From Neisseria musculi (lineage in GTDB: Bacteria > Pseudomonadota > Gammaproteobacteria > Burkholderiales > Neisseriaceae), in contig NZ_CP060414.2 in NCBI RefSeq assembly GCF_014297595.2, forward strand, positions 2,864,410-2,928,409: a stretch of 64,000 bases of DNA, written 5' to 3'. The translations under genes were made by a program, and so were the position numbers. Shown one piece after another: positions 1-64,000 of the stretch; position 1 is the stretch's first letter, and every line of letters starts with the position of its first letter. The notes below the pieces were generated by a model. The model did no database searches, was not told the DNA's origin, and saw only the letters and a program-made list of their open reading frames with translations.

Positions 1-323
1 CGGCGCGGCGCGAAATGGGCGTGCATCTTTCGGGCTGGGCGCTGGTAGACAAACTTGCCAATGTGGAGCGGGTGGTGCACGACCACGAAAGCGAATGCTG
101 CGGTTTCGGCGGCACATTTTCGGTGAAGCATCCCGATATTTCCGGCGCGATGGTCAGCGACAAAGTGGCCGCGCTCAAAGACACGCAGGCGGTGGAAATT
201 GTGAGTGCCGATGCGGGCTGCATGCTCAATATCGGCGGCAAAATCGCCAAAGACGAACCCGGCATGCCCAAGCCCAAACACATTGCCACGTTTCTGCTCG
301 AACGCACGGGAGGCAAAGCATGA
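1..323 (+). CDS. lutA: LutA/LldE lactate utilisation Fe-S protein (3' part only)
   Basis: The window opens inside this gene; the open frame runs from base 3 to a TGA at 321-323. The visible 107 residues are the second half of a CCG-domain protein: an ECCGFGG motif followed about 40 residues later by SADAGCMLNIGG. These cysteines are the cluster ligands of the LutA/GlpC-type family. LutA works with LutB and LutC to oxidise L-lactate to pyruvate. The stop overlaps the start of lutC (ATGA), so the two are translationally coupled. The N-terminal half lies outside the window. Confidence 0.9.
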   Translation, partial: ARREMGVHLSGWALVDKLANVERVVHDHESECCGFGGTFSVKHPDISGAMVSDKVAALKDTQAVEIVSADAGCMLNIGGKIAKDEPGMPKPKHIATFLLERTGGKA

Positions 324-1012
324 GCGCACGCGAAAATATTTTGGCCAAACTGCGCCTTGCGGCCGCCGTGCCGATGAAAGAGCCTGAAACGGCGGCTTAC
401 TATCAGGAAATGACCCCGCATTGGGAAAGCGAAGCAGGCCGTCTGAAACATTGGGCGGCCGCCATGCGGGCGGTAAAAACCGAAATCCATTGGGTGCGCG
501 CCGGCAATTGGCCGCAGATGCTGGTAAAGGTGGTGCAGGAAAAAGGCCTGCGCAACATTCTGCTGCCGCTGCAAACCGAACACGGCCGCCTGGCCGCCGC
601 TGCCGCAGAAGCCGCCGGCATCGAAGTGAAAGCCTTCGAGCGGCCGATCGAAGATTGGAAAGACGAATTTTTTGCCGACATCGATGCCGGCTTTACCGAT
701 GCACACTGCGGTATCGCCCATACCGGCACGCTGGTGTTGCGGCCGTCTGAAAGCCAGCCGCGCAGCCAAAGCCTGGTGCCGCCCGTGCATATCTGTCTGT
801 TTGATGCGGCTAAAATGTATAACGATTTCTACAGCGCCATGCAGGGTGAAAACATGGCCGCCGGCATGCCCACCAACGTGGTGCTGGTGTCCGGCCCGTC
901 GAAAACCGCCGATATCCAGCTCACGCTGGCCTACGGCGCGCACGGCCCGCGCGATATGGTGGTGCTGGCGGTGCTGCCCGACCATATCGATGAAGCCGAT
1001 TTAGCCGACTGA
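320..1012 (+). CDS. lutC: LutC lactate utilisation protein (LUD domain)
   Basis: This is a 230-aa LUD-domain (YkgG/LutC) protein. I start it at the ATG at 320, which overlaps the lutA stop; an open frame extends further upstream but only as a shadow of lutA. The family signature is seen in the second half, with GIAHTGTLVL, a conserved P-x-VHI segment and the terminal MVVLAVLPDHID. LutC is the small cytosolic subunit of the LutABC lactate oxidation complex. The gene order A-C-B is the one usual in Neisseria and differs from Bacillus A-B-C. Confidence 0.9.
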   Translation: MSARENILAKLRLAAAVPMKEPETAAYYQEMTPHWESEAGRLKHWAAAMRAVKTEIHWVRAGNWPQMLVKVVQEKGLRNILLPLQTEHGRLAAAAAEAAGIEVKAFERPIEDWKDEFFADIDAGFTDAHCGIAHTGTLVLRPSESQPRSQSLVPPVHICLFDAAKMYNDFYSAMQGENMAAGMPTNVVLVSGPSKTADIQLTLAYGAHGPRDMVVLAVLPDHIDEADLAD

Positions 1013-1044
1013 CGAGGCTTTTGCAACCCAAACCACACAGTATT

Positions 1045-1084
1045 TTTCAGACGGCTCCGACCACAAACGGCAGGCCGTCTGAAA
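1045..1084 (+). repeat. DUS inverted pair between lutC and lutB
   Basis: TTTCAGACGG and CCGTCTGAAA face each other across 20 bases. The right copy is a full AG-DUS. It lies inside an apparent operon, so it may only attenuate transcription or shape mRNA decay rather than terminate fully. Confidence 0.6.
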
Positions 1085-1106
1085 CAAATATTTAAAGAAC
1101 AGCACT

Positions 1107-2549
1107 ATGAACACGCAAACGATTCATTTCCACCCCAAGCCGGAAACCTTCAAGCAAAACGCTGTCGGCGCACTGGCCGACGCCCCGCTGCGCAAAAGCC
1201 TGCGCACCGCGATGGATATGCTGATGACCCGCCGCAAAGGCGTGTTGTCCGACGAACACGAATTGCAGGCTCTGCGCACCCTGTGCGAACACATCCGCCA
1301 ACGCTCGCTCGCCCGCCTGCCCGAACTGTTGGAAGAATTGGAAGCCAACCTGACCCGCTTGGGCGTGAAAGTGCATTGGGCGGAAACCCCTGATGAAGCC
1401 TGCCGCATCATTCACGGCATTGTGGCGCAAAAAAACGGCCGCCTGATGGTGAAAGGCAAGTCGATGGTGAGCGAAGAAATCGAACTGAACCACTATCTCG
1501 AAGAAAAAGGCATCAGTGCAATCGAAAGCGACTTGGGTGAATACATCGTACAGATGGCCGGTGAAAAGCCCACCCACATCGTGATGCCCGCCATCCACAA
1601 AACCAAGCAGCAGGTGAGCGAACTCTTCCACAACCACCTTCACACCGCGCCCACCGATGATGTGGACGAGCTCACCGGCATCGCCCGCCGCGCCCTGCGC
1701 GATATTTACCGTACGGCCGATGTCGGCCTCTCAGGCGTGAATTTTGCCGTGGCCGAAACCGGAACACTGTGTTTGGTGGAAAACGAAGGCAACGGCCGTT
1801 TGACCACCACTGTGCCGCCCGTGCACATCGCCATCACCGGCATCGAAAAAGTGGTGGCGAAGCTCTCGGATATTCCGCCGCTTTACAGCCTGCTGCCGCG
1901 CAGTGCCATCGGCCAGCCGATTACCACCTATTTCAATATGATTACCGGCCCGCGCCGGAGTGCCGAACTTGACGGCCCGCAGGAAATGCACCTGGTGCTG
2001 CTCGATAACGGCCGCAGCCAAGCCTATGCCGACAAACAAATGCGCCAAACCCTGCAGTGTATCCGTTGCGGCGCGTGCATGAACCACTGCCCGGTTTATA
2101 CCCGCATCGGCGGCGCGGCCTACGGCACCACTTATCCCGGCCCCATCGGCGAAATCATCTCGCCGCACTTGATGGGTTTGGAATCCACCAAAGATTTGCC
2201 CACTGCTTCTTCATTGTGCGGCGCGTGTGCCGAAGTCTGCCCCGTGCAGATTCCGATTCCCGATTTGCTGATACGCCTGCGCGAAGAAGCGCAACGCGCA
2301 CCCGGTGAAAAAGTCGCCCACCCCGTGCGCGGGCAGGGCGCATCGCACAATTTGGGCGAACAGCTCGCCTGGCGCACGTTTAACGGCATTTTCGGCCGGC
2401 GCAAAGCATACCGCACATTCGGCTGGGCTGCGGCCAGGCTACGCTCGCTTACCCCGTCCAAACAGTTGGGCTGGACACAGCACCGTGTGCCGTTGAAACC
2501 GGCCGCCAAAACCCTGCATCAGTTAGTGGCCGAAAAATTCGGCAAATAA
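1107..2549 (+). CDS. lutB: LutB lactate utilisation Fe-S/LUD protein
   Basis: This 480-aa protein has an N-terminal LUD domain (about residues 60-300, including GLSGVNFAVAETGTL) and a C-terminal ferredoxin-like part with two [4Fe-4S] motifs: CIRCGACMNHCP starting at about residue 318 and LCGACAEVCP at about 371. It is the large subunit of the cytosolic LutABC L-lactate dehydrogenase. It follows lutC after a 94-bp gap that carries a DUS hairpin. Length and domain order match the family. Electrons probably pass to the respiratory chain, which fits the permease next door. Confidence 0.93.
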   Translation: MNTQTIHFHPKPETFKQNAVGALADAPLRKSLRTAMDMLMTRRKGVLSDEHELQALRTLCEHIRQRSLARLPELLEELEANLTRLGVKVHWAETPDEACRIIHGIVAQKNGRLMVKGKSMVSEEIELNHYLEEKGISAIESDLGEYIVQMAGEKPTHIVMPAIHKTKQQVSELFHNHLHTAPTDDVDELTGIARRALRDIYRTADVGLSGVNFAVAETGTLCLVENEGNGRLTTTVPPVHIAITGIEKVVAKLSDIPPLYSLLPRSAIGQPITTYFNMITGPRRSAELDGPQEMHLVLLDNGRSQAYADKQMRQTLQCIRCGACMNHCPVYTRIGGAAYGTTYPGPIGEIISPHLMGLESTKDLPTASSLCGACAEVCPVQIPIPDLLIRLREEAQRAPGEKVAHPVRGQGASHNLGEQLAWRTFNGIFGRRKAYRTFGWAAARLRSLTPSKQLGWTQHRVPLKPAAKTLHQLVAEKFGK

Positions 2550-2550
2550 A

Positions 2551-2594
2551 TTTTCAGACGGCCTGCCAACCCTATGGCCGGCCGTCTGAAAAAA
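2551..2594 (+). terminator. DUS-pair hairpin after lutB
   Basis: TTTTCAGACGGCC pairs with GGCCGTCTGAAAA across a short loop and is followed by a run of A. This is the usual neisserial inverted-DUS terminator. It sits between lutB and the lactate permease, so the permease may also have its own promoter in the following 100 bases. Confidence 0.6.
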
Positions 2595-2701
2595 ACGTTC
2601 CGGAAAACCAACGGTTTTTCGGGCAGCACACCATACAACCGCCTTCCATCCATTCGGGCGGCATGAGGGATAACAACATCTGTGATTTCGGAGATTGATC
2701 A

Positions 2702-4348
2702 ATGGATACTTGGGTTCAAAACTATACGGCAGTAGGCGACAGCCTGGCGCTGACTGCCGCAGCAGCGCTGTTGCCGATTATTTTCTTTTTCGTTGCCTTA
2801 ACCATTTTGAAAATGAAAGGTTATTTGGCCGGCTTTTTCACGCTGCTGATTTCTATTTTGGTCGCCATATTTGCCTACGGTATGCCGGCAGGCATGGCGG
2901 TTTCGTCTGCCCTGTTCGGTTTTGCCTATGGCTTGTGGCCGATTGCGTGGATTATCATTACTGCCGTATTTTTATACAAAATCACTGTAAAAACCGGCCA
3001 GTTCGACATTATCCGTTCGTCTGTTATTTCTATCACTGAAGACCAGCGTTTGCAGATGCTGTTGGTGGGCTTCTCGTTTGGTGCCTTCTTGGAAGGCGCG
3101 GCCGGTTTTGGTGCGCCGGTGGCGATTACTGCCGCTCTGCTGGTCGGCTTGGGTTTTAACCCCCTGTATGCCGCCGGTTTGTGCCTGATCGCCAACACCG
3201 CGCCGGTTGCTTTCGGCGCGATGGGTATCCCGATTATCGTGGCAGGCCAAGTATCCGGTTTGGATGCTTTCCACATCGGCCAAGTGGCCGGCCGCCAACT
3301 GCCGATTTTATCGATTATCGTGCCGTTTTGGCTGGTGGCGATGATGGACGGTGTACGCGGTATCAAACAAACCTACCCGGCTATTTTGGTGGCAGGCGTA
3401 TCGTTTGCCGTTACCCAATTTATTACGGCCAACTTCATCGGCCCCGAGCTTCCCGATGTAACTTCTGCGTTGGTGAGCTTGATTTGCCTGTCGTTGTTTC
3501 TGAAAAAATGGCAGCCGTCTGAAATTTTCACTTTCCAAGGCATGAAAAAACCGGAAGCCCGCAAAGGATCGGAATACACTACCGGCCAAATCATCAAGGC
3601 ATGGTCTCCTTTCGGTATTTTGACTGTGTTTGTGAGCCTGTGGACGATGAAGTCATTGAAAACTTTCTTAGACAGCTTCAGCCTGATTAAAATCGAATGG
3701 CCGGGCCTGCACAATCTGGTGATGAAAGCCGCTCCGATTGTTGCCGAACCCAGCCCTTATGAGGCCGTTTACAAACTGAACCTGTTGAGTGCGGTGGGTA
3801 CCTCTATTCTGTTAGCCGCCATCGTAACCATTATCCTGCTGAAAATGAAACCTGCCGAAGCAGTAAAAACATTCGGCGAAACCTTATATGAATTGCGTTT
3901 CTCTATTCTTTCCATCGGTTTGGTATTGGGTTTTGCCTTCGTGGCCAACTATTCCGGCCTGTCTTCTACGCTGGCATTGGTGTTGGCCGGCACCGGCGCG
4001 GCATTCCCGTTCTTTTCGCCGTTCCTGGGCTGGTTGGGCGTGTTTTTAACCGGTTCGGACACTTCCGCCAACGCTTTGTTCGGTTCGCTGCAAGCCAGCA
4101 CCGCCAACCAAATCGGCATTACTCCCGAACTGGCGGTGGCTGCCAATACCACAGGCGGCGTTACCGGTAAAATGATTTCCCCCCAATCCATTGCCGTTGC
4201 TTGTGCAGCCGTGGGCTTGCAGGGCAAAGAGTCCGACCTGTTCCGCTTTACTGTGAAACACAGTATCGTTTTCTGCGCCTTTGTCGGCATCCTAACCGTT
4301 TTACAGGCATATGTATTGCCGTGGACACTGATTTTCTTTAATAAATAA
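2702..4348 (+). CDS. lctP: L-lactate permease, LctP family
   Basis: This 548-aa, highly hydrophobic protein of the LctP (TC 2.A.14) family imports lactate with protons. The family-typical stretches [17 protein letters not shown] and [15 protein letters not shown] are both present, and many membrane helices cover the full length. The ATG at 2702 has a GGAG box about nine bases upstream. Its position behind lutACB makes it the uptake step of the same lactate pathway. Lactate is a main carbon source for mucosal Neisseria and feeds peptidoglycan and sialic acid precursors there (family knowledge). Confidence 0.93.
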
Positions 4349-4377
4349 TCTTTGCCCAAAATACACTTAAGTTGGCA

Positions 4378-4415
4378 AAATCGCTGAAAGCCACATACAG
4401 GGTTTTCAGCGATTT
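4378..4415 (+). terminator. Rho-independent terminator after the lactate permease
   Basis: A perfect 12-bp stem (AAATCGCTGAAA with TTTCAGCGATTT) is followed by CTTGTTAT. It lies 30 bases after the permease stop and is not made of DUS. Confidence 0.75.
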
Positions 4416-5116
4416 CTTGTTATATAAGCATAAAAATACCTGCTGTGCCGTTAAAACATCTGAATCAATACGGCAGCAAAATGGTCTGCAAATAAATTTC
4501 TGAGTGTGGTATATGGTACAACCCAACCTAATTTCCCCCTTTTCTCCCGCTTTTACAGGGAACCCGCTTCATTTTTGATATAGGAAGCAAGGCAGTGCGG
4601 AATACGCGTTGGCGGCTTACGAAAAACTTTTCTCTTTAAGCACGGCTCCGCAATGCCATACGGAAATTGCGAACGGATTGAAACGGGAAATGGGTTTTTT
4701 CAGATTTGAAACCGTTACTGACCGGGCAGCCTGTTTGTGTTTTATGATACCGCCCGTTGTATTAAGTTTACAAAATTATAAAGTTTGTTACGTTTGTCAT
4801 ATAATTTAAATTTCTTTTTTTATGGCGTTTTCTTTTGTTTTTTTAAAATTGCTTTTGTGTTTTTTTTGTTATTTGGATTTTTGTGGGTGAAAATTTCATT
4901 TATTGGTTTAATTTGAGATGGCGCTTGGTGGGCGGTGGAAAGCCGCTACCTGCTTTTTAATGATTAATATTGATATAAGCTATTGTTCAGGATACGATAT
5001 ACTCCAACTGCTTAGTTTGGGAATGTTTGCAAAGTAGGTTGATAACTGATTGAACGGCAGAATGCCTGCTATTATTTGAAATTGAATATTTTGATTAACC
5101 AACAGAATAACAGAAT
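4416..5116. other. AT-rich intergenic region without a supported gene
   Basis: This 700-bp gap separates the lactate operon and the LytTR regulator. It holds a possible half of a Correia-like repeat near 4563-4620 (CCCGCTTCATTTTTGATAT). An open frame at 4609-4809 has no recognisable protein features. The part after 4800 is very AT-rich with T tracts and probably carries the promoter of the regulator gene, but no clear -35/-10 pair stands out. Confidence 0.6.
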
Positions 5117-5848
5117 ATGCTGAGTGCCATTATTGTTGAAGATGAAGTATTAGCGGCAGAGCGTTTGCGGGTTCTGCTGGAAGAGTGCAATGTTGTTTTG
5201 CTGAAGATTTTCCATCATGCCCAGCCTGCCTTGGATTGGTTGGGGGTTCATGAAGTGGACATTGTATTTGCCGATATCGGGCTGCCCGAAATTACCGGGT
5301 TGGATTTTGTCGAGCGAATCAAGCGGGTGGCGAAAAAACAGCCCGAAATTATTTTTACTACAGCATACGAAGAACATGCCTTGCGTGCTTTTGAGCTGGC
5401 TGCTGCCGATTACCTGCTCAAGCCGATTAAGGTTTCGCGCCTGCAAACGGCATTGGAGCGTTTGAATGAGAAACACCGTGAAAAAGCCGATGATTTCACC
5501 CATTTCAAAGTGTTCAACCGCAACCGTATGGTGGAAATTCCGTGGCAGCAGGTGCGCTATCTGTTGGCCGAGCATAAAACGGTATTTTTATTTACCGGCG
5601 ACGGCCAAAGCTACGAGTTGCCGAAAACGTTGGTTTATTGGGAAGAGTTGTTGGGCGAAAAGATTATCCGTATCCACCGTAATGCATTGGTGTTCCGCCA
5701 CACCTTGGATTGTTTGATCCGCTTGGACGGCGGAGAAGAGGATGACAGCAACGCCACTTGGGGAGCGCGCATTTTAGATGTGGAGAAACCTTTGGCGGTC
5801 AGCCGCCGCCAGTTGGCCGCTATCCGCAAAATTCTGCGGAAAAGCTGA
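5117..5848 (+). CDS. LytTR-family response regulator (orphan)
   Basis: This 243-aa two-domain regulator has an N-terminal receiver with the acidic pair E8/D9, the phospho-acceptor D53 in VFADIGLP, T82 and K102 in YLLKP. A C-terminal LytTR DNA-binding domain follows (about 135-240, with the NRNRMVEIPW start and IHRNALVF). Proteins of the AlgR/LytR type bind promoter repeats as dimers. No histidine kinase gene adjoins it: the gene stands alone, with the lactate operon upstream and a convergent thioredoxin downstream. Its partner and targets cannot be told from this window. Confidence 0.88.
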   Translation: MLSAIIVEDEVLAAERLRVLLEECNVVLLKIFHHAQPALDWLGVHEVDIVFADIGLPEITGLDFVERIKRVAKKQPEIIFTTAYEEHALRAFELAAADYLLKPIKVSRLQTALERLNEKHREKADDFTHFKVFNRNRMVEIPWQQVRYLLAEHKTVFLFTGDGQSYELPKTLVYWEELLGEKIIRIHRNALVFRHTLDCLIRLDGGEEDDSNATWGARILDVEKPLAVSRRQLAAIRKILRKS

Positions 5849-6031
5849 AATCAGGTTTGGATGCCGAACTGCTCCGTATCCTCTGTATCGGCATAGGCCA
5901 TTAAAACCGGCACCAAGCGGCGGATTGCAGGCGGCATGTGCGGTATAACAAGGAAAGCCGAAGCCGTAATGATTTTAAAGCGGAGGCTGTTAAACCGGGG
6001 TATCCCCGGAGCGGTATATGGTTGTTGGTAG

Positions 6032-6063
6032 AGAGGCCGTCTGAATATTTTCAGACGGCCTCT
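6032..6063. terminator. Bidirectional DUS-pair terminator
   Basis: AGAGGCCGTCTGAA and TTCAGACGGCCTCT face each other across TATT, giving a near-perfect 14-bp stem. It sits between two convergent genes (the regulator and the thioredoxin-like gene) and can serve both. The rest of 5849-6195 holds nothing I can identify. Confidence 0.75.
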
Positions 6064-6195
6064 TGATATATTGCACTCTATTTTCCAATCTTTAAAATTT
6101 TTAAATTCCATTGCTTTGAAAATGGGGCGTTTTGGTATTCTCTTTTGACCTTCTCTTTTGTTGTTTGACGAAACTTGAAAATATCCGTTTCCGCT

Positions 6196-6684
6196 TTATT
6201 TCGCCAATTCGTTGTCGATTTCCCGGCGCAGGGCGGCGAAGTCGGGCTCGCCGACAAAGGTTTTCAGCAGCTCGCCTTGTTTATTGATAAAAAACGAAGT
6301 GGGTGCAACTTTTACGCCGAAGGCTTGGCCGGTTTTGCCTTCTGCATCATACATCACGGTAAACGGCAGCCGGCGCTCGGCAGCATAGTTTCTGACGCTT
6401 TCCAAAGGGTCGTAGGGCAGGGAAACGGCGATAATCTGGAAATCTTTGTTTTTATAATCGTTGGCCGTCTGAACCAGCTTGGGCATTTCGCTGACGCAGC
6501 CGGGGCATGAAGGGTACCAAAAGTTAACCAAGGTTACTTTGCCCGGCAGATCGGCATTGCTGATGGTTTTGCCGCTTAAATCAGGCAGGGAAAAGGCGGG
6601 AACGGGGCGGTTTTGCGGCCAAAGAATGAAAGCAAGCAGTGCCGCCACGATTAGGGCGGCTGCGGCGGTGAGGGTTTTTTTCAT
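6196..6684 (-). CDS. TlpA-like membrane-anchored thioredoxin
   Basis: This 162-aa protein has an N-terminal signal-anchor (residues 5-22) and a periplasmic thioredoxin fold. The active site is CPGC (C60, C63) in NFWYPSCPGC, and the cis-proline is in KVAPTSFF. TlpA/ResA/DsbE-type proteins reduce disulfides in the periplasm, often for cytochrome c assembly; the exact role here is not shown by context. I chose the ATG at 6684 because it starts the hydrophobic segment and has AAGGA upstream; a longer frame exists upstream but looks non-coding. Confidence 0.85.
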   Translation of the reverse strand: MKKTLTAAAALIVAALLAFILWPQNRPVPAFSLPDLSGKTISNADLPGKVTLVNFWYPSCPGCVSEMPKLVQTANDYKNKDFQIIAVSLPYDPLESVRNYAAERRLPFTVMYDAEGKTGQAFGVKVAPTSFFINKQGELLKTFVGEPDFAALRREIDNELAK

Positions 6685-7007
6685 CAGAGCTTCCTTAAAG
6701 GGTGGGTTTGGGGCAGGCGGCAGTACAGTCGGAACGGCTGCGCCGGATTTCTGTTGCGGTGTAGTGCCTTTACCCACAGAGAGCGGTTCCGCAGCCCGGT
6801 CGGCGGCAGAGCCGGCTCCATACCATCTGTGCTGCCTGTATTGTGCCGTATGTCGGGAATGAAGTGAATCCTAAAGTGTATGCGGTGCATTTTCCATCGG
6901 AGCTGTGCCGGTAAGGGTAGCGGGCAGGTATATTTCCGATGCCGGGCGGCAGGCCGGAGGCGGTAAAGGTAAAACAGTATGGCGGTGCAGCGATGCCGCT
7001 GCGGAAA
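6685..7007. other. Intergenic region with a Correia-like repeat remnant
   Basis: No gene is supported here. Bases about 6720-6880 look like a strongly diverged member of the intergenic repeat family described at 23953 (GAACGGCTGCGCC, then TGTGCTGCCTGTATTG and GAATGAAGTGAATCC). The similarity is partial, so this assignment is tentative. Confidence 0.4.
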
Positions 7008-7439
7008 TTAAATGGTTTTGTTATCTGCACAGGCTTGGGCGGCAGGTTGTCGGTAAAGCTGCCGGGACAGCAGGGCAGCAAACTCAAACGGCAAGTCGGC
7101 CGCAGCGCCGCTTTCGGCGCAAACCGATGCCAGCGTAACGGCGGCTTGGGCGGCCGCCCGGCCGTTTTCGGCGCAGCGGGCGGTTTGCTCGAGCATCACC
7201 CTGCGTTCGGATGCGGCGCGTACGCGGGTGTCCACGGCCAGCGTTTGCCCTTCGCGGGCAGCGCTCAGATAGCGTATATCGATACGGGCAACCACCAGTA
7301 TGATGCCCTCAGGCAGGGGCAGCAGGCGGTGCTGCCCGAAAAAATTCCAACGCGCTTCCTCAAAAAATTCGAGATAGCGCGCATTGTTCACATGGCCGTA
7401 GCCATCGAGATGATAGTTGCGTATGGGTATTCGGGTCAT
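7008..7439 (-). CDS. Acyl-CoA thioesterase, 4HBT (YbgC-like) family
   Basis: This 143-aa hot-dog-fold protein carries the 4HBT signature near its start, YHLDGYGHVNNARYLEFFEEAR, in which the Asp and the HVNNARYLE helix form the active site. Proteins of this family hydrolyse acyl-CoA thioesters; the substrate cannot be told from sequence. I start it at the ATG at 7439, since the longer frame upstream overlaps the neighbouring gene in another frame. It lies 19 bases after the gene at 7459-7818 and is probably co-transcribed with it. Confidence 0.82.
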   Translation of the reverse strand: MTRIPIRNYHLDGYGHVNNARYLEFFEEARWNFFGQHRLLPLPEGIILVVARIDIRYLSAAREGQTLAVDTRVRAASERRVMLEQTARCAENGRAAAQAAVTLASVCAESGAAADLPFEFAALLSRQLYRQPAAQACADNKTI

Positions 7440-7458
7440 GGTAGAGGCCGTCTGAAAT

Positions 7459-7818
7459 TCAATTGAGGGTGATGGGCTGGAAAATTTCTCGCCCCAGCGG
7501 CTCCTGCTCCAAATCGGTGAGTACGGTGGAGAGTTGGATGTCGAACCATTCATTGAAAATGCCGGAATCCAAATCGGGCCACAGGCTTTCGTCTTCACAC
7601 CAGTCGGCCAGTTCGGCAGCGAAAAGCTGCTCGTGGCGGTTTTCGATTTCGTCCCACACTTCATCGGCGGTTTCGCAGGGGCGCACGAGATAGGAATTGG
7701 CATCGGCCTGCAAATCTTCGAGACGGATGTTTTCGGGGCTTTCGGGCAGTGATTGCAGCCAGTGCCAAAACGGCTCGAGGGGAATCAGCAAAAATACGCT
7801 GCGGTTTACTTCATACAT
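7459..7818 (-). CDS. Conserved acidic hypothetical protein
   Basis: This 119-aa protein is rich in Trp, Glu and Asp (for example LEPFWHWLQSLPES and ADWCEDESLWPDLDSG), with no signal peptide or membrane segment. I do not recognise a named domain. The start at 7818 (MYEVNRS) is preferred over a longer frame because its composition changes sharply there. It probably shares a transcript with the downstream thioesterase, 19 bases away. Confidence 0.7.
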   Translation of the reverse strand: MYEVNRSVFLLIPLEPFWHWLQSLPESPENIRLEDLQADANSYLVRPCETADEVWDEIENRHEQLFAAELADWCEDESLWPDLDSGIFNEWFDIQLSTVLTDLEQEPLGREIFQPITLN

Positions 7819-8238
7819 GGCGGGTGTTCCTGCAAACAGACGGGGGAAATAATATAGCAAAGGGGGGCGAAAAGCTATAAGGCGGGCAGGCCTTTGCAAA
7901 ATTCAAAAAGCATCGCAATGAGTTTGCCTGCCGTTATTGGCCGCGCAGGTTCGCTGCGCAGCCCCGCGCTGCCCCGCGCTGCCCCGCGCAGGCGTTGGTT
8001 GGATGCTAGGCTTTCAAGTGTTTGTTTGAAATAAACTTTAATTTTTCATTCGGATTTCATCCTGCGTGGGAACGATGGTATTGAGCCTTTCAGACGGCAT
8101 GGCGGTGTTTTTGCAAAAAACGCTGACAGCGGGGGTTTTTAGGCCGTCTGAAAGAGCCGGGGTTCGGCAGGAAACCGTTTTGCAGTGTTTCAGACGGCCG
8201 AACCGGCAGAATATGCTGCAAGGTGGCGGAAACAGCGG
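7819..8238. other. Intergenic region with DUS copies and a short tandem repeat
   Basis: No gene is supported. It contains three DUS or near-DUS copies (near 8089, 8142 and 8188, mixed orientation) and a GC-rich tandem repeat (listed separately). GCGTGGGAACGATGG near 8064 resembles half of a neisserial dRS3 repeat. Confidence 0.6.
7961..7989. repeat. Decamer tandem repeat GCCCCGCGCT x 2.9
   Basis: Three consecutive units of GCCCCGCGCT are seen, the last ending in A instead of T. It lies in non-coding DNA upstream of the gene at 7459-7818 (minus strand). Confidence 0.8.
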
Positions 8239-8709
8239 CTATCCGCGGTGATAGGGGTGGTTGTGCAGAATCGATACGGCGCGGTAGAGCTGCTCGGTGA
8301 GCAGCACGCGCACCATGCCGTGCGGCAGGGTGAGGCTGGAGAGGCGCAGCATCAGGCGCGCCTGTTGTTTGAGCCGGTCGGTTATGCCGTCTGCGCCGCC
8401 GATAACGAAGCAGACGTGTTCACCGTTGCGCTGCCAGTTTTCCAAATGCTCCGCCAGCCCTACCGATGTGGGGGCTTGACCGCGCTCATCGAGCACCACT
8501 AAAAACGCGCCGGCGGGTATGGCTTCGAGTATGCGTTTTTCTTCTGCAGCCATGCCTTGGGCGGCATTTACGCCGGCGCCGCGTTTTTCGGGTTTGATTT
8601 CTTTTAAGGTGTAGCAGATGTCGCGGCCGAAGCGTTTGGCGTATTCGCTGACGGCTTCATCGACCCAGCGCGGCATTTTGGTGCCGACAGCCAAAACGGT
8701 GATGTTCAT
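8239..8709 (-). CDS. rlmH: RlmH, 23S rRNA pseudouridine-1915 N3-methyltransferase
   Basis: This 156-aa SPOUT-class methyltransferase matches the family length. Signature stretches are LDERG (about 75), the SAM-binding knot FVIGGADG, and the C-terminal SLTLPHGMVRVLLTEQLYRA with HNHPYHRG at the very end. RlmH methylates pseudouridine 1915 in helix 69 of 23S rRNA after 70S assembly. The start at 8709 (MNITVLAVG) is the conserved one; the frame continues upstream without coding character. Confidence 0.95.
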   Translation of the reverse strand: MNITVLAVGTKMPRWVDEAVSEYAKRFGRDICYTLKEIKPEKRGAGVNAAQGMAAEEKRILEAIPAGAFLVVLDERGQAPTSVGLAEHLENWQRNGEHVCFVIGGADGITDRLKQQARLMLRLSSLTLPHGMVRVLLTEQLYRAVSILHNHPYHRG

Positions 8710-8794
8710 AAAGGATAGCCTTTCTGCCCGGCAAAATCTTGTTTGGTTGCGGTCGGCTTGATGGGTGATGTTTTCAGACGGCCTGGCGGTACAT

Positions 8795-9013
8795 TTAATA
8801 ATGCGGCGGGATTTCGTCTGCCGGATTGTAGGCGGCATTGCTGCCTTCGCCTCCCTTTTCTTGCAGGCGGCGGTAGAGCAGCCTGAGCTGCCCCTGCTGC
8901 AAATCCAGCGTTTGCTGCATTTTGGCCATGGTGTTGCTGAGGCTGTCGATTAAATCGGCCTGCAGCGCGGTTTGGATTTCCAACTCGATGATGCGGTTTT
9001 CAAGATTCTGCAT
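8795..9013 (-). CDS. slyX: SlyX family protein
   Basis: This 72-aa coiled-coil protein has the SlyX pattern: ENRIIELEIQTALQADLIDSL, then a heptad-rich middle and a LRLLYRRL segment, ending in DEIPPHY. The P-P-H-Y end is typical of SlyX. Its function is unknown. Its ATG overlaps the stop of the antiporter gene (ATGA), so it is the second gene of that operon. Confidence 0.9.
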   Translation of the reverse strand: MQNLENRIIELEIQTALQADLIDSLSNTMAKMQQTLDLQQGQLRLLYRRLQEKGGEGSNAAYNPADEIPPHY

Positions 9014-10359
9014 CACAACACCATGGCGGCAATCCAGCCCGACACCATCAGCGGCAGGTTGTAGTGTAGAAACGTGGGGATAACCGTGTCGCGCATATGG
9101 TCGTGTTGGCCGTCTGTATTCAAACCGGCGGTGGGGCCGAGGGTGGAATCGGATGCGGGCGAACCGGCATCGCCCAGCGCGCCTGCCGTGCCGATAATCG
9201 CCAGCGTTGCCATCGGCGAGAAACCCATGCCCACGCACAGCGGCACATAAATCGCAGTGATAATCGGCAGGGTGGAAAACGAGCTGCCGATGCCCATGGT
9301 TACCAGCAGCCCCACCAGCAGCATCACAAAAGCGGCCATGCCTTTGCTGCCGGCAAACATATCGGCCGAGGCTTTCACCAGCGGCTCAATCTGGCCGGTA
9401 GCCTTCATCACTTCGGCGAAACCCTGTGCGGCAATCATAATAAAGCCGATCATCGCCATCATTTTCACGCCGTTGTTAAATACGGCATCGGCTTCGCCCC
9501 AGCGCACCACGCCGGCGGCCATAAACACGGCAAAGCCCACCATTGCGCCCAGCAGCAGCGAATCGGCCCACAATTGCACCACAAACGAAACCACAATCGC
9601 CGCCAACGCCACCCAGCTGCGGTAGGCCGACATTTTCGGCTGCACCATTACCTGATGGTTGGCCGCCACATCGGCAGAAGTGTTTTGATAGGCGCGCGGG
9701 CGGCGGTAGCTGAAAAACACTGCAATCAGTAGGCCGGCCACCATGCCCAAAGCGGGAATGGTCATGGCGTGAATCACGTTCACATTATCCACATTCAGCC
9801 CCGACTTGTTGATGTTGCCCACCAGAATCTGTTTCAGGAAAATTTCACCGAAGCCGTAGGGCAGCCACATATAGGTGGTTACCAGGCCGAAAGTCATCAG
9901 GCAGGCGAGCAGGCGGCGGTCGATCTGCATACGGTTGAACACCAACAGCAGCGGCGGAATAATCAGTGGGATAAAGGCGATATGGATAGGAATCAGGTTT
10001 TGACTCATGATACTCATGGCCAAGAGAGCCAGCAGCAGCCCCCATTTCACACCGCTGATGCGGCCCGGCACATTATCGCGCACATGGTTGGCATCCAAAC
10101 GGCGGATCACCGCATTGGCCAGCGTTTGCGGCAACCCCGAATGGGCGATGGCCACGGCGAACGCACCGAGCATGGCATAAGAAAGCGCAATCTGCGCGCC
10201 GTTGGAGAGGCCGGTTTGAAACACTTTCATGGTTTCCGCCAAGCCCAGTCCGGCTGCCAAGCCGCCGCAGAGTGCACCCAGCAGCAGGCTCAACACCACA
10301 TGTACGCGCGCAAGCGACAGCGCGAGCATCACAAAAACCGCAATCACTACGGCATTCAT
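9013..10359 (-). CDS. Na+/H+ antiporter family membrane protein (NhaC-like)
   Basis: This 448-aa protein has about 11-12 membrane helices and no soluble domain. It belongs to the ion-transporter-superfamily group annotated as Na+/H+ antiporter family, also found in Haemophilus and other mucosal bacteria. Conserved-looking stretches are MSQNLIPIHIAFIPLIIPPL, TYMWLPYGFGEIFL and GALGDAGSPASDSTLGPTAG. The substrate is not proven. I use the ATG at 10359 with GGAGAAA upstream; fourteen extra upstream codons look non-coding. It is translationally coupled to slyX. Confidence 0.8.
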   Translation of the reverse strand: MNAVVIAVFVMLALSLARVHVVLSLLLGALCGGLAAGLGLAETMKVFQTGLSNGAQIALSYAMLGAFAVAIAHSGLPQTLANAVIRRLDANHVRDNVPGRISGVKWGLLLALLAMSIMSQNLIPIHIAFIPLIIPPLLLVFNRMQIDRRLLACLMTFGLVTTYMWLPYGFGEIFLKQILVGNINKSGLNVDNVNVIHAMTIPALGMVAGLLIAVFFSYRRPRAYQNTSADVAANHQVMVQPKMSAYRSWVALAAIVVSFVVQLWADSLLLGAMVGFAVFMAAGVVRWGEADAVFNNGVKMMAMIGFIMIAAQGFAEVMKATGQIEPLVKASADMFAGSKGMAAFVMLLVGLLVTMGIGSSFSTLPIITAIYVPLCVGMGFSPMATLAIIGTAGALGDAGSPASDSTLGPTAGLNTDGQHDHMRDTVIPTFLHYNLPLMVSGWIAAMVL

Positions 10360-10720
10360 ATCGGTTTCTCCACAAAAATGGCGGCAGAACAGCCGCCTCA
10401 TGACGAATTTTCAACCAGTAGGATTTTACCTGCGGGCGGAAAGGTTTACAAATTTTACAATCCGGTCAAACGGTACGCCCCGGCAATTCAGCCGGCCAAC
10501 CTGATGGGAACAGATTTTCCACAAGGCGACAGGCGCATCGTGCAACGTGGTGCAGATCTGTTTTGCAGGAATAGCAATGCCGGCCTGCCCGGTTGCCATT
10601 GGCGGCATCTGTAGCGCAGCTGCGTGTTGCTTTGAGTGAAGGGCTGTCAGTAAGGTGCGCCATTGCCGCAAGGTGGGCCGGTCGGCCGCAGGGGCGTAAA
10701 CGGCAGCGTTTCAGACGGCC
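10360..10720. other. Intergenic region, no gene seen
   Basis: This 360-bp gap between the antiporter gene and the argA remnant holds short frames on both strands but none with coding features. A DUS copy (TTTCAGACGGCC) at about 10708-10719 directly follows the argA remnant and could act in its termination. Confidence 0.5.
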
Positions 10721-11920
10721 TCAAACGCCGGTGTCTGTGTGATAGACAAACACTTTCGATTGGCAGCCGCTTTCGCGGTATTCGCTCAGGCGTTCGGGCG
10801 GCGGCGATTCGCATGAGGCCGTCTGAAAGCCGCGTTCGAGAAACCACTCGCCGGTGTGGGTGGAGAGGGCGTAGAGGGTATGGGTGTTGCGGCTGCGGGC
10901 TTGCCCGATCAGGTGTTCGAGCAGCAGCCCGTCGTAGCCGCTGTCTCGGGCTTCGGGAGAAACCGCCGGGCAGGCCGATTCGCCGATGCCGGTGGTGGCA
11001 AAGGTTTTGAGGGCGACAGCCGTAAATGCACCGGTCGTGTTCCAACACAGAAAATCCGCCGATGTGGTTTTCAAGATATTCGCGGCTGCGGTGCCGTAAA
11101 ATGCCTTGCTCTTCGAGCGGACGGATAAGGGCGGTGATGTCGGGAATATCGCCGGTTTGCGCCTGCGGGATACTCATCAAGGCGCTGCCTGCCACGGAAG
11201 TGCCTACACCGTGGCGCGTAAATAGTTCGGCAATCAGGCCGCCGTTTTGGCGGCCGCTGAAAATATGGCTGTGCTTCACGCCGTTTTCCACAGCGTTGAT
11301 GGCCGACTGAAGCAGCCTGCGCTGGTTGTTTTGCGCGCGCCCGCTGCTGAGCAGGGCGCGGGCTTCCTGAGCGGAAAGGTTGGGTAAAACCTGCCTTTTT
11401 TGTTTAAAATTCCTTATTGTTCAACCAGATAAATCAGTTTTTCGGCCTGCGGGGCGATGGCGGCGGCTTCAGCGGTATCGCCCATGCTGAGATTGAAGGT
11501 TTTGCCGCTGAGCGAATAGCCGAGCGGAAACAAAGTTGCCTCCGGCAATGCACACGGGCTTGCCGCGCAGCAGGGTTGGGACCCAACCGAAGGAGAGGGC
11601 GGCTTCCATGTTGCTGCGCACCATGCCGCAGGCCTGCTTGACGTGGGTGAGTGTGGTTTCATCGGTGATGCGCCGCCCGTTATGGTATTGCGGGATAAGG
11701 CTGTTTGCCTGCAACAGGGTATCGATTTGTGTGCGCGAACCGTGCACCACAACCAGGCGCACACCTAGGCCGGCAAGCAGGTTTAAGTCGGCGGCGAGTA
11801 TTGGAAGGGTGGGCGGAGAGCAGGCTGCCCGCGATGCCGGTTACCAGCGTTTTACCGCGCAGGTAGTGGATATAGGGCGCGGCTTCCCGAAAGCTGCGGA
11901 TAAAATCAACGGGAGCGGCC
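10721..11920 (-). pseudogene. argA: Decayed argA (N-acetylglutamate synthase)
   Basis: Pieces of one ArgA-like protein lie in order but in different frames. An N-terminal piece has FREAAPYIHYLRGKTLV; then, shifted, RLVVVHGSRTQIDTLL, QYHNGRRITDETTL and VRSNMEAALSF (amino-acid-kinase domain); then GYSLSGKTFNLSMGDT up to a stop at 11414; then, in another frame, ENGVKHSHIFSGRQNGGLI and the start of the GNAT domain; and last SGYDGLLLEHLIGQA to the stop at 10721. At least four frameshifts are needed, no ATG or GTG is found at the 5' end, and the total is shorter than an intact gene. Arginine synthesis may continue through a bifunctional ArgJ. Confidence 0.88.
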
Positions 11921-11923
11921 GTC

Positions 11924-12343
11924 TCAAAGCATCAATATCAAATAAAAAAGCTGCATAATCAACACGGTGAGCGCGGTGAGTACGGCCAAAGTCCAGTTAA
12001 AGCCTTCTTTTGACGGATCCGGAACCTTGCTGTGGACGGCCCGGGCGTTGGCAGCGGGTTTGGTTTCGGCGGGTATCATGCTGTCGAGCAGGTCGGCGAT
12101 TTCGTTTTTCGACAAGGCTTTGTGTTGGCGGACGGCAGAGCCTATGGACCGCACCAGTTTGGTGTCGGTAGCGGCGCCCGGCAGTTGTTCGGGGGCGGCC
12201 TTGTGCGGGGTGTTGCTGATGTGGTGCTTGGCTTGGAAGAGGCCTTCGCATTTGGTGCAGACCACGAAACCTTGCGCCAGGTTCAGTTGGGTGTCTTTAA
12301 CGGCAAGCCGTGCTTTGCAGTGGGGGCAGACGCAGATGGGCAT
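11924..12343 (-). CDS. Zinc-ribbon protein with C-terminal membrane anchor
   Basis: This 139-aa protein starts with an MJ0042-type zinc ribbon (CPHCKARL at residues 5-12 and CTKCEGLF at about 29-36), followed by a polar linker and a single C-terminal membrane helix (about 118-138, LAVLTALTVLIMQLFYLI). This is a tail-anchored, cytoplasm-facing layout. Proteins of this kind are common next to prmA or in envelope loci, but their role is unknown. It ends just before the argA remnant, so it may once have headed a transcript with it. Confidence 0.8.
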   Translation of the reverse strand: MPICVCPHCKARLAVKDTQLNLAQGFVVCTKCEGLFQAKHHISNTPHKAAPEQLPGAATDTKLVRSIGSAVRQHKALSKNEIADLLDSMIPAETKPAANARAVHSKVPDPSKEGFNWTLAVLTALTVLIMQLFYLILML

Positions 12344-12448
12344 AAGAGTGATTGAAGACGTTTATTTATAGAAGCAGCTATTTTAAGATTTTTCAGACGG
12401 CATGGGAAGCTTGCACAGGGTTTGGCCGTTTTTCGGGTCAAACGGCCG

Positions 12449-12483
12449 CAGGCCGTCTGAAACAAATCTTTTCAGACGGCCTG
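12449..12483. repeat. Inverted DUS pair between divergent genes
   Basis: CAGGCCGTCTGAAA and TTTCAGACGGCCTG face each other across seven bases, giving a perfect 14-bp stem. Unusually it sits upstream of both flanking genes, which diverge, so it is unlikely to be a normal terminator. Another near-DUS copy is at about 12390. Confidence 0.65.
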
Positions 12484-12551
12484 TATGCTTCGTTGATACA
12501 ATAACCGTTTTATTTTTATGTGGCCGTGTGTTTTCGGATTAAGTGTTTGAT

Positions 12552-14087
12552 ATGCAGCAGAATTCTTCTAAAAATTGGCTGGCTGCGGCGGCCGTCTACA
12601 CAGACCGCCGCGCAGTTGCACTGTTTTTTCTCGGCTTTTCGGCAGGTGTGCCGATTTTGCTGATTTTTTCCAGTTTGTCGCTGTGGCTGCGCGAAGCGGG
12701 GGTGGAACGCAGCACGGTAACGATGTTCAGTTGGGCGGCTTTGGCCTATTCGTTCAAATTTGTGTGGGCGCCGCTGATCGATTCATTGCCGCTGCCGTTT
12801 TTCACCCGTGCGCTGGGCAAGCGGCGCGGTTGGCTGTTGTTTTCGCAGGTGATGGTGGTTGCGGCGGTTTGCAGCATAGCCATGATTAACCCTGTCGGCA
12901 ATACGGCATTGGTTTATATGGCCGCAGGCGCGGTGTTGCTGGGTTTTTCATCGGCCACGCAAGATGTGGTGATTGACGCCTACCGTATCGAAACGGCAGC
13001 AGACGATATCGCAATGCAGTCGGTAACGGCCGCCACTTATAACGCGGGCTACCGCGTAGGAATGATTGTGGCGGGCGCGGGCGCGCTGTTTTTAGCGGCG
13101 AGACTCGGTTCGCACGAAAACGCTTATGTATATGCAGCCTGGCGGCAAACTTATTTCATTATGGCCGCCGTAATGGGCGTGGGGGTGGCGGCAACGCTGC
13201 TGGTGCGCGAACCTGCCGCATCGGCGCAGCATACCGCTTCGCGCTCCACCGCCGACAATCTGCGCCTGCTGCTGCTGTTTGCTGTATCTGTGGGGGCGTT
13301 TGTGGCGGCATTCTCGCAATCGGGCAAGGTGCTGCCGCAGGGCGGGGGGCCGTTGGCGGCCTTCGGTTGGGAAGCCGTACGCCTGCTGCTTTCCGCCGCT
13401 GCCGCCGCCTCAGTGGGCGCAACGGTGGTGAAAAGCGGTGTGGTGCCTAAAAAGCTGGCCGCAGACACCTGGATACAGCCGATTACCGATTTTTTCGAAC
13501 GCTACGGCAAATCGGCGCTGCTGCTGTTGGCCTTAATCGGCGTTTACCGCATTTCCGACATCGTGGCAGGTGTGATTTCCAATGTGTTTTATCAGGACAT
13601 GGGCTTCAGCAAAGAAGAAATCGCCGCAGCGGTGAAAACCTTCGGCGTGGTGATGGCAGTGGCCGGCGGTTTTCTCGGCGGGTTGTTGTCGCAGAAATTC
13701 GCCCTGATGAAAATGATGATGGCAGGCGCAGTGCTGGCGGCACTGACCAACCTGCTGTTTGTGGTACTGGCCTACCGTGGGCACGATGTGGCGTTTATGT
13801 ATTTGGCGGTGGGGTTCGACAATCTCGCCGCAGGCTTGGCGGGCGCAGTGTTTATCGCCTTTTTGTCGGCACTCACCAATATCCGCTTCACCGCCGTGCA
13901 ATATGCGGTTTTCAGCTCGCTGATGACGCTGTTGCCCAAAACTTTAGGAGGCTATTCAGGCGCGATGGTCGATAAAATCGGCTACCCGGGTTTTTTTACA
14001 CTAACCGCGCTGTTGGGTGTGCCGGTATTGCTGCTGGTGTACTTGGCCGAGAAAAAACTATTCGCCAAAAACAGCAGCGGGGAATAA
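12552..14087 (+). CDS. ampG: AmpG-type muropeptide permease (MFS)
   Basis: This is a 511-aa MFS protein of the AmpG family with roughly 12-14 helices. AmpG-like stretches include GFSAGVPILLIFSSLSLWL, FSWAALAYSFKFVWAPLID and SSATQDVVIDAYRIE. AmpG takes up GlcNAc-anhydro-MurNAc muropeptides for recycling across the inner membrane; in Neisseria it limits peptidoglycan fragment release. An in-frame GTG at 12543 is an alternative start three codons upstream; its GGATT box fits slightly better, so the start is uncertain. Confidence 0.88.
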   Translation: MQQNSSKNWLAAAAVYTDRRAVALFFLGFSAGVPILLIFSSLSLWLREAGVERSTVTMFSWAALAYSFKFVWAPLIDSLPLPFFTRALGKRRGWLLFSQVMVVAAVCSIAMINPVGNTALVYMAAGAVLLGFSSATQDVVIDAYRIETAADDIAMQSVTAATYNAGYRVGMIVAGAGALFLAARLGSHENAYVYAAWRQTYFIMAAVMGVGVAATLLVREPAASAQHTASRSTADNLRLLLLFAVSVGAFVAAFSQSGKVLPQGGGPLAAFGWEAVRLLLSAAAAASVGATVVKSGVVPKKLAADTWIQPITDFFERYGKSALLLLALIGVYRISDIVAGVISNVFYQDMGFSKEEIAAAVKTFGVVMAVAGGFLGGLLSQKFALMKMMMAGAVLAALTNLLFVVLAYRGHDVAFMYLAVGFDNLAAGLAGAVFIAFLSALTNIRFTAVQYAVFSSLMTLLPKTLGGYSGAMVDKIGYPGFFTLTALLGVPVLLLVYLAEKKLFAKNSSGE

Positions 14088-14126
14088 GGCTGCCACAGCA
14101 AACCCGTTTGCGCCGGAAAACACCTT

Positions 14127-14197
14127 AGGCCGTCTGAAAAAACATCTTCAGGCCGTCTGAAAGGCTTAAATACCGCCATTTCCGCGTAGGCGGGAAT
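14127..14197. repeat. Two direct AG-DUS copies and a dRS3-like repeat
   Basis: AGGCCGTCTGAA occurs at 14127-14138 and 14150-14161 in the same direction. At 14178-14197, ATTTCC-GCGTAGGC-GGGAAT matches the neisserial dRS3 pattern ATTCCC-N8-GGGAAT with one mismatch. dRS3 copies are known targets of filamentous-phage integration in Neisseria; no phage gene is visible here. Confidence 0.6.
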
Positions 14198-14720
14198 CCG
14201 GATAGAATAGCGCAGAAATACAATAATTAAAGTGCATAATAATTAAAGTGTGGTCTATTTTGATCTGCACTTTAAATTAGTTGGTTGTTTAGTCTAACTT
14301 TTAGAGTACAGAGCATTTTACTTTGTTTATAAATTACATTTACCTTTGTTCCATTTGGGCGCTTGGGTACCGCATATCCCATAATTTAATAATTCATATT
14401 CCTTGTTTTTCATACAACTTTCAAAAGTATATACAACATCTAAAATAATATGCCCTTCTGTATCTTTTTCTCCTTTAATGCTAAATTTATTCAGCTGTTT
14501 ATCAATATTCATTCCTCCACAACTTTGTATATCTTTCCAATATTGTTCTGAGTCGGTATATCCAAACCGCCCCTTTTTTTGGAAAAGGGCGACATAAGGT
14601 TATTCCTCTCCTTTATCTTGGCAAAACACCATTTGTGGAGTGTAGAAACAACTATCAGCATAAAAACAACTATCAGAATAAAAACAACCTGTAATGGAGC
14701 TTATTAATAATAAAGGAAAA

Positions 14721-14728
14721 ATAAAATT
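14721..14728. repeat. 8-bp target duplication, left side of IS copy 1
   Basis: ATAAAATT abuts the left end of the element and is repeated exactly at 15449-15456 on the right. Confidence 0.92.
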
Positions 14729-15448
14729 GGGGCTGTACTAGATAACTAGGGAAATTTAACTTCAGGTTAGAATAATCCCTATGAGAAAAAGTCGTTTAAG
14801 TCAGTACAAGCAAAACAAACTGATTGAACTATTTGTTGCAGGTGTTACCGCCCGCACAGCGGCGCAATTAGTTAGCGTCAATAAAAATACCGCTGCCTAT
14901 TACTTCCACCGTTTGCGCTTACTTATCTATCACAACAGCCCGCATCTGGAAATGCTTGATGGTGAAGTAGAAGTTGATGAAAGCTATTTTGGCGGACAAC
15001 GCAAAGGCAAACGTGGTCGCGGTGCGGCTGGCAAAGTGGCTGTATTCGGGCTTTTGAAGCGTAATGGTAAGGTTTACACCGTTGCCGTACCCAATACACA
15101 AACTGCGACTTTATTGCCAATTATCCGCGAGCAAGTGAAGCCTGATAGCATTGTTTATACCGATTGTTACAAAAGTTATGACGTTCTTGATGTGAGCGAA
15201 TTTTCACATTTTCGGATCAATCACAGCACACATTTTGCTGAGCGACAAAATCACATTAACGGAATTGAGAACTTTTGGAACCAAGCAAAACGCCATTTAC
15301 GCAAGTTTAACGGCATTCCCAAAGAGCATTTTGAACTGTATTTGAAAGAGTGTGAATGGCGTTTTAACAACAGTGAGATAAAATTTCAAATTTCTATTTT
15401 AAAACAATTAGTAAAGCAGGATTTGTTCTAGTTATCTAGGACAGCCCC
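14729..15448 (+). mobile_element. IS1595-family (IS1016-like) insertion sequence, copy 1
   Basis: This 720-bp element is bounded by inverted ends GGGGCTGTACTAGATAACTAG (left) and GGGGCTGTCCTAGATAACTAG (right, complement), which differ at one base over 21. An exact 8-bp direct duplication of ATAAAATT flanks it. It holds one transposase gene. The 8-bp duplication and the GG-rich ends suit the IS1595 family. It landed inside the signal-peptide part of a lipoprotein gene. Confidence 0.95.
14781..15431 (+). CDS. IS1595/IS1016-like transposase
   Basis: This 216-aa transposase has a short N-terminal helix-turn-helix (GVTARTAAQLVSVNKNTAAYY) and the ISXO2-like catalytic domain: VDESYFGGQRKG (first Asp), VYTDCYKSYD (second Asp) and NGIENFWNQAKRHL (third position and Lys). 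It appears intact, and the protein is identical to the one in copy 2 at 20433-21083, so both are likely active or recently active. Confidence 0.93.
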   Translation: MRKSRLSQYKQNKLIELFVAGVTARTAAQLVSVNKNTAAYYFHRLRLLIYHNSPHLEMLDGEVEVDESYFGGQRKGKRGRGAAGKVAVFGLLKRNGKVYTVAVPNTQTATLLPIIREQVKPDSIVYTDCYKSYDVLDVSEFSHFRINHSTHFAERQNHINGIENFWNQAKRHLRKFNGIPKEHFELYLKECEWRFNNSEIKFQISILKQLVKQDLF

Positions 15449-15691
15449 ATAAAATTTAGTTTCATTTTTCCCCATTAATTACATTAATTATAAGAAGGAA
15501 ATTAAATTGATGTGGTGAGAATATGAAAGCGATGGGTAACAAATATATTTGGAACCCTGCTTGTACGGGTGGTGACGGGCTTGCGGCGGGTTGATAAAGA
15601 CAGATAAACTTTTCCGCACTATTTTGCGGGTTCTGCCCAGGTTGCAAACTGCTTGAGCAGAAAGCGCGGGCATCCTAGCCCCCCGACACTT

Positions 15692-15735
15692 GAGTCCGTC
15701 TGAAAACAAGTTGGTGTTTTGTTTCAGACGGACTC
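15692..15735. terminator. Hairpin from variant DUS pair after clpA
   Basis: GAGTCCGTCTGAAAAC and GTTTCAGACGGACTC form a 15-bp stem. The copies read AGTCCGTCTGAA, one base off the AG-DUS, and the change is compensated in the partner arm, so the stem was kept. It lies 30 bases after the clpA stop on the minus strand. The rest of 15466-15764 has no recognised feature. Confidence 0.72.
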
Positions 15736-15764
15736 TGTTTTCGCAGCGGCTCTCCAGACGGGTG

Positions 15765-18050
15765 TTACACCGCCGCAGCTGCCGCTTTGCGCGGCGCGGT
15801 TTTCTTAAACTTCAACACGGTTTGTTCTTTAGTCGCATCCCAGTCTATGCGCACGGAGCCGCCGTCGCTAAGGCGGCCGAACAGCAGCTCGTCGGCCAAC
15901 ACTTTGCGGATTTTTTCCTGGATCAGGCGGTTCATCGGGCGGGCGCCCATCTGAGGGTCGAAGCCTTTTTCGGCCAGATATTTGCGTAGTGCGGGGGTAA
16001 ATTCGGCTGCCACTTTTTTGTGGAGAAGCTGCTGCTCCAGTTGCAGCAGGAATTTATCCACAACTTTGGCAATCACGGCTTCGTTTAACGGTGCAAACGG
16101 AATAACGGCATCCAAACGGTTGCGGAATTCGGGCGTAAACAGTTTGTTGACGGCCTGCATTTCATCGCCCCGCCCGCGTTGTCCGGCAAAACCGATGGTG
16201 GGCCTGCTCAGGCTTTCTGCTCCTGCGTTGGTGGTCATGATGATGATTACGTTGCGGAAATCGGCACGCTTGCCGTTGTTGTCGGTGAGTGTTCCGTAAT
16301 CCATCACTTGCAGCAGTATGTTGAAAATATCGGGGTGGGCTTTTTCGATTTCATCGAGCAGCAGCACGCAAAACGGCTGCTTATTGACTGCTTCGGTGAT
16401 CAGCCCGCCCTGCTCGAAGCCCACATAACCCGGCGGTGCGCCGATCAGGCGTGAAACGGCATGGCGCTCCATGTATTCCGACATATCGAAGCGTTGCAGC
16501 GGCACGCCGAGCGAGAGGGCGAGTTGGCGCGCTGCTTCGGTTTTGCCCACGCCGGTGGGGCCGGAAAACAAAAAACTGCCGATGGGTTTGTCGGGCTGCC
16601 CCAAACCGGAGCGTGCCATTTTCACAGCAGCCGCTAAGGCTTCGATGGCGGCATCCTGCCCGAATACCTTGTTTTTCAAATCGCGGCTCAAATATTGCAA
16701 CATTTGTTTGTCGCTGTGCGATACGGTTTTTTCGGGAATGCGCGCTATTTTGGCCACTACCGTTTCGATTTGGGCTTTGCCGATCACTTTTTTCTGCTTG
16801 GATTTGGGCAGAATCTGCTGGGCGGCTCCGGCTTCGTCCATCACATCTATGGCTTTGTCGGGCAGAAAACGCTCGTTGATGTGGCGGGCCGACAATTCGG
16901 CAGCGGCCTCCAGCGCGCCTGCGGTGTAGCGTATTTGGTGGAAATCTTCGAAGGCACTTTTCAGGCCGTGCAGAATCTGTACGGTTTCGGCGATGCTCGG
17001 CTCGATGATGTCGATTTTCTGAAAACGGCGGCTTAAGGCATGGTCTTTATCGAAAATGGTGCGGTATTCGTGGTAGGTGGTGGCGCCGATGCAGCGTAGC
17101 CGGCCTTTGGCCAGTGCAGGCTTGAGCAGGTTGGAAGCGTCCATTGTGCCGCCCGAGGTACTGCCCGCGCCGATAATGGTGTGGATTTCATCTACAAACA
17201 ACACGGCATTGGGGATTTCCGCCAGTGCTTTTAAGACGGCCTTGATGCGCGCTTCGAAATCGCCGCGGTATTTGGTGCCGGCCAGCAGCGCGCCCATATC
17301 GAGCGAAAACACGGCGGCATTGCGAAGGGTGTCGGGCACTTGGCCTTTCGCAATCAAATGCGCCAAGCCTTCGGCCAGTGCAGTTTTGCCTACTCCGGCC
17401 TCGCCCACCAGCAGGGGGTTGTTTTTGCGGCGGCGGCAAAGGGTTTGCACCAAACGCTCCATCTCGTGTTTGCGGCCGATTAAAGGGTCGATGCGGCCTG
17501 CCTGCACCTCGGCATTGAGATTGACGGTGTAGTCGGCCAGTGCGTTGCCGCTGTCTGCGGTTTGGCTGTTGCCGTATTCTTCTTCACGGCCGCTGCCGTT
17601 GCTGCCGCCTTCGGGTGTGATGCCGTGGGCGAGACAGCGCAGCAAATCGTAGCGCGTAACCGATTGCAGTTGCAGAAAATACACTGCATGGCTGTCGGTT
17701 TCGTCCATCAGTGCCACCAGCACGTCCACCGGTTTCACTTCTTTTTTGCCGGCCGACTGCGCGTGTATCACCGCCCGCTGCAACACGCGCTGAAAGCCGA
17801 GGGTGGGCTCGGTTTCGGTGTTGTCGAACAGGTGCGGCGGCAAAGTGGGAGTATTGTCTAGCATGCTGCTGATCAGCTGTTCGGTAAGCACGCCGCAATC
17901 CGCGCCGCAGCGCGTTAAGATGCCGGCCACGTCTTCGCTTTGTTCGATGAGCGTCAACAGCAAGTGTTCCAAGCTGATCAGCTCGTATTTCTGTTTGCGT
18001 GCATCGGTGTAAATCTGTTGCAGAATCTGCTCGAGTTCGGCTGAAATCAT
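15765..18050 (-). CDS. clpA: ClpA, ATP-binding subunit of ClpAP protease
   Basis: This 761-aa AAA+ unfoldase has the full ClpA layout: an N-domain (1-145), a first ATPase module with Walker A GEAGVGKT at 216-223 and LFVDEIH, and a second module with Walker A GPTGVGKT at 497-504 and LLLDEIEKAHPDIF. It feeds substrates to ClpP in the cytoplasm. The start lies directly after the clpS stop (TGA-ATG, no gap), so the two are co-translated. The C-terminal tail is Ala/Lys-rich. No ClpP gene is in this window. Confidence 0.97.
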   Translation of the reverse strand: MISAELEQILQQIYTDARKQKYELISLEHLLLTLIEQSEDVAGILTRCGADCGVLTEQLISSMLDNTPTLPPHLFDNTETEPTLGFQRVLQRAVIHAQSAGKKEVKPVDVLVALMDETDSHAVYFLQLQSVTRYDLLRCLAHGITPEGGSNGSGREEEYGNSQTADSGNALADYTVNLNAEVQAGRIDPLIGRKHEMERLVQTLCRRRKNNPLLVGEAGVGKTALAEGLAHLIAKGQVPDTLRNAAVFSLDMGALLAGTKYRGDFEARIKAVLKALAEIPNAVLFVDEIHTIIGAGSTSGGTMDASNLLKPALAKGRLRCIGATTYHEYRTIFDKDHALSRRFQKIDIIEPSIAETVQILHGLKSAFEDFHQIRYTAGALEAAAELSARHINERFLPDKAIDVMDEAGAAQQILPKSKQKKVIGKAQIETVVAKIARIPEKTVSHSDKQMLQYLSRDLKNKVFGQDAAIEALAAAVKMARSGLGQPDKPIGSFLFSGPTGVGKTEAARQLALSLGVPLQRFDMSEYMERHAVSRLIGAPPGYVGFEQGGLITEAVNKQPFCVLLLDEIEKAHPDIFNILLQVMDYGTLTDNNGKRADFRNVIIIMTTNAGAESLSRPTIGFAGQRGRGDEMQAVNKLFTPEFRNRLDAVIPFAPLNEAVIAKVVDKFLLQLEQQLLHKKVAAEFTPALRKYLAEKGFDPQMGARPMNRLIQEKIRKVLADELLFGRLSDGGSVRIDWDATKEQTVLKFKKTAPRKAAAAAV

Positions 18051-18365
18051 TCAAATTTCCTCAACAATACATTGCAGCGGGTAGCCTTCGAGCCGTGCCC
18101 GCTGTAAAACCTGCTGTTGTTTGGTATCGGCGATATCGCGGGTGTAAATGCCGCAAAGCCCCCTGCCTTCGTGATGCACCAGCAGCATCACGGCAACCGC
18201 GCGCTCTTTGGGCAGCATAAAGATACCGGTGAGCACTTCCACCACGAAATTCATGGTGGTGTAGTCATCATTGAGCAGATAAACGCCATACCGTTTGGGC
18301 GGAGTGGTTTTCATACGGTCCAACAGTGCGGTTTCGGCATCGCGGCGGGTGTGGTTTTGGCTCAT
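18051..18365 (-). CDS. clpS: ClpS adaptor protein
   Basis: This 104-aa adaptor has the ClpS core YGVYLLNDDYTTMNFVVEVL, in which the DDYT segment and the following helix form the N-degron pocket, and HHEGRGLCGIYTRDIA. It binds the ClpA N-domain and delivers N-end-rule substrates. It is placed immediately before clpA in one operon, as in most Gram-negative bacteria. Confidence 0.97.
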   Translation of the reverse strand: MSQNHTRRDAETALLDRMKTTPPKRYGVYLLNDDYTTMNFVVEVLTGIFMLPKERAVAVMLLVHHEGRGLCGIYTRDIADTKQQQVLQRARLEGYPLQCIVEEI

Positions 18366-18454
18366 ATTAATTTTTTAACATACAGTTTTGGGACGGTGTC
18401 GCTGTTGTTTTTTGCTTTATTTTAATAAATTTCGATATTTTTCCCAATCTCCCC

Positions 18455-18483
18455 TTGACTGTGCCATACAACATAGGTAAAAA
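18455..18483 (+). promoter_or_regulatory. Possible sigma-70 promoter of the cold-shock gene
   Basis: TTGACT, 17 bases, TAAAAA. Transcription from here would give a leader of roughly 115 bases before the cold-shock ATG, as is usual for cspA-type mRNAs. The -10 is weak. Confidence 0.4.
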
Positions 18484-18606
18484 GCGCTCTAAGCAGAGCT
18501 TGGCATCTAAAAAAGCATATGGGTTTGGAGAAGCTCGAAACTTTTGGTTTTTATTATGTTGCCTGAATTTTGCTGTTTTTGTTAATTTTTTAGTATAGGA
18601 AGTTCA

Positions 18607-18810
18607 ATGGCAACCGGTATTGTTAAATGGTTTAACGACGCTAAAGGTTTTGGTTTTATCACCCCCGATGAAGGCGGCGAAGATTTGTTTGCCCATTTCT
18701 CTGCCATCAATATGGAAGGTTTCAAAACCCTGAAAGAAGGCCAACGTGTTTCTTTCGATGTAACCACCGGCCCCAAAGGCAAACAAGCCGCCAATATTCA
18801 GGCTGCTTGA
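18607..18810 (+). CDS. cspA: Cold-shock domain protein
   Basis: This 67-aa single cold-shock domain binds single-stranded RNA/DNA through RNP1 (KGFGFI, residues 14-19) and RNP2 (LFAHF). Length and sequence are typical of CspA-family RNA chaperones. GGAAG precedes the ATG. A long 5' leader and a following hairpin make it a single-gene transcript, divergent from clpS-clpA. Confidence 0.95.
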
Positions 18811-18851
18811 TTCAGTTGGGCCGGAGTGTTCCGGCTTCAATTCAAGAAGGT

Positions 18852-18876
18852 ATGGCGGGTTGCAAAACCTGCCATT
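18852..18876 (+). terminator. Terminator after the cold-shock gene
   Basis: TGGCGGGTT and AACCTGCCA form a nine-base stem with one mismatch, followed by TTTATTTTTGCTTGTTTTT. It lies about 45 bases after the stop. Confidence 0.65.
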
Positions 18877-18903
18877 TATTTTTGCTTGTTTTTCAGACGG
18901 CCG

Positions 18904-19113
18904 ATGATGAATACAGTCAAGCCGGGAATCTACCGCCACTATAAAGGCAATTTATACGAAGTGCTCGGCACCGCCCGCCACAGCGAAACCGAAGAGCTGT
19001 TGGTGGTTTACCGCGCCCTCTACGGTGATTACGGCTTATGGGTGCGCCCCGCTGCCATGTTTGCCGAAAGTGTCGGCGGCGTTTTGCGCTTTAGCTGCAT
19101 ACGCGGATTTTAA
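18904..19113 (+). CDS. DUF1653 family protein
   Basis: This 69-aa protein has the DUF1653 pattern: [23 protein letters not shown] near the start and [20 protein letters not shown] in the middle. The family is widespread and of unknown function. I start it at the double ATG at 18904-18909; the open frame upstream overlaps the cspA terminator. Its last ten residues (RFSCIRGF) differ from the usual family end. Confidence 0.82.
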
Positions 19114-19116
19114 AAC

Positions 19117-19160
19117 GCTTTCAGACGGCCTTTTGCTACAATAGGCCGTCTGAAAAAAGC
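19117..19160. terminator. DUS-pair hairpin between DUF1653 gene and smpB
   Basis: GCTTTCAGACGGCCT and AGGCCGTCTGAAAAAAGC face each other across about ten bases. It separates the two same-strand genes and probably terminates the first. Confidence 0.65.
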
Positions 19161-19184
19161 AACCTTGTCGGAATATCACACACC

Positions 19185-19631
19185 ATGAGCATCGCCAACA
19201 ACCGCAAAGCCTTTCACGATTATTTTATCGAAGACCAAATCGAAGCCGGTTTGGTGCTCGAGGGCTGGGAAGTGAAAGCCGTCCGCGCAGGCCGCGTGCA
19301 GCTCAAAGAGAGCTATATCCATTGGAAGAAAGACGCGTTTTATCTGGTGGGCTGCCACATCACCGCGCTGCCGGCCGCCTCCACCCATGTGAAGCCCGAT
19401 CCGGTGCGCCCGCGCAAACTGCTGCTGAAACAGCCGGAAATCAACAAACTAATCGGCAAAACCGAGCGTGCGGGCTACACCATTGTGCCGCTGAACCTGC
19501 ATTACAGCCGGGGCTGTATCAAAATGGACATCGGCCTGGCCAAAGGCAAAAAGCAGCACGACAAACGCCAAAGCCTGAAAGAAGCCGACTGGAAGCGCGA
19601 GAAACAGCGTTTGATGAAAAACGCGGGTTAG
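19185..19631 (+). CDS. smpB: SmpB, tmRNA-binding protein
   Basis: This 148-aa protein matches SmpB along its whole length: [39 protein letters not shown], and the C-terminal basic tail [20 protein letters not shown] that enters the mRNA channel. It works with tmRNA to free stalled ribosomes. The tmRNA gene (ssrA) is not in this window. Confidence 0.97.
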
Positions 19632-19691
19632 CGGCTTCTGCCTCTTTCCAGGCCGTCTGAAACGTTCAATCGATATGACTAAGGAAACACG

Positions 19692-20144
19692 ATGAAACAC
19701 CCAATCAAAATATTGTCTTTAGCCTTAACGGCGGTCGTTTTAAGCGCGTGCGGCAGCACCAAAGTCAGCGTGGCAGAAGGGAAGGCCGGCGAGCTGGAAA
19801 GCATCAGCCGCATCTGCATCATTCCCAACGCCAAACGCACCCCGAAAGGTTTGGAAAACGTGATTGCCCGTTCGCTGAAAAAACACGGTATCGACAGCGA
19901 AATCGTCAATGTTTCAGACCGTAAACGCCTCTACACGCCCGAATGCCGTTACAACCTGCGCTATGTTTCGGCAGGCAGCCCGCAGATGATTGAAAAAATT
20001 ACCATTATTCTGCGTACGCCTGATTATGGTGTTGCCACCATAGGCTATAATGTCAGCGATGATCCTGCTTGGCGCAGCATGCCCGATTTGCAGAAGCAAA
20101 CCAACGGCATCATTGCACGCCTGCTGGGTAAAAACACGCAATAA
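19692..20144 (+). CDS. Predicted lipoprotein, Sbal_3080-like
   Basis: This 150-aa protein has a lipoprotein signal with lipobox LSAC (C20). The mature part has ISRICIIPNAKRTPKGLE and a mixed alpha/beta pattern that resembles the Sbal_3080 family of small lipoproteins; I am only moderately sure of that match. It is probably attached to the outer membrane. A DUS-pair terminator follows. Confidence 0.72.
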   Translation: MKHPIKILSLALTAVVLSACGSTKVSVAEGKAGELESISRICIIPNAKRTPKGLENVIARSLKKHGIDSEIVNVSDRKRLYTPECRYNLRYVSAGSPQMIEKITIILRTPDYGVATIGYNVSDDPAWRSMPDLQKQTNGIIARLLGKNTQ

Positions 20145-20158
20145 TTTACACCTTACCC

Positions 20159-20198
20159 TTCAGACGGCCCGCACAACCAATCATGCAGGCCGTCTGAA
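20159..20198 (+). terminator. DUS-pair terminator after the lipoprotein gene
   Basis: TTCAGACGGCC and GGCCGTCTGAA face each other across 18 bases. It lies 15 bases after the stop. Confidence 0.7.
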
Positions 20199-20415
20199 TA
20201 CTTATCCGCACCGGAGTCTGCACCATGCCCCAAGCCTCGCTCGCTTTGCCGCTGTTTCTGATTGTTGCCGGTGCCGTGTGGTTTCTCAAAACCACCGGCA
20301 TTCTGCCTGCCACCGCTACGCTGGTTGCCATCGGCCTGGTTGTTGCCGGTGCCGCCGTATTGGTGATGGACGGCATCAACAAGCAGTCGGTCGTGTCCGG
20401 CCCGCTTTTAATTTA

Positions 20416-21135
20416 GGGGCTGTCCTAGATAACTAGAACAAATCCTGCTTTACTAATTGTTTTAAAATAGAAATTTGAAATTTTATCTCACTGTTGTTAA
20501 AACGCCATTCACACTCTTTCAAATACAGTTCAAAATGCTCTTTGGGAATGCCGTTAAACTTGCGTAAATGGCGTTTTGCTTGGTTCCAAAAGTTCTCAAT
20601 TCCGTTAATGTGATTTTGTCGCTCAGCAAAATGTGTGCTGTGATTGATCCGAAAATGTGAAAATTCGCTCACATCAAGAACGTCATAACTTTTGTAACAA
20701 TCGGTATAAACAATGCTATCAGGCTTCACTTGCTCGCGGATAATTGGCAATAAAGTCGCAGTTTGTGTATTGGGTACGGCAACGGTGTAAACCTTACCAT
20801 TACGCTTCAAAAGCCCGAATACAGCCACTTTGCCAGCCGCACCGCGACCACGTTTGCCTTTGCGTTGTCCGCCAAAATAGCTTTCATCAACTTCTACTTC
20901 ACCATCAAGCATTTCCAGATGCGGGCTGTTGTGATAGATAAGTAAGCGCAAACGGTGGAAGTAATAGGCAGCGGTATTTTTATTGACGCTAACTAATTGC
21001 GCCGCTGTGCGAGCGGTAACACCTGCAACAAATAGTTCAATCAGTTTGTTTTGCTTGTACTGACTTAAACGACTTTTTCTCATAGGGATTATTCTAACCT
21101 GAAGTTAAATTTCCCTAGTTATCTAGTACAGCCCC
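20416..21135 (-). mobile_element. IS1595-family (IS1016-like) insertion sequence, copy 2
   Basis: This 720-bp element is in the opposite orientation to copy 1. The ends are the same and the target duplication is TTAATTTA (20408-20415 and 21136-21143). The end sequences and encoded transposase match copy 1 wherever I compared them. The target is again AT-rich. Confidence 0.95.
20433..21083 (-). CDS. IS1595/IS1016-like transposase (copy 2)
   Basis: This 216-aa protein is identical to the transposase at 14781-15431, with the same catalytic residues and no frameshift. Both genes are read outward from the 5-kb segment that lies between the two elements' 3' ends, so the pair forms an inverted repeat around clpA through the truncated membrane protein gene. 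Confidence 0.93.
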   Translation of the reverse strand: MRKSRLSQYKQNKLIELFVAGVTARTAAQLVSVNKNTAAYYFHRLRLLIYHNSPHLEMLDGEVEVDESYFGGQRKGKRGRGAAGKVAVFGLLKRNGKVYTVAVPNTQTATLLPIIREQVKPDSIVYTDCYKSYDVLDVSEFSHFRINHSTHFAERQNHINGIENFWNQAKRHLRKFNGIPKEHFELYLKECEWRFNNSEIKFQISILKQLVKQDLF

Positions 21136-21288
21136 TTAATTTATATCGGCGCGGCGGTTTATTTGAAAAGCCGCTATCTGCTGGGTATCGCGCCTTTGGC
21201 GGCACTGGGCATGATGGTATTGGGCTGCCTGCTGCTGCTTTCCCGCAGCAATATCGTGCCGCACAAACGGGTGAAACTGCCCGAATGA

Positions 21289-21702
21289 CAACAATAAAAT
21301 TTTAATAAAAAAATATTTTGATTGTTTTTATACTGTTTTGCCGGAGTGGCCGGCGCCATCAGGCAGGATATTCCATTAAGCTGCCCGCAATCGTTATGGA
21401 TAAAACAGCATGATTAAAAGAATCCGACCGCACTAAGGCGGGGCGGCCGCACCATTGAGCGAAATAGTGCCCGTAGCCATTCTTACCGCCAAATTGCCGC
21501 CGTTTGCGCCCCCGAATATGCCGTTGCCGAAAGGTTGCGATATCAGGCCGTATCAAGGCCGTCTGAAACGGGTTTTCAGACGGCCTTGATATATAGCACC
21601 GGGTGTTTTCGGAGAAGCCCTGCCGGCCGGGCGGCATCTTCTGATTCGGGTGGGCAGCGCATCGGGCGTGGTGTGCCGTTGCCGCACATCCGGCTGCGGT
21701 GA
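21289..21702. other. Intergenic region with a strong DUS-pair terminator
   Basis: No gene is supported. At 21552-21590, ATCAAGGCCGTCTGAAA and TTTCAGACGGCCTTGAT form a perfect 17-bp stem with a five-base loop, placed to end priA transcripts (minus strand) and the split membrane-protein gene (plus strand). Confidence 0.7.
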
Positions 21703-23871
21703 TCACATCTCTGCAGGGTCCACATCCACCGACCATCTGATTTTACTGTCGCGGTATTGCTGCAACACCTGCACCCACAGGCTTACGGCGCGGTGCAGGC
21801 TGCGGCGGTCGGCAGATTCTAAAAACACTTGGGCGCGCTCGCGTTCGGCCAGGCGCACCATAAACATCGGCGCGGGGCCGAACACGGACACGTCTGCGCC
21901 GATGAACGGCTCGGTTACGGATTTGATATCGTTGAGAAAATCCATTGCATCGGCCACTTCGGCTGCATCGGCGCGGATGGCCGTCTGAAAGGCAAACGGC
22001 GGCATCTGCAACAGCTCGCGGCCGGCCAGTTCGGCTTCGGCGAAGGCGGGATAGTTTTGCGCTTTCACGGCGGCGAATACGGGGTGTTCGGGCAGCCGGG
22101 TCTGTATCAGCACCTTGCCGGCAGTCTGCGCACGCCCCGCACGGCCGGACACCTGCATCAGCTCGGCAAACAGGCGTTCGGGGGCGCGGAAGTCGGCGCT
22201 GTAGAGGCTGCCGTCTGCATTGAGCACCACCACCAGATTCAGGCGGGCGAAGTCGTGGCCTTTGGCGAGCATCTGGGTGCCGACCAGCACATCGATTCCG
22301 TTGTCGGCAATGCGGCGGTATAAATCGGCCCAATTGTGTTGGTGGGCGGTGCTGTCGCGGTCAACGCGGGCGATGGCGGCTTCGGGCATCAGCGCGCGCA
22401 GGGTTTCTTCAACGCGCTGTGTGCCTTGGCCGACAGCGGTCAGATCCTGGTTGCCGCATTCGGGGCATTTGTAGGGGATGGGGCTGCGGTAGTCGCAATG
22501 GTGGCAGCGCAGTTGGCGGGCGCGCTGGTGCAGCACCATTTTGGCCGAACAGCGCGGGCAGCCGGAAACATGGCCGCAGTCGCCGCAAAACAGGGCGGGG
22601 GCGAAGCCCCGGCGGTTGAGGTAAACCAGCGACATGCCGCCTTGCCGGTAGTTTTGCTGCAACAGTTTGAGGGCTTGCGGCGAGAAGCCGTTGTCGAGTT
22701 TCAGACGGCCGGTGTTTAAAATTTCCACCTGCGGCGGCCGGGCGGCGGTATGGGCGCGTTGGGGTAATTCCAACAGCCGGTAAGCGCCGCTTTGCGCTTT
22801 GTGCCAGCTCTCAAGGCTGGGGGTGGCGGAGCCGAGCACTATCGGGCAGCCGCTCTGCTTGGCGCGCCACACGGCCAAATCGCGGGCTTGGTAGCGCAGC
22901 TCGTTATCTTGTTTGAACGAGCCGTCGTGTTCTTCGTCCACCACAATCAGGCCAAGCTCGGGCAGCGGCGTGAACACCGCCAGCCGCGTGCCGATAACCA
23001 GCCGGGCTTGGCCGAGCAGGGCGCGCAGATAATCCTGCGTGCGCCGGCCTGCTGCGGTTTGGCTGTGCAGCACGGCAGCGGGCACACCGGCAAACCGTGC
23101 CCGCACCCGCTTGAGCAGCTGTGGCGTGAGGTTGATTTCGGGCAGCAGAAACAGCACCTGCCTGCCCGCTGCCAACACTTCGGCCATCACATCGAAATAC
23201 ACTTCGGTTTTGCCGCTGCCGGTGATGCCGTAAAGCAGAAACGGCTGAAAAGTGCTGCAGGCGGCCTGCACGGCCTGCGATGCGGCCTGCTGGGCGGCGT
23301 TGGGCATATGTTCGGACGGGTTCAGCTTCGGTGCGGCGGCGTTTAAGGCCTGTATCCAGCCTCGGGCGGCCCATTCCTGCACAAGCTTGGGCGCTTGGGG
23401 GTGGATGCGTTTTAAGGCCGCCATTTCGAGGCCGTCTGAAAACAGCGCCTGCCACAATGCGTGTTTTTTATGGAACCGCTGCGGCGGCGGTGTTTGCACC
23501 CTGCCGCTTTGGTTTAAGGCGTAAAACAGCGGCGGTTGCGGCATTTCAACGGGTTTGGGCTCTTTCAGCCCCGCCGGCAGCGCGGCAAATACGGTTTGGC
23601 CGGTGGGGTAATGGTAATAGCGCGCAACAAATCCAACCAATTCGAGCCAACGTTCCGGCAGCCGGGCTTCTTCGGTAAAAGCCGTTTGCACGGGCAGGAT
23701 TTTCTCAACTGCTATGCTGCTTTCCACGCCGCTTGCCCACACCACGCCCGCTACCGTTTTGCCGCGAAACGGCACCGCCACCCGGCAGCCGGCGGGCAGT
23801 GCGGTCGGGTGGCGGTAGGTGAAGAGGCCGTCTGAAACCGGCACGTTGAGCGCGATGTGGTGCAAAATCAT
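21703..23871 (-). CDS. priA: PriA, primosomal replication restart helicase
   Basis: This 722-aa DEXH helicase restarts stalled replication forks. Walker A is GITGSGKT at about 215-222, and the DEXH box reads VVDEEHDGSFKQ. The zinc-binding insert has the expected eight cysteines (CGDCGHVSGCPRC, then CHHC and CPEC). The C-terminal helicase motifs include VLVGTQMLAKGHDF and QVSGRAGRA. I start it at the ATG at 23871 (MILHHIALNVP), the conserved PriA N-terminus, rather than 17 codons upstream. Confidence 0.96.
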   Translation of the reverse strand: MILHHIALNVPVSDGLFTYRHPTALPAGCRVAVPFRGKTVAGVVWASGVESSIAVEKILPVQTAFTEEARLPERWLELVGFVARYYHYPTGQTVFAALPAGLKEPKPVEMPQPPLFYALNQSGRVQTPPPQRFHKKHALWQALFSDGLEMAALKRIHPQAPKLVQEWAARGWIQALNAAAPKLNPSEHMPNAAQQAASQAVQAACSTFQPFLLYGITGSGKTEVYFDVMAEVLAAGRQVLFLLPEINLTPQLLKRVRARFAGVPAAVLHSQTAAGRRTQDYLRALLGQARLVIGTRLAVFTPLPELGLIVVDEEHDGSFKQDNELRYQARDLAVWRAKQSGCPIVLGSATPSLESWHKAQSGAYRLLELPQRAHTAARPPQVEILNTGRLKLDNGFSPQALKLLQQNYRQGGMSLVYLNRRGFAPALFCGDCGHVSGCPRCSAKMVLHQRARQLRCHHCDYRSPIPYKCPECGNQDLTAVGQGTQRVEETLRALMPEAAIARVDRDSTAHQHNWADLYRRIADNGIDVLVGTQMLAKGHDFARLNLVVVLNADGSLYSADFRAPERLFAELMQVSGRAGRAQTAGKVLIQTRLPEHPVFAAVKAQNYPAFAEAELAGRELLQMPPFAFQTAIRADAAEVADAMDFLNDIKSVTEPFIGADVSVFGPAPMFMVRLAERERAQVFLESADRRSLHRAVSLWVQVLQQYRDSKIRWSVDVDPAEM

Positions 23872-23952
23872 GCGGGCATTATAAGCGATATGGCGGCTTT
23901 GCTGAATGCGGCGCGGCGGCACGGCTTCGGGCAGACAGGGTGAATCTGCTTG

Positions 23953-24096
23953 ATTGGCGTTACGGCGTTGCTGCGCCGCAGCTCAAAGAAAACGGTTTGG
24001 CAGGCCGCCCGGGCGGCGGCGGAACCGGTTTGCATTCTCTGAACTGCCTGCCGCCGGCTGCTTTTTACCGAAAATCAAGCAGATTCACTATAATGG
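23953..24096. repeat. Diverged Correia-like element upstream of rarD
   Basis: The sequence follows the order of the Correia element known from pathogenic Neisseria: GGCGTTGCTGCGCCGCAGCTCAAAGAAAACGGTTT, a middle GCGGAACCGGTTTG, then CTGCCTGC.GCCGGCTGC and an end TTCACTATAAT. It is clearly diverged. The end supplies a perfect TATAAT (24089-24094) just before rarD, so it may drive that gene. The recognition rests on memory of the element and needs an alignment. Confidence 0.55.
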
Positions 24097-24116
24097 CGGT
24101 TTTTTATGGCTTTGTT

Positions 24117-25031
24117 ATGAATCCCGCGCATTCCGCCCGAGAAACCCGCAAAGGCATTTGGTATGCCGTTGGCTGTTATGCTGTTTGGGGGCTGTTTCCG
24201 ATTTATTGGTATCCCGTCAGCCGGGCGGGCATGGCGGCAGAGCAGGTGTTGGCACAGCGGATTGTGTGGTCGGCACTGTTTGCCGTGGCGGTGCTGCTGT
24301 TTACCAGCCGGCAGGGTGAGTTTGCCGGCGTGTTCAGACGGCCGCACATTCTGGCCGCACTGTTTTTGAGCGGGTTCTGCATCGGCGCAAACTGGCTGGT
24401 GTATTTGTGGGCGATTGCCAATCATCATGTGCTCGATGCCAGCTTGGGCTATTTTATGTCGCCGCTTTTCAGCGTGTTTCTCGGCCGCGCGGTGTTGAAA
24501 GAAAGGCTGGATAAACAGCAGGCGGCTGCGGTAGCACTGGCGTTTGCGGGGATGGTGTGGCTGGCGTTGCCGGCAGGGCAGGTGCCGTGGGTGGCGCTGC
24601 TGCTGACGCTGACTTTCGGATGCTACGGTTTTATCCGCAAACTTGCGCCGGTGGGCGCTTTGGTGGGGCTGACTTGGGAAACCCTGATTCTGCTGCCCTT
24701 TGCGCTGGGTTATTTGGCACACCATTATGCGGCAGGCAGCCTGCAGTTTGCCGGTTTGGGCGCGTTGCCGCTGGCAGTGCTGCTCGGTTCGGGCGTGGCC
24801 ACCACCGTGCCGTTATTGATGTTTGCCGCCGGTGCGCGGCGGATTCCACTCTCAATGCTCGGTATGCTGCAGTATTTTTCGCCTGTGCTGCAATTGGCGG
24901 CCGGCCTATTGCTGTTCGGCGAGACTTTTGATACCGGCCGCTTAATCGGCTACGGCTGGGTATGGCTGGGCGTGGCGCTGTATTTGGCCGCCGCATGGCG
25001 GCAGCACCGTGCCGCAGGGCATCGGGTGTGA
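24117..25031 (+). CDS. rarD: RarD, EamA-family transporter
   Basis: This 304-aa protein has ten predicted helices in two EamA repeats. RarD-type features are GIWYAVGCYAVWGLFPIYWY at the start, the early LAQRIVWS motif, and NWLVYLWAIANHHVLDASLGY. RarD homologues were named for chloramphenicol sensitivity; the transported substrate is unknown. I take the ATG at 24117; an in-frame ATG at 24093 and a longer frame from 23940 run through the Correia-like repeat. Confidence 0.87.
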   Translation: MNPAHSARETRKGIWYAVGCYAVWGLFPIYWYPVSRAGMAAEQVLAQRIVWSALFAVAVLLFTSRQGEFAGVFRRPHILAALFLSGFCIGANWLVYLWAIANHHVLDASLGYFMSPLFSVFLGRAVLKERLDKQQAAAVALAFAGMVWLALPAGQVPWVALLLTLTFGCYGFIRKLAPVGALVGLTWETLILLPFALGYLAHHYAAGSLQFAGLGALPLAVLLGSGVATTVPLLMFAAGARRIPLSMLGMLQYFSPVLQLAAGLLLFGETFDTGRLIGYGWVWLGVALYLAAAWRQHRAAGHRV

Positions 25032-25111
25032 ATGCCAGGCGCTGCATGGGCGGGCGCGATATTGCGGGCAGGATGCTTGAAAACCCGAGACGTGGGATGT
25101 CCCGGCGGGTG

Positions 25112-26041
25112 TTAAGCCTTCAGCCAGTTTTTCGCGGCATCCATATCCGCCCAAATCTGCAGCTTCAAATCTTCGATACTGTCGAATTTTTTTTCATCGC
25201 GCAGTTTGTGCAGAAAGCGCACACTCAAACGCTGTCCGTAAAGGTTTCCCTGAAAATCAAAAAGATGCACTTCCAGCTTTTGGCGGCGCGATGCCGACAC
25301 GCTGGGGTTGAAGCCGAAGCTGGCCACGCCGCAGCGTTTGCCGAAACTGCCCTCGGCCTCCACCACAAACACACCGTTTAAAGGATAGCGGTGGTGCGCA
25401 AGCTGCACGTTGGCGGTGGGGCTGCCCAGGGTGCGCCCGAGCTTGCTGCCGTGTTTGATGCGGCCGCCGAGTGTGTAGTCGCGGCCGAGCAGTTTGCGGG
25501 CGTGTTCCAAGCGGCCGTCTGAAAGGGCTTGACGTATGGCGGTGCTGCTGGCGCGGATATTTTCCACCAACACCGAAGGCGTGCGCTCGGTAATCATGCC
25601 GGGTTGGTTTTGCAGCATCTCGAAGCTGCCTTTGCGCCCTGCACCGAAGCGGAAATCATCGCCGATTAACAGATATCGGGTGTTTAGGCTCCCGCGCAGA
25701 ATGCTGTCGATAAAGGCTTGCGCGCCCATGCCGGCAAAGGCTTGGTCGAAACGCAGCACCCACACAGCATCGACACAGCCGGTTTCGCGCAGCAGTTGCA
25801 GTTTGCTGCGCAGGGGGGAAATGCGGTAAGGCTGCTCCCGGCCGCTTTGGCGGGCGAAAAATTCCTGCGGTTGCGGCTCGAACACCACCACCGCAACAGG
25901 CAGGCCTCGGCTTCGGGCTTCTTGCTCCAGCCGCTGCAGGATATGGCGGTGGCCGAGGTGGACGCCGTCAAAATTGCCGATGGTAACGGCGCTGCCGTGG
26001 GGGAAGTGGGGCGGCATGTGCCGGCCGAACCAGATTTTCAT
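25112..26041 (-). CDS. ribF: RibF, riboflavin kinase/FAD synthetase
   Basis: This 309-aa bifunctional enzyme has an N-terminal FAD synthetase (nucleotidyltransferase) with VTIGNFDGVHLGHRHI and LIGDDFRFGAGRKG, and a C-terminal riboflavin kinase with GRTLGSPTANVQL and YPLNGVFVV. It makes FMN and FAD from riboflavin in the cytoplasm. The ATG at 26041 matches the family N-terminus; the open frame continues 51 codons upstream into a DUS hairpin and is not used. Confidence 0.95.
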   Translation of the reverse strand: MKIWFGRHMPPHFPHGSAVTIGNFDGVHLGHRHILQRLEQEARSRGLPVAVVVFEPQPQEFFARQSGREQPYRISPLRSKLQLLRETGCVDAVWVLRFDQAFAGMGAQAFIDSILRGSLNTRYLLIGDDFRFGAGRKGSFEMLQNQPGMITERTPSVLVENIRASSTAIRQALSDGRLEHARKLLGRDYTLGGRIKHGSKLGRTLGSPTANVQLAHHRYPLNGVFVVEAEGSFGKRCGVASFGFNPSVSASRRQKLEVHLFDFQGNLYGQRLSVRFLHKLRDEKKFDSIEDLKLQIWADMDAAKNWLKA

Positions 26042-26155
26042 AGGCGTTGTTCTGCGGTGGGGTGTCAAAAGGGCGGTATTGTAAGCCGATTCGGCAGCTT
26101 TCGGAATACGGCGCAAAACTTGTTGGGCAGGGCGTTGCCTTGCCGGCAAGATATT

Positions 26156-26187
26156 AAGGCCGTCTGAAAATATTTTCAGACGGCCTT
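26156..26187. terminator. DUS-pair hairpin upstream of ribF
   Basis: AAGGCCGTCTGAAAA and TTTTCAGACGGCCTT form a perfect stem around TA. On the minus strand it follows tal (stop at 26478) and precedes ribF, so it probably ends tal transcripts. Confidence 0.7.
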
Positions 26188-26280
26188 TGGGCAAAACCCG
26201 CAGCGGCCGTTTAACGTCTGCGTTACCGCCGGCGGAAAAACCGGATTTGGCGCAGGCCGGTATTTTCAGGTTTCAATATG

Positions 26281-26420
26281 GTTGTACACGGTTTCTCAAA
26301 ATAACCGTGAATCCGCTTGGTTTTTGATACAGGGCAGCAGGCCGCAGACGATACGGAGCGGGGGGGGGGGCGGCTCTGCTGCCGTTTGGGGCGGCCGGCA
26401 AAACCGCTCTCTTGGGGCTG
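26281..26420. repeat. Correia-like remnant with an 11-G tract
   Basis: GAATCCGCTTGGTTTTTGATAC, then GCAGCAGGCCGCAGACGATACGGAGC, follows the reverse order of a Correia element. A run of 11 G (26360-26370) interrupts it. The gap between tal and ribF (26195-26477) holds no supported gene; a plus-strand frame through the tract looks non-coding. Confidence 0.5.
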
Positions 26421-26477
26421 GGGCGCGGCAGAGCCGTAACGGTGGAAATCAGGCGGGTTCGCGGTTTGCTGAATCTG

Positions 26478-27533
26478 TTAAGCCAGCGGCTCGAGCAGTT
26501 TGGCAAATGCTTCTTCAAACTGCTTGAGGCCGTCTTCCTGCAGGCGCAGGGCGAGGGCTTCGAGATCGATGCCGAGTTGTTCGGTTTCGTCTAAAACGGC
26601 AAGGGCTTCGGGCAGGCCGGCGGTGAGCGCGGCGGTGGCGGTGCCGTGGTCGGTAAAGGCTTTCAGCGTGGCATCGGGCACGGTGTTGACGGTGTCGGGG
26701 CCGATGAGGCTGTCCACATAGAGCGTGTCGGGATAGGCGGGGTTTTTCACACCGGTGGAGGCCCACAGGAGCTGCACGGGGCGGGCGCCCTGCGCTTTGA
26801 GCGCGGCAAAGGCTTCACTGCCGAAAAACTGCTGCCAATCCTGATAAGCGGCCTTGGCCAGCGCAACTGCCACTTTGCCTTGCAGGGATTTCGGCAGGGT
26901 GGGGTCGAGCGCGCCGTCTATGCGGGAAATGAAAAAGCTGGCCACCACGCTGATGTTGTGTACGGGCAGGCCGGCGGCCAGGCGGGCTTCGATGCCTTTC
27001 ACATAGGCGGCATAGGCTTTGAGGGTTTGTTTGCGCGAAAACAGCAGGGTGAGGTTGATGCTGAGGCCGTCTGAAACCAACTGCTCCAATGCGCAGAGCC
27101 CTTCATCGGTGGCGGGCACTTTAATCATCACGTTGGGGCGGTTGATGGCTGTGTGCAGGCGTTTGGCTTCGGCTGTGGTGCCGGCGGTGTTGTGCGATAA
27201 ATCGGGGGCGACTTCCAGGCTTACAAAGCCGGCCTTGCCGCCGCTTTTTTCATATTCGGGAAGAAACACATCACAGGCAGCCTGTACATCGGCAACGGCC
27301 AGCGTTTCGTAGATGGCTTTCGGGCTGCGGTTTTGCTGTTTCAGCGCGGCGATTTCGCCGGTGTATAAGGCATCGCCCGCAAATGCTTTTTGGAAAATGG
27401 CGGGGTTGGAGGTAACGCCGCACACGCCCTGCCGCATCATTTCGGCCAGCCCTCCGCCCTGCACCAGTGAACGCGATAAATTGTCGAGCCAGATTTGTTG
27501 GCCTAATGCTTGAACGTCCGATAAAATAGTCAT
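26478..27533 (-). CDS. tal: Transaldolase
   Basis: This 351-aa enzyme of the non-oxidative pentose phosphate pathway moves a dihydroxyacetone unit between sugar phosphates. The Schiff-base lysine lies in [26 protein letters not shown] near the N-terminus and [19 protein letters not shown] are also family-typical. Length fits the longer transaldolase type (about 350 aa). It diverges from kdsD, 82 bases away, which links pentose phosphate metabolism with Kdo synthesis. Confidence 0.95.
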
Positions 27534-27615
27534 CTCTGAAATCCTTGTTATTTATTGAGAAAGTAATGATGCTAACCCGATTCGCCGTATTTGGGTAGCC
27601 CTGCGGAACACAAGC

Positions 27616-28590
27616 ATGGAAAATTGCAAACAATATCTGGACTGGGCGCGCGAGGTTTTGCGCATCGAAGCCGAAAGCCTGCATGAAATCGCCGCCGGGC
27701 TTGACGGCGGTTTTACCCGCGCTGCTGCCGCGCTGCTGCAATGCAGCGGCCGCGTAGTGGTGATGGGTATGGGCAAATCGGGGCACATCGGCCGCAAAGT
27801 GGCCGCCACCCTGGCTTCTACCGGCACGCCCGCGTTTTTCGTCCACCCCGCCGAAGCCGCCCACGGCGATTTGGGCATGATCGTTGACGGCGATGCGGTG
27901 ATGGCCATTTCCAATTCGGGCGAGAGCGATGAAATCATTGCGGTTATTCCTGCGCTCAAACGCAAAAACATTACCCTGATTGCGATTACCGCGCGGCCGC
28001 AGTCCGCTATGGCGCGCCATGCCGACATCCACATCACCGCCGCCGTGTCAAACGAAGCCTGCCCGCTGGGGTTGGCGCCCACTTCCAGCACCACCGCCGT
28101 GATGGCGTTGGGCGATGCGCTGGCGGTGGTGCTGCTCAAGGCACGCGGGTTCACGCCCGATGATTTCGCCCTCAGCCACCCCGCCGGCAGCCTCGGCAAA
28201 CGCCTGCTGCTGCGCGTGGCCGACATCATGCACGGCGGCGGCGGCCTGCCGGCTGTGGCGGGCGGCACTTTATTGAAAGATGCGATCGTTACAATGAGCG
28301 AAAAAGGCTTGGGTATGCTGGCCGTAACCGATGGCTGCGGCCGTCTGAAAGGCGTGTTTACCGATGGCGATCTGCGGCGGCTGTTTCAGCAGCGCGATAA
28401 TTTTGCCGGGCTGGTGGTGGACGAAATCATGCACACCGCCCCCAAAACCATCGGCGTCGACAAACTCGCCGCCGAAGCCTTGAAGCAGATGCAGCAAAAC
28501 CACATCAACGGCCTGCTGGTTGTGGAAGAAGGCGGCCTGCTGGTGGGCGCGCTGAACATGCACGATTTGTTGAAGGCGGGAATCGTGTGA
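27616..28590 (+). CDS. kdsD: KdsD, arabinose-5-phosphate isomerase
   Basis: This 324-aa enzyme has an N-terminal SIS domain (VVVMGMGKSGHIGRKVAATL, then SNSGESDEI) and two C-terminal CBS repeats (from about 205). It converts ribulose 5-phosphate to arabinose 5-phosphate, the first step of Kdo synthesis for lipooligosaccharide. It heads the run kdsD-kdsC-lptC-lptA-lptB but is separated from kdsC by a broken gene. The stop TGA overlaps an untranslated ATG frame. Confidence 0.95.
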   Translation: MENCKQYLDWAREVLRIEAESLHEIAAGLDGGFTRAAAALLQCSGRVVVMGMGKSGHIGRKVAATLASTGTPAFFVHPAEAAHGDLGMIVDGDAVMAISNSGESDEIIAVIPALKRKNITLIAITARPQSAMARHADIHITAAVSNEACPLGLAPTSSTTAVMALGDALAVVLLKARGFTPDDFALSHPAGSLGKRLLLRVADIMHGGGGLPAVAGGTLLKDAIVTMSEKGLGMLAVTDGCGRLKGVFTDGDLRRLFQQRDNFAGLVVDEIMHTAPKTIGVDKLAAEALKQMQQNHINGLLVVEEGGLLVGALNMHDLLKAGIV

Positions 28591-28768
28591 TGCGGCAGTG
28601 TGTTGTTCAGACGGCCTTGAATCATGCGGTGTGCTGTGCGGTTTGCCGCGCAGCCGCTTTGGCACAACGGCGGCACCGGTTTGCCTGGTTGCACGGGCTG
28701 TATTCTTTGCGGCACGGAGCCTTGTGTTTGATTGGATGGATCGGCTGTATTCATTTGCCGGAGTCGGT

Positions 28769-29469
28769 ATGAAGAAACCCTATTGGCTGTTCATCGGCTG
28801 TATGCCGGCAGCCGCCGCTGCCGATAAAGAACGACCGGTTTTTAACCGTTAAAGCCGTATCGTTCCACAACGGCAGCAACACGTTTTGTATGAAATCACG
28901 GGGGCCGGGCCGGAATCGGGCGCAGAGGTGCGGTATGCGGCGGATACGGTGCGGCAAAGTTCGCGGCAGGCCTATTATTTGGAGGTGTGCGGCAGCCGGC
29001 CGCCGCTGCAAATCATCAGCAACAGCCATTGGGTTCAGAATGCCGCCGGCAGGCTGGTGGCGTGTTGGACCACAACACACTCGAAATATGCGGCAGCGAA
29101 GAAGCCCGCCAAGCCCGTGAAAACGGCGTGAACCAAAGCTGCCCGACCCGCAAAAACGTGCGCATCGATGAGAGCAGCGTCAAAAACGGCGTGATGACCG
29201 TGGCCTACACCTTAACCGACCGCGATTTCAACGATATTGCCACCATGCTGCCGTTTGCGGTGAACGTGATGAAAAGAAGGGTAACTGCCATCGTGTGCCG
29301 CCCCGAAGGCGGGCTGCTGCCGGGCTTGCAGACTGCAAGGTTCACCTTGCGCGACCGGCACGGCAAAGCCATGCCGCCTGTGGATATTTTACCGCCGGGC
29401 TGTATGCCGCAATCTGCCGCCGAGCCGCAGGAGGGCGAAGGCAGGCCGCGCCGTCAAGCCAAAGGCTGA
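28769..29469 (+). pseudogene. Frameshifted secreted-protein gene
   Basis: A signal-peptide-like start (MKKPYWLFIGCMPAAAAADK) runs to a stop at 28852. The reading then seems to continue in other frames: SFHNGSNTF, then EITGAGPESGAEV through YYLEVCGSRPPLQIISNSHW, and finally HNTLEICGSEEARQARENGV to QAKG at 29469. The pieces read as one periplasmic protein of about 230 aa that has suffered at least three frameshifts. I do not recognise the family. It lies between kdsD and kdsC where many relatives have these genes closer together. Confidence 0.65.
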
Positions 29470-29744
29470 GCCTGCAGGCTCCGCCGGTTTACACTTTCAG
29501 ACGGCATTTAAAATTTATGGTGCTAAAATAAAGCCCTGATATTTGTTGGGGACGTTTGAAAGCTTTATATCGTGAATCGATTTGCCCTGTTGCGGCCTTG
29601 TGCTTTTTATTGCCGGCGGCCCTGAGACGGCAATGTGCGGATTCGCGGCGGCCTGTCAGATGAGGCCGGCAACGGTACGGCTTGCCCGCTCCACCGTTTT
29701 AACTAACCCGATGTATTTTATCTGTTTATTATCAAGAATACCTC

Positions 29745-30281
29745 ATGCAAACCCTATCCCCTGAAATTCAGGCGCGCGCTGCCGCCGTCAAACTGCTGAT
29801 TATGGACGTGGACGGTGTGCTTACAGACGGCCGCATTTTCATCCGCGACAACGGCGAAGAAATCAAATCTTTCCACACGCTTGACGGCCACGGCCTGAAA
29901 ATGTTGCAGGCTTCCGGTGTGCAGACGGCCATTATCACCGGACGCGATGCCCCTTCGGTGGGCGTGCGCGTGAAGCAGCTCGGCATCGGCCACTACTATA
30001 AAGGCATACACGACAAACGCGCCGCCTATGCGCAGCTGCTTGCCGAAGCGGGCGTGGCCGAACACGAATGCGCCTTTATCGGCGATGATGTGGTCGATCT
30101 GCCCGTGATGGTGCGCTGCGGCCTGCCCGTTGCCGTGCCGGAAGCGCATTGGTTTACTCTGCAATACGCAGCCTATGTTACCCGCAAAAGCGCAGGGCAG
30201 GGCGCGGTGCGCGAGCTGTGCGACCTGATTATGCGGGCGCAGGGCAAACTTGAAGCCGCTTTGCAGGAGTATGTGCAATGA
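29745..30281 (+). CDS. kdsC: KdsC, Kdo-8-phosphate phosphatase
   Basis: This 178-aa HAD-superfamily phosphatase has the nucleophile motif MDVDGVLTDG at about 23-32, TGRDAPSV and IGDDVVDLPVM. As a C0-type HAD enzyme without cap, it acts as a tetramer to release phosphate from Kdo-8-phosphate. The stop overlaps the start of lptC by four bases. The 275 bases upstream (29470-29744) hold no supported gene. Confidence 0.96.
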   Translation: MQTLSPEIQARAAAVKLLIMDVDGVLTDGRIFIRDNGEEIKSFHTLDGHGLKMLQASGVQTAIITGRDAPSVGVRVKQLGIGHYYKGIHDKRAAYAQLLAEAGVAEHECAFIGDDVVDLPVMVRCGLPVAVPEAHWFTLQYAAYVTRKSAGQGAVRELCDLIMRAQGKLEAALQEYVQ

Positions 30282-30856
30282 TCAGGCTGCGACACGGCTG
30301 GCTGTTTCCACTGGTGTTGGCGGTTTGCCTGGGCGGCCTTTCTGCCTGGCTGGGGCGTATCAGCCAAATTGATGTGGAAGAAGCCGCCCTCAATCCCAAC
30401 GAGCCGCAATATTCGATGACGGGCATCAACGGCAAACGTTTTGACGGGCAAGGCCGTCTGAAAGAAAGCCTGAGCGCCGAAACGGCTTGGCAATTGCCCA
30501 AAAGCAGCAACATCACCTTTGAAAAACCCGAGCTTGCCCTGTATGACGGCGGGCGGCTGCTCTATACGGTAAAAAGCAACGAAGCAGGCTACCACACCGA
30601 AAGCCGCAAAGTGCAGTTTCAAAACGAAGTGGTGCTCACTAAAAACGCCGATGCCCAACGCCCCGCCGGCATTTTGAAAACCAACAGCCTGACCGTTGAT
30701 ACGCAAACCGAAACCGCCGAAACCCAAGAGGCTGTCGAATATCAGTACGGCGACTCCCACGGCACGGCAAACGGCTTGGTATATGACCATAAACAAGGTT
30801 TCTTAAACCTGCCTTCACGTGTGAAAGCCATTATTTATGACCCAAAAAACCTGTAA
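30278..30856 (+). CDS. lptC: LptC, LPS export periplasmic protein
   Basis: This 192-aa protein has one N-terminal membrane anchor (LFPLVLAVCLGGLSAWLG) and a periplasmic beta-jellyroll. It bridges the LptBFG transporter and LptA to carry lipooligosaccharide across the periplasm. Family cues are NEPQYSMTGINGKRFDGQGR and the ending GFLNLPSRVKAIYDP-like strand. An AG-DUS lies within the coding sequence near 30452. The gene overlaps kdsC and lptA at its two ends. Confidence 0.92.
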   Translation: MIRLRHGWLFPLVLAVCLGGLSAWLGRISQIDVEEAALNPNEPQYSMTGINGKRFDGQGRLKESLSAETAWQLPKSSNITFEKPELALYDGGRLLYTVKSNEAGYHTESRKVQFQNEVVLTKNADAQRPAGILKTNSLTVDTQTETAETQEAVEYQYGDSHGTANGLVYDHKQGFLNLPSRVKAIIYDPKNL

Positions 30857-31376
30857 AACCGCCGCGCTTGCCGTTTTAGCCCTTATGGCCGCCGCCCCTT
30901 GTGCGTTTGCGCTGGAAAGCGACCGCCGGCAGCCGATTCAAATCGAGGCCGACCAGGGTTCGCTCGACCAGGCCAACCAAGTGACCACATTCAGCGGCAA
31001 TGTGATTATCAAGCAGGGCACGCTCAACATCAGCGCAGGCAGCGTGCGCGTATCGCGCAACAGCAAAGGCGAGCAGCAGATGAATGCTGCCGGCAGCCCC
31101 GTGCGTTTCAGCCAAACGCTAGATGACGGCAAAGGCATCGTGAAAGGACGGGCCGACAATATCGATTACTCGTCTGCCACCAATATCGTGAAGCTCACAG
31201 GCAATGCGCGGGTGGAGCGGGGCGGCGATGTGGCCGAGGGTGCCGTTATCACCTATAACACCCGCACCGAAATCTACACCGTGCAGGGCAGCAAGGCTGC
31301 CGGCGGCAAAAGCGGCAAGCGTGTAACCGTGGTTATCCAGCCGTCCGGTGCACAATCCCAGGGCAGGAAAAAATAA
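30837..31376 (+). CDS. lptA: LptA, LPS transport periplasmic protein
   Basis: This 179-aa protein has a cleavable signal (ALAVLALMAAAPCAFALE) and the OstA/LptA jellyroll: PIQIEADQGSLDQANQVTTF, then SGNVIIKQGTLNISAGSVRV. It polymerises into the periplasmic bridge between LptC and LptD. The start overlaps lptC by 20 bases. The C-terminal end is short and basic. Confidence 0.93.
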   Translation: MTQKTCKTAALAVLALMAAAPCAFALESDRRQPIQIEADQGSLDQANQVTTFSGNVIIKQGTLNISAGSVRVSRNSKGEQQMNAAGSPVRFSQTLDDGKGIVKGRADNIDYSSATNIVKLTGNARVERGGDVAEGAVITYNTRTEIYTVQGSKAAGGKSGKRVTVVIQPSGAQSQGRKK

Positions 31377-31380
31377 TCTT

Positions 31381-31431
31381 CGGCCGTCTGAAACTCCCGG
31401 CAGGCGTGCCGCCCTGTTTTTCAGACGGCCG
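31381..31431. terminator. DUS-pair hairpin after lptA
   Basis: CGGCCGTCTGAAA and TTTTCAGACGGCCG face each other. It lies a few bases after the lptA stop and separates lptA from lptB. Confidence 0.65.
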
Positions 31432-31927
31432 GGGATTGTATAAAACCCGCGCCGGCATTTGAAAACATCCGCATGATGCTTGTGCTGGGTTAGGGCATCT
31501 TCATTGGTTCCGCAGAAATAACATACAGCAAACCGCTTGTCCGGCCGGGGCGTTGCCGTGCTTCACCCCGAAGCGGGTGGGTGTTCGGCCGCGCAAACGG
31601 CAGCAGAACCGGTTTGGTATGAATATATTGTTTGGAAATTGCCGCTTGGTGCCGTCTGTCTGTGCAGCTTGTTTTGCGCTTCATTCGAGCGCTATCCGCT
31701 AGGCAGGCGAGCGGCACAGCCCCGGGCATAAAGGCTCGGAAACTTCAGATGGTATTTTTGGGTTGCGCGAAGATACCGCCCTTGAGGTTGCCGGCAGATA
31801 CCGTGAGGACGGTTGCGGATAAGCGGATACGCATGAACAAGTAATACAAATCTTCACAAAGATTAAAATAAACTTTCAGACGGCCTAAAAACCGATTACA
31901 ATAGTAACCATCACAAAGAACACACAT
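31432..31927. other. Long gap between lptA and lptB
   Basis: About 500 bp without a supported gene split what is usually a tight lptA-lptB pair. Bases about 31540-31700 resemble the diverged Correia-like repeat (CGTTGCCGTGCTTCACCCCGAAGC, then GCAGCAGAACCGGTTTG). A DUS lies at about 31876 and a TACAAT at 31897-31902 may be the -10 of an lptB promoter. Confidence 0.5.
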
Positions 31928-32656
31928 ATGAGCCAAAGCCGCTTAAACGTACAAAATCTGCAAAAAACCTTCAAAAAGCGCCAAGTGGTGAAAAACTTTT
32001 CGCTGGAAATCGAAAGCGGCGAAGTGGTCGGCCTGCTCGGCCCCAACGGTGCGGGTAAAACCACCAGCTTTTACATGATTGTGGGGCTGATTGCCGCCGA
32101 TGCCGGCAGCGTTGAGTTGGACGGACGGGAAATCCGCCACCTGCCGATACACGAACGCGCCCGTTTGGGTTTGGGCTATCTGCCGCAGGAAGCATCGATT
32201 TTCCGTAAGATGACGGTAGAGCAGAATATCCGCGCTATTTTGGAGATACGCCTGAAAAACAAAAGCGAAATCGATGCCGGGCTGGAAAAACTGCTGGCCG
32301 ACCTGAATATCGGGCGCCTGCGCAACAACCCTGCGCCTTCGCTTTCGGGCGGTGAACGCCGCCGCGTGGAAATCGCCCGCGTGCTGGCTATGCAGCCGCG
32401 CTTCATCCTGCTTGACGAGCCGTTTGCCGGCGTTGATCCGATTGCCGTTATCGACATTCAGAAAATCATCGGCTTTTTGAAAAACCGCGGCATCGGCGTG
32501 TTGATAACCGACCACAACGTGCGCGAAACCCTGCGCATCTGCGACCGGGCCTACATTATCAGCGATGGTGCCGTATTGGCTTCCGGCCATCCTGAAGAAC
32601 TGGTCGGCAACGAGCAGGTGCGTGCGGTGTATTTGGGCGAAAACTTCAACTATTAA
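31928..32656 (+). CDS. lptB: LptB, LPS export ABC ATPase
   Basis: This 242-aa ABC ATPase has Walker A GPNGAGKT (38-45), signature [13 protein letters not shown], Walker [14 protein letters not shown] and the switch His in [11 protein letters not shown]. It powers LptFG extraction of lipooligosaccharide from the inner membrane. The closeness of rpoN downstream matches the usual order. The operon with lptA is broken by about 550 bases, so it probably has its own promoter. Confidence 0.96.
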
Positions 32657-32839
32657 AGCCGCAGGCCGGCAGTTTGAGAATTAATCCGGCTCGGTGCAAA
32701 GCACACATTACGCTTTTATGGCGGATTAAATGGAAACTGATACGGCATCCCCACTTTTATGCACTTATTTGTATGGTTTGCGGGTATGGCCTTGTTTTGA
32801 TTCGAATTTAATCCCCATACTCAAGAAGAAAATAAAAAT

Positions 32840-34189
32840 ATGAGTCAAAACATAGGATTAAAGCTCAGGCAGACCCAGCAGATCAACCAGCGGCTGCAAC
32901 AGTCGCTGCGCATACTGCAAATGTCGGGATTGGAGCTTGAGCGCGAAGTCGGCGACTGGCTGCAGGAAAACCCGCTGCTGGAGTGTGCCGAATACGATGA
33001 AGCGGCCGAAGCCGGATTTGACCGCATCTCTGCCGCACAGCCCAAAACCGGCCAAATCGGCGGTGATGATGCGGAAAACGTTTGGGCCACCATTGCCGAG
33101 GAAGAAGGCTTCAACACTTATCTGCACAAACAAGTGTGCGAACATCCTTTGAGTGAGGCCGAAGCGGCGAGGGTGCATATCTTGATCGATTTTCTCGATG
33201 AGCAGGGCTATTTCACCGACAGTTTGGAAGAAGTGCTCGAGCATACGCCGATAGAGTGGATGCTGGAAGAGCAGGATATGCACAAAGCACTTGATTTGCT
33301 GAAAAGTTTTGATCCGCCCGGTGTGGGCGCCGCCAATCTTGCCGAGTCGCTGCTGCTGCAACTGATGCGTCTGCCCGCATCGCCCGCGCTCAGTCTTGCC
33401 GTCAAAATCGTGCAGCTCCACCTTGACGATTTAGGCCGCAGCCGCCAGCAAAACACTGCTAAATTCCGCAAACATTTTCCCGATGCCGAAGCCGCTACTC
33501 TTCAGACGGCCTTGGATCTGATTGCCAAGCTCAATCCTTATCCCGCTTACGGTTTTGCTGCTGCCGAACCCACCGCCTATGTGCAGCCCGATATTTGGGT
33601 GAAAGAAACCAAAAGCGGCTGGTCGGTGATCACTAACGAGCGCGTGTGGCCGAAAGTGCGGCTCAACAGCGAATATTGCGAGCTGCTCAAACAGGCGGGC
33701 GACATCGGCCCGGAGTGGAAAGAAAAGCTCAGTGAGGCGCGCCAGAAAATCGACAGCCTCGAGCTGCGCAAAAGTACCGTGATGCGGCTGGCCGAATATA
33801 TTGTTGAAAAACAGGAAGATTTTTTCGTGTTCGGCGAAATCGGACTCAGCCCCATGCTGCTGAAAGATGCTGCTGCCGCGCTGGGCGTGGCCGAAAGCAC
33901 CGTGTCGCGCGCGGTTAATCACAAATATTTGGCTTGCCCGCGCGGGGTGTTTGCGTTACGCTATTTCTTCACACAGGCCGTTGTTGCGGAAGACGGTGAA
34001 AGCGTCAGCCAAAGTGCGGTGAAGGCCGTTATCGCGCAGCTGGTGGAAAGTGAAAACAAACAAAAACCCTATTCCGATGATGCGTTAAGCAGGTTGTTGA
34101 AGCAGCAGGGCATTGATATTGCCCGCCGCACGGTAGCCAAATACCGCGAATCGTTGAATATTCCCAATGCGCACCAACGCCGGCCGTAA
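32840..34189 (+). CDS. rpoN: RpoN, RNA polymerase sigma-54 factor
   Basis: This 449-aa protein has all sigma-54 regions: the Q/L-rich region I at the N-terminus (LRQTQQINQRLQQSLRILQM), the core-binding middle, an HTH (ALGVAESTVSRAVNHKYL) and the RpoN box ARRTVAKYRE at about 428-437. It appears intact, whereas rpoN in N. gonorrhoeae is known as a degenerate, non-functional remnant. It directs transcription from -24/-12 promoters with an enhancer-binding activator, none of which is seen in this window. Confidence 0.95.
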   Translation: MSQNIGLKLRQTQQINQRLQQSLRILQMSGLELEREVGDWLQENPLLECAEYDEAAEAGFDRISAAQPKTGQIGGDDAENVWATIAEEEGFNTYLHKQVCEHPLSEAEAARVHILIDFLDEQGYFTDSLEEVLEHTPIEWMLEEQDMHKALDLLKSFDPPGVGAANLAESLLLQLMRLPASPALSLAVKIVQLHLDDLGRSRQQNTAKFRKHFPDAEAATLQTALDLIAKLNPYPAYGFAAAEPTAYVQPDIWVKETKSGWSVITNERVWPKVRLNSEYCELLKQAGDIGPEWKEKLSEARQKIDSLELRKSTVMRLAEYIVEKQEDFFVFGEIGLSPMLLKDAAAALGVAESTVSRAVNHKYLACPRGVFALRYFFTQAVVAEDGESVSQSAVKAVIAQLVESENKQKPYSDDALSRLLKQQGIDIARRTVAKYRESLNIPNAHQRRP

Positions 34190-34210
34190 TGTGCCGGCCA
34201 AAACCGAACC

Positions 34211-34259
34211 GGCCGTCTGAAACAATGAATCTGCATCAGCAAAACTTTTCAGACGGCCT
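34211..34259. terminator. DUS-pair hairpin after rpoN
   Basis: GGCCGTCTGAAA and TTTTCAGACGGCC face each other across about 24 bases, 21 bases after the rpoN stop. Confidence 0.6.
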
Positions 34260-34367
34260 ATATTGCAAGTGGACGCGAAAAACCGATTTATCTGCGGCCG
34301 CACAGCCGGCAATACGCCGATTTCCGCCGCCTGAGCGGGCGGTACAACCCAACCGAAGGAGTAAGCC

Positions 34368-34685
34368 ATGAATCTGAAAATTACCGGCCTGAATTTCGAT
34401 GTAACCGAAGCCGTCAAAAACCATGTGGCCGCCAAGCTCGAACGCATCAACCGCCACGCCGCCAATGTTATTTCGGTAGCCATCACTCTTTCGGTGGAAA
34501 AGCTCAACCACAAGGCCGAGGCCGATGTGCATCTGGCGGGTAAGGATCTGCATGTGGAAACCGTTGAATCGGATATGTATGCCGCCATCGATGTGTTGAT
34601 GGACAAGCTTGACCGCGCCGTGCTGAAACACAAAGAAAAAAGCAATGATGTGCGCGCCACCCCCAAACCTGCGCCGACAGCCTGA
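34368..34685 (+). CDS. hpf: HPF, ribosome hibernation factor (short form)
   Basis: This 105-aa protein has the HPF/YfiA fold: MNLKITGLNFDVTEAVKNHV, then KLERINRH and VETVESDMYAAIDVLMDKLD. Short HPF (about 95-110 aa) helps form 100S ribosome dimers with RMF, or inactivates 70S ribosomes, in stationary phase. It sits after rpoN as in many proteobacteria. A strong non-DUS terminator follows. Confidence 0.94.
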   Translation: MNLKITGLNFDVTEAVKNHVAAKLERINRHAANVISVAITLSVEKLNHKAEADVHLAGKDLHVETVESDMYAAIDVLMDKLDRAVLKHKEKSNDVRATPKPAPTA

Positions 34686-34731
34686 TAAACGTTTGCCGTA
34701 ACATGCAATAAAAAATCCCCCTTTCAAATTG

Positions 34732-34770
34732 CGCCCCAACTGCCGGATCTTGAATCCGACTTTTGGGGCG
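34732..34770 (+). terminator. Rho-independent terminator after hpf
   Basis: CGCCCCAA and TTGGGGCG form the outer stem, with a further inner pairing of CGGATCTTGAATCCG, followed by GTTTGTTTT. Confidence 0.7.
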
Positions 34771-35168
34771 GTTTGTTTTGAGGGATGGGAAGCAGATTTA
34801 TCTGTGTGGGTAATTTTGAGGCAGCCATACCGGAATATGCCGCGTCATCATGTGAAATATGGCGGGCGGGCATGATGCATCTGCTTTGTTTCCGCTTCAG
34901 TGTTGCTGCGCCATAAGGCCGGAGTCTTTGCAAAATTCAAAAAACACCAAAAGAAAGTTTATCTGCCGCAGGCGGAGTTTGGCCGCCCCGCATCCGGGGG
35001 TTTAAGCGGTACGCCGGTATTTCCCACCACTATCCCCGCCTGCGCGGGAACAATGATGCTTGATCTTTTCAGACGGCCTTAAGGTATTTTTGCAAAGCGT
35101 TTCCGGCATCCCGGCAGGGTTTGGTTGAAAAATCCATGCCGGGGCGGCTTTTGCGCGTGAAGCGGCCG
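34771..35168. other. Intergenic region, no gene seen
   Basis: Between hpf and valS (convergent). It holds a degenerate dRS3-like repeat at about 35032-35051 (ATCCCC-GCCTGCGC-GGGAAC) and a DUS at about 35070. Short frames here lack coding features. Confidence 0.5.
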
Positions 35169-38051
<2,883 letters not shown>

Positions 38052-38107
38052 GATGTTTTTCAATGCTGTATTAATCTGTAAATCAAAGCATGGGATTATA
38101 ACGCAAA

Positions 38108-38144
38108 GGCCGTCTGAAACCTATAAAAGGCGTTTCAGACGGCC
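38108..38144. repeat. DUS inverted pair between valS and the HTH gene
   Basis: GGCCGTCTGAAAC and GTTTCAGACGGCC face each other across 11 bases, upstream of valS on the minus strand. Confidence 0.65.
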
Positions 38145-38150
38145 ATAACA

Positions 38151-38183
38151 AACTGCCCGTCAGGTTAGTGCCTGCGGGCAGTT
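38151..38183 (-). terminator. Terminator after the HTH regulator gene
   Basis: AACTGCCCG and CGGGCAGTT form the stem, 14 bases after the HTH-gene stop on the minus strand. The stem's flanking T runs suit both directions. Confidence 0.7.
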
Positions 38184-38196
38184 TTATTTTCTCGGT

Positions 38197-38493
38197 TCAT
38201 TTATTTTTCGCTTCGGCCTTGGCTTCTTTTTTCAAAGAGGCATATAAGTCGGGCTGGCGGCTTTTCAGCAGCGAGGCAATCGCAAGATCATCGCGGTTTA
38301 CTTTAGCCAAGTCGATTTTCTCAATGTGGACCAAACGCAGTAATTCGCGTACGGGCTTGGGCATGTTGCGGCCTGATTCGTAACGCGAACCGCCGGACTG
38401 GGTAACGCCGATGCGGCTCCAAAAGTCCATTTGGTTTAAACCGAGTTTTTTGCGGATATCGCGGATATTTTCGATTTTCTCGAACGACTTCAT
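38197..38493 (-). CDS. Small helix-turn-helix regulator
   Basis: This 98-aa protein has a Cro/C1-type HTH in its first half (IRDIRKKLGLNQMDFWSRIG, then VTQSGGSRYESGRNMPKPV) and a Lys/Ala-rich tail. It resembles chromosomal HTH regulators of Neisseria rather than phage repressors. The ATG at 38493 has GGGAA upstream. No toxin-like partner adjoins it. The AT-rich 260 bases upstream (38494-38753) would hold its promoter. Confidence 0.82.
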   Translation of the reverse strand: MKSFEKIENIRDIRKKLGLNQMDFWSRIGVTQSGGSRYESGRNMPKPVRELLRLVHIEKIDLAKVNRDDLAIASLLKSRQPDLYASLKKEAKAEAKNK

Positions 38494-38753
38494 GAAATTC
38501 CCTTCATTTGTTGTAAAGATCAATCTGGAAATTACTTATGCAGCGATAATATCTTGAGTGAGAATATTATATTCAGATAAGTATGAATGCTTAGACAGGG
38601 AAATCAGGATAAGTTTAATCGGATTTTCTATCAAGCGGTCAAAAAACGCGACAAACGCAATAGGGTGTTTCAACTATTCTTTTAAAACAATAGGTTATTT
38701 TTTTAAGTAAAGATTCTAGCTAAAAATATTTTACATAAAAAAACGTAACAAAA

Positions 38754-39530
38754 TCAAGGTTTACCTGTTTTCGGGCTGACGGTGAGGATTTCGCGGCCGG
38801 TTTCGGTAACCAAAACTTCGTGTTCCCATTGCGCCGAAAGCGAGCGGTCTTTGGTAACTACCGTCCAGCCGTCTGCCAAAATGCGCAGATGGCGTTTGCC
38901 TTGGTTGATCATCGGCTCTATCGTGAAAATCATGCCCGGCTGCAACACCAAACCTTGCCCTTTGCGCCCGTAGTGCAGGACTTGCGGCTCTTCGTGGAAG
39001 CCCCGGCCGATGCCGTGGCCGCAGAATTCCTGCACCACCGAATAACCTGCGTTTTCGGCAACCTGCTGGCAGGCGTAACCGATGTCGCCCAAAGTGGCGC
39101 CGGGCTTGACCGCCGCGATGCCCGCCATCATGGCTTGGTGGGTGATGTCGATCAGGCGTTGGGCCTGGGGGCTGATTTTGCCTACCGCAAACATACGGCT
39201 GGAATCGCCGTGAAAACCGTCTTTTTTAATGGTGATGTCGATATTGAGAATGTCGCCGTTTTTCAGGGGTTTGTCATCGGGAATGCCGTGGCAGATAACG
39301 TGGTTGACCGAGGTGCAGCATGATTTGGGGTAGGGCGGGTTGCCGTAATTCAGCGGTGCGGGGCTGCCGCCCTGAACTTCGGTGTGGTAGGTGTAGATCA
39401 GCCTGTCCAGCTCGTTGGTGGTGATGCCGGGTTTGACGAATTGGCCGATATAGTCCAATGCTTCGGCCGCCAGCCGGCCCAGTTCGCGCATTTTTTCGAT
39501 TTCTTCGGCGGTTTTGATAACAACGGCCAT
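38754..39530 (-). CDS. map: Methionine aminopeptidase, type I
   Basis: This 258-aa enzyme removes the N-terminal Met from new proteins. The five metal ligands can be placed: Asp in GDILNIDITIKKDGFHGD (two Asp), His in EFCGHGIGRGFHEEP, Glu in IFTIEPMIN, and Glu in SAQWEHEVLVT. Length suits type Ia. It follows the Ala/Pro-rich protein gene after a DUS-pair terminator. Confidence 0.96.
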   Translation of the reverse strand: MAVVIKTAEEIEKMRELGRLAAEALDYIGQFVKPGITTNELDRLIYTYHTEVQGGSPAPLNYGNPPYPKSCCTSVNHVICHGIPDDKPLKNGDILNIDITIKKDGFHGDSSRMFAVGKISPQAQRLIDITHQAMMAGIAAVKPGATLGDIGYACQQVAENAGYSVVQEFCGHGIGRGFHEEPQVLHYGRKGQGLVLQPGMIFTIEPMINQGKRHLRILADGWTVVTKDRSLSAQWEHEVLVTETGREILTVSPKTGKP

Positions 39531-39567
39531 GTGAATCCTCTTTTCTTTTCAGGTGTTGGGATTGGTG

Positions 39568-39607
39568 TTCAGACGGCCTTTCGGTAATGTGTGAAAGGCC
39601 GTCTGAA
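39568..39607. terminator. DUS-pair hairpin upstream of map
   Basis: TTCAGACGGCCTTTC and GAAAGGCCGTCTGAA face each other across ten bases, a 15-bp perfect stem. On the minus strand it ends the transcript of the gene at 39677-40324. Confidence 0.7.
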
Positions 39608-39676
39608 AGAAGGCGGCATAAATTGCTGCAGGGTTTGAATAAGGGTGAAAGCCGCTGTTTCAAGTGGGACGGCGGG

Positions 39677-40324
39677 TTAAAACAGGTTGTCGGTTACTTT
39701 GCCGGGTTGGGCAGATTGCGCAGGGGCGGTTTCTGCGGGTGCCGGTTTTTCGGCTGCGGGTTTGGGTTCGGATGGTTCGGCTGCGGGTTTGGGGGCGGCG
39801 GGCTTTTCGGCTGCTTCGATCTGTTGTGCAGGCTTTGGGGCTGCCGTGGGTTGTTCTTTAGGCTGCTCTGCGGGAGCGGCAGGGGTTTCCGGCTGGGCCT
39901 GCTGTATGGCCTGCTGCCCGGTTTCTTCGGCCGTTGCGGTTTTCCGCTGCGGTTTGCGGGCTTGGCGCGTGGGTTTTGGGGCCGGTGCGGCGGTTTGTTC
40001 GGGTGCGGATGCGGCGGTTGGGGTTTCGGGATCGGCATTTGCGTCTGAAGCGGCTGCTTCGGTTTCGGATGCCTGCTGTCGGGGGGCAGCCGCTTGTGCT
40101 TGAACCGCCGCTGCCGCTACTGCCGAAGCGGGTGCACCGCGGGGCGAGAGCATTTCAACCGATGATGCGGCGGCGGTTTGCGGAGCTTGGGTTTGCTGCT
40201 GTGCGGGGTCGAATGTCTGCATGATGCCGATTACCACGCCGGCCACGGCGATGAAGGCGATGGCGAAGAGGGCGGCGAGCAGGTGTTTGGGCTTGGGCAT
40301 GAAGCCCGGTTTGCGGTTGTTCAT
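39677..40324 (-). CDS. Ala/Pro-rich single-helix membrane protein
   Basis: This 215-aa protein has a basic N-terminus (MNNRKPGFMPKPKH), one helix (about 15-36, LLAALFAIAFIAVAGVVIGI) and a long periplasmic low-complexity tail rich in Ala, Pro, Glu, Gln and Lys. The tail resembles TonB/TolA or peptidoglycan-linker segments but lacks a recognisable end domain such as SPOR. It probably spans part of the periplasm. I do not know the function. A plus-strand open frame through it is a GC-skew shadow. Confidence 0.72.
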   Translation of the reverse strand: MNNRKPGFMPKPKHLLAALFAIAFIAVAGVVIGIMQTFDPAQQQTQAPQTAAASSVEMLSPRGAPASAVAAAAVQAQAAAPRQQASETEAAASDANADPETPTAASAPEQTAAPAPKPTRQARKPQRKTATAEETGQQAIQQAQPETPAAPAEQPKEQPTAAPKPAQQIEAAEKPAAPKPAAEPSEPKPAAEKPAPAETAPAQSAQPGKVTDNLF

Positions 40325-40347
40325 TGGGTTTTCCGTTTGGCTGATAG

Positions 40348-40379
40348 AGGCCGTCTGAAAAATCGGTTTCAGACGGCCT
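40348..40379. terminator. DUS-pair terminator after yraP
   Basis: AGGCCGTCTGAAA and TTTCAGACGGCCT face each other across six bases, about 40 bases past the stop of the BON lipoprotein gene. Confidence 0.72.
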
Positions 40380-40419
40380 TTTGTCTGCGCGGCAGATGCT
40401 TTTAAAGCGGCTTAGCTTA

Positions 40420-41025
40420 TCATTTATTGTATGTTTGATAAAGCGTTACCACTTTTTTCACGCCCGGGGTGGTGCGCACGCGTTCGGTAACGGCTGCCTG
40501 TTCGGCAGGGGTGAGAATGCCCATCACATAGGTTATGCCGTCATAGGTAACGATTTTCACGCGGCTGGGAACCACGCCTTGGATGCCCAGCAGGGCGGTG
40601 CGTACTTTCGATGTGCTCCAAGTGTCGCTGCCCACATTGCCGAAGGTGCGTTTTTGCGGCGATACGCTGATGTAGTTATACACTTCTTGAACGGTTTGCT
40701 CCGAGCGCGCCACTTGTTCTACGAATGTGCGGTCGCTTTCGTTGGCAACATGGCCCAGCAGCAGGATATGGCGGTTGTAGCCCACCACTGAGAGTTTCGG
40801 CTCGAAGCCTTCGGTTTGGTTGTTTTGGCGCAGGCGTGGCAGGGCGGTGTTTTTGATGCGGACTTCCATCACGTTGTCGTCGGCCTGGGTGCCGGTGCTG
40901 CGGCGGTCGAGTGCGGATGCGCCGCCTACTGCGGCTCCGCCCAATACGGCTCCAACGCAGCCGTTTAACAGCGCGGCGGCAATAACGGCGGCAAGCAGGG
41001 TGCGGGCGGGTTGTTGGGTGTTCAT
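40420..41025 (-). CDS. yraP: YraP/DolP-type BON-domain lipoprotein (GNA2091 homologue)
   Basis: This 201-aa protein has lipobox LNGC (C23) followed by a Gly-rich linker, then two BON domains (about 50-120 with VVGYNRHILLLGHVANESD, and about 125-195 with VKIVTYDGITYVMGILTPAE). It is anchored in the outer membrane; DolP supports membrane integrity in E. coli, and the meningococcal homologue GNA2091 is part of a vaccine. I use the ATG at 41025; the frame upstream is not coding. Confidence 0.92.
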   Translation of the reverse strand: MNTQQPARTLLAAVIAAALLNGCVGAVLGGAAVGGASALDRRSTGTQADDNVMEVRIKNTALPRLRQNNQTEGFEPKLSVVGYNRHILLLGHVANESDRTFVEQVARSEQTVQEVYNYISVSPQKRTFGNVGSDTWSTSKVRTALLGIQGVVPSRVKIVTYDGITYVMGILTPAEQAAVTERVRTTPGVKKVVTLYQTYNK

Positions 41026-41049
41026 CTCGATACGTCCTTTCTGAATGGT

Positions 41050-41083
41050 TTTCAGACGGCCTTGTGCACAGGCCGTCTGAAAG
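41050..41083. terminator. DUS-pair hairpin between gmhA and yraP
   Basis: TTTCAGACGGCC and GGCCGTCTGAAA around TTGTGCACA, just past the gmhA stop on the minus strand. Confidence 0.65.
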
Positions 41084-41093
41084 CGGAAAACGG

Positions 41094-41687
41094 TTATATG
41101 CCTTCCAACAGCATGGTGTCGATGCTGTCGCACAGGGCGTGAATCAGCAGGATATGGATTTCCTGTATGCGGGCGGTGCGCGGGTGGGGCACGTTCAATA
41201 AAATATCGCTGTCGTTGAGCATGGCGGCGATTTTGCCGCCATCGCGGCCGGTGAGGGCGATAACGTGCATGTCGCGTTCGTGGGCGGCTTTGATAGCTTC
41301 GATAACGTTGGCGGAATTGCCCGAGGTGGAAATGCCGATAAGCACATCGCCGGCACGGCCCAGTGCGCGCACCTGCTTGCTGAAAACCTGGTCGAAGCCG
41401 TAGTCGTTGCCGATGGCGGTGAGGGCGGAGGTGTCGGTGGTGAGCGCCACGGCGGCCAGCTCCATGCGTTCTTTTTCAAAACGGCCGGTCATTTCGGCGG
41501 CGAAATGTTGGGCATCGGCCGCCGAGCCGCCGTTGCCGCAGGCGAGGATTTTGCCATCGTTCATCAAACATTGCAGCATCAGCACGGCGGCCTCGGCGGT
41601 GGGTTCGGTGAGAATGTCCGCCGCTTGTTTTTTGGCTTCGATGCTTTCGGTAAAATGGGCGGCTATGCGCTCTGGTAAAGTGGTCAT
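41094..41687 (-). CDS. gmhA: SIS-domain protein, GmhA/DiaA (phosphoheptose isomerase)
   Basis: This 197-aa SIS protein has [41 protein letters not shown] and [11 protein letters not shown], all shared by GmhA and its relative DiaA. GmhA converts sedoheptulose 7-phosphate for LPS heptose; DiaA stimulates DnaA. The order yraN - this gene - yraP is that of diaA in E. coli, but in Neisseria the gene at this position is known as gmhA. The gene product alone does not settle which role dominates. Confidence 0.85.
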
Positions 41688-41694
41688 CTGAAAA

Positions 41695-42042
41695 TCAGCC
41701 TGTGATGTTCTGCACCCATTGCGGGGTATCGTTGCCCTGAATCAAAACCGCGTCCAAACGGCACGCTGCATGGTTCAGGCGGTGTTGCTGCAGATAGTGC
41801 TCGGCACTTTTTTGCAGTTTTAACAGTTTGGCCGGCGTAATGCTGTGGGCAGCGCCGCCGAAGCCGTTATTTTTGCGGTATTTTACTTCAACAAACAGAA
41901 TCGTGTTGCCGTTTTTGACGATTAAATCGATTTCGCCGAACGGGCAGTGCCAGTTTCGCGCCAGCAGTTTACAGCCCTGTTTTTGCAGAAATGCGAGCGC
42001 GGCGTTTTCACCTGCCGTGCCTTGAGTGTGATTTAAGCGCAT
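41695..42042 (-). CDS. yraN: YraN, UPF0102 nuclease-like protein
   Basis: This 115-aa protein has the UPF0102 restriction-endonuclease-like core: [42 protein letters not shown] (D, E-x-K). No biochemical role is established. It is divergent from rsmI, with only about 60 bases between, and is followed closely by gmhA. Confidence 0.93.
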
Positions 42043-42100
42043 TTTGTTTGCTCCCGTTATAATCCGATTTTTCAGACGGCCTTTTGAAAAGCGGTTTGTT

Positions 42101-42973
42101 ATGATGATGCAGAAACATTACCAAAAAGCCTGCGGCAGCCTTGAGGCGCAAACATTATACGTGGTTGCCACGCCCATCGGCAATTTGGCCGACATCACCC
42201 TGCGTGCGCTGGCAGTGTTGGAGCGCGCCGATTTGGTGTGTGCCGAAGACACCCGCGTTACCGCGCAACTTTTGGCCGCCTACGGCATACAGGCCAAGCT
42301 GTTGAGCGTGCGCGAGCACAACGAACAGCAAATGGCGGGCAAAGTCATCCAAGCGCTTGCAGACGGCCTGACGGTGGCGCAGGTGTCGGATGCGGGCACG
42401 CCCGCCGTGTGCGACCCCGGCGCGAAACTGGCCGCCCGCGTGCGCGAAGCCGGTTTCAAGGTGGTGCCGGTGGTGGGTGCCAGTGCTGTGATGGGGGCGT
42501 TGAGCGGGGCGGGCATCAGCGAGCCGGGCTTTTATTTTCACGGTTTTCTGCCGGCCAAGACGGGCGAACGCCGGAAACTGCTGGCAGCTTGGGCGCGAGC
42601 CGAACACCCTGTGGTGGCGTTTGAAACGCCGCACCGCATCGCCGCCGCTTTGGCCGATATGGCAGCGTTGTTTCCCGGCCGCAGGCTGACGCTGGCGCGC
42701 GAAATCACCAAAACGTTTGAAACGTTTTTAAGCGGCAGCGTAGCCGATATTCAGACGGCCTTGATTCATGATGCCGACCAAAGCCGCGGTGAAATGGTTT
42801 TGGTGCTCCACCCCGCGCCCAAAGAGAAAAACAGCAGTTTGCCTGAAGCGGCGCAAAACGTGATGAAAGTGTTAGCGGCGGAGTTGCCCACCAAACAGGC
42901 GGCCGAATTGGCGGCCGAAATCACCGGCGAAAACAAAAAAGCCCTCTACGATTTGGCACTGACATGGAAATAG
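42101..42973 (+). CDS. rsmI: RsmI, 16S rRNA C1402 2'-O-methyltransferase
   Basis: This 290-aa tetrapyrrole-methylase-fold enzyme has LYVVATPIGNLADITLRALAV, CAEDTRVT, SDAGTPAVCDPGAKL and the ALTLAREITKTFE-like segment. It methylates the ribose of C1402 in 16S rRNA. Three ATG codons lie in a row at 42101-42109; any could be the start. Divergence from yraN is the usual arrangement. A near-DUS lies inside the gene near 42752. Confidence 0.94.
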   Translation: MMMQKHYQKACGSLEAQTLYVVATPIGNLADITLRALAVLERADLVCAEDTRVTAQLLAAYGIQAKLLSVREHNEQQMAGKVIQALADGLTVAQVSDAGTPAVCDPGAKLAARVREAGFKVVPVVGASAVMGALSGAGISEPGFYFHGFLPAKTGERRKLLAAWARAEHPVVAFETPHRIAAALADMAALFPGRRLTLAREITKTFETFLSGSVADIQTALIHDADQSRGEMVLVLHPAPKEKNSSLPEAAQNVMKVLAAELPTKQAAELAAEITGENKKALYDLALTWK

Positions 42974-43624
42974 ATCGGGGTGGGTATCGCTTATCCATGA
43001 AACAAATAAGCATAAGGCGGCGGGTTGCAGATGGTATCGGCAAGCTGCGCAGAAAGAGCCAAGGCTGCGATGATTTTGAAGCTTGTGAAGCGGATCGGCC
43101 GTATGGTGCAGCCACGTTGTTTCAGTTACGGATTGCGTATCCGGCTTTAGAGAACGGTTTGGGTAGGCCGCCGCCGGCAGCGGAATCGGTGCGCACTGCC
43201 TGTACTGTCTGCGGCTTGCTGCTTTGTACCCAAACTAAAGCAGGCTTGCCATAGATGTTTTACAGGATATTCGAGGCTGTCTGAAAATATTTTCAGACGG
43301 CCTTGTTTGGAATCTGATGGCGGAAAGCACGGCGTGGTTATATTTTTGTTTTTTGCTTGAAAACCTGTTGGGGGGCGAGGGTTGTTGGGAGTGCCGAAAG
43401 ATATGATGCGGCGGTGTCATGTTTGGAAAGCGTAAAATCGTTAAAACCGCTATTTCAACAACAAACATAAAGTTGCCGGGTATAAAAAAGCACCAAATAG
43501 CCGGCCTTGCCCAAGATTGCAGGCCGTCTGAAAATATTGTTCAGACGGCCTTATTCGGGGTTGGAGTGTCGTTGCTCTGCGGCGGCAGACACAAAATCAA
43601 ACCGATGCCGAAAATGCGGGTTGG
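42974..43624. other. Intergenic region with repeats and DUS hairpins
   Basis: No gene is supported. Bases about 43118-43250 are a diverged Correia-like repeat (GCTTTAGAGAACGGTTTGGG, then GGAATCGGTGCGCACTGCCTG and CTGTCTGCGGCTTGCTGC). DUS-pair hairpins lie at 43274-43303 and 43521-43551; the latter sits where it would end the NodT-gene transcript (minus strand). Confidence 0.6.
43118..43250. repeat. Diverged Correia-like element
   Basis: TTAGAGAACGGTTTGGG...GGAATCGGTGCGCACTG...GTACTGTCTGCGGCTTGCTGC follows the core order of Correia elements closely, in the same orientation as the copy at 23953. Confidence 0.55.
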
Positions 43625-45028
43625 CTACTGCGGTATCCGGAATCCGCCGCCGAGGCGGGCGTGAACATTGCTCCAGGCAGTCAGTAGATCTGCACGGTGT
43701 TGTGCCAACTGCATTTGCTGCTGCAACACTTCGTCTTGTTTTTGTAGGGGAACCAGGCCGTTTTCCAACCCGGCGCGCATACGGCGGGAAGCTGCCGATG
43801 CCGATTTCTCGGCAGTTTCTACCATGCGTTGCTGCAGCGTGGTTTGGTTGCGCAGGTTTTGGTAGCTGCCGACTGCATCGGCTGCTGAGCGTATGGCATG
43901 GAGTACGGTTTGGTCGTACACGGCTGCCTGTTCGTTAAAGCGGGCGTTGCGTGCCGCCAATTGCGATTGCAGTGCGCCCGAGGTGAAAATGGGCAGGCTG
44001 AGTGCGGGCATGATGCCCAGCATGCCGGAGCTTTTTCCGTTGATAACATCAAAAGCGTCTATGTGCGCCAACCCGGCCAGCAGCCTCAGTTCGATGTTCG
44101 GATAAAAAGCCGCTTTCGCTGCGCCGATATCTTGCGCCCGTGATTCCAGCAGGGCGCGTTGGGCGGCGATGTCGGGCCGTCTGCCCAGCAAATCGGCCCG
44201 GATACGGTTTACTGCCAGCACGGGCGCGGCCGCCTGCGGCGAAGGCTGCCAGTTCTGCAGAGCCCCTGGAGAGCGCCCTGCCGTTACCGCCAGGCTGTTG
44301 CGTATGCGCGAGATATTGTGCATCACTTGCAGCTGCTGCATTTGCAGTTGCTGCTGCATCTGTTGGGCTTGGTAAAGTGCGGACGGGGGAAGAATATCTG
44401 CCTGTATGCGCTGTTTTAATAGTTTTTCTATGCTTTCAGCCACCTGAAGGCGTTTTTGCAGGGCTTGCCGTTGGGCTTCCAGTGCCTGCCAGGCAAAATA
44501 TTGGGCGGCTACGGCATGGGCCGTTTCCAAACGGGTGTGTACCGTTTCATAGGCGGCAGCTTGGCTCCGACCCAAAGCAGATCGGATGCGCGCTTTGTTT
44601 TGCCCCCAAAAGTCGAATGCCCAACTGCCTTGCAGGGCTGTTGCGGCCATCAATAGGGTATGGTCGGTGTTGGCTATACCGGATGCGGGTTTGGGGTTTA
44701 CATACCCCCCTATGCCTTGGGATGACAGGCCGATTTGGACTCTGCTTGCCGCACGGTTCACGCCGAGTTCGGCCTGTGCCTGCTCGAAACGCGCCTGGGC
44801 GATCCGCATTTGCGGGGCGGTGCGGACGGCCTCTTCGATCAAACGGTTGAGTTTGGGGTCGCGCAACTGCATCCACCAGTCATCGCGTATTTCGCGGGCG
44901 GATTCTCCTTGCGGTAATGAATAAGCCGTTGGGGTGTCCAACGGCACTTGTTTGCCAAACGGCGCACAGGCAGCGGCAAGCAATAATCCGAGCAACGCCG
45001 CGCTGCGCGCAATCAGGGTAAATTTCAT
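43625..45028 (-). CDS. NodT-family outer-membrane efflux lipoprotein
   Basis: This 467-aa TolC-like outer-membrane factor has a lipoprotein signal (lipobox AAAC, C21) and two repeats of coiled-coil/beta structure (for example AQLGVNRAASRVQIGLSSQG and FYPNIELRLLAGLAHID). Such proteins form the exit duct of RND or MFS tripartite pumps. Here no pump or adaptor gene adjoins it; only the MarR-type regulator upstream is paired with it (57-base gap). It must share pump parts encoded elsewhere, or the operon has lost them. Confidence 0.88.
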   Translation of the reverse strand: MKFTLIARSAALLGLLLAAACAPFGKQVPLDTPTAYSLPQGESAREIRDDWWMQLRDPKLNRLIEEAVRTAPQMRIAQARFEQAQAELGVNRAASRVQIGLSSQGIGGYVNPKPASGIANTDHTLLMAATALQGSWAFDFWGQNKARIRSALGRSQAAAYETVHTRLETAHAVAAQYFAWQALEAQRQALQKRLQVAESIEKLLKQRIQADILPPSALYQAQQMQQQLQMQQLQVMHNISRIRNSLAVTAGRSPGALQNWQPSPQAAAPVLAVNRIRADLLGRRPDIAAQRALLESRAQDIGAAKAAFYPNIELRLLAGLAHIDAFDVINGKSSGMLGIMPALSLPIFTSGALQSQLAARNARFNEQAAVYDQTVLHAIRSAADAVGSYQNLRNQTTLQQRMVETAEKSASAASRRMRAGLENGLVPLQKQDEVLQQQMQLAQHRADLLTAWSNVHARLGGGFRIPQ

Positions 45029-45085
45029 TAAGCTATCCGTTTTGCTTTCGCTTGGAGCAGCATCGTAATGGTAAGAAAAGGGCAA

Positions 45086-45577
45086 TCAACCGAGTTTGGT
45101 CAGCAGTTTGCCTAACAGATGTTGCAGTTGGGCGTAATCTTCATTGGTAAAGTCTTCCCAAGCCTCACTGCTCCTGCTGGAAATCTGCGGCCAGATTTTT
45201 TGGATAAAGGCTTCACCTTCAGCAGTTAATTTTAACACGATTTGGCGGCGGTCTTGCTGGTTGATGTGGCGTTCTACCCAGCCGCGCTCCACCATTTCAT
45301 CGGAAAGGCGGGTGGCGCTGGTGCGGGTTAGATCCATCAGATCGCTCAGGCGCGAAGGCAGGATTTCGCTGTTGGGGCTCACATAAACCGCCATCATGGC
45401 AAACCACAGGTTCTCGTTGATGCCGAATTCTTTCAAGCTGTCGTTCAGATGGCTGCTCAGGCGTTCTGTAACAACGCGCAGCAGGCGGCCGGATTGGGTT
45501 TGCTGTTCGGAAAACTCAGGCAGGCGCCCGGATAATAATCTGAGCGCATTAACCAGTTCTGCTTGTGAAAAACTCAT
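45086..45577 (-). CDS. MarR-family regulator
   Basis: This 163-aa winged-helix regulator has the MarR recognition region (SRLSDLMDLTRTSATRLSDEM) and wing (ERHINQQDRRQIVLKLTAEG). Sequence and the paired efflux gene suggest an EmrR/MprA-like repressor that responds to a toxic ligand. It differs from the neisserial FarR as I remember it. It precedes the NodT-type gene in one operon and probably regulates both. Confidence 0.87.
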   Translation of the reverse strand: MSFSQAELVNALRLLSGRLPEFSEQQTQSGRLLRVVTERLSSHLNDSLKEFGINENLWFAMMAVYVSPNSEILPSRLSDLMDLTRTSATRLSDEMVERGWVERHINQQDRRQIVLKLTAEGEAFIQKIWPQISSRSSEAWEDFTNEDYAQLQHLLGKLLTKLG

Positions 45578-46140
45578 TATATTTCTCTTCTCAAATGATG
45601 TTGGCAGTTAAATAATTTTGATAAATGCAGTTATCTGCTTTTAAATTTCTATAAAATTGCCGTTTTCTACATAAAACCGGCAATTTTTAATTCGGTTGGA
45701 AATATTTTATATATTATTGTTTATAGTTTCTTAAAAAACAGATAATCGGTTTGTCTTTCTTACAAGCGGATTGCTGTTGTCATAAAAGTGCTCTGCATAA
45801 CCTAAATGGGGCGGGAAACCAACCGTTTGTCTGCAAACCTAAGTGATATTTGAAATTTTTTAGTGGGGCTGCCGAGAGGCAGTTTGTTTTGCTTTTTTAG
45901 AGTGGGTTGGTTATGCATAGTTCGGTGGAAAACATATCTTTACGCATTATGCATTTATAAAAAGCAGACGGAATTTTAAAAATTTTTAAATTCAATAAAT
46001 TGACTGGGATTATGGGGCAGATAATGAAAAAACGGATTTCGAAATTTCTGTTTTATAAACTATTTTTAACAGTTCTGCCGGGCGTTTCTGCTTGCCGGCA
46101 ATACACATTCTGCTCTTTTGTATTAAAATGCGGGGTTTAC
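45578..46140. other. AT-rich intergenic region
   Basis: This 560-bp stretch between the divergent marR and queF genes has no supported gene. It is AT-rich with several A/T tracts and must contain both promoters. A small frame at 46024-46167 has a signal-like start but overlaps the riboswitch and is not convincing. Confidence 0.5.
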
Positions 46141-46180
46141 GTTGTGGTTCGCGATCTCCCACATTAAAAAACTAAGGAAC
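46141..46180 (+). promoter_or_regulatory. preQ1-I riboswitch upstream of queF
   Basis: TGTGG-TTCGCGATCT-CCCACA forms the P1 stem with its C/U-rich loop, and the A-rich tail ATTAAAAAACTAAGGA follows; this is the class I preQ1 aptamer pattern (tail AAAAAACTA pairing back to the loop). The tail runs into the AAGGA ribosome-binding site nine bases before the queF ATG, so ligand binding would hide the site and block translation. Gene content (queF, yhhQ) fits queuosine control. Confidence 0.85.
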
Positions 46181-46188
46181 TTTCATTT

Positions 46189-46665
46189 ATGACCCGCAGT
46201 AGCAACGAACTGCACGGCCTTACTTTGCTGGGCAGCGGAAGTGTTTCGTATCTTACCGAATATGCGCCCGAAGTTTTGGAGGCATTCGACAACAAACACC
46301 AAGGCAATGATTATTTTGTCAAATTTATCTGCCCTGAGTTTACCAGTTTGTGCCCGATGACCGGTCAGCCGGATTTTGCCACCATCTATATACGTTATAT
46401 TCCCGCTGAAAAAATGGTGGAAAGCAAATCGCTCAAGCTTTATTTGTTCAGCTTCCGCAACCACGGTGATTTTCACGAAGATTGTGTCAATATCATTATG
46501 AAAGATTTGATTGCGTTGATACAGCCGAAGTATATCGAGGTTTGCGGTGAATTTACGCCGCGCGGCGGAATTGCTATCCATCCGTTTGCCAACTACGGCC
46601 GTTCCGGCACCGAGTTTGAGCAGTTGGCCAAAACCCGCCTGTTTGCCCGTGATGCACACGCGTGA
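46189..46665 (+). CDS. queF: QueF, preQ0 reductase
   Basis: This 158-aa unimodular QueF reduces 7-cyano-7-deazaguanine to preQ1 with NADPH in queuosine synthesis. Catalytic C55 and D62 lie in [13 protein letters not shown], and the substrate-binding Glu in [23 protein letters not shown] [10 protein letters not shown] follows near the C-terminus. It lies directly behind a preQ1 riboswitch and before the transporter gene yhhQ. Confidence 0.95.
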
Positions 46666-46821
46666 ATGCGTGCAGCGGCGTTTCTGCATCTAACCGGCAA
46701 TGTCTGAATACTGATTCATACCGATTAAAAATCAACAACTGCCTGCTTGAGGATTCGGTAGGAAGGCCGCCTGAAAAAAGCAGCGTGCCGCCGAAGCCCC
46801 TGTTTGGGAAACGAGAGAGTG

Positions 46822-47505
46822 ATGGTTTATCGATTTAATGCTGCGCAATTGCGAAAGGCCTTGGTTTGGCTTGCTTTTTTTCATATTTTGATTATTGCAG
46901 CCAGCAATTATCTGGTGCAGTTTCCGTTTGAAGTGTTCGGATTCCACACCACCTGGGGGGCATTTACGTTTCCGTTTATTTTCCTGGCTACCGATTTAAC
47001 CGTGCGCATTTTCGGCCGACATCTTGCCCGCCGGATTATTTTTTGGGTGATGCTGCCGGCGTTGGTGTTGTCGTATGCAGTATCGGTGCTGTTTCACGAA
47101 GGCGGCTGGACCGGTTGGGCTGCATTGGCTTCGTTCAACGGATTTGTCGGCCGCATCGCATCGGCCAGTTTTGCCGCGTATGCGCTCGGGCAGCTGCTGG
47201 ATATTTTCGTATTCAATAAATTGCGCCGCTTGAAATCCTGGTGGATTGCACCCACAGCCTCGACATTTTTGGGTAATGCGCTGGATACGTTGGTTTTCTT
47301 CGGTGTGGCATTCTATGCCGGCAGTGATGTGTTTATGGCGGCTAACTGGCAGGAAATCGCTTTTATTGATTATTTGTTCAAACTTGTTATCTGCACGCTG
47401 TTTTTCTTGCCGGCTTACGGTATTTTGTTGAATATGCTGGAAAAAAAGTTAACTGCGCTCAAGCTGCAAGACAATCTGGCGGAGATGGCGGCCCAAGAGC
47501 CTTGA
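46822..47505 (+). CDS. yhhQ: YhhQ/QPTR, queuosine precursor transporter
   Basis: This 227-aa inner-membrane protein has about six helices. The family pattern includes SNYLVQFPFEVFGFHTTWGA, FPFIFLATDLTVRIFG and LDTLVFFGVAFYAG. YhhQ imports preQ0/preQ1. Together with queF it forms a salvage/reduction pair under preQ1 riboswitch control. I start it at the ATG at 46822 with GAGAGAG upstream; a TTG six codons earlier is less likely. Confidence 0.92.
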   Translation: MVYRFNAAQLRKALVWLAFFHILIIAASNYLVQFPFEVFGFHTTWGAFTFPFIFLATDLTVRIFGRHLARRIIFWVMLPALVLSYAVSVLFHEGGWTGWAALASFNGFVGRIASASFAAYALGQLLDIFVFNKLRRLKSWWIAPTASTFLGNALDTLVFFGVAFYAGSDVFMAANWQEIAFIDYLFKLVICTLFFLPAYGILLNMLEKKLTALKLQDNLAEMAAQEP

Positions 47506-47667
47506 TGGTATGACCGGTCTGTTTAAAAAATAACCTGCCGATTTCCTTGCTGTGTGCCTGTGTTGTTTACGGCCCGCCGGTTCGTGCTGATTTGGAATCA
47601 GATTGGTTTTTTTACGGATTGGCTGCGGTCGGTTGGATTTCATTTTTTATGCGGATACAGTATGGCG

Positions 47668-47697
47668 AAAGGCCGTCTGAAATTTTCAGACGGCCTT
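47668..47697. terminator. DUS-pair terminator after yhhQ
   Basis: AAAGGCCGTCTGAAA and TTTCAGACGGCCTTT form a perfect stem with almost no loop. It may serve both queF-yhhQ (plus) and the tRNA (minus). Confidence 0.72.
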
Positions 47698-47734
47698 TGA
47701 TGTTTTGAATGCAAAGATTGGTGGTTTCAGGTGG

Positions 47735-47809
47735 TGGCCCCGCCGACAGGAATCGAACCTGTATCTTACGCTTAGGAGGCATATGTTCTATCCGTTGAAC
47801 TACGGCGGG
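47735..47809 (-). tRNA. tRNA-Arg (anticodon CCU)
   Basis: The minus strand folds as a tRNA: acceptor CCCGCCG with CGGCGGG, D-arm GTTC/GAAC, anticodon stem TATGC/GCGTA with loop CTCCTAA (anticodon CCT, reading AGG), T-arm with GGTTCGATTCC, and an encoded CCA end. It reads the rare arginine codon AGG. It lies just upstream of nothing coding on its strand; ispB precedes it. Confidence 0.95.
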
Positions 47810-47838
47810 CTTTCAAGCAGAAACGGGAAGGGTTAAGG

Positions 47839-48813
47839 TTAAGAAACCCTTGCCAGCGACTCTTGGGCCAGCGCACGCATGGCCAGGGTGGCTTCGTTGT
47901 CGGGAAGGGCGTTTAAACAGGCCACGGCTTGTCCGACCGCTTTTGCGGCTTCGGCGGCAGCATAGCCCAGCGCATCGGAGTTTTTCACATAGCCGTAGAT
48001 TTTTTCGAAATCACTGCGGTCTGCATTTTGCAGCGCGGTGCGCACATCGGCGGCTACTGTTTCGCTGCCTTGCTGCATCAGATAAATCAGCGGCAGCGTG
48101 GGTTTGCCTTCGGCCAAGTCATCACCGACATTTTTGCCGATTTCATCGGGCCGTCCCGAATAATCCAACACATCATCAATAATTTGAAAGGCGGTGCCGA
48201 CATATCTGCCGTAATCTTTCAATGCCTGTTCCTGCTCGGGCGTTGCGCCGGCCAAAATTGCGCCGACTTGTGCGGCGGCTTCGAACAGCTTGGCGGTTTT
48301 ATACTGGATAACCTGCACATATTCGGCCTCGGTGATATGGGTGTTGCCGATGTTCATCAGCTGCATCACTTCGCCTTCGGCAATGATATTGGTGGCATCG
48401 GCCATCACTTCGAGAATCTTCATGCTGCCGGAACCGACCATCAGTTGGAAGGCTCGGGTGTAGAGAAAGTCGCCGACCAATACGGCTGCGGCATTGCCAA
48501 ACAGGTTGTTGGCGGTTTTACGGCCGCGGCGCAGCCCGCTCTCATCTACCACATCATCATGCAGTAGTGTGGATGTGTGGATGAATTCCACCATGGCGGC
48601 CAGCGAATATAGTTTTTCTCTATCGTAACCCAAGGATTTTCCTGCCAGAATCGTGATAATCGGGCGGAGCCGTTTGCCGCCGGCGCTGATGATGTAGGTG
48701 CCGATTTGCGAAATCAGCGCCACTTCAGACTGTATGGCCTGATTGATGACCGCGTTGACTTTGGCAAGGTCATCGTTAAGGTGGCGTTGGAAATAGGGCA
48801 GGTTTTCGAGCAT
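47839..48813 (-). CDS. ispB: IspB, octaprenyl diphosphate synthase
   Basis: This 324-aa trans-prenyltransferase makes the ubiquinone-8 side chain. Both Asp-rich motifs are present: LLHDDVVDESGLRRG (about 85-100) and IIDDVLDYSG (about 210-220). It diverges from rplU-rpmA as in most proteobacteria. The ATG at 48813 (MLENLPYFQR) is chosen; ten upstream codons are open but lack support. Confidence 0.95.
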   Translation of the reverse strand: MLENLPYFQRHLNDDLAKVNAVINQAIQSEVALISQIGTYIISAGGKRLRPIITILAGKSLGYDREKLYSLAAMVEFIHTSTLLHDDVVDESGLRRGRKTANNLFGNAAAVLVGDFLYTRAFQLMVGSGSMKILEVMADATNIIAEGEVMQLMNIGNTHITEAEYVQVIQYKTAKLFEAAAQVGAILAGATPEQEQALKDYGRYVGTAFQIIDDVLDYSGRPDEIGKNVGDDLAEGKPTLPLIYLMQQGSETVAADVRTALQNADRSDFEKIYGYVKNSDALGYAAAEAAKAVGQAVACLNALPDNEATLAMRALAQESLARVS

Positions 48814-48974
48814 GGCGTTTACGGGTTCGGTTGGTGAAAACAAAAAGGCAGGCGAAAGAAATTATGCAGCCTGCTATTATAGCAGCAATCATACCCGCAC
48901 GCACCGCTGCCGTATATTCCGCCGTATATTTCAGACTGTTTTCAGATGCCCGGGCCGGGGGATGCAAATAAACT

Positions 48975-49003
48975 TTGACAAAACAGTCGAATAAACATAA
49001 AAT
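48975..49003 (+). promoter_or_regulatory. Sigma-70 promoter of rplU-rpmA
   Basis: TTGACA, 17 bases, TAAAAT: a strong consensus-like promoter about 58 bases before the rplU ATG. Confidence 0.75.
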
Positions 49004-49060
49004 TCTCGGCTTCGCGCATGGTGCGCGGATATTAACCAAAACCCTTAAATGGAGTTGAGT

Positions 49061-49369
49061 ATGTACGCGGTCATAAAAACCGGCGGTAAACAATATAAAG
49101 TTACCGTTGGCCAAAAATTGAAAGTAGAACAGATACCTGCCGAACTCGACAGCCAAATCGAACTGAATGAAGTTTTGATGATTGCTGACGGCGAATCTGT
49201 AAAAGTGGGTGCGCCCTTTATCGAAGGCGCGAAAGTAACCGCCAAAGTGGTAGCCCACGGACGTGGCGAGAAAATACGCATTTTCAAAATGCGCCGCCGC
49301 AAACACTACCAAAAACGCCAAGGACACCGCCAGAATTTCACCCAAATCGAAATCGTGGCAATCGCTTAA
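49061..49369 (+). CDS. rplU: Ribosomal protein L21
   Basis: This 102-aa L21 has [20 protein letters not shown] at the start and the basic [21 protein letters not shown] end, all family-typical. The ATG at 49061 has GGAG upstream; an in-frame TTG four codons earlier is not used. It forms a two-gene operon with rpmA. Confidence 0.98.
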
Positions 49370-49388
49370 TTAATCAGGAGTAAGTAAT

Positions 49389-49661
49389 ATGGCAACTAAA
49401 AAAGCCGGCGGCAGCTCTAAAAACGGTCGCGATTCAGAAGCCAAACGTCTGGGGGTGAAAGCCTACGGCAACGAACTGATTCCTGCCGGTTCCATCATCA
49501 TCCGCCAGCGCGGCACTAAGTTCCATGCCGGTGAAAATGTGGGTATGGGCAAAGACCACACTCTGTTTGCCAAAGTGGACGGCTATGTGGAATTTAAAAC
49601 CAAAGGCGCGCTGAACCGTAAAACCGTAAGCGTACGCCCCTATACCGGTGCTGACGAATAA
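49389..49661 (+). CDS. rpmA: Ribosomal protein L27
   Basis: This 90-aa L27 begins [20 protein letters not shown], the flexible N-terminus that reaches the peptidyl transferase centre, with no cleavable extension of the Firmicutes type. AGGAG precedes it, 19 bases after rplU. Confidence 0.98.
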
Positions 49662-49688
49662 ACGGTTCATCTTTCCACACCACATTCA

Positions 49689-49731
49689 AAAAGCCGCACA
49701 TTCTAGCCTATGCTTGTAATGTGCGGCTTTG
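49689..49731 (+). terminator. Terminator after rpmA
   Basis: AAAGCCGCACATT and AATGTGCGGCTTT form a 13-bp perfect stem, followed by GTATTGATTGTT. It is not DUS-based. Confidence 0.85.
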
Positions 49732-49784
49732 TATTGATTGTTGCGGGCAGGAGACGCCAGTTGTACTGCGGGATACGGTAAATC

Positions 49785-50424
49785 CACTTTATTTTTGTTG
49801 CAGCCTTGCAGCACCCCGAGCGTGAGAGAGCGCTTTTGTTAAACCACCCAAGCGGCCGGCTGTCTGTAGTGCCTGCGGTTTGATGCCGGGTATCGAGAAT
49901 AAAGCGAATCTGCTATGGCGTAGAATATGTGCTTCAGACGGCCTGATTGGGGTTCCGTCAAGTGCCGCCGGCCGGTTGTTTTGCAGCTAAATTGCTTTTG
50001 AAACAAAAAGACAGCTAAAACAAGTTTGGTTATAAGGGGCGGAACATTTTCTATGGCTGCCACGGTTTGGGCAGAAGCTCCCGCTCTTATAGGCCGTCTG
50101 AAACCGCAGCAGTAAGTTTCAAGCTGTTTTTCAAGTTGTTTTTGATTGTTTGAAATCGGGCGGTTTCCGGTATCGACATGGCGAACCCACTTGCGAATCA
50201 TAACAGCGTTAGTTTGCTTGGCACCCGCTGCGGTTTGCTGTTTTATATTTATTTGGGCGGATTGGCTTTATCGGGCCGTCTGAAAGGTTTTTTCAGACGG
50301 CCTGTAGTTTCCCGATACCGGGCAGCAGGCGCTACAGACAAGACCGGCCTTGCCGGCCGCTTGGGTGGTTTAATAAAAGCGCTCTCTCACGCTCGGGGTG
50401 CGGGGCTGCAGCAAAAATAAAGCG
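49785..50424. repeat. Non-coding segment bounded by about 115-bp inverted repeats
   Basis: The left arm (49785-49900) and right arm (50306-50424, reversed) match over nearly their whole length: CTTTATTTTTG, GCACCCCGAGCGTGAGAGAG, CGCTTTT-TTAAACCACCC, AAGCGGCCGGC, then GTCTGTAG-GCCTGC and GGTATCG-GAA. The right arm carries an 11-base insertion. The 400 bases between hold DUS copies, including a DUS pair at about 50277-50303, but no supported gene. The right arm ends eight bases from the stop of the beta-helix gene. No transposase is present. Confidence 0.8.
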
Positions 50425-50431
50425 GGTTCCG

Positions 50432-52495
50432 CTATAGCACGGCGGCTGCCTGATCTTCCTGAAGCATCGCGCCGCCTGTTTGTGTCGATACGGCATAACT
50501 TTGGTCGGCGGTATTGACCGGTGCGGTTTCGGATGTGTCGATACCCAGTTTGCCCAAATTCACCGGTCGGGCAGTGTCTAACAATTCGGTGCCGCCGGTT
50601 TGCGGTGTGTTTGCGCTGCGTATGGCTGCATTGCTATGGAAAACGATGTTTTCGGTGGCGGCCCGGCTGACGGTGGTGGTGCCTATATCTGCAAAGGCAC
50701 TTTCATCGGACTCGGCTTCAATGGGAAATGCCCTGGCTGACAGGGTTACTTTTTTGAGGGCTGCGATTGATGCGGGGGTGGCGCCGTTGTTGCCCGCTAT
50801 ACCGGCTGCTTCGCTGTGAATATTGGAAATAACGCGCAAGGTGTTGATTTGCTCTGTTTTCAGCCAGTCGCCGTTTTCAAAGGCTTTGGATGAGTCGGTA
50901 TCGAAAGTGTTGTCGGCAACGGTGAGCTTGCCTTTATGGCTTTTGCTGGTGCCGGTTGCACGGACAACCGGCTGCGAGGGCGGTCCGCCGCTTACGTTGA
51001 ATGTGTTGCCGGTTACCGACACGGTGGCGGCATTGCTTTCAACGGTTACGGCTTTGGTGGCGCCTTCGGCCTGGCTTATTTTCAGGGTGTTGTTATTAAC
51101 GGCAACGCTGCCGTTGAGGCGGTCGGCATTTTGTTTTTCTTCGATATAAATCGGTGCGGCAGTTGTTTTTTTTACCGACATGTTATTGCCGATAATGCGG
51201 ATATTTCCGCTTCCGGGACCGGCTTCCACGGCTGCGGTATGGGAGTTGTCTGATTTGCCGAATATGCTGATGAGGTTGTCGGCCGAAGAGCCGGCTAGTT
51301 TGTTATTGGAAATATTTAATGTGTAGCTGACATCTTTTTCATTGTTGCGGGCCTCGATGGCGCGGGTGATGCCCAAGCCGTCTGTGAGGTTGTTAATGGT
51401 ATTGTTGCTGATGTTGAACACACCGGCTTTGGGGTTGATGAATTTTTGCCAGTCTTGGCCTTTGTTTTCTAATTTGATGCCCCGGTAGCCGATATAGTCG
51501 CTGCCGGCATTGGGAATACCGGTGTTGTCGTCTCTGGTGAGGCGGAAAGAAGGGTCTTGTGTGATGGTGTTGTTTTGGATGGTAACTTTATCCATGCTGA
51601 ACTGACGGTTTTCTACGGAGATGCCATACATACGGTCGCCGTTTAATGTGTTGTTTTTGATAACGATATTATTGCCGTCGTGTGAATCTATGCCTTTGCG
51701 GTAGTTGTGGTTGGTGGTGTTGCCGGTGATGGTGGCCCCGTTGTTGTAGCTGCCGGCCATCAGTGAAATACCGTAGCCTGTGCCGCCGTCTTTTTCATGG
51801 CCGTTCCATGCAAAGGTGTTGTTTTCAGCGGTGAAATTTTTTTGAAATGCTACCATCACGCCGGAAACGCGGTTGTGGTGCAGGTTGCTGTCGATAATTT
51901 TATTATTGTCGCCGGTGGGCAGTTGCGCAGCAGTGATTTTGCCGTTTGTCAGGTTGTCTTTTGCACCGCTGGATATGGCGCTGGTCGAGGTAAACAATAC
52001 GCCGGCACGGTTGGCACCGGATACTTCTACTCTGCTGATCAGGGTATGGTCGGCATCGTTGACGACAATGCCGCTGATTTTGCCGAAGTAGCTTTGTCCG
52101 GTGCGGTAAAAATCGGTGGCGGCAGTGTGTTTGTATTGCACGGAAAGGTCGGAAACAAATTTACCGTTTTGCCCGTTAATCCAAATGCCGGCTTTTTCCG
52201 GTTCGGTAGCATTGCTGTTGGGATTATGCACGCCGGTTTGTTTGTGTGTGAACAGGATTTTGGTTTTACCCATGCCGTCGCCGAAAATGCCGGTTACGTT
52301 TCTTGTGGCAGCGTTGATTTCGATGGCTCCGCTGATGGTGATGGTGCCGGTTAAATATAGTGCCGCTTTTTCTTTGTGGGCGGCGGCCAATGCGGCTTTA
52401 ACCGCATCGTTATAGGTGTTGGTTGCGGTTTTGAAGTGGCGGATATCAATGTATTTTCCATGCTTCGCGTGTGTTCGCACAACATAATTTGCCAT
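50432..52495 (-). CDS. Right-handed parallel beta-helix protein
   Basis: This 687-aa protein is made largely of beta-helix (PbH1) rungs, seen as repeated N-rich turns: NNTFAWNGHEKDGG, GNTTNHNYRKGIDSHDGNN, KNNTLNGDRMYGISVENRQ, NNTITQDPSFR and NNTINNLTDGLG. The N-terminal part (TYNDAVKAALAAAHKEK, then LYLTGTITISG) resembles the cap of pectate-lyase-3 and mannuronan-epimerase proteins. No signal peptide is seen; the C-terminus is acidic then aliphatic (MLQEDQAAAVL), as in type I secretion substrates. It may bind or process a polysaccharide. AGGAGATAACC precedes the ATG at 52495. No partner gene adjoins it. Confidence 0.82.
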   Translation of the reverse strand: MANYVVRTHAKHGKYIDIRHFKTATNTYNDAVKAALAAAHKEKAALYLTGTITISGAIEINAATRNVTGIFGDGMGKTKILFTHKQTGVHNPNSNATEPEKAGIWINGQNGKFVSDLSVQYKHTAATDFYRTGQSYFGKISGIVVNDADHTLISRVEVSGANRAGVLFTSTSAISSGAKDNLTNGKITAAQLPTGDNNKIIDSNLHHNRVSGVMVAFQKNFTAENNTFAWNGHEKDGGTGYGISLMAGSYNNGATITGNTTNHNYRKGIDSHDGNNIVIKNNTLNGDRMYGISVENRQFSMDKVTIQNNTITQDPSFRLTRDDNTGIPNAGSDYIGYRGIKLENKGQDWQKFINPKAGVFNISNNTINNLTDGLGITRAIEARNNEKDVSYTLNISNNKLAGSSADNLISIFGKSDNSHTAAVEAGPGSGNIRIIGNNMSVKKTTAAPIYIEEKQNADRLNGSVAVNNNTLKISQAEGATKAVTVESNAATVSVTGNTFNVSGGPPSQPVVRATGTSKSHKGKLTVADNTFDTDSSKAFENGDWLKTEQINTLRVISNIHSEAAGIAGNNGATPASIAALKKVTLSARAFPIEAESDESAFADIGTTTVSRAATENIVFHSNAAIRSANTPQTGGTELLDTARPVNLGKLGIDTSETAPVNTADQSYAVSTQTGGAMLQEDQAAAVL

Positions 52496-52879
52496 AAATG
52501 GTTATCTCCTGATTAAATAGGTGATTGATGCCAAAGGTATATTAAAGCGGGAAAGTATATGGGGTTTTCACACGCTGAAAAAGGGGGCGTTCGGCATGGT
52601 TGCCGGCAACACCGGCTTTTGTAATATTTATTTTGATATTTTTAACAAAATTAACCTGCAAAAATAGAGAAGATTTTTTTGTTTTTCTAAAAATTTTAAG
52701 CAATAGCTTAACGGCATATCAAAATATGCCTCATGGTTGGTAAAGTTGTTGCGGTTGTCGGTCTGAATGTTATTTTTAGTTAAATTTTTATTTTTAAAAC
52801 GCACGTCCAATATGATTCGGAATTTCTATTTAGAATAGGCCGCATCCGATCGGAGAGGCCGTCTGAAAGCTTTCTTGCG
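52496..52879. other. AT-rich region upstream of the beta-helix gene
   Basis: This 380-bp gap lies between two divergent genes. It is much richer in A/T than the surrounding core genes, contains T/A tracts, and has one DUS next to the heptosyltransferase start (52857-52868). No gene is supported. Confidence 0.55.
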
Positions 52880-53950
52880 ATGATGCCGACCAAGCCGGAA
52901 CGTATCCTGATTATCAAATTGCGCCACCACGGCGATGTGTTATTAACCACGCCGGTGGCCGACCGCATCAAACAGGCTTATCCCGATTGCGCCATCGATA
53001 TGCTGGTGTATCGGGAAACCGCCGATATTTTGCGCGACAACCGCCAAATCAACCGTATTCTCACCATCGACCGGCAATGGAAGAAGCTGGGTTTGCGCCA
53101 ACGGCTGGCATGTGAGCGGGCGTTGTGGGGCAGCTTGAAAGCACAGCGTTATGATTGGGTGTTCAATCTTTCCGACCAATGGCGTGCGGCAGCAGTGGCC
53201 AAGTTGTGCGGCAAACGCAGCGGCAGTTTGCGCTACAGCAAGCGCGACAATGTGTTATGGCGGTTTTGCCACAGCGTGTTGAGCGAAGATTTAAAACACG
53301 AACACCATATTGTCGAACACCATCTTGCCGTGCTCCGTCCGTTGCAGCTGGCCGGCGGCTATTGCCCGCGTGTGCGTATGGAAATTGCTCCCGACACGCG
53401 CCGCAGTTTGCAGGGTAAGCTGCAGAACCGGGGCTGGCAGGGCGAACCTTATGTGTTGGCGCACCCGGGGTCGCGCTGGGCGTTTAAGTGCTGGGAAAAC
53501 GATAAAACCGCCCAATTGCTGCAACGTTTGCTCGAGAGCGGCCGCCATTTGGTGCTGACTGCTGCGCCCGACAGCGGCGAGCAGGCTATGCTGGCAGACA
53601 TCGCCGGCCGTCTGAAAGCACCAAAGGGCATGCATATATGGATTTTGTCGGGCTGCCTGAATCTGCGCGAGCTGGCGGCGGCAATCGATGGTGCCGGGCT
53701 GTTTATCGGTGTGGATTCGGTGCCCATGCACATGGCGGCCGCGTTGGACAAGCCCCAGGTGGCGCTGTTCGGCCCGAGCTGGGTGAGCCGTTGGCGGCCT
53801 TATTCGGCGCGTGCCGAAGTGGTGTGGGCGGGCGATTTCGGCAGCCTGCCCCACCCCGACAGCATTAACAGCAACGATACCGCCCGCCTGCTGGGCGCGA
53901 TTCCGGTTGATGCCGTGTGGCAGGCGGTGCAGAAACAGTTGGCAGGGTGA
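52880..53950 (+). CDS. Glycosyltransferase family 9 (heptosyltransferase III-like)
   Basis: This 356-aa GT9 enzyme has ERILIIKLRHHGDVLLTTPV at the N-terminus, HPGSRWAFKCWENDKTAQLL in the donor site and GLFIGVDSVPMHMAAALDKP near the C-terminus. It is closest in pattern to RfaQ/WaaQ, which adds the branch heptose to the LPS inner core. Assignment of sugar and acceptor is by family only. The start may be 52880 or the next Met at 52883. Confidence 0.85.
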   Translation: MMPTKPERILIIKLRHHGDVLLTTPVADRIKQAYPDCAIDMLVYRETADILRDNRQINRILTIDRQWKKLGLRQRLACERALWGSLKAQRYDWVFNLSDQWRAAAVAKLCGKRSGSLRYSKRDNVLWRFCHSVLSEDLKHEHHIVEHHLAVLRPLQLAGGYCPRVRMEIAPDTRRSLQGKLQNRGWQGEPYVLAHPGSRWAFKCWENDKTAQLLQRLLESGRHLVLTAAPDSGEQAMLADIAGRLKAPKGMHIWILSGCLNLRELAAAIDGAGLFIGVDSVPMHMAAALDKPQVALFGPSWVSRWRPYSARAEVVWAGDFGSLPHPDSINSNDTARLLGAIPVDAVWQAVQKQLAG

Positions 53951-54657
53951 GATGCCGGCAGAGACCGCCCGGGCAGGGGGGCGGCAAAAATATTTTCAGG
54001 CCGTCTGAAAGCCGTTTCAGACGGCCTGTGTCATTGTCCGAACCCTTGTAACCAAAACCGCGCCAAACTTGCAAACATTGGTTTTGGGCGATAACGGCCT
54101 TTTTCAAAATGATGCAGGCGGGGCATTGCAAAAATACTCTCAGGCCGTCTGAAAGGCCTGCAATGAGTATTTCCACAATACTGTGATTCCCGCGCAGGTG
54201 AGGGGATAGAAACTTGAAGTGTCGGTTAAAAAGTGCCCACATGCCGAACATTTGGATTTCCGTTTATGCGGAAATGGCGGCAAATAAACTTCTTGCGGTG
54301 TTTTGCATTTTACAAAGATTTCAGGTGGAGAAACCCTGGCCTTTACAATCTTTCAGGCCGTCTGAAAGCCGTTTCAGACGGCCTGAGGTGCCGGGAAAGG
54401 TCGGGCTGCCGGCATTTTTGATGCCCGGCGGTTTTGGTTTCTGCTGAAACGGTGGTTTGGCGGTTGCTGCGTATGCTCCGAAACCGCATGGCTTGGCGGT
54501 GCTTTCCGGCATTTCCGGCAACTTTAAAAAAATCAAAACAGGTATTCGGGCGGAAAACGGGCAGTATAAACAACGCTGCGATTTGCTGCATTTCAGGCCG
54601 TCTGAAAACAAAAATCTGGGCATATCAAACAGGTTTCAGCATGGCAGCGCGGCAGGG
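53951..54657. other. Intergenic region rich in DUS hairpins
   Basis: No gene is supported. DUS-pair hairpins lie at 53997-54028 and 54354-54385 (both CAGGCCGTCTGAAAGCCGTTTCAGACGGCCTG, identical in sequence), with single DUS copies at about 54140 and 54596. The first ends the heptosyltransferase transcript. ATTCCCGCGCAGGTGAGGGG near 54183 resembles a degenerate dRS3. Confidence 0.65.
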
Positions 54658-55167
54658 TCAGTCTGCGCGGAAAGTGTCGTGGCAGGCTTTGCAGCTTCGG
54701 CCTACCTCGCCGAACGGTTTTTTGACATCATCCAGTTTGCCGGAAGCGGCGGCGGTTTTCAACGCAGCAGCGGCAGTGGTGAATGTTTCAACGGCCTGTT
54801 TGAATTCATCGGGTTTGCTCCACACTTCGGGTTTGGCTTCCGATTCTTCGTTGGCACTTTCGGGGGTGTAGTGCTCCCACGGTTTGTCGGCATTGGCGGC
54901 GAGGCTGTCGGCTGCGGCCTGGAAGGCGGCGGCATCATACGGGGTTTCGCCTTTTACCATTTTGCCCATGGTGCCGACATCTTCTTTAAATGATTTCATC
55001 AGCTTTTCGCGCTCTTTTACCGCTTCTTCGGGGCTTAAAGCCGAAGCGGCTGCCTGGGCTGTTTCGGGTGCCGGTGCGGCAGAAGCGGCGCTGCTGTTTT
55101 GTCCGCCGCAGGCGGCCAGCAGGGAAAGGGCGGCAAGGGTGCCGAGGATAAGCACGGTTTTTTTCAT
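54658..55167 (-). CDS. cycP: Cytochrome c' lipoprotein
   Basis: This 169-aa protein has a lipoprotein signal (lipobox LAAC, C20), an Ala-rich linker and a four-helix cytochrome c' domain with the haem site CKACH (C159, C162, H163) at the C-terminus. Cytochrome c' binds NO; in Neisseria it gives protection from NO. Being lipid-anchored is a neisserial feature. The start at 55167 is fixed by the signal; the longer open frame upstream is not coding. Confidence 0.9.
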   Translation of the reverse strand: MKKTVLILGTLAALSLLAACGGQNSSAASAAPAPETAQAAASALSPEEAVKEREKLMKSFKEDVGTMGKMVKGETPYDAAAFQAAADSLAANADKPWEHYTPESANEESEAKPEVWSKPDEFKQAVETFTTAAAALKTAAASGKLDDVKKPFGEVGRSCKACHDTFRAD

Positions 55168-55226
55168 GGTTGTGTCCTTAGAGTGGTTGGTGGTTATCAC
55201 GGCCTTGCGGCCGCTGTTTTGCGGAT

Positions 55227-55320
55227 AGGGTAAACCCGCTTCATTTCCGTTGCGGCGGCGCGCTTTGCCTACTGCTTGCTGCTGCCCGATACCGAAAATG
55301 AAGCACGCCCGCTGTGGCGG
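55227..55320. repeat. Small element with CCGCTTCATTTCC / AAAATGAAGC ends
   Basis: CCGCTTCATTTCCG opens and CGAAAATGAAGC closes a short segment that resembles the one at 58046-58121. Probably another diverged Correia-like relative. The rest of 55168-55506, with a loose DUS pair near 55365-55400, has no supported gene. Confidence 0.5.
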
Positions 55321-55506
55321 ATGCACGGGTTTCGGTGTCGGAAAAGCAGGTTTATTATACGGCAGGCCGTCTGAAAGTTTGACCGGTTTTATTCAGACGG
55401 CCGAATCGGCATCTTAAACGCGATATTGTCTGCCAAAAAGCATTCAATTGCGTATAATCGCGTATATTTACAGATATTTACATCAAAACAGTGAAAGGTT
55501 TGACCT

Positions 55507-56769
55507 ATGAAAGAGCAAGCGGTAAACGGCCGTCCGCATTGGCGCGGGCGGTTGCGGGCGATGGGCCCGGGCATCATGATGGCTTCGGCGGCGGTGGGTG
55601 GTTCGCACATTATCGCCTCCACCCAGGCCGGCGCACTCTACGGTTGGCAGCTGGCGTTGATTATTGTGCTGGCCAATCTGTTTAAATACCCGTTTTTCCG
55701 TTTCGGCCCGCAATACACGCTCGAAACGGGCAAGAGCCTGCTCGAAGGTTATGCCGAAAAAAGCCGCGTGTATTTATGGGTGTTTTTTGTGCTGAACCTG
55801 TGTGCCACGGTGATTAACACGGCAGCGGTGAGTATGTTGTGTGCCGCGATTCTGAGCTTTGTGCTGCCGGGCGAATGGTCGATGAACGCACTTTCGGCTG
55901 CGGTGTTGGCCTCTGCCGTGCTGCTGTTGCTGGTGGGGCCTTACCGCACGGTGGACGGTATGTCGAAAATCATTATGATCAGCCTCACCCTCACTACGGT
56001 GGCGGCGGTGGCGGTGGCCGCCGGCAAAGGTGCGCAGATGCAGCCGGGCTTTATCGAGCCCAGCCCGTGGAATCTCGGCGCGCTGGCGTTTATCGTGGCA
56101 CTGATGGGTTGGATGCCGGCACCGATCGAGATTTCGGCCATCAACTCGATGTGGGTATCCGCCAAGCGCAAGCTGGAAAAAGTGAGCTATGAAGACGGCC
56201 TGTTCGATTTCAACGTGGGCTACATCAGCACCGCCGTTTTGGCGGTGGTGTTTCTCGCTTTGGGCGCGCTGGTGCAATACGGCACGGGAACCGAAGTGAA
56301 AATGGCAGGCGGAGCCTATATCGGCCAATTGATTGATATGTATGCGCAAACCATCGGCGAATGGTCGCGCTGGCTGGTGGCGTTTATTGCGTTTGCCTGT
56401 ATGTACGGCACCACGATTACGGTGATTGACGGCTATTCGCGCACCAATATGGAATCGCTGCGGCTGATTTTGCGCCATCCGCAAAGAGAGCGCAGCAACC
56501 GCATCTTGGCCGTGTGGATTATTTTTGCCGCCGCTTCCGGCCTGTGTGTGATGCTGTTTTTCAAAGGCGCGGTATTGGCGATGCTGAAGTTTGCAATGAT
56601 TGCTTCGTTTGTGAGCACGCCGGTTTTTGCTTATTTAAACCTGGCACTGGTGCGCAAGGGCAAACACAGGCTGCAACCGTGGCTGATGTGGCTGGCCTGG
56701 ATCGGTTTATTGTATTTAAGCGGCTTTACGGTGTTGTTTTTGCTCAATCAAAGCGGGATGATTGCTTAG
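55507..56769 (+). CDS. NRAMP-like metal transporter, atypical
   Basis: This 420-aa protein has eleven or so helices and the NRAMP fold. The metal-binding DPGN motif of helix 1 is not present: the equivalent stretch is GPGIMMASAAVGGSHII. Helix 6, normally with MPH, reads GWMPAPIEISAINSMW. The lost ligands suggest a changed substrate, as in other divergent NRAMP-related branches. TYGTTITVIDGYSRTN-like YGTTITVIDGYSRTN is kept. Neighbours give no further clue. Confidence 0.82.
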   Translation: MKEQAVNGRPHWRGRLRAMGPGIMMASAAVGGSHIIASTQAGALYGWQLALIIVLANLFKYPFFRFGPQYTLETGKSLLEGYAEKSRVYLWVFFVLNLCATVINTAAVSMLCAAILSFVLPGEWSMNALSAAVLASAVLLLLVGPYRTVDGMSKIIMISLTLTTVAAVAVAAGKGAQMQPGFIEPSPWNLGALAFIVALMGWMPAPIEISAINSMWVSAKRKLEKVSYEDGLFDFNVGYISTAVLAVVFLALGALVQYGTGTEVKMAGGAYIGQLIDMYAQTIGEWSRWLVAFIAFACMYGTTITVIDGYSRTNMESLRLILRHPQRERSNRILAVWIIFAAASGLCVMLFFKGAVLAMLKFAMIASFVSTPVFAYLNLALVRKGKHRLQPWLMWLAWIGLLYLSGFTVLFLLNQSGMIA

Positions 56770-56918
56770 GCGTGCCGTCAGAAGGTTTGTAAAGCGGATT
56801 TTTGGAAAAAATCCGCAGATAACAAAAGCGCGGCAAGATTGGACATCTTGCGCGCATTTTTTAAGCAGATGCAGACCTTACCAAAAATACTGCCGCAACG
56901 CTTGCCGGCGGATATGCC

Positions 56919-57665
56919 CTAAACGGGCGGCAGCGGCAGATAAACATCAAACCGCGTGCTTTTGCCCGTGTATTGATAGGCGGGCGGCTGGTGGTTGAGA
57001 AATTCCCCCAGGCGCGGACGTTTGACGACAATGCGCTTTTTTGCGGTGGCGCGGGCGGCAGCAAGCAGCGCCCCTTCGTTTTGCGCCGCGCCCACCAGGC
57101 TGTGAAAATAAGCCATTTCTTTTTTGACGGCGGCGGTTTTGCGGCTTTCGGGATACATCGGGTCGAGATAAACCACATCGGGGCGGCCTTCGGCGGCGGC
57201 CAGTTGGGGCAGCAGCGTGCAGGTATCGCCGAAATGCAGGGTGATGCGTTTGGCAACGGCGGCAGTATCGGGGCATTCGAGCGCACGGCGCAGGCCGTCT
57301 GAAAGCAGGGCGGCAACGGCGGAGTTTTGCTCGAACACATACACGCGCAGCCCCAGCGAAGCCAATACGAAAGCATCACGCCCCAAGCCGCCGGTGCCGT
57401 CCCAAACGGTGGGGGCGGCGGTGTGGTTTACCGCTTTGGCGATCAGTTCGCTGCCGCCTTTGGTACGGCGGTATTGCGCCGCCCCGCCGGCGAAGTCTGC
57501 CCGCACACGCCCTTTTTCGCCTGCGCGGCACAACGAAAGGCCGTCTGAATCGGCCAGCAGATATTCGCCCTGCCGGGGTTGGCGGCTGCATACGGTTAAG
57601 CCGAAGCGGCCGATCAGGCTGAGTGCGGCTTCGGCGGCGGTTTCGGTGGAGTAAACGGGAATCAT
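56919..57665 (-). CDS. rsmJ: RsmJ, 16S rRNA G1516 N2-methyltransferase
   Basis: This 248-aa enzyme has VWDGTGGLGRDAFVLASLG (SAM site), VVYLDPMYPE (DPxY-type catalytic motif) and LNHQPPAYQYTGKSTRFDVY at the C-terminus, all typical of RsmJ/YhiQ. It methylates G1516 of 16S rRNA. Confidence 0.94.
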   Translation of the reverse strand: MIPVYSTETAAEAALSLIGRFGLTVCSRQPRQGEYLLADSDGLSLCRAGEKGRVRADFAGGAAQYRRTKGGSELIAKAVNHTAAPTVWDGTGGLGRDAFVLASLGLRVYVFEQNSAVAALLSDGLRRALECPDTAAVAKRITLHFGDTCTLLPQLAAAEGRPDVVYLDPMYPESRKTAAVKKEMAYFHSLVGAAQNEGALLAAARATAKKRIVVKRPRLGEFLNHQPPAYQYTGKSTRFDVYLPLPPV

Positions 57666-57824
57666 GGTGTTTCAGACGGCCTGAGAGATGGGTTTGCTGT
57701 GTGTCATAAGGGTCAAAAGGAAGCAGGATAAAAGAGCGGTTTGTACGGCAGGATACTGTAGGGAATCTGCTTCGTCTGCGCGGGGTGTTGCGCCTTGCCA
57801 TGATAGTGGATTTCTTTTATTTTT

Positions 57825-57965
57825 GTGTGGCGGCGTTGCTGCACTTCGGCTCGAAGAAAACGATGTGCAGGCCGCCCGAGCCAACAGAGCCGGTTTCGGA
57901 TTGTCTGTTTGATGGGTACTGCCGGCGGTTGGCTGCCTTGTGCTGGGAATAAGGTGAATACACTG
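57825..57965. repeat. Diverged Correia-like element
   Basis: GGCGTTGCTGCACTTCGGCTCGAAGAAAACG, then CAGAGCCGGTTTCGGATT and CTGCCTTGTGCTGGGAATAAGGTGAAT, in the same order as the copy at 23953. Confidence 0.5.
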
Positions 57966-58045
57966 TATCACTAATCTGTTTCCCAATCATGCGGTGCCGG
58001 CCCGTTTTGTGGTGTTGCGTGTATTACTGCCGCCCGCCGCCTTGA

Positions 58046-58121
58046 ATCCGCTTCATTTCCGCCACAGGGTGCTGCACCATATTGCCTCGCCTTGCTGTTT
58101 TGTATCCAAAATGAAGCGGTT
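58046..58121. repeat. Short element with inverted ends CCGCTTCATTT
   Basis: CCGCTTCATTTCCG opens and CCAAAATGAAGCGG closes a 75-bp segment (11-bp perfect inverted ends). The inside (TTGCCTCGCCTTGCTG) matches the end of the Correia-like family. Similar partial copies lie at 55227 and 4563. Confidence 0.6.
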
Positions 58122-58150
58122 TCATGGTGATGCGGCGGATTGAGCTATAC

Positions 58151-58233
58151 AGGTTCTGTAAAGGCTCAGGCCGTCTGAAAGCGCGGGCAGGGCCGGTTTG
58201 CGTTTTCAGACGGCCTGAGCCTTTGCAGAACCT
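58151..58233. repeat. 30-bp-arm palindrome built on a DUS pair
   Basis: AGGTTCTGTAAAGGCTCAGGCCGTCTGAAA (58151-58180) is repeated in reverse at 58204-58233 with one mismatch, with a 23-base loop. The similarity extends 17 bases beyond the DUS on each side, unlike an ordinary DUS terminator. Confidence 0.82.
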
Positions 58234-58433
58234 TCAAAAAACACGGCAAGAAATATCTGCCGTTATTTTTATGCGGGCAGGAATCCAAACGCTTGGCACT
58301 GCTATGGGTTAAGGCAATGCTTCAATAGGTTCATTCGGATTCCGGCCGGTGCGCAAACGATGGAATTGCTGTTTTTCAGACGGCATGAAGCTGTTTTTGC
58401 AAAGGCTGAGGCCGCTTACTTTGCCGAAGGCGG

Positions 58434-60899
<2,466 letters not shown>

Positions 60900-60956
60900 T
60901 TATACCTGATTGCGTAAGCGTTTTCAGCGGTTTCGCAGGCCGGGAGGAAAAAGGAA

Positions 60957-60987
60957 AAGGCCGTCTGAAATCTGTTTCAGACGGCCT
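60957..60987. terminator. DUS-pair hairpin between yidC and gyrB
   Basis: AAGGCCGTCTGAAA and TTTCAGACGGCCTC face each other across four bases. On the minus strand it follows yidC and precedes gyrB. Confidence 0.7.
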
Positions 60988-61010
60988 CGGTTTATGCATT
61001 TGGCGGTGTT

Positions 61011-62669
61011 TTATTTACCGGCATCCAATATTTCACCCGCTTTGCGCTGCTGCTCGATTTTGCGGTTGATATACCACTGCTGCGCGATGGTGAGAATATT
61101 GTTTACCACCCAGTAAAGCACCAGGCCGGCGGGAAAGAAGAAAAACATCACCGAGAAAATCATGGGCATGATTTTCATCATTTTGGCCTGCATCGGGTCG
61201 GTGGGCGGCGGGTTTAAATAGGTTTGGGCAAACATGGTGGCAGCCATGATAACCGGCAGGATAAACCACGGGTCGGGGCGGCTCAGGTCGGTAATCCAGC
61301 CCAGCCACGGTGCCTGGCGCAGTTCCACCGAAGAGAAAATCGCCCAATACAAACCGATAAACACCGGAATTTGCAGCAGCATCGGCAGGCAGCCGCCGAG
61401 CGGGTTGATTTTTTCGTCTTTATACATCTGCATCATAGCCTGCTGCATGGCCATGCGGTCATCGCCGTATTTCTCTTTCAACGCCTGCAGGCGCGGGGCA
61501 ACGGCGCGCATTTTTGCCATCGAGCGGTAAGAGGCGTTGGTGAGCGGGTAGAGAACGGCTTTCACGATAATGGTGAGCAGCACGATGGCCCAGCCCCAGT
61601 TGCCGACAAAGTCGTGCAGTTTGTTGAGCAGCCAAAACAGCGGTGAGGCGAAGATGTGTACTTTGCCGTAGTCTTTTGCAAGTTGCAGATTGTCGGCCAC
61701 TTTGCTGATCATGCTGGTGGTTTGCGGGCCGGCATATAAATCGATGCCTGCACCGAGCTTGCCGCCCGCAGGCACGGCGGCCAAGGGCACGCGTACGGCG
61801 GCGGAATAGAGGGTGTCGCTGCGGCGTTTCAAATCGATTTGGCAGGCACCGGCGGCGCAGACGGTTTGGCCGTCTTTGGGCTGCAGAATCCAGGTGGCCA
61901 TGAAGTAGTGCTGAATCATGCCCAGCCAGCCGCTGTCGGTTTTGCGCACATATTCGGCTTGGTCTTTGCCGGAATGGTAGTCATCGTCCAAATCGCCGAA
62001 CGGCACTTTTTCAAACTCGCCGGCAGGGGTGTAAACCACCGGGCCGGCATAGGTTTGGTTGAAATAACCTTCGCCTTCGGGCTTGCTGCTGTCGCGCAGC
62101 AGGCGGTAAACGGCATCAAGCTTCACCGGCGCGCCGCCCGAGTTGGTTACATCGTAACGCATATTGATGACGTAGCTGCCTTGGGTGAAGGTATAGACTT
62201 TGTCGATTTTCAAACCGGCAGTTTCCGGCGCGCTCAGGCGCACTTCGGCTTTATCTCCGTTGAGGGTGTATTGTTTCTGCGCGGCGGTGAAGGTGAGGCC
62301 TTTCAACACGTTTTGGCCGTCTGAATTCAATAATTCGGATTGGGCGATATAGGTGTGGGCTTTGCTGTCGTTAAACAGCACGAAATCTTTGCTTTCATCG
62401 CTGCTGGCGTTGTATTTCAACAGGGTCAGGCCGCGCAGGTTGCCGGTTTTTTCATCGATAACGGCTTTAACCGTGTCGGTGGTTACGGTAACCGGCACGG
62501 TGGGCGTGAGTGCGGCAGCAGGGCCTGTCTGCTGCGCGGCGCTTTGCTGTGCGGTTTGTGCAGCCTGTTGTCGGGCCGGGTCGGGTTTGGGCGTGGGGAA
62601 AATCTGCTCCCAGCCAAACAGAATCGCCGCAGCCACGGCGAAAAAAACCATTAATCGTTTGAAGTCCAT
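61011..62669 (-). CDS. yidC: YidC, membrane protein insertase
   Basis: This 552-aa protein has an N-terminal helix, a large periplasmic beta domain (about 50-345) and five C-terminal helices including WGWAIVLLTIIVKAVLYPL, the hydrophilic-groove region and FFPAGLVLYWVVNNILTIAQQ. It inserts inner-membrane proteins with or without SecYEG. It ends the cluster rpmH-rnpA-yidD-yidC. The 248 bases between yidD and yidC hold near-DUS copies but no gene. Confidence 0.97.
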   Translation of the reverse strand: MDFKRLMVFFAVAAAILFGWEQIFPTPKPDPARQQAAQTAQQSAAQQTGPAAALTPTVPVTVTTDTVKAVIDEKTGNLRGLTLLKYNASSDESKDFVLFNDSKAHTYIAQSELLNSDGQNVLKGLTFTAAQKQYTLNGDKAEVRLSAPETAGLKIDKVYTFTQGSYVINMRYDVTNSGGAPVKLDAVYRLLRDSSKPEGEGYFNQTYAGPVVYTPAGEFEKVPFGDLDDDYHSGKDQAEYVRKTDSGWLGMIQHYFMATWILQPKDGQTVCAAGACQIDLKRRSDTLYSAAVRVPLAAVPAGGKLGAGIDLYAGPQTTSMISKVADNLQLAKDYGKVHIFASPLFWLLNKLHDFVGNWGWAIVLLTIIVKAVLYPLTNASYRSMAKMRAVAPRLQALKEKYGDDRMAMQQAMMQMYKDEKINPLGGCLPMLLQIPVFIGLYWAIFSSVELRQAPWLGWITDLSRPDPWFILPVIMAATMFAQTYLNPPPTDPMQAKMMKIMPMIFSVMFFFFPAGLVLYWVVNNILTIAQQWYINRKIEQQRKAGEILDAGK

Positions 62670-62917
62670 AGAATCTTCCTGGTGATACTTGTAGGGTGGG
62701 GCAAAAAAACTGCCGCCGCAGCCCGTACATCAGCCCGTTTGCCGCAGCGGCCCGGGAAAGCAGACGGTCTGTCGGGCCGTAATGCCCGGCGGCAGTTTCA
62801 GACGGCTTTGTTTTCAGACGGCATTATATAGAACAGTATGCGGGTGGTGGAAAAATATGCCGGCTTCGGCAGGCCGTCTGAAATGCGTTGGTGTTTGCGG
62901 GGCGTATAAAACAGGTG

Positions 62918-63130
62918 CTAAGGCACGGGATCGCAGCCGCTGCCGCCCCACGGATGACAGCGGGCGATACGTTTGAGTGCCAGACAGCCGCCTTTGAGCG
63001 CACCGTGTTTTTTCACTGCCTCCAAGGCATATTGCGAGCAGGTGGGCGTGAAACGGCAGCGGGGCGGAATCAGCGGGCTGACGGCGTATCGGTAAAACCG
63101 TATCAGCCACAGCAGCAGTTTGGCGGCCAT
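62918..63130 (-). CDS. yidD: YidD, membrane insertion efficiency factor
   Basis: This 70-aa protein has the YidD pattern [28 protein letters not shown] and [12 protein letters not shown] with its conserved cysteines, plus an amphipathic N-terminus. Its ATG overlaps the rnpA stop (63130), so translation is coupled. Confidence 0.95.
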
Positions 63131-63471
63131 CAGGATATTCTGCGCATCAGTTGTGCCAGCTGCAGGCGGGCTTCGGCGGCGGTTTCACGGTTGAAAGGGC
63201 GGCGTATGCGCACGACAAAGTCGTTGGGCGGCAATGTTTCTTTATGGCAGCGGAACCATTCGCGCACCACCCGTTTCATATAGTTGCGCGCATGCGCGCG
63301 TTTGGCGGTTTTTTTGCTGACCACCAAGCCCAAACGGGCGTGGTTCAAACCGTTGCCGGTCAGGTAGAAAATCTGTATGAGTGCCGAACCCTGCTGTTTT
63401 TTAAACGCAAAAACGGATGAAAAGTCATCCGTTTTCAGCAGGCGGTAACGTTTGGCGAAGCCCCGGCTCAA
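63130..63471 (-). CDS. rnpA: RnpA, ribonuclease P protein component
   Basis: This basic protein has [41 protein letters not shown] (the RNR-type RNA-binding helix) and REWFR. It assists RNase P RNA in tRNA 5' maturation. No ATG is found at the expected start: the codons read ATA ATT TTG AGC, where relatives have ATG ATT TTG. I take the TTG at 63471 (113 aa). It follows rpmH with almost no gap. Confidence 0.9.
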
Positions 63472-63473
63472 AA

Positions 63474-63608
63474 TTATACGCTCAAACGCTTGCGGCCTTT
63501 GGCGCGGCGTGCAGCCAAAACGGCACGGCCGCCGCGGGTTTTGGAGCGGACCAGAAAACCGTGGGTGCGTTTGCGTTTGGTTACTGAGGGTTGGTAAGTG
63601 CGTTTCAT
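63474..63608 (-). CDS. rpmH: Ribosomal protein L34
   Basis: This 44-aa L34 begins [20 protein letters not shown] and ends KGRKRLSV, all typical. AGGAAA lies seven bases before the ATG. The stop is at 63474-63476, next to the rnpA start. Confidence 0.97.
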
Positions 63609-63643
63609 GTCTGTTTCCTAAGTGGCAGAAAATCAAACTGCGG

Positions 63644-63672
63644 ATTACACCTTAAATTTAGGGTTTTGTCAA
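63644..63672 (-). promoter_or_regulatory. Sigma-70 promoter of rpmH-rnpA
   Basis: On the minus strand: TTGACA (63672-63667), 17 bases, TGTAAT (63649-63644), about 36 bases before the rpmH ATG. The -35 is perfect. Confidence 0.8.
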
Positions 63673-64000
63673 TTAATAAAACAGCTTGTGCAAACGGTTG
63701 CCCGCTTTGCGTTGTGCGCCGGCTGCCGTTTGGCTGCGGCTGTTTCAGACGGCCGGTCGTGCTGTTGCGAACCATGTTTGAGAGTGTTCTTTGACTGCTG
63801 CTGCCGATGGCGGTTGTGGATAATTTTCGGTATAATCTTCCGAATCTTTGCAATGATGCAACAGGCCGTCTGAAAAACAACGGCCTACTGTTTTTAATCT
63901 GTTGATTGGAAAGTGTTCTGTTTGCGGCTCTGTGCGGTGCAGCATCGGCGGGGCACTTTCACATTATTTGTTTTGTATAAAAAACGCTAATCAGGCACCT
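63673..64000. other. Likely origin-proximal region upstream of rpmH
   Basis: A perfect DnaA box (TTATCCACA on the minus strand, TGTGGATAA at 63815-63823) and one with a single mismatch (TGTGCAAAC, 63687-63695) lie between rpmH and the window end. A TATAAT at 63831-63836 follows. In Neisseria, rpmH is divergent from dnaA, so dnaA and the replication origin are expected just beyond 64000. No gene is supported within the region itself. Confidence 0.6.

Follow-up and report, generated by a model that had tools for sequence, protein, structure and literature searches.

The window analysed here is a stretch of 64,000 nucleotides from Neisseria musculi, in which the gene for a 687-residue protein, P0001, runs on the minus strand from an ATG start codon at 52495 to a stop codon at 50432–50434. 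The first-pass annotation, made from this stretch alone, had placed the gene correctly at 50432..52495 without giving its strand. The flanking open reading frames (49389–49661 and 52880–53950), named by eye without a family search, resemble rpmA and a heptosyltransferase gene, in keeping with the earlier description of a gene alone between core genes. GC content is 51.3% in the gene, compared to 54.4% (0.544) in the whole window and 0.406–0.414 upstream of the gene, where AT-rich DNA had been pointed out. The inverted repeat reported directly downstream was also recovered, its two 69-nt arms (49792–49860 and 50352–50420) being 87% complementary. The features of the locus are as follows.

50432..52495, minus: beta-helix protein gene (P0001), 687 aa, stop included; assigned by Pfam PF13229, relatives and dN/dS
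50816..52495, minus: conserved beta-helix core predicted by AlphaFold2, approximately residues 1–560, common to several bacterial groups
51632..51880, minus: candidate active-site stretch, residues 206–288, with invariant residues in 43 sequences; dN/dS 0.05–0.07 (residues 160–300)
50435..50734, minus: disordered C-terminal extension, residues 588–687, pLDDT below 50 nearly throughout; dN/dS 0.33–0.40 from residue 561
50435..50569, minus: putative type I secretion signal in the final 45 residues, from family tails with the pattern L..LG ... Y ... E/D ... aliphatic end
52496..52879, minus: AT-rich upstream region, GC 0.406–0.414, with an AGGAG ribosome-binding sequence directly before the start codon
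49792..49860, plus: left arm of the downstream inverted repeat, matching just the other arm in the genome over its length
50352..50420, minus: right arm of the downstream inverted repeat, likewise matching just the other arm over its length
50275..50301, no single strand (50275–50284 plus, 50292–50301 minus): facing pair of presumed Neisseria DNA uptake sequences, likely a terminator hairpin

Other matches of the arms in the genome are short, one of them being 93 nt at 79%. The segment that they bound (49792–50420, about 630 bp) contains the facing 10-nt pair, which we take to be Neisseria DNA uptake sequences that presumably form the terminator hairpin of the list. The sequence GCCGTCTGAA occurs 97 times in the whole window versus 0.13 expected, and not once within the P0001 gene. 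The dN/dS of the gene against its two closest orthologues was 0.16–0.17, that of the neighbouring gene was 0.19, and the regional values listed above were obtained against the same two orthologues.

The Pfam family Beta_helix (PF13229) matched P0001 above its cut-off (E = 1.8e-15), and AlphaFold2 gave a mean pLDDT of 84 for the full-length protein and 89 for residues 1–587, with confidence dropping to about 50 past residue 560 in the latter model. Residues 1 to approximately 560 are thus confidently predicted to form a right-handed beta-helix, as the first-pass annotation had proposed, and its Asn-rich ladders are equally real: N162, N198, N208, N231, N259, N264, N282 and N309 are identical in 43/43 aligned relatives. 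Since Foldseek query TM-scores against the PDB were low for both models (0.17–0.48 among the matches listed), with mixed top rows, we ranked structures by VIA-align and quote ties. The closest folds, in near ties, were phi29 gp12, AlgE A-modules, the RbmB lyase and the Sf6 tailspike; GH87 and PL6 structures were also among the fold matches, and many beta-helix proteins of a viral library matched with no leader among them. A PDB sequence search with P0001 gave no match, whereas family profiles found a stretch of the phiAB6 tailspike (E = 0.00067 and 0.00045) and, over the N-terminal cap, two mannuronan epimerases (E = 0.008), the rest being chance-level. The likeness to the Vibrio cholerae polysaccharide lyase RbmB (9OZL, 9OZD) is one of fold; according to PMC11637428, RbmB has a predicted signal peptide, which P0001 lacks. 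GH87, for which PMC6814745 gives three aspartates, was likewise compared by fold, and so were the beta-helices of the phage tail-spikes and appendages Sf6 (2VBK), phi29 gp12 (3GQ8) and K5A lyase (2X3H).

The description of P0001 as an orphan could not be maintained, since the same genome encodes a paralogue of 1031 aa, 47% identical over residues 4–593, and a large family was found; the features had been seen rightly, but the gene was taken for an isolated acquisition. Relatives occur in 22/36 Neisseria genomes (N. musculi included) and in 0/24 genomes from other families of the order, 60 genomes in total. Of 7995 candidates scored in a protein search, 191 were relatives at E ≤ 0.001, and the 120 listed all bear Neisseria source names except one Comamonadaceae and one labelled Caudoviricetes. 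The latter, P0107, is named Caudoviricetes C5 epimerase 4, and given that its longest contig is 694 kb the entry is more likely bacterial than phage. The short form of the gene occupies the same place in genomes G021 and G035 and a different one in G023 and G030, and of 13 further genomes in which the neighbouring gene has a close match (a set without G035), one has the beta-helix gene next to it, within 1.5 kb. The gene is therefore not at this locus in all Neisseriaceae, a point that had been set out for checking; among the genomes inspected, its place is shared with the closest relatives alone.

To define conserved residues, we aligned 43 sequences, which combined 21 earlier ones (12 of 29 loci plus 9 proteins) with 22 of 25 new proteins, and read out 33 chosen positions, of which 17 never vary. 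In the candidate active-site stretch, H206, N208, Q218, N231, T239, Y241, N264, R266, K267, D270, H272 and D287 are identical in 43/43, Y265 is kept in 42/43 and R288 in 41/43, and D236 and D273 are Asp or Glu, so that the stretch includes the run Y265-R266-K267-G-x-D270-x-H272-D273 and the pair D287-R288. The signature N-[YF]-R-K-G-x-D-x-H-[DE] marks the family. E386, constant in another alignment of 34 sequences, was discarded as an invariant position as it varies once phage-type relatives join. Regarding the question raised earlier of a groove with catalytic residues, a conserved polar set is present, and from its conservation we infer that residues 206–288 may have a catalytic role. The main rival reading is a carbohydrate-binding adhesin, whose groove would bind glycan without chemistry and hold bacteria to the host or plaque; PfbA of Streptococcus pneumoniae (3ZPP, 4MR0), one of the nearest known proteins, is called an adhesin in the PDB and was absent from the family-profile sequence matches at E ≤ 1. 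We consider this reading unlikely, because Arg, Lys, two Asp, two His and Tyr are invariant from phage-type proteins to Neisseria, and because of the fused domains and the phage tail context of relatives described below.

As a sub-case of an enzymatic reading, with which its odds overlap, P0001 might be an AlgE-type C5-epimerase or epimerase/lyase acting on a uronate polymer. The modelled beta-helix is shared with the A-modules of the AlgE-type mannuronan C5-epimerases (AlgE4, 2PYG/2PYH; AlgE6, 5LW3), which are among the best structural matches, and AlgE, the single family compared in that way, gave a profile match over residues 17–233 of P0001, in addition to the weak matches of the two epimerases at the N-terminal cap. 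The suggested comparison with these enzymes thus held for the fold and failed for the catalytic tetrad, which we take to be Y149, D152, H154 and D178 of AlgE4: in the profile alignment, whose register is unchecked in coordinates, Y149 and D178 meet A164 and A216 of P0001, and D152 and H154 lie in an inserted loop, past a gap. A one-rung motif, K267-G-x-D270-x-H272, does resemble Y-G-x-D-x-H of AlgE, but it lies approximately three rungs further along. Moreover, P0001 has a longer helix, a different C-terminal tail and, by eye, none of the RTX-type R-modules of AlgE. In favour of the epimerase reading, AlgE export by a type I system is named in a reference-list title (PMC7385640). Taken together, an AlgE-type activity appears rather improbable.

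The N-terminus of P0001 (MANYVVRTHAKHGKYIDI...), inspected directly by eye without a signal predictor, has no signal peptide, and the protein ends in ...MLQEDQAAAVL, acidic then aliphatic; no RTX repeats (GGxGxDxUx; glycine/aspartate nonapeptides) were seen by eye in its 687 residues. Both ends are therefore as the first-pass annotation had read them. The absence of a signal peptide and the acidic-then-aliphatic tail recur in the Neisseria members aligned (62 of 64 proteins, which were drawn from the 120 listed), and the disordered tail is of one kind across them; P0019, a Neisseria-type exception, and P0099 were dropped from the tails, having lipoprotein-type N-termini and no such tail. A BapA-like N-terminal prefix, suspected by eye in long paralogues, was matched by no model, and no NCBIfam model matched P0001 at E ≤ 1. 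A profile built from 18 chosen tails, that of P0001 included, matched P0001 and its paralogue alone in the genome (E ≤ 0.01) and gave 9 matches in 7 of 37 genomes, all on the P0001 family; it is insensitive, as the gene is present in 12 of the 23 Neisseria genomes searched in this way.

The genome was also searched for an exporter of the TolC/HlyB/HlyD kind, as had been proposed, and one was found: an LssB-type ABC protein (884 bits, cut-off 693) and a HlyD protein (323, cut-off 209), adjoined by an outer-membrane factor that scored above the OEP Pfam cut-off and below that of TIGR01844 (103 vs 225). Among 36 Neisseria genomes, LssB (E ≤ 1e-180) was present in 22/22 beta-helix carriers versus 5/14 non-carriers (p = 2.1e-5), and among genomes at least 90% complete in 20/20 versus 5/11 (p = 6e-4). 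Once phylogeny was considered, using a one-gene tree of 30/36 genomes (leaving out G006, G010, G013, G018, G020 and G033), the association was not significant: there were three independent exporter differences, too few for significance, and the beta-helix gene followed in 2.4 of them on average with none opposed (p = 0.25–1). Of 6 pairs in which one partner only has the beta-helix gene, an average of 3.5 had the same LssB state. The exporter may thus be needed for the gene without its presence bringing the gene along, and the link is tentative.

The family extends outside Neisseria to unrelated bacteria, which refines the scope first given to it. A genome-collection scan with two exact peptide patterns, which sees only pattern-bearing genomes, returned 75 stretches and 27 relatives: 11 from Neisseria (2 MAGs), 10 from Streptococcus (9 named assemblies and 1 MAG), one each from Cardiobacterium hominis, Comamonadaceae bacterium OH2545_COT-014 and Ottowia oral taxon 894, and one each from MAGs called Pseudomonadota, Moraxella and Saccharibacteria. 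Most of these bacterial hosts live in the mouth, as some record titles state. A quick tree placed Cardiobacterium in a supported clade with the MAGs of Streptococcus and Saccharibacteria and a near-identical protein from a metagenome; Comamonadaceae-type rows formed a second clade, and the four streptococcal assemblies included formed a third, on a long branch. The tree was rooted on the long phage row only, has long phage and streptococcal branches, and labels rows without a genus name Neisseria/metagenome. This phylogeny suggests that the family was transferred between phyla.

Viral contigs contributed two further loci of the family. A search with the phage protein gave 13 proteins (P0139–P0151) closer to it than any Neisseria protein among the matches listed, P0139 being 100% identical to the query. 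One of the phage-contig genes (L120) comes after a tail-spike-like gene, near endolysin and internal-virion genes. The N-terminus of P0141 matches a PHROGs tail protein, and those of P0144, P0142 and P0143 match a PHROGs family of unknown function; P0144 had been considered tail-protein-headed, but PHROGs tail families match only its residues 167–284, the helix cap. The same core and signature in phage-contig members would fit a phage tail-spike that has been domesticated without serving the biology of the bacterium itself. However, tail-spike depolymerases have a virion-attachment N-terminus and a phage context, whereas P0001 begins with the helix cap, gave nothing in a PHROGs search and has neighbouring open reading frames recognised by eye as chromosomal; bacterial members of the family, unlike phage tail-spikes, carry secretion tails or anchors. 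With the Neisseria family tail, the selection on the gene and the absence of any match in 50,697 annotated phage records (plasmids, also searched, gave none either), domestication seems very improbable.

The ends of members, read by eye, and their domains, assigned by Pfam and NCBIfam, differed among lineages. Signal-like starts and LPxTG-type ends were present in 9/9 streptococcal assemblies, and the one streptococcal member scanned (L108) has 15 G5 domains. Lipobox-like starts were seen in the Comamonadaceae (P0099), Ottowia and the Pseudomonadota MAG, a group in which locus L103 is cut at a contig end. The Cardiobacterium member, of 2097 aa, has cadherin and SLT domains and a tail similar to the Neisseria type. 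A Pfam scan of 21 members showed GH20 fused in two, both from MAGs (as are L105 and L107): the Streptococcus MAG protein (L101:3583-10437, 2284 aa) joins Spherulin4, the core, GH20 and an LPQTG end in one chain, and the Moraxella MAG protein (L106, 2873 aa) joins GH20, a second beta-helix and the core. Dispersin B was the best PDB match of both GH20 domains (E = 1.9e-103 and 1.3e-82), and the Spherulin4 domain matched spherulin-4 structures in the PDB (E = 2.5e-11); these are other domains, unrelated to the beta-helix core. Such fusion partners and the structural neighbours agree with the polysaccharide-active type of beta-helix assigned at first sight. In the Saccharibacteria MAG (L105:309-3515), a DcuC-like membrane region (PF03606, E = 2.4e-21) precedes the core in the same reading frame, an odd arrangement that may be a real fusion or an assembly effect.

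Separate dispersin-like genes occur in 13/36 Neisseria genomes, N. musculi included, where a dispersin-B-like GH20 gene on the minus strand of another region (G000:C1:2809624-2810649, locus L129) is 48% identical to the GH20 domain of L101. Homologues of dspB are listed in PMC11357414 for many species of Neisseria and for Cardiobacterium hominis. Several of the dispersin-like Neisseria proteins, among plus-strand matches, have signal- or lipobox-like starts. Such genes associate weakly with the P0001 family across genomes (11/22 carriers vs 2/14 non-carriers, p = 0.039); a strong tie was rejected, given 9/20 versus 2/11 in genomes at least 90% complete (p = 0.24) and three independent pairs without clear direction on the tree.

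We infer the catalysis, export route and biological role of P0001 from the predicted fold, the invariant residues, the two matrix-enzyme fusions, the phage-contig relatives and the exporter genes. Its family probably comprises uncharacterised secreted polysaccharide-active beta-helix proteins, likely enzymes, in unrelated bacteria and phages. For P0001, our main reading, to which we give a probability of roughly 0.58, is a secreted beta-helix enzyme that cuts or changes an extracellular polysaccharide, is exported via LssB and uses the Y241–D287 set for catalysis. In Neisseria, it would be made without a Sec signal, be guided by its disordered C-terminal tail to the LssB-HlyD-outer-membrane-factor exporter and exit through it. 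A polysaccharide chain, most plausibly of the biofilm matrix or cell surface of its bacterial community, would sit in the groove along the beta-helix, and the invariant set around Y241, R266, K267, D270, H272 and D287 would carry out lyase, hydrolase or epimerase chemistry.

More tentatively, and with the odds somewhat against the whole of it, an undescribed polysaccharide-cutting family may have spread among phages and oral bacteria belonging to different phyla, with one catalytic core placed on a delivery system particular to each lineage: Neisseria and Cardiobacterium would use type I tails, Comamonadaceae lipoprotein anchors, streptococci LPxTG wall anchors and phages tail proteins. The substrate would be a polymer of the matrix that is attacked alongside poly-N-acetylglucosamine and galactosaminogalactan-like polymers. 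The kind, a polysaccharide-active beta-helix, is known; in titles and abstract openings of the open-access literature, the family signature, delivery variants and fusions were not found described. Both Mitis-group streptococci and commensal Neisseria are frequent in the mouth, and little is known about the enzymes by which they shape or open the mixed matrix of plaque. The cross-phylum core and the two dispersin-B-like fusions point to a polymer with which several neighbouring bacteria may have to deal, and the family provides residues and constructs for testing. If exported as proposed, P0001 would give the LssB exporter of commensal Neisseria a defined cargo free of RTX repeats. The same genome contains another exporter (L053:7337-12822), with ABC and HlyD-like proteins, which was set aside as the route of P0001: its ABC protein begins with a peptidase-like region, and a small open reading frame with a double-glycine-like leader is found nearby, an arrangement that by eye resembles bacteriocin export.
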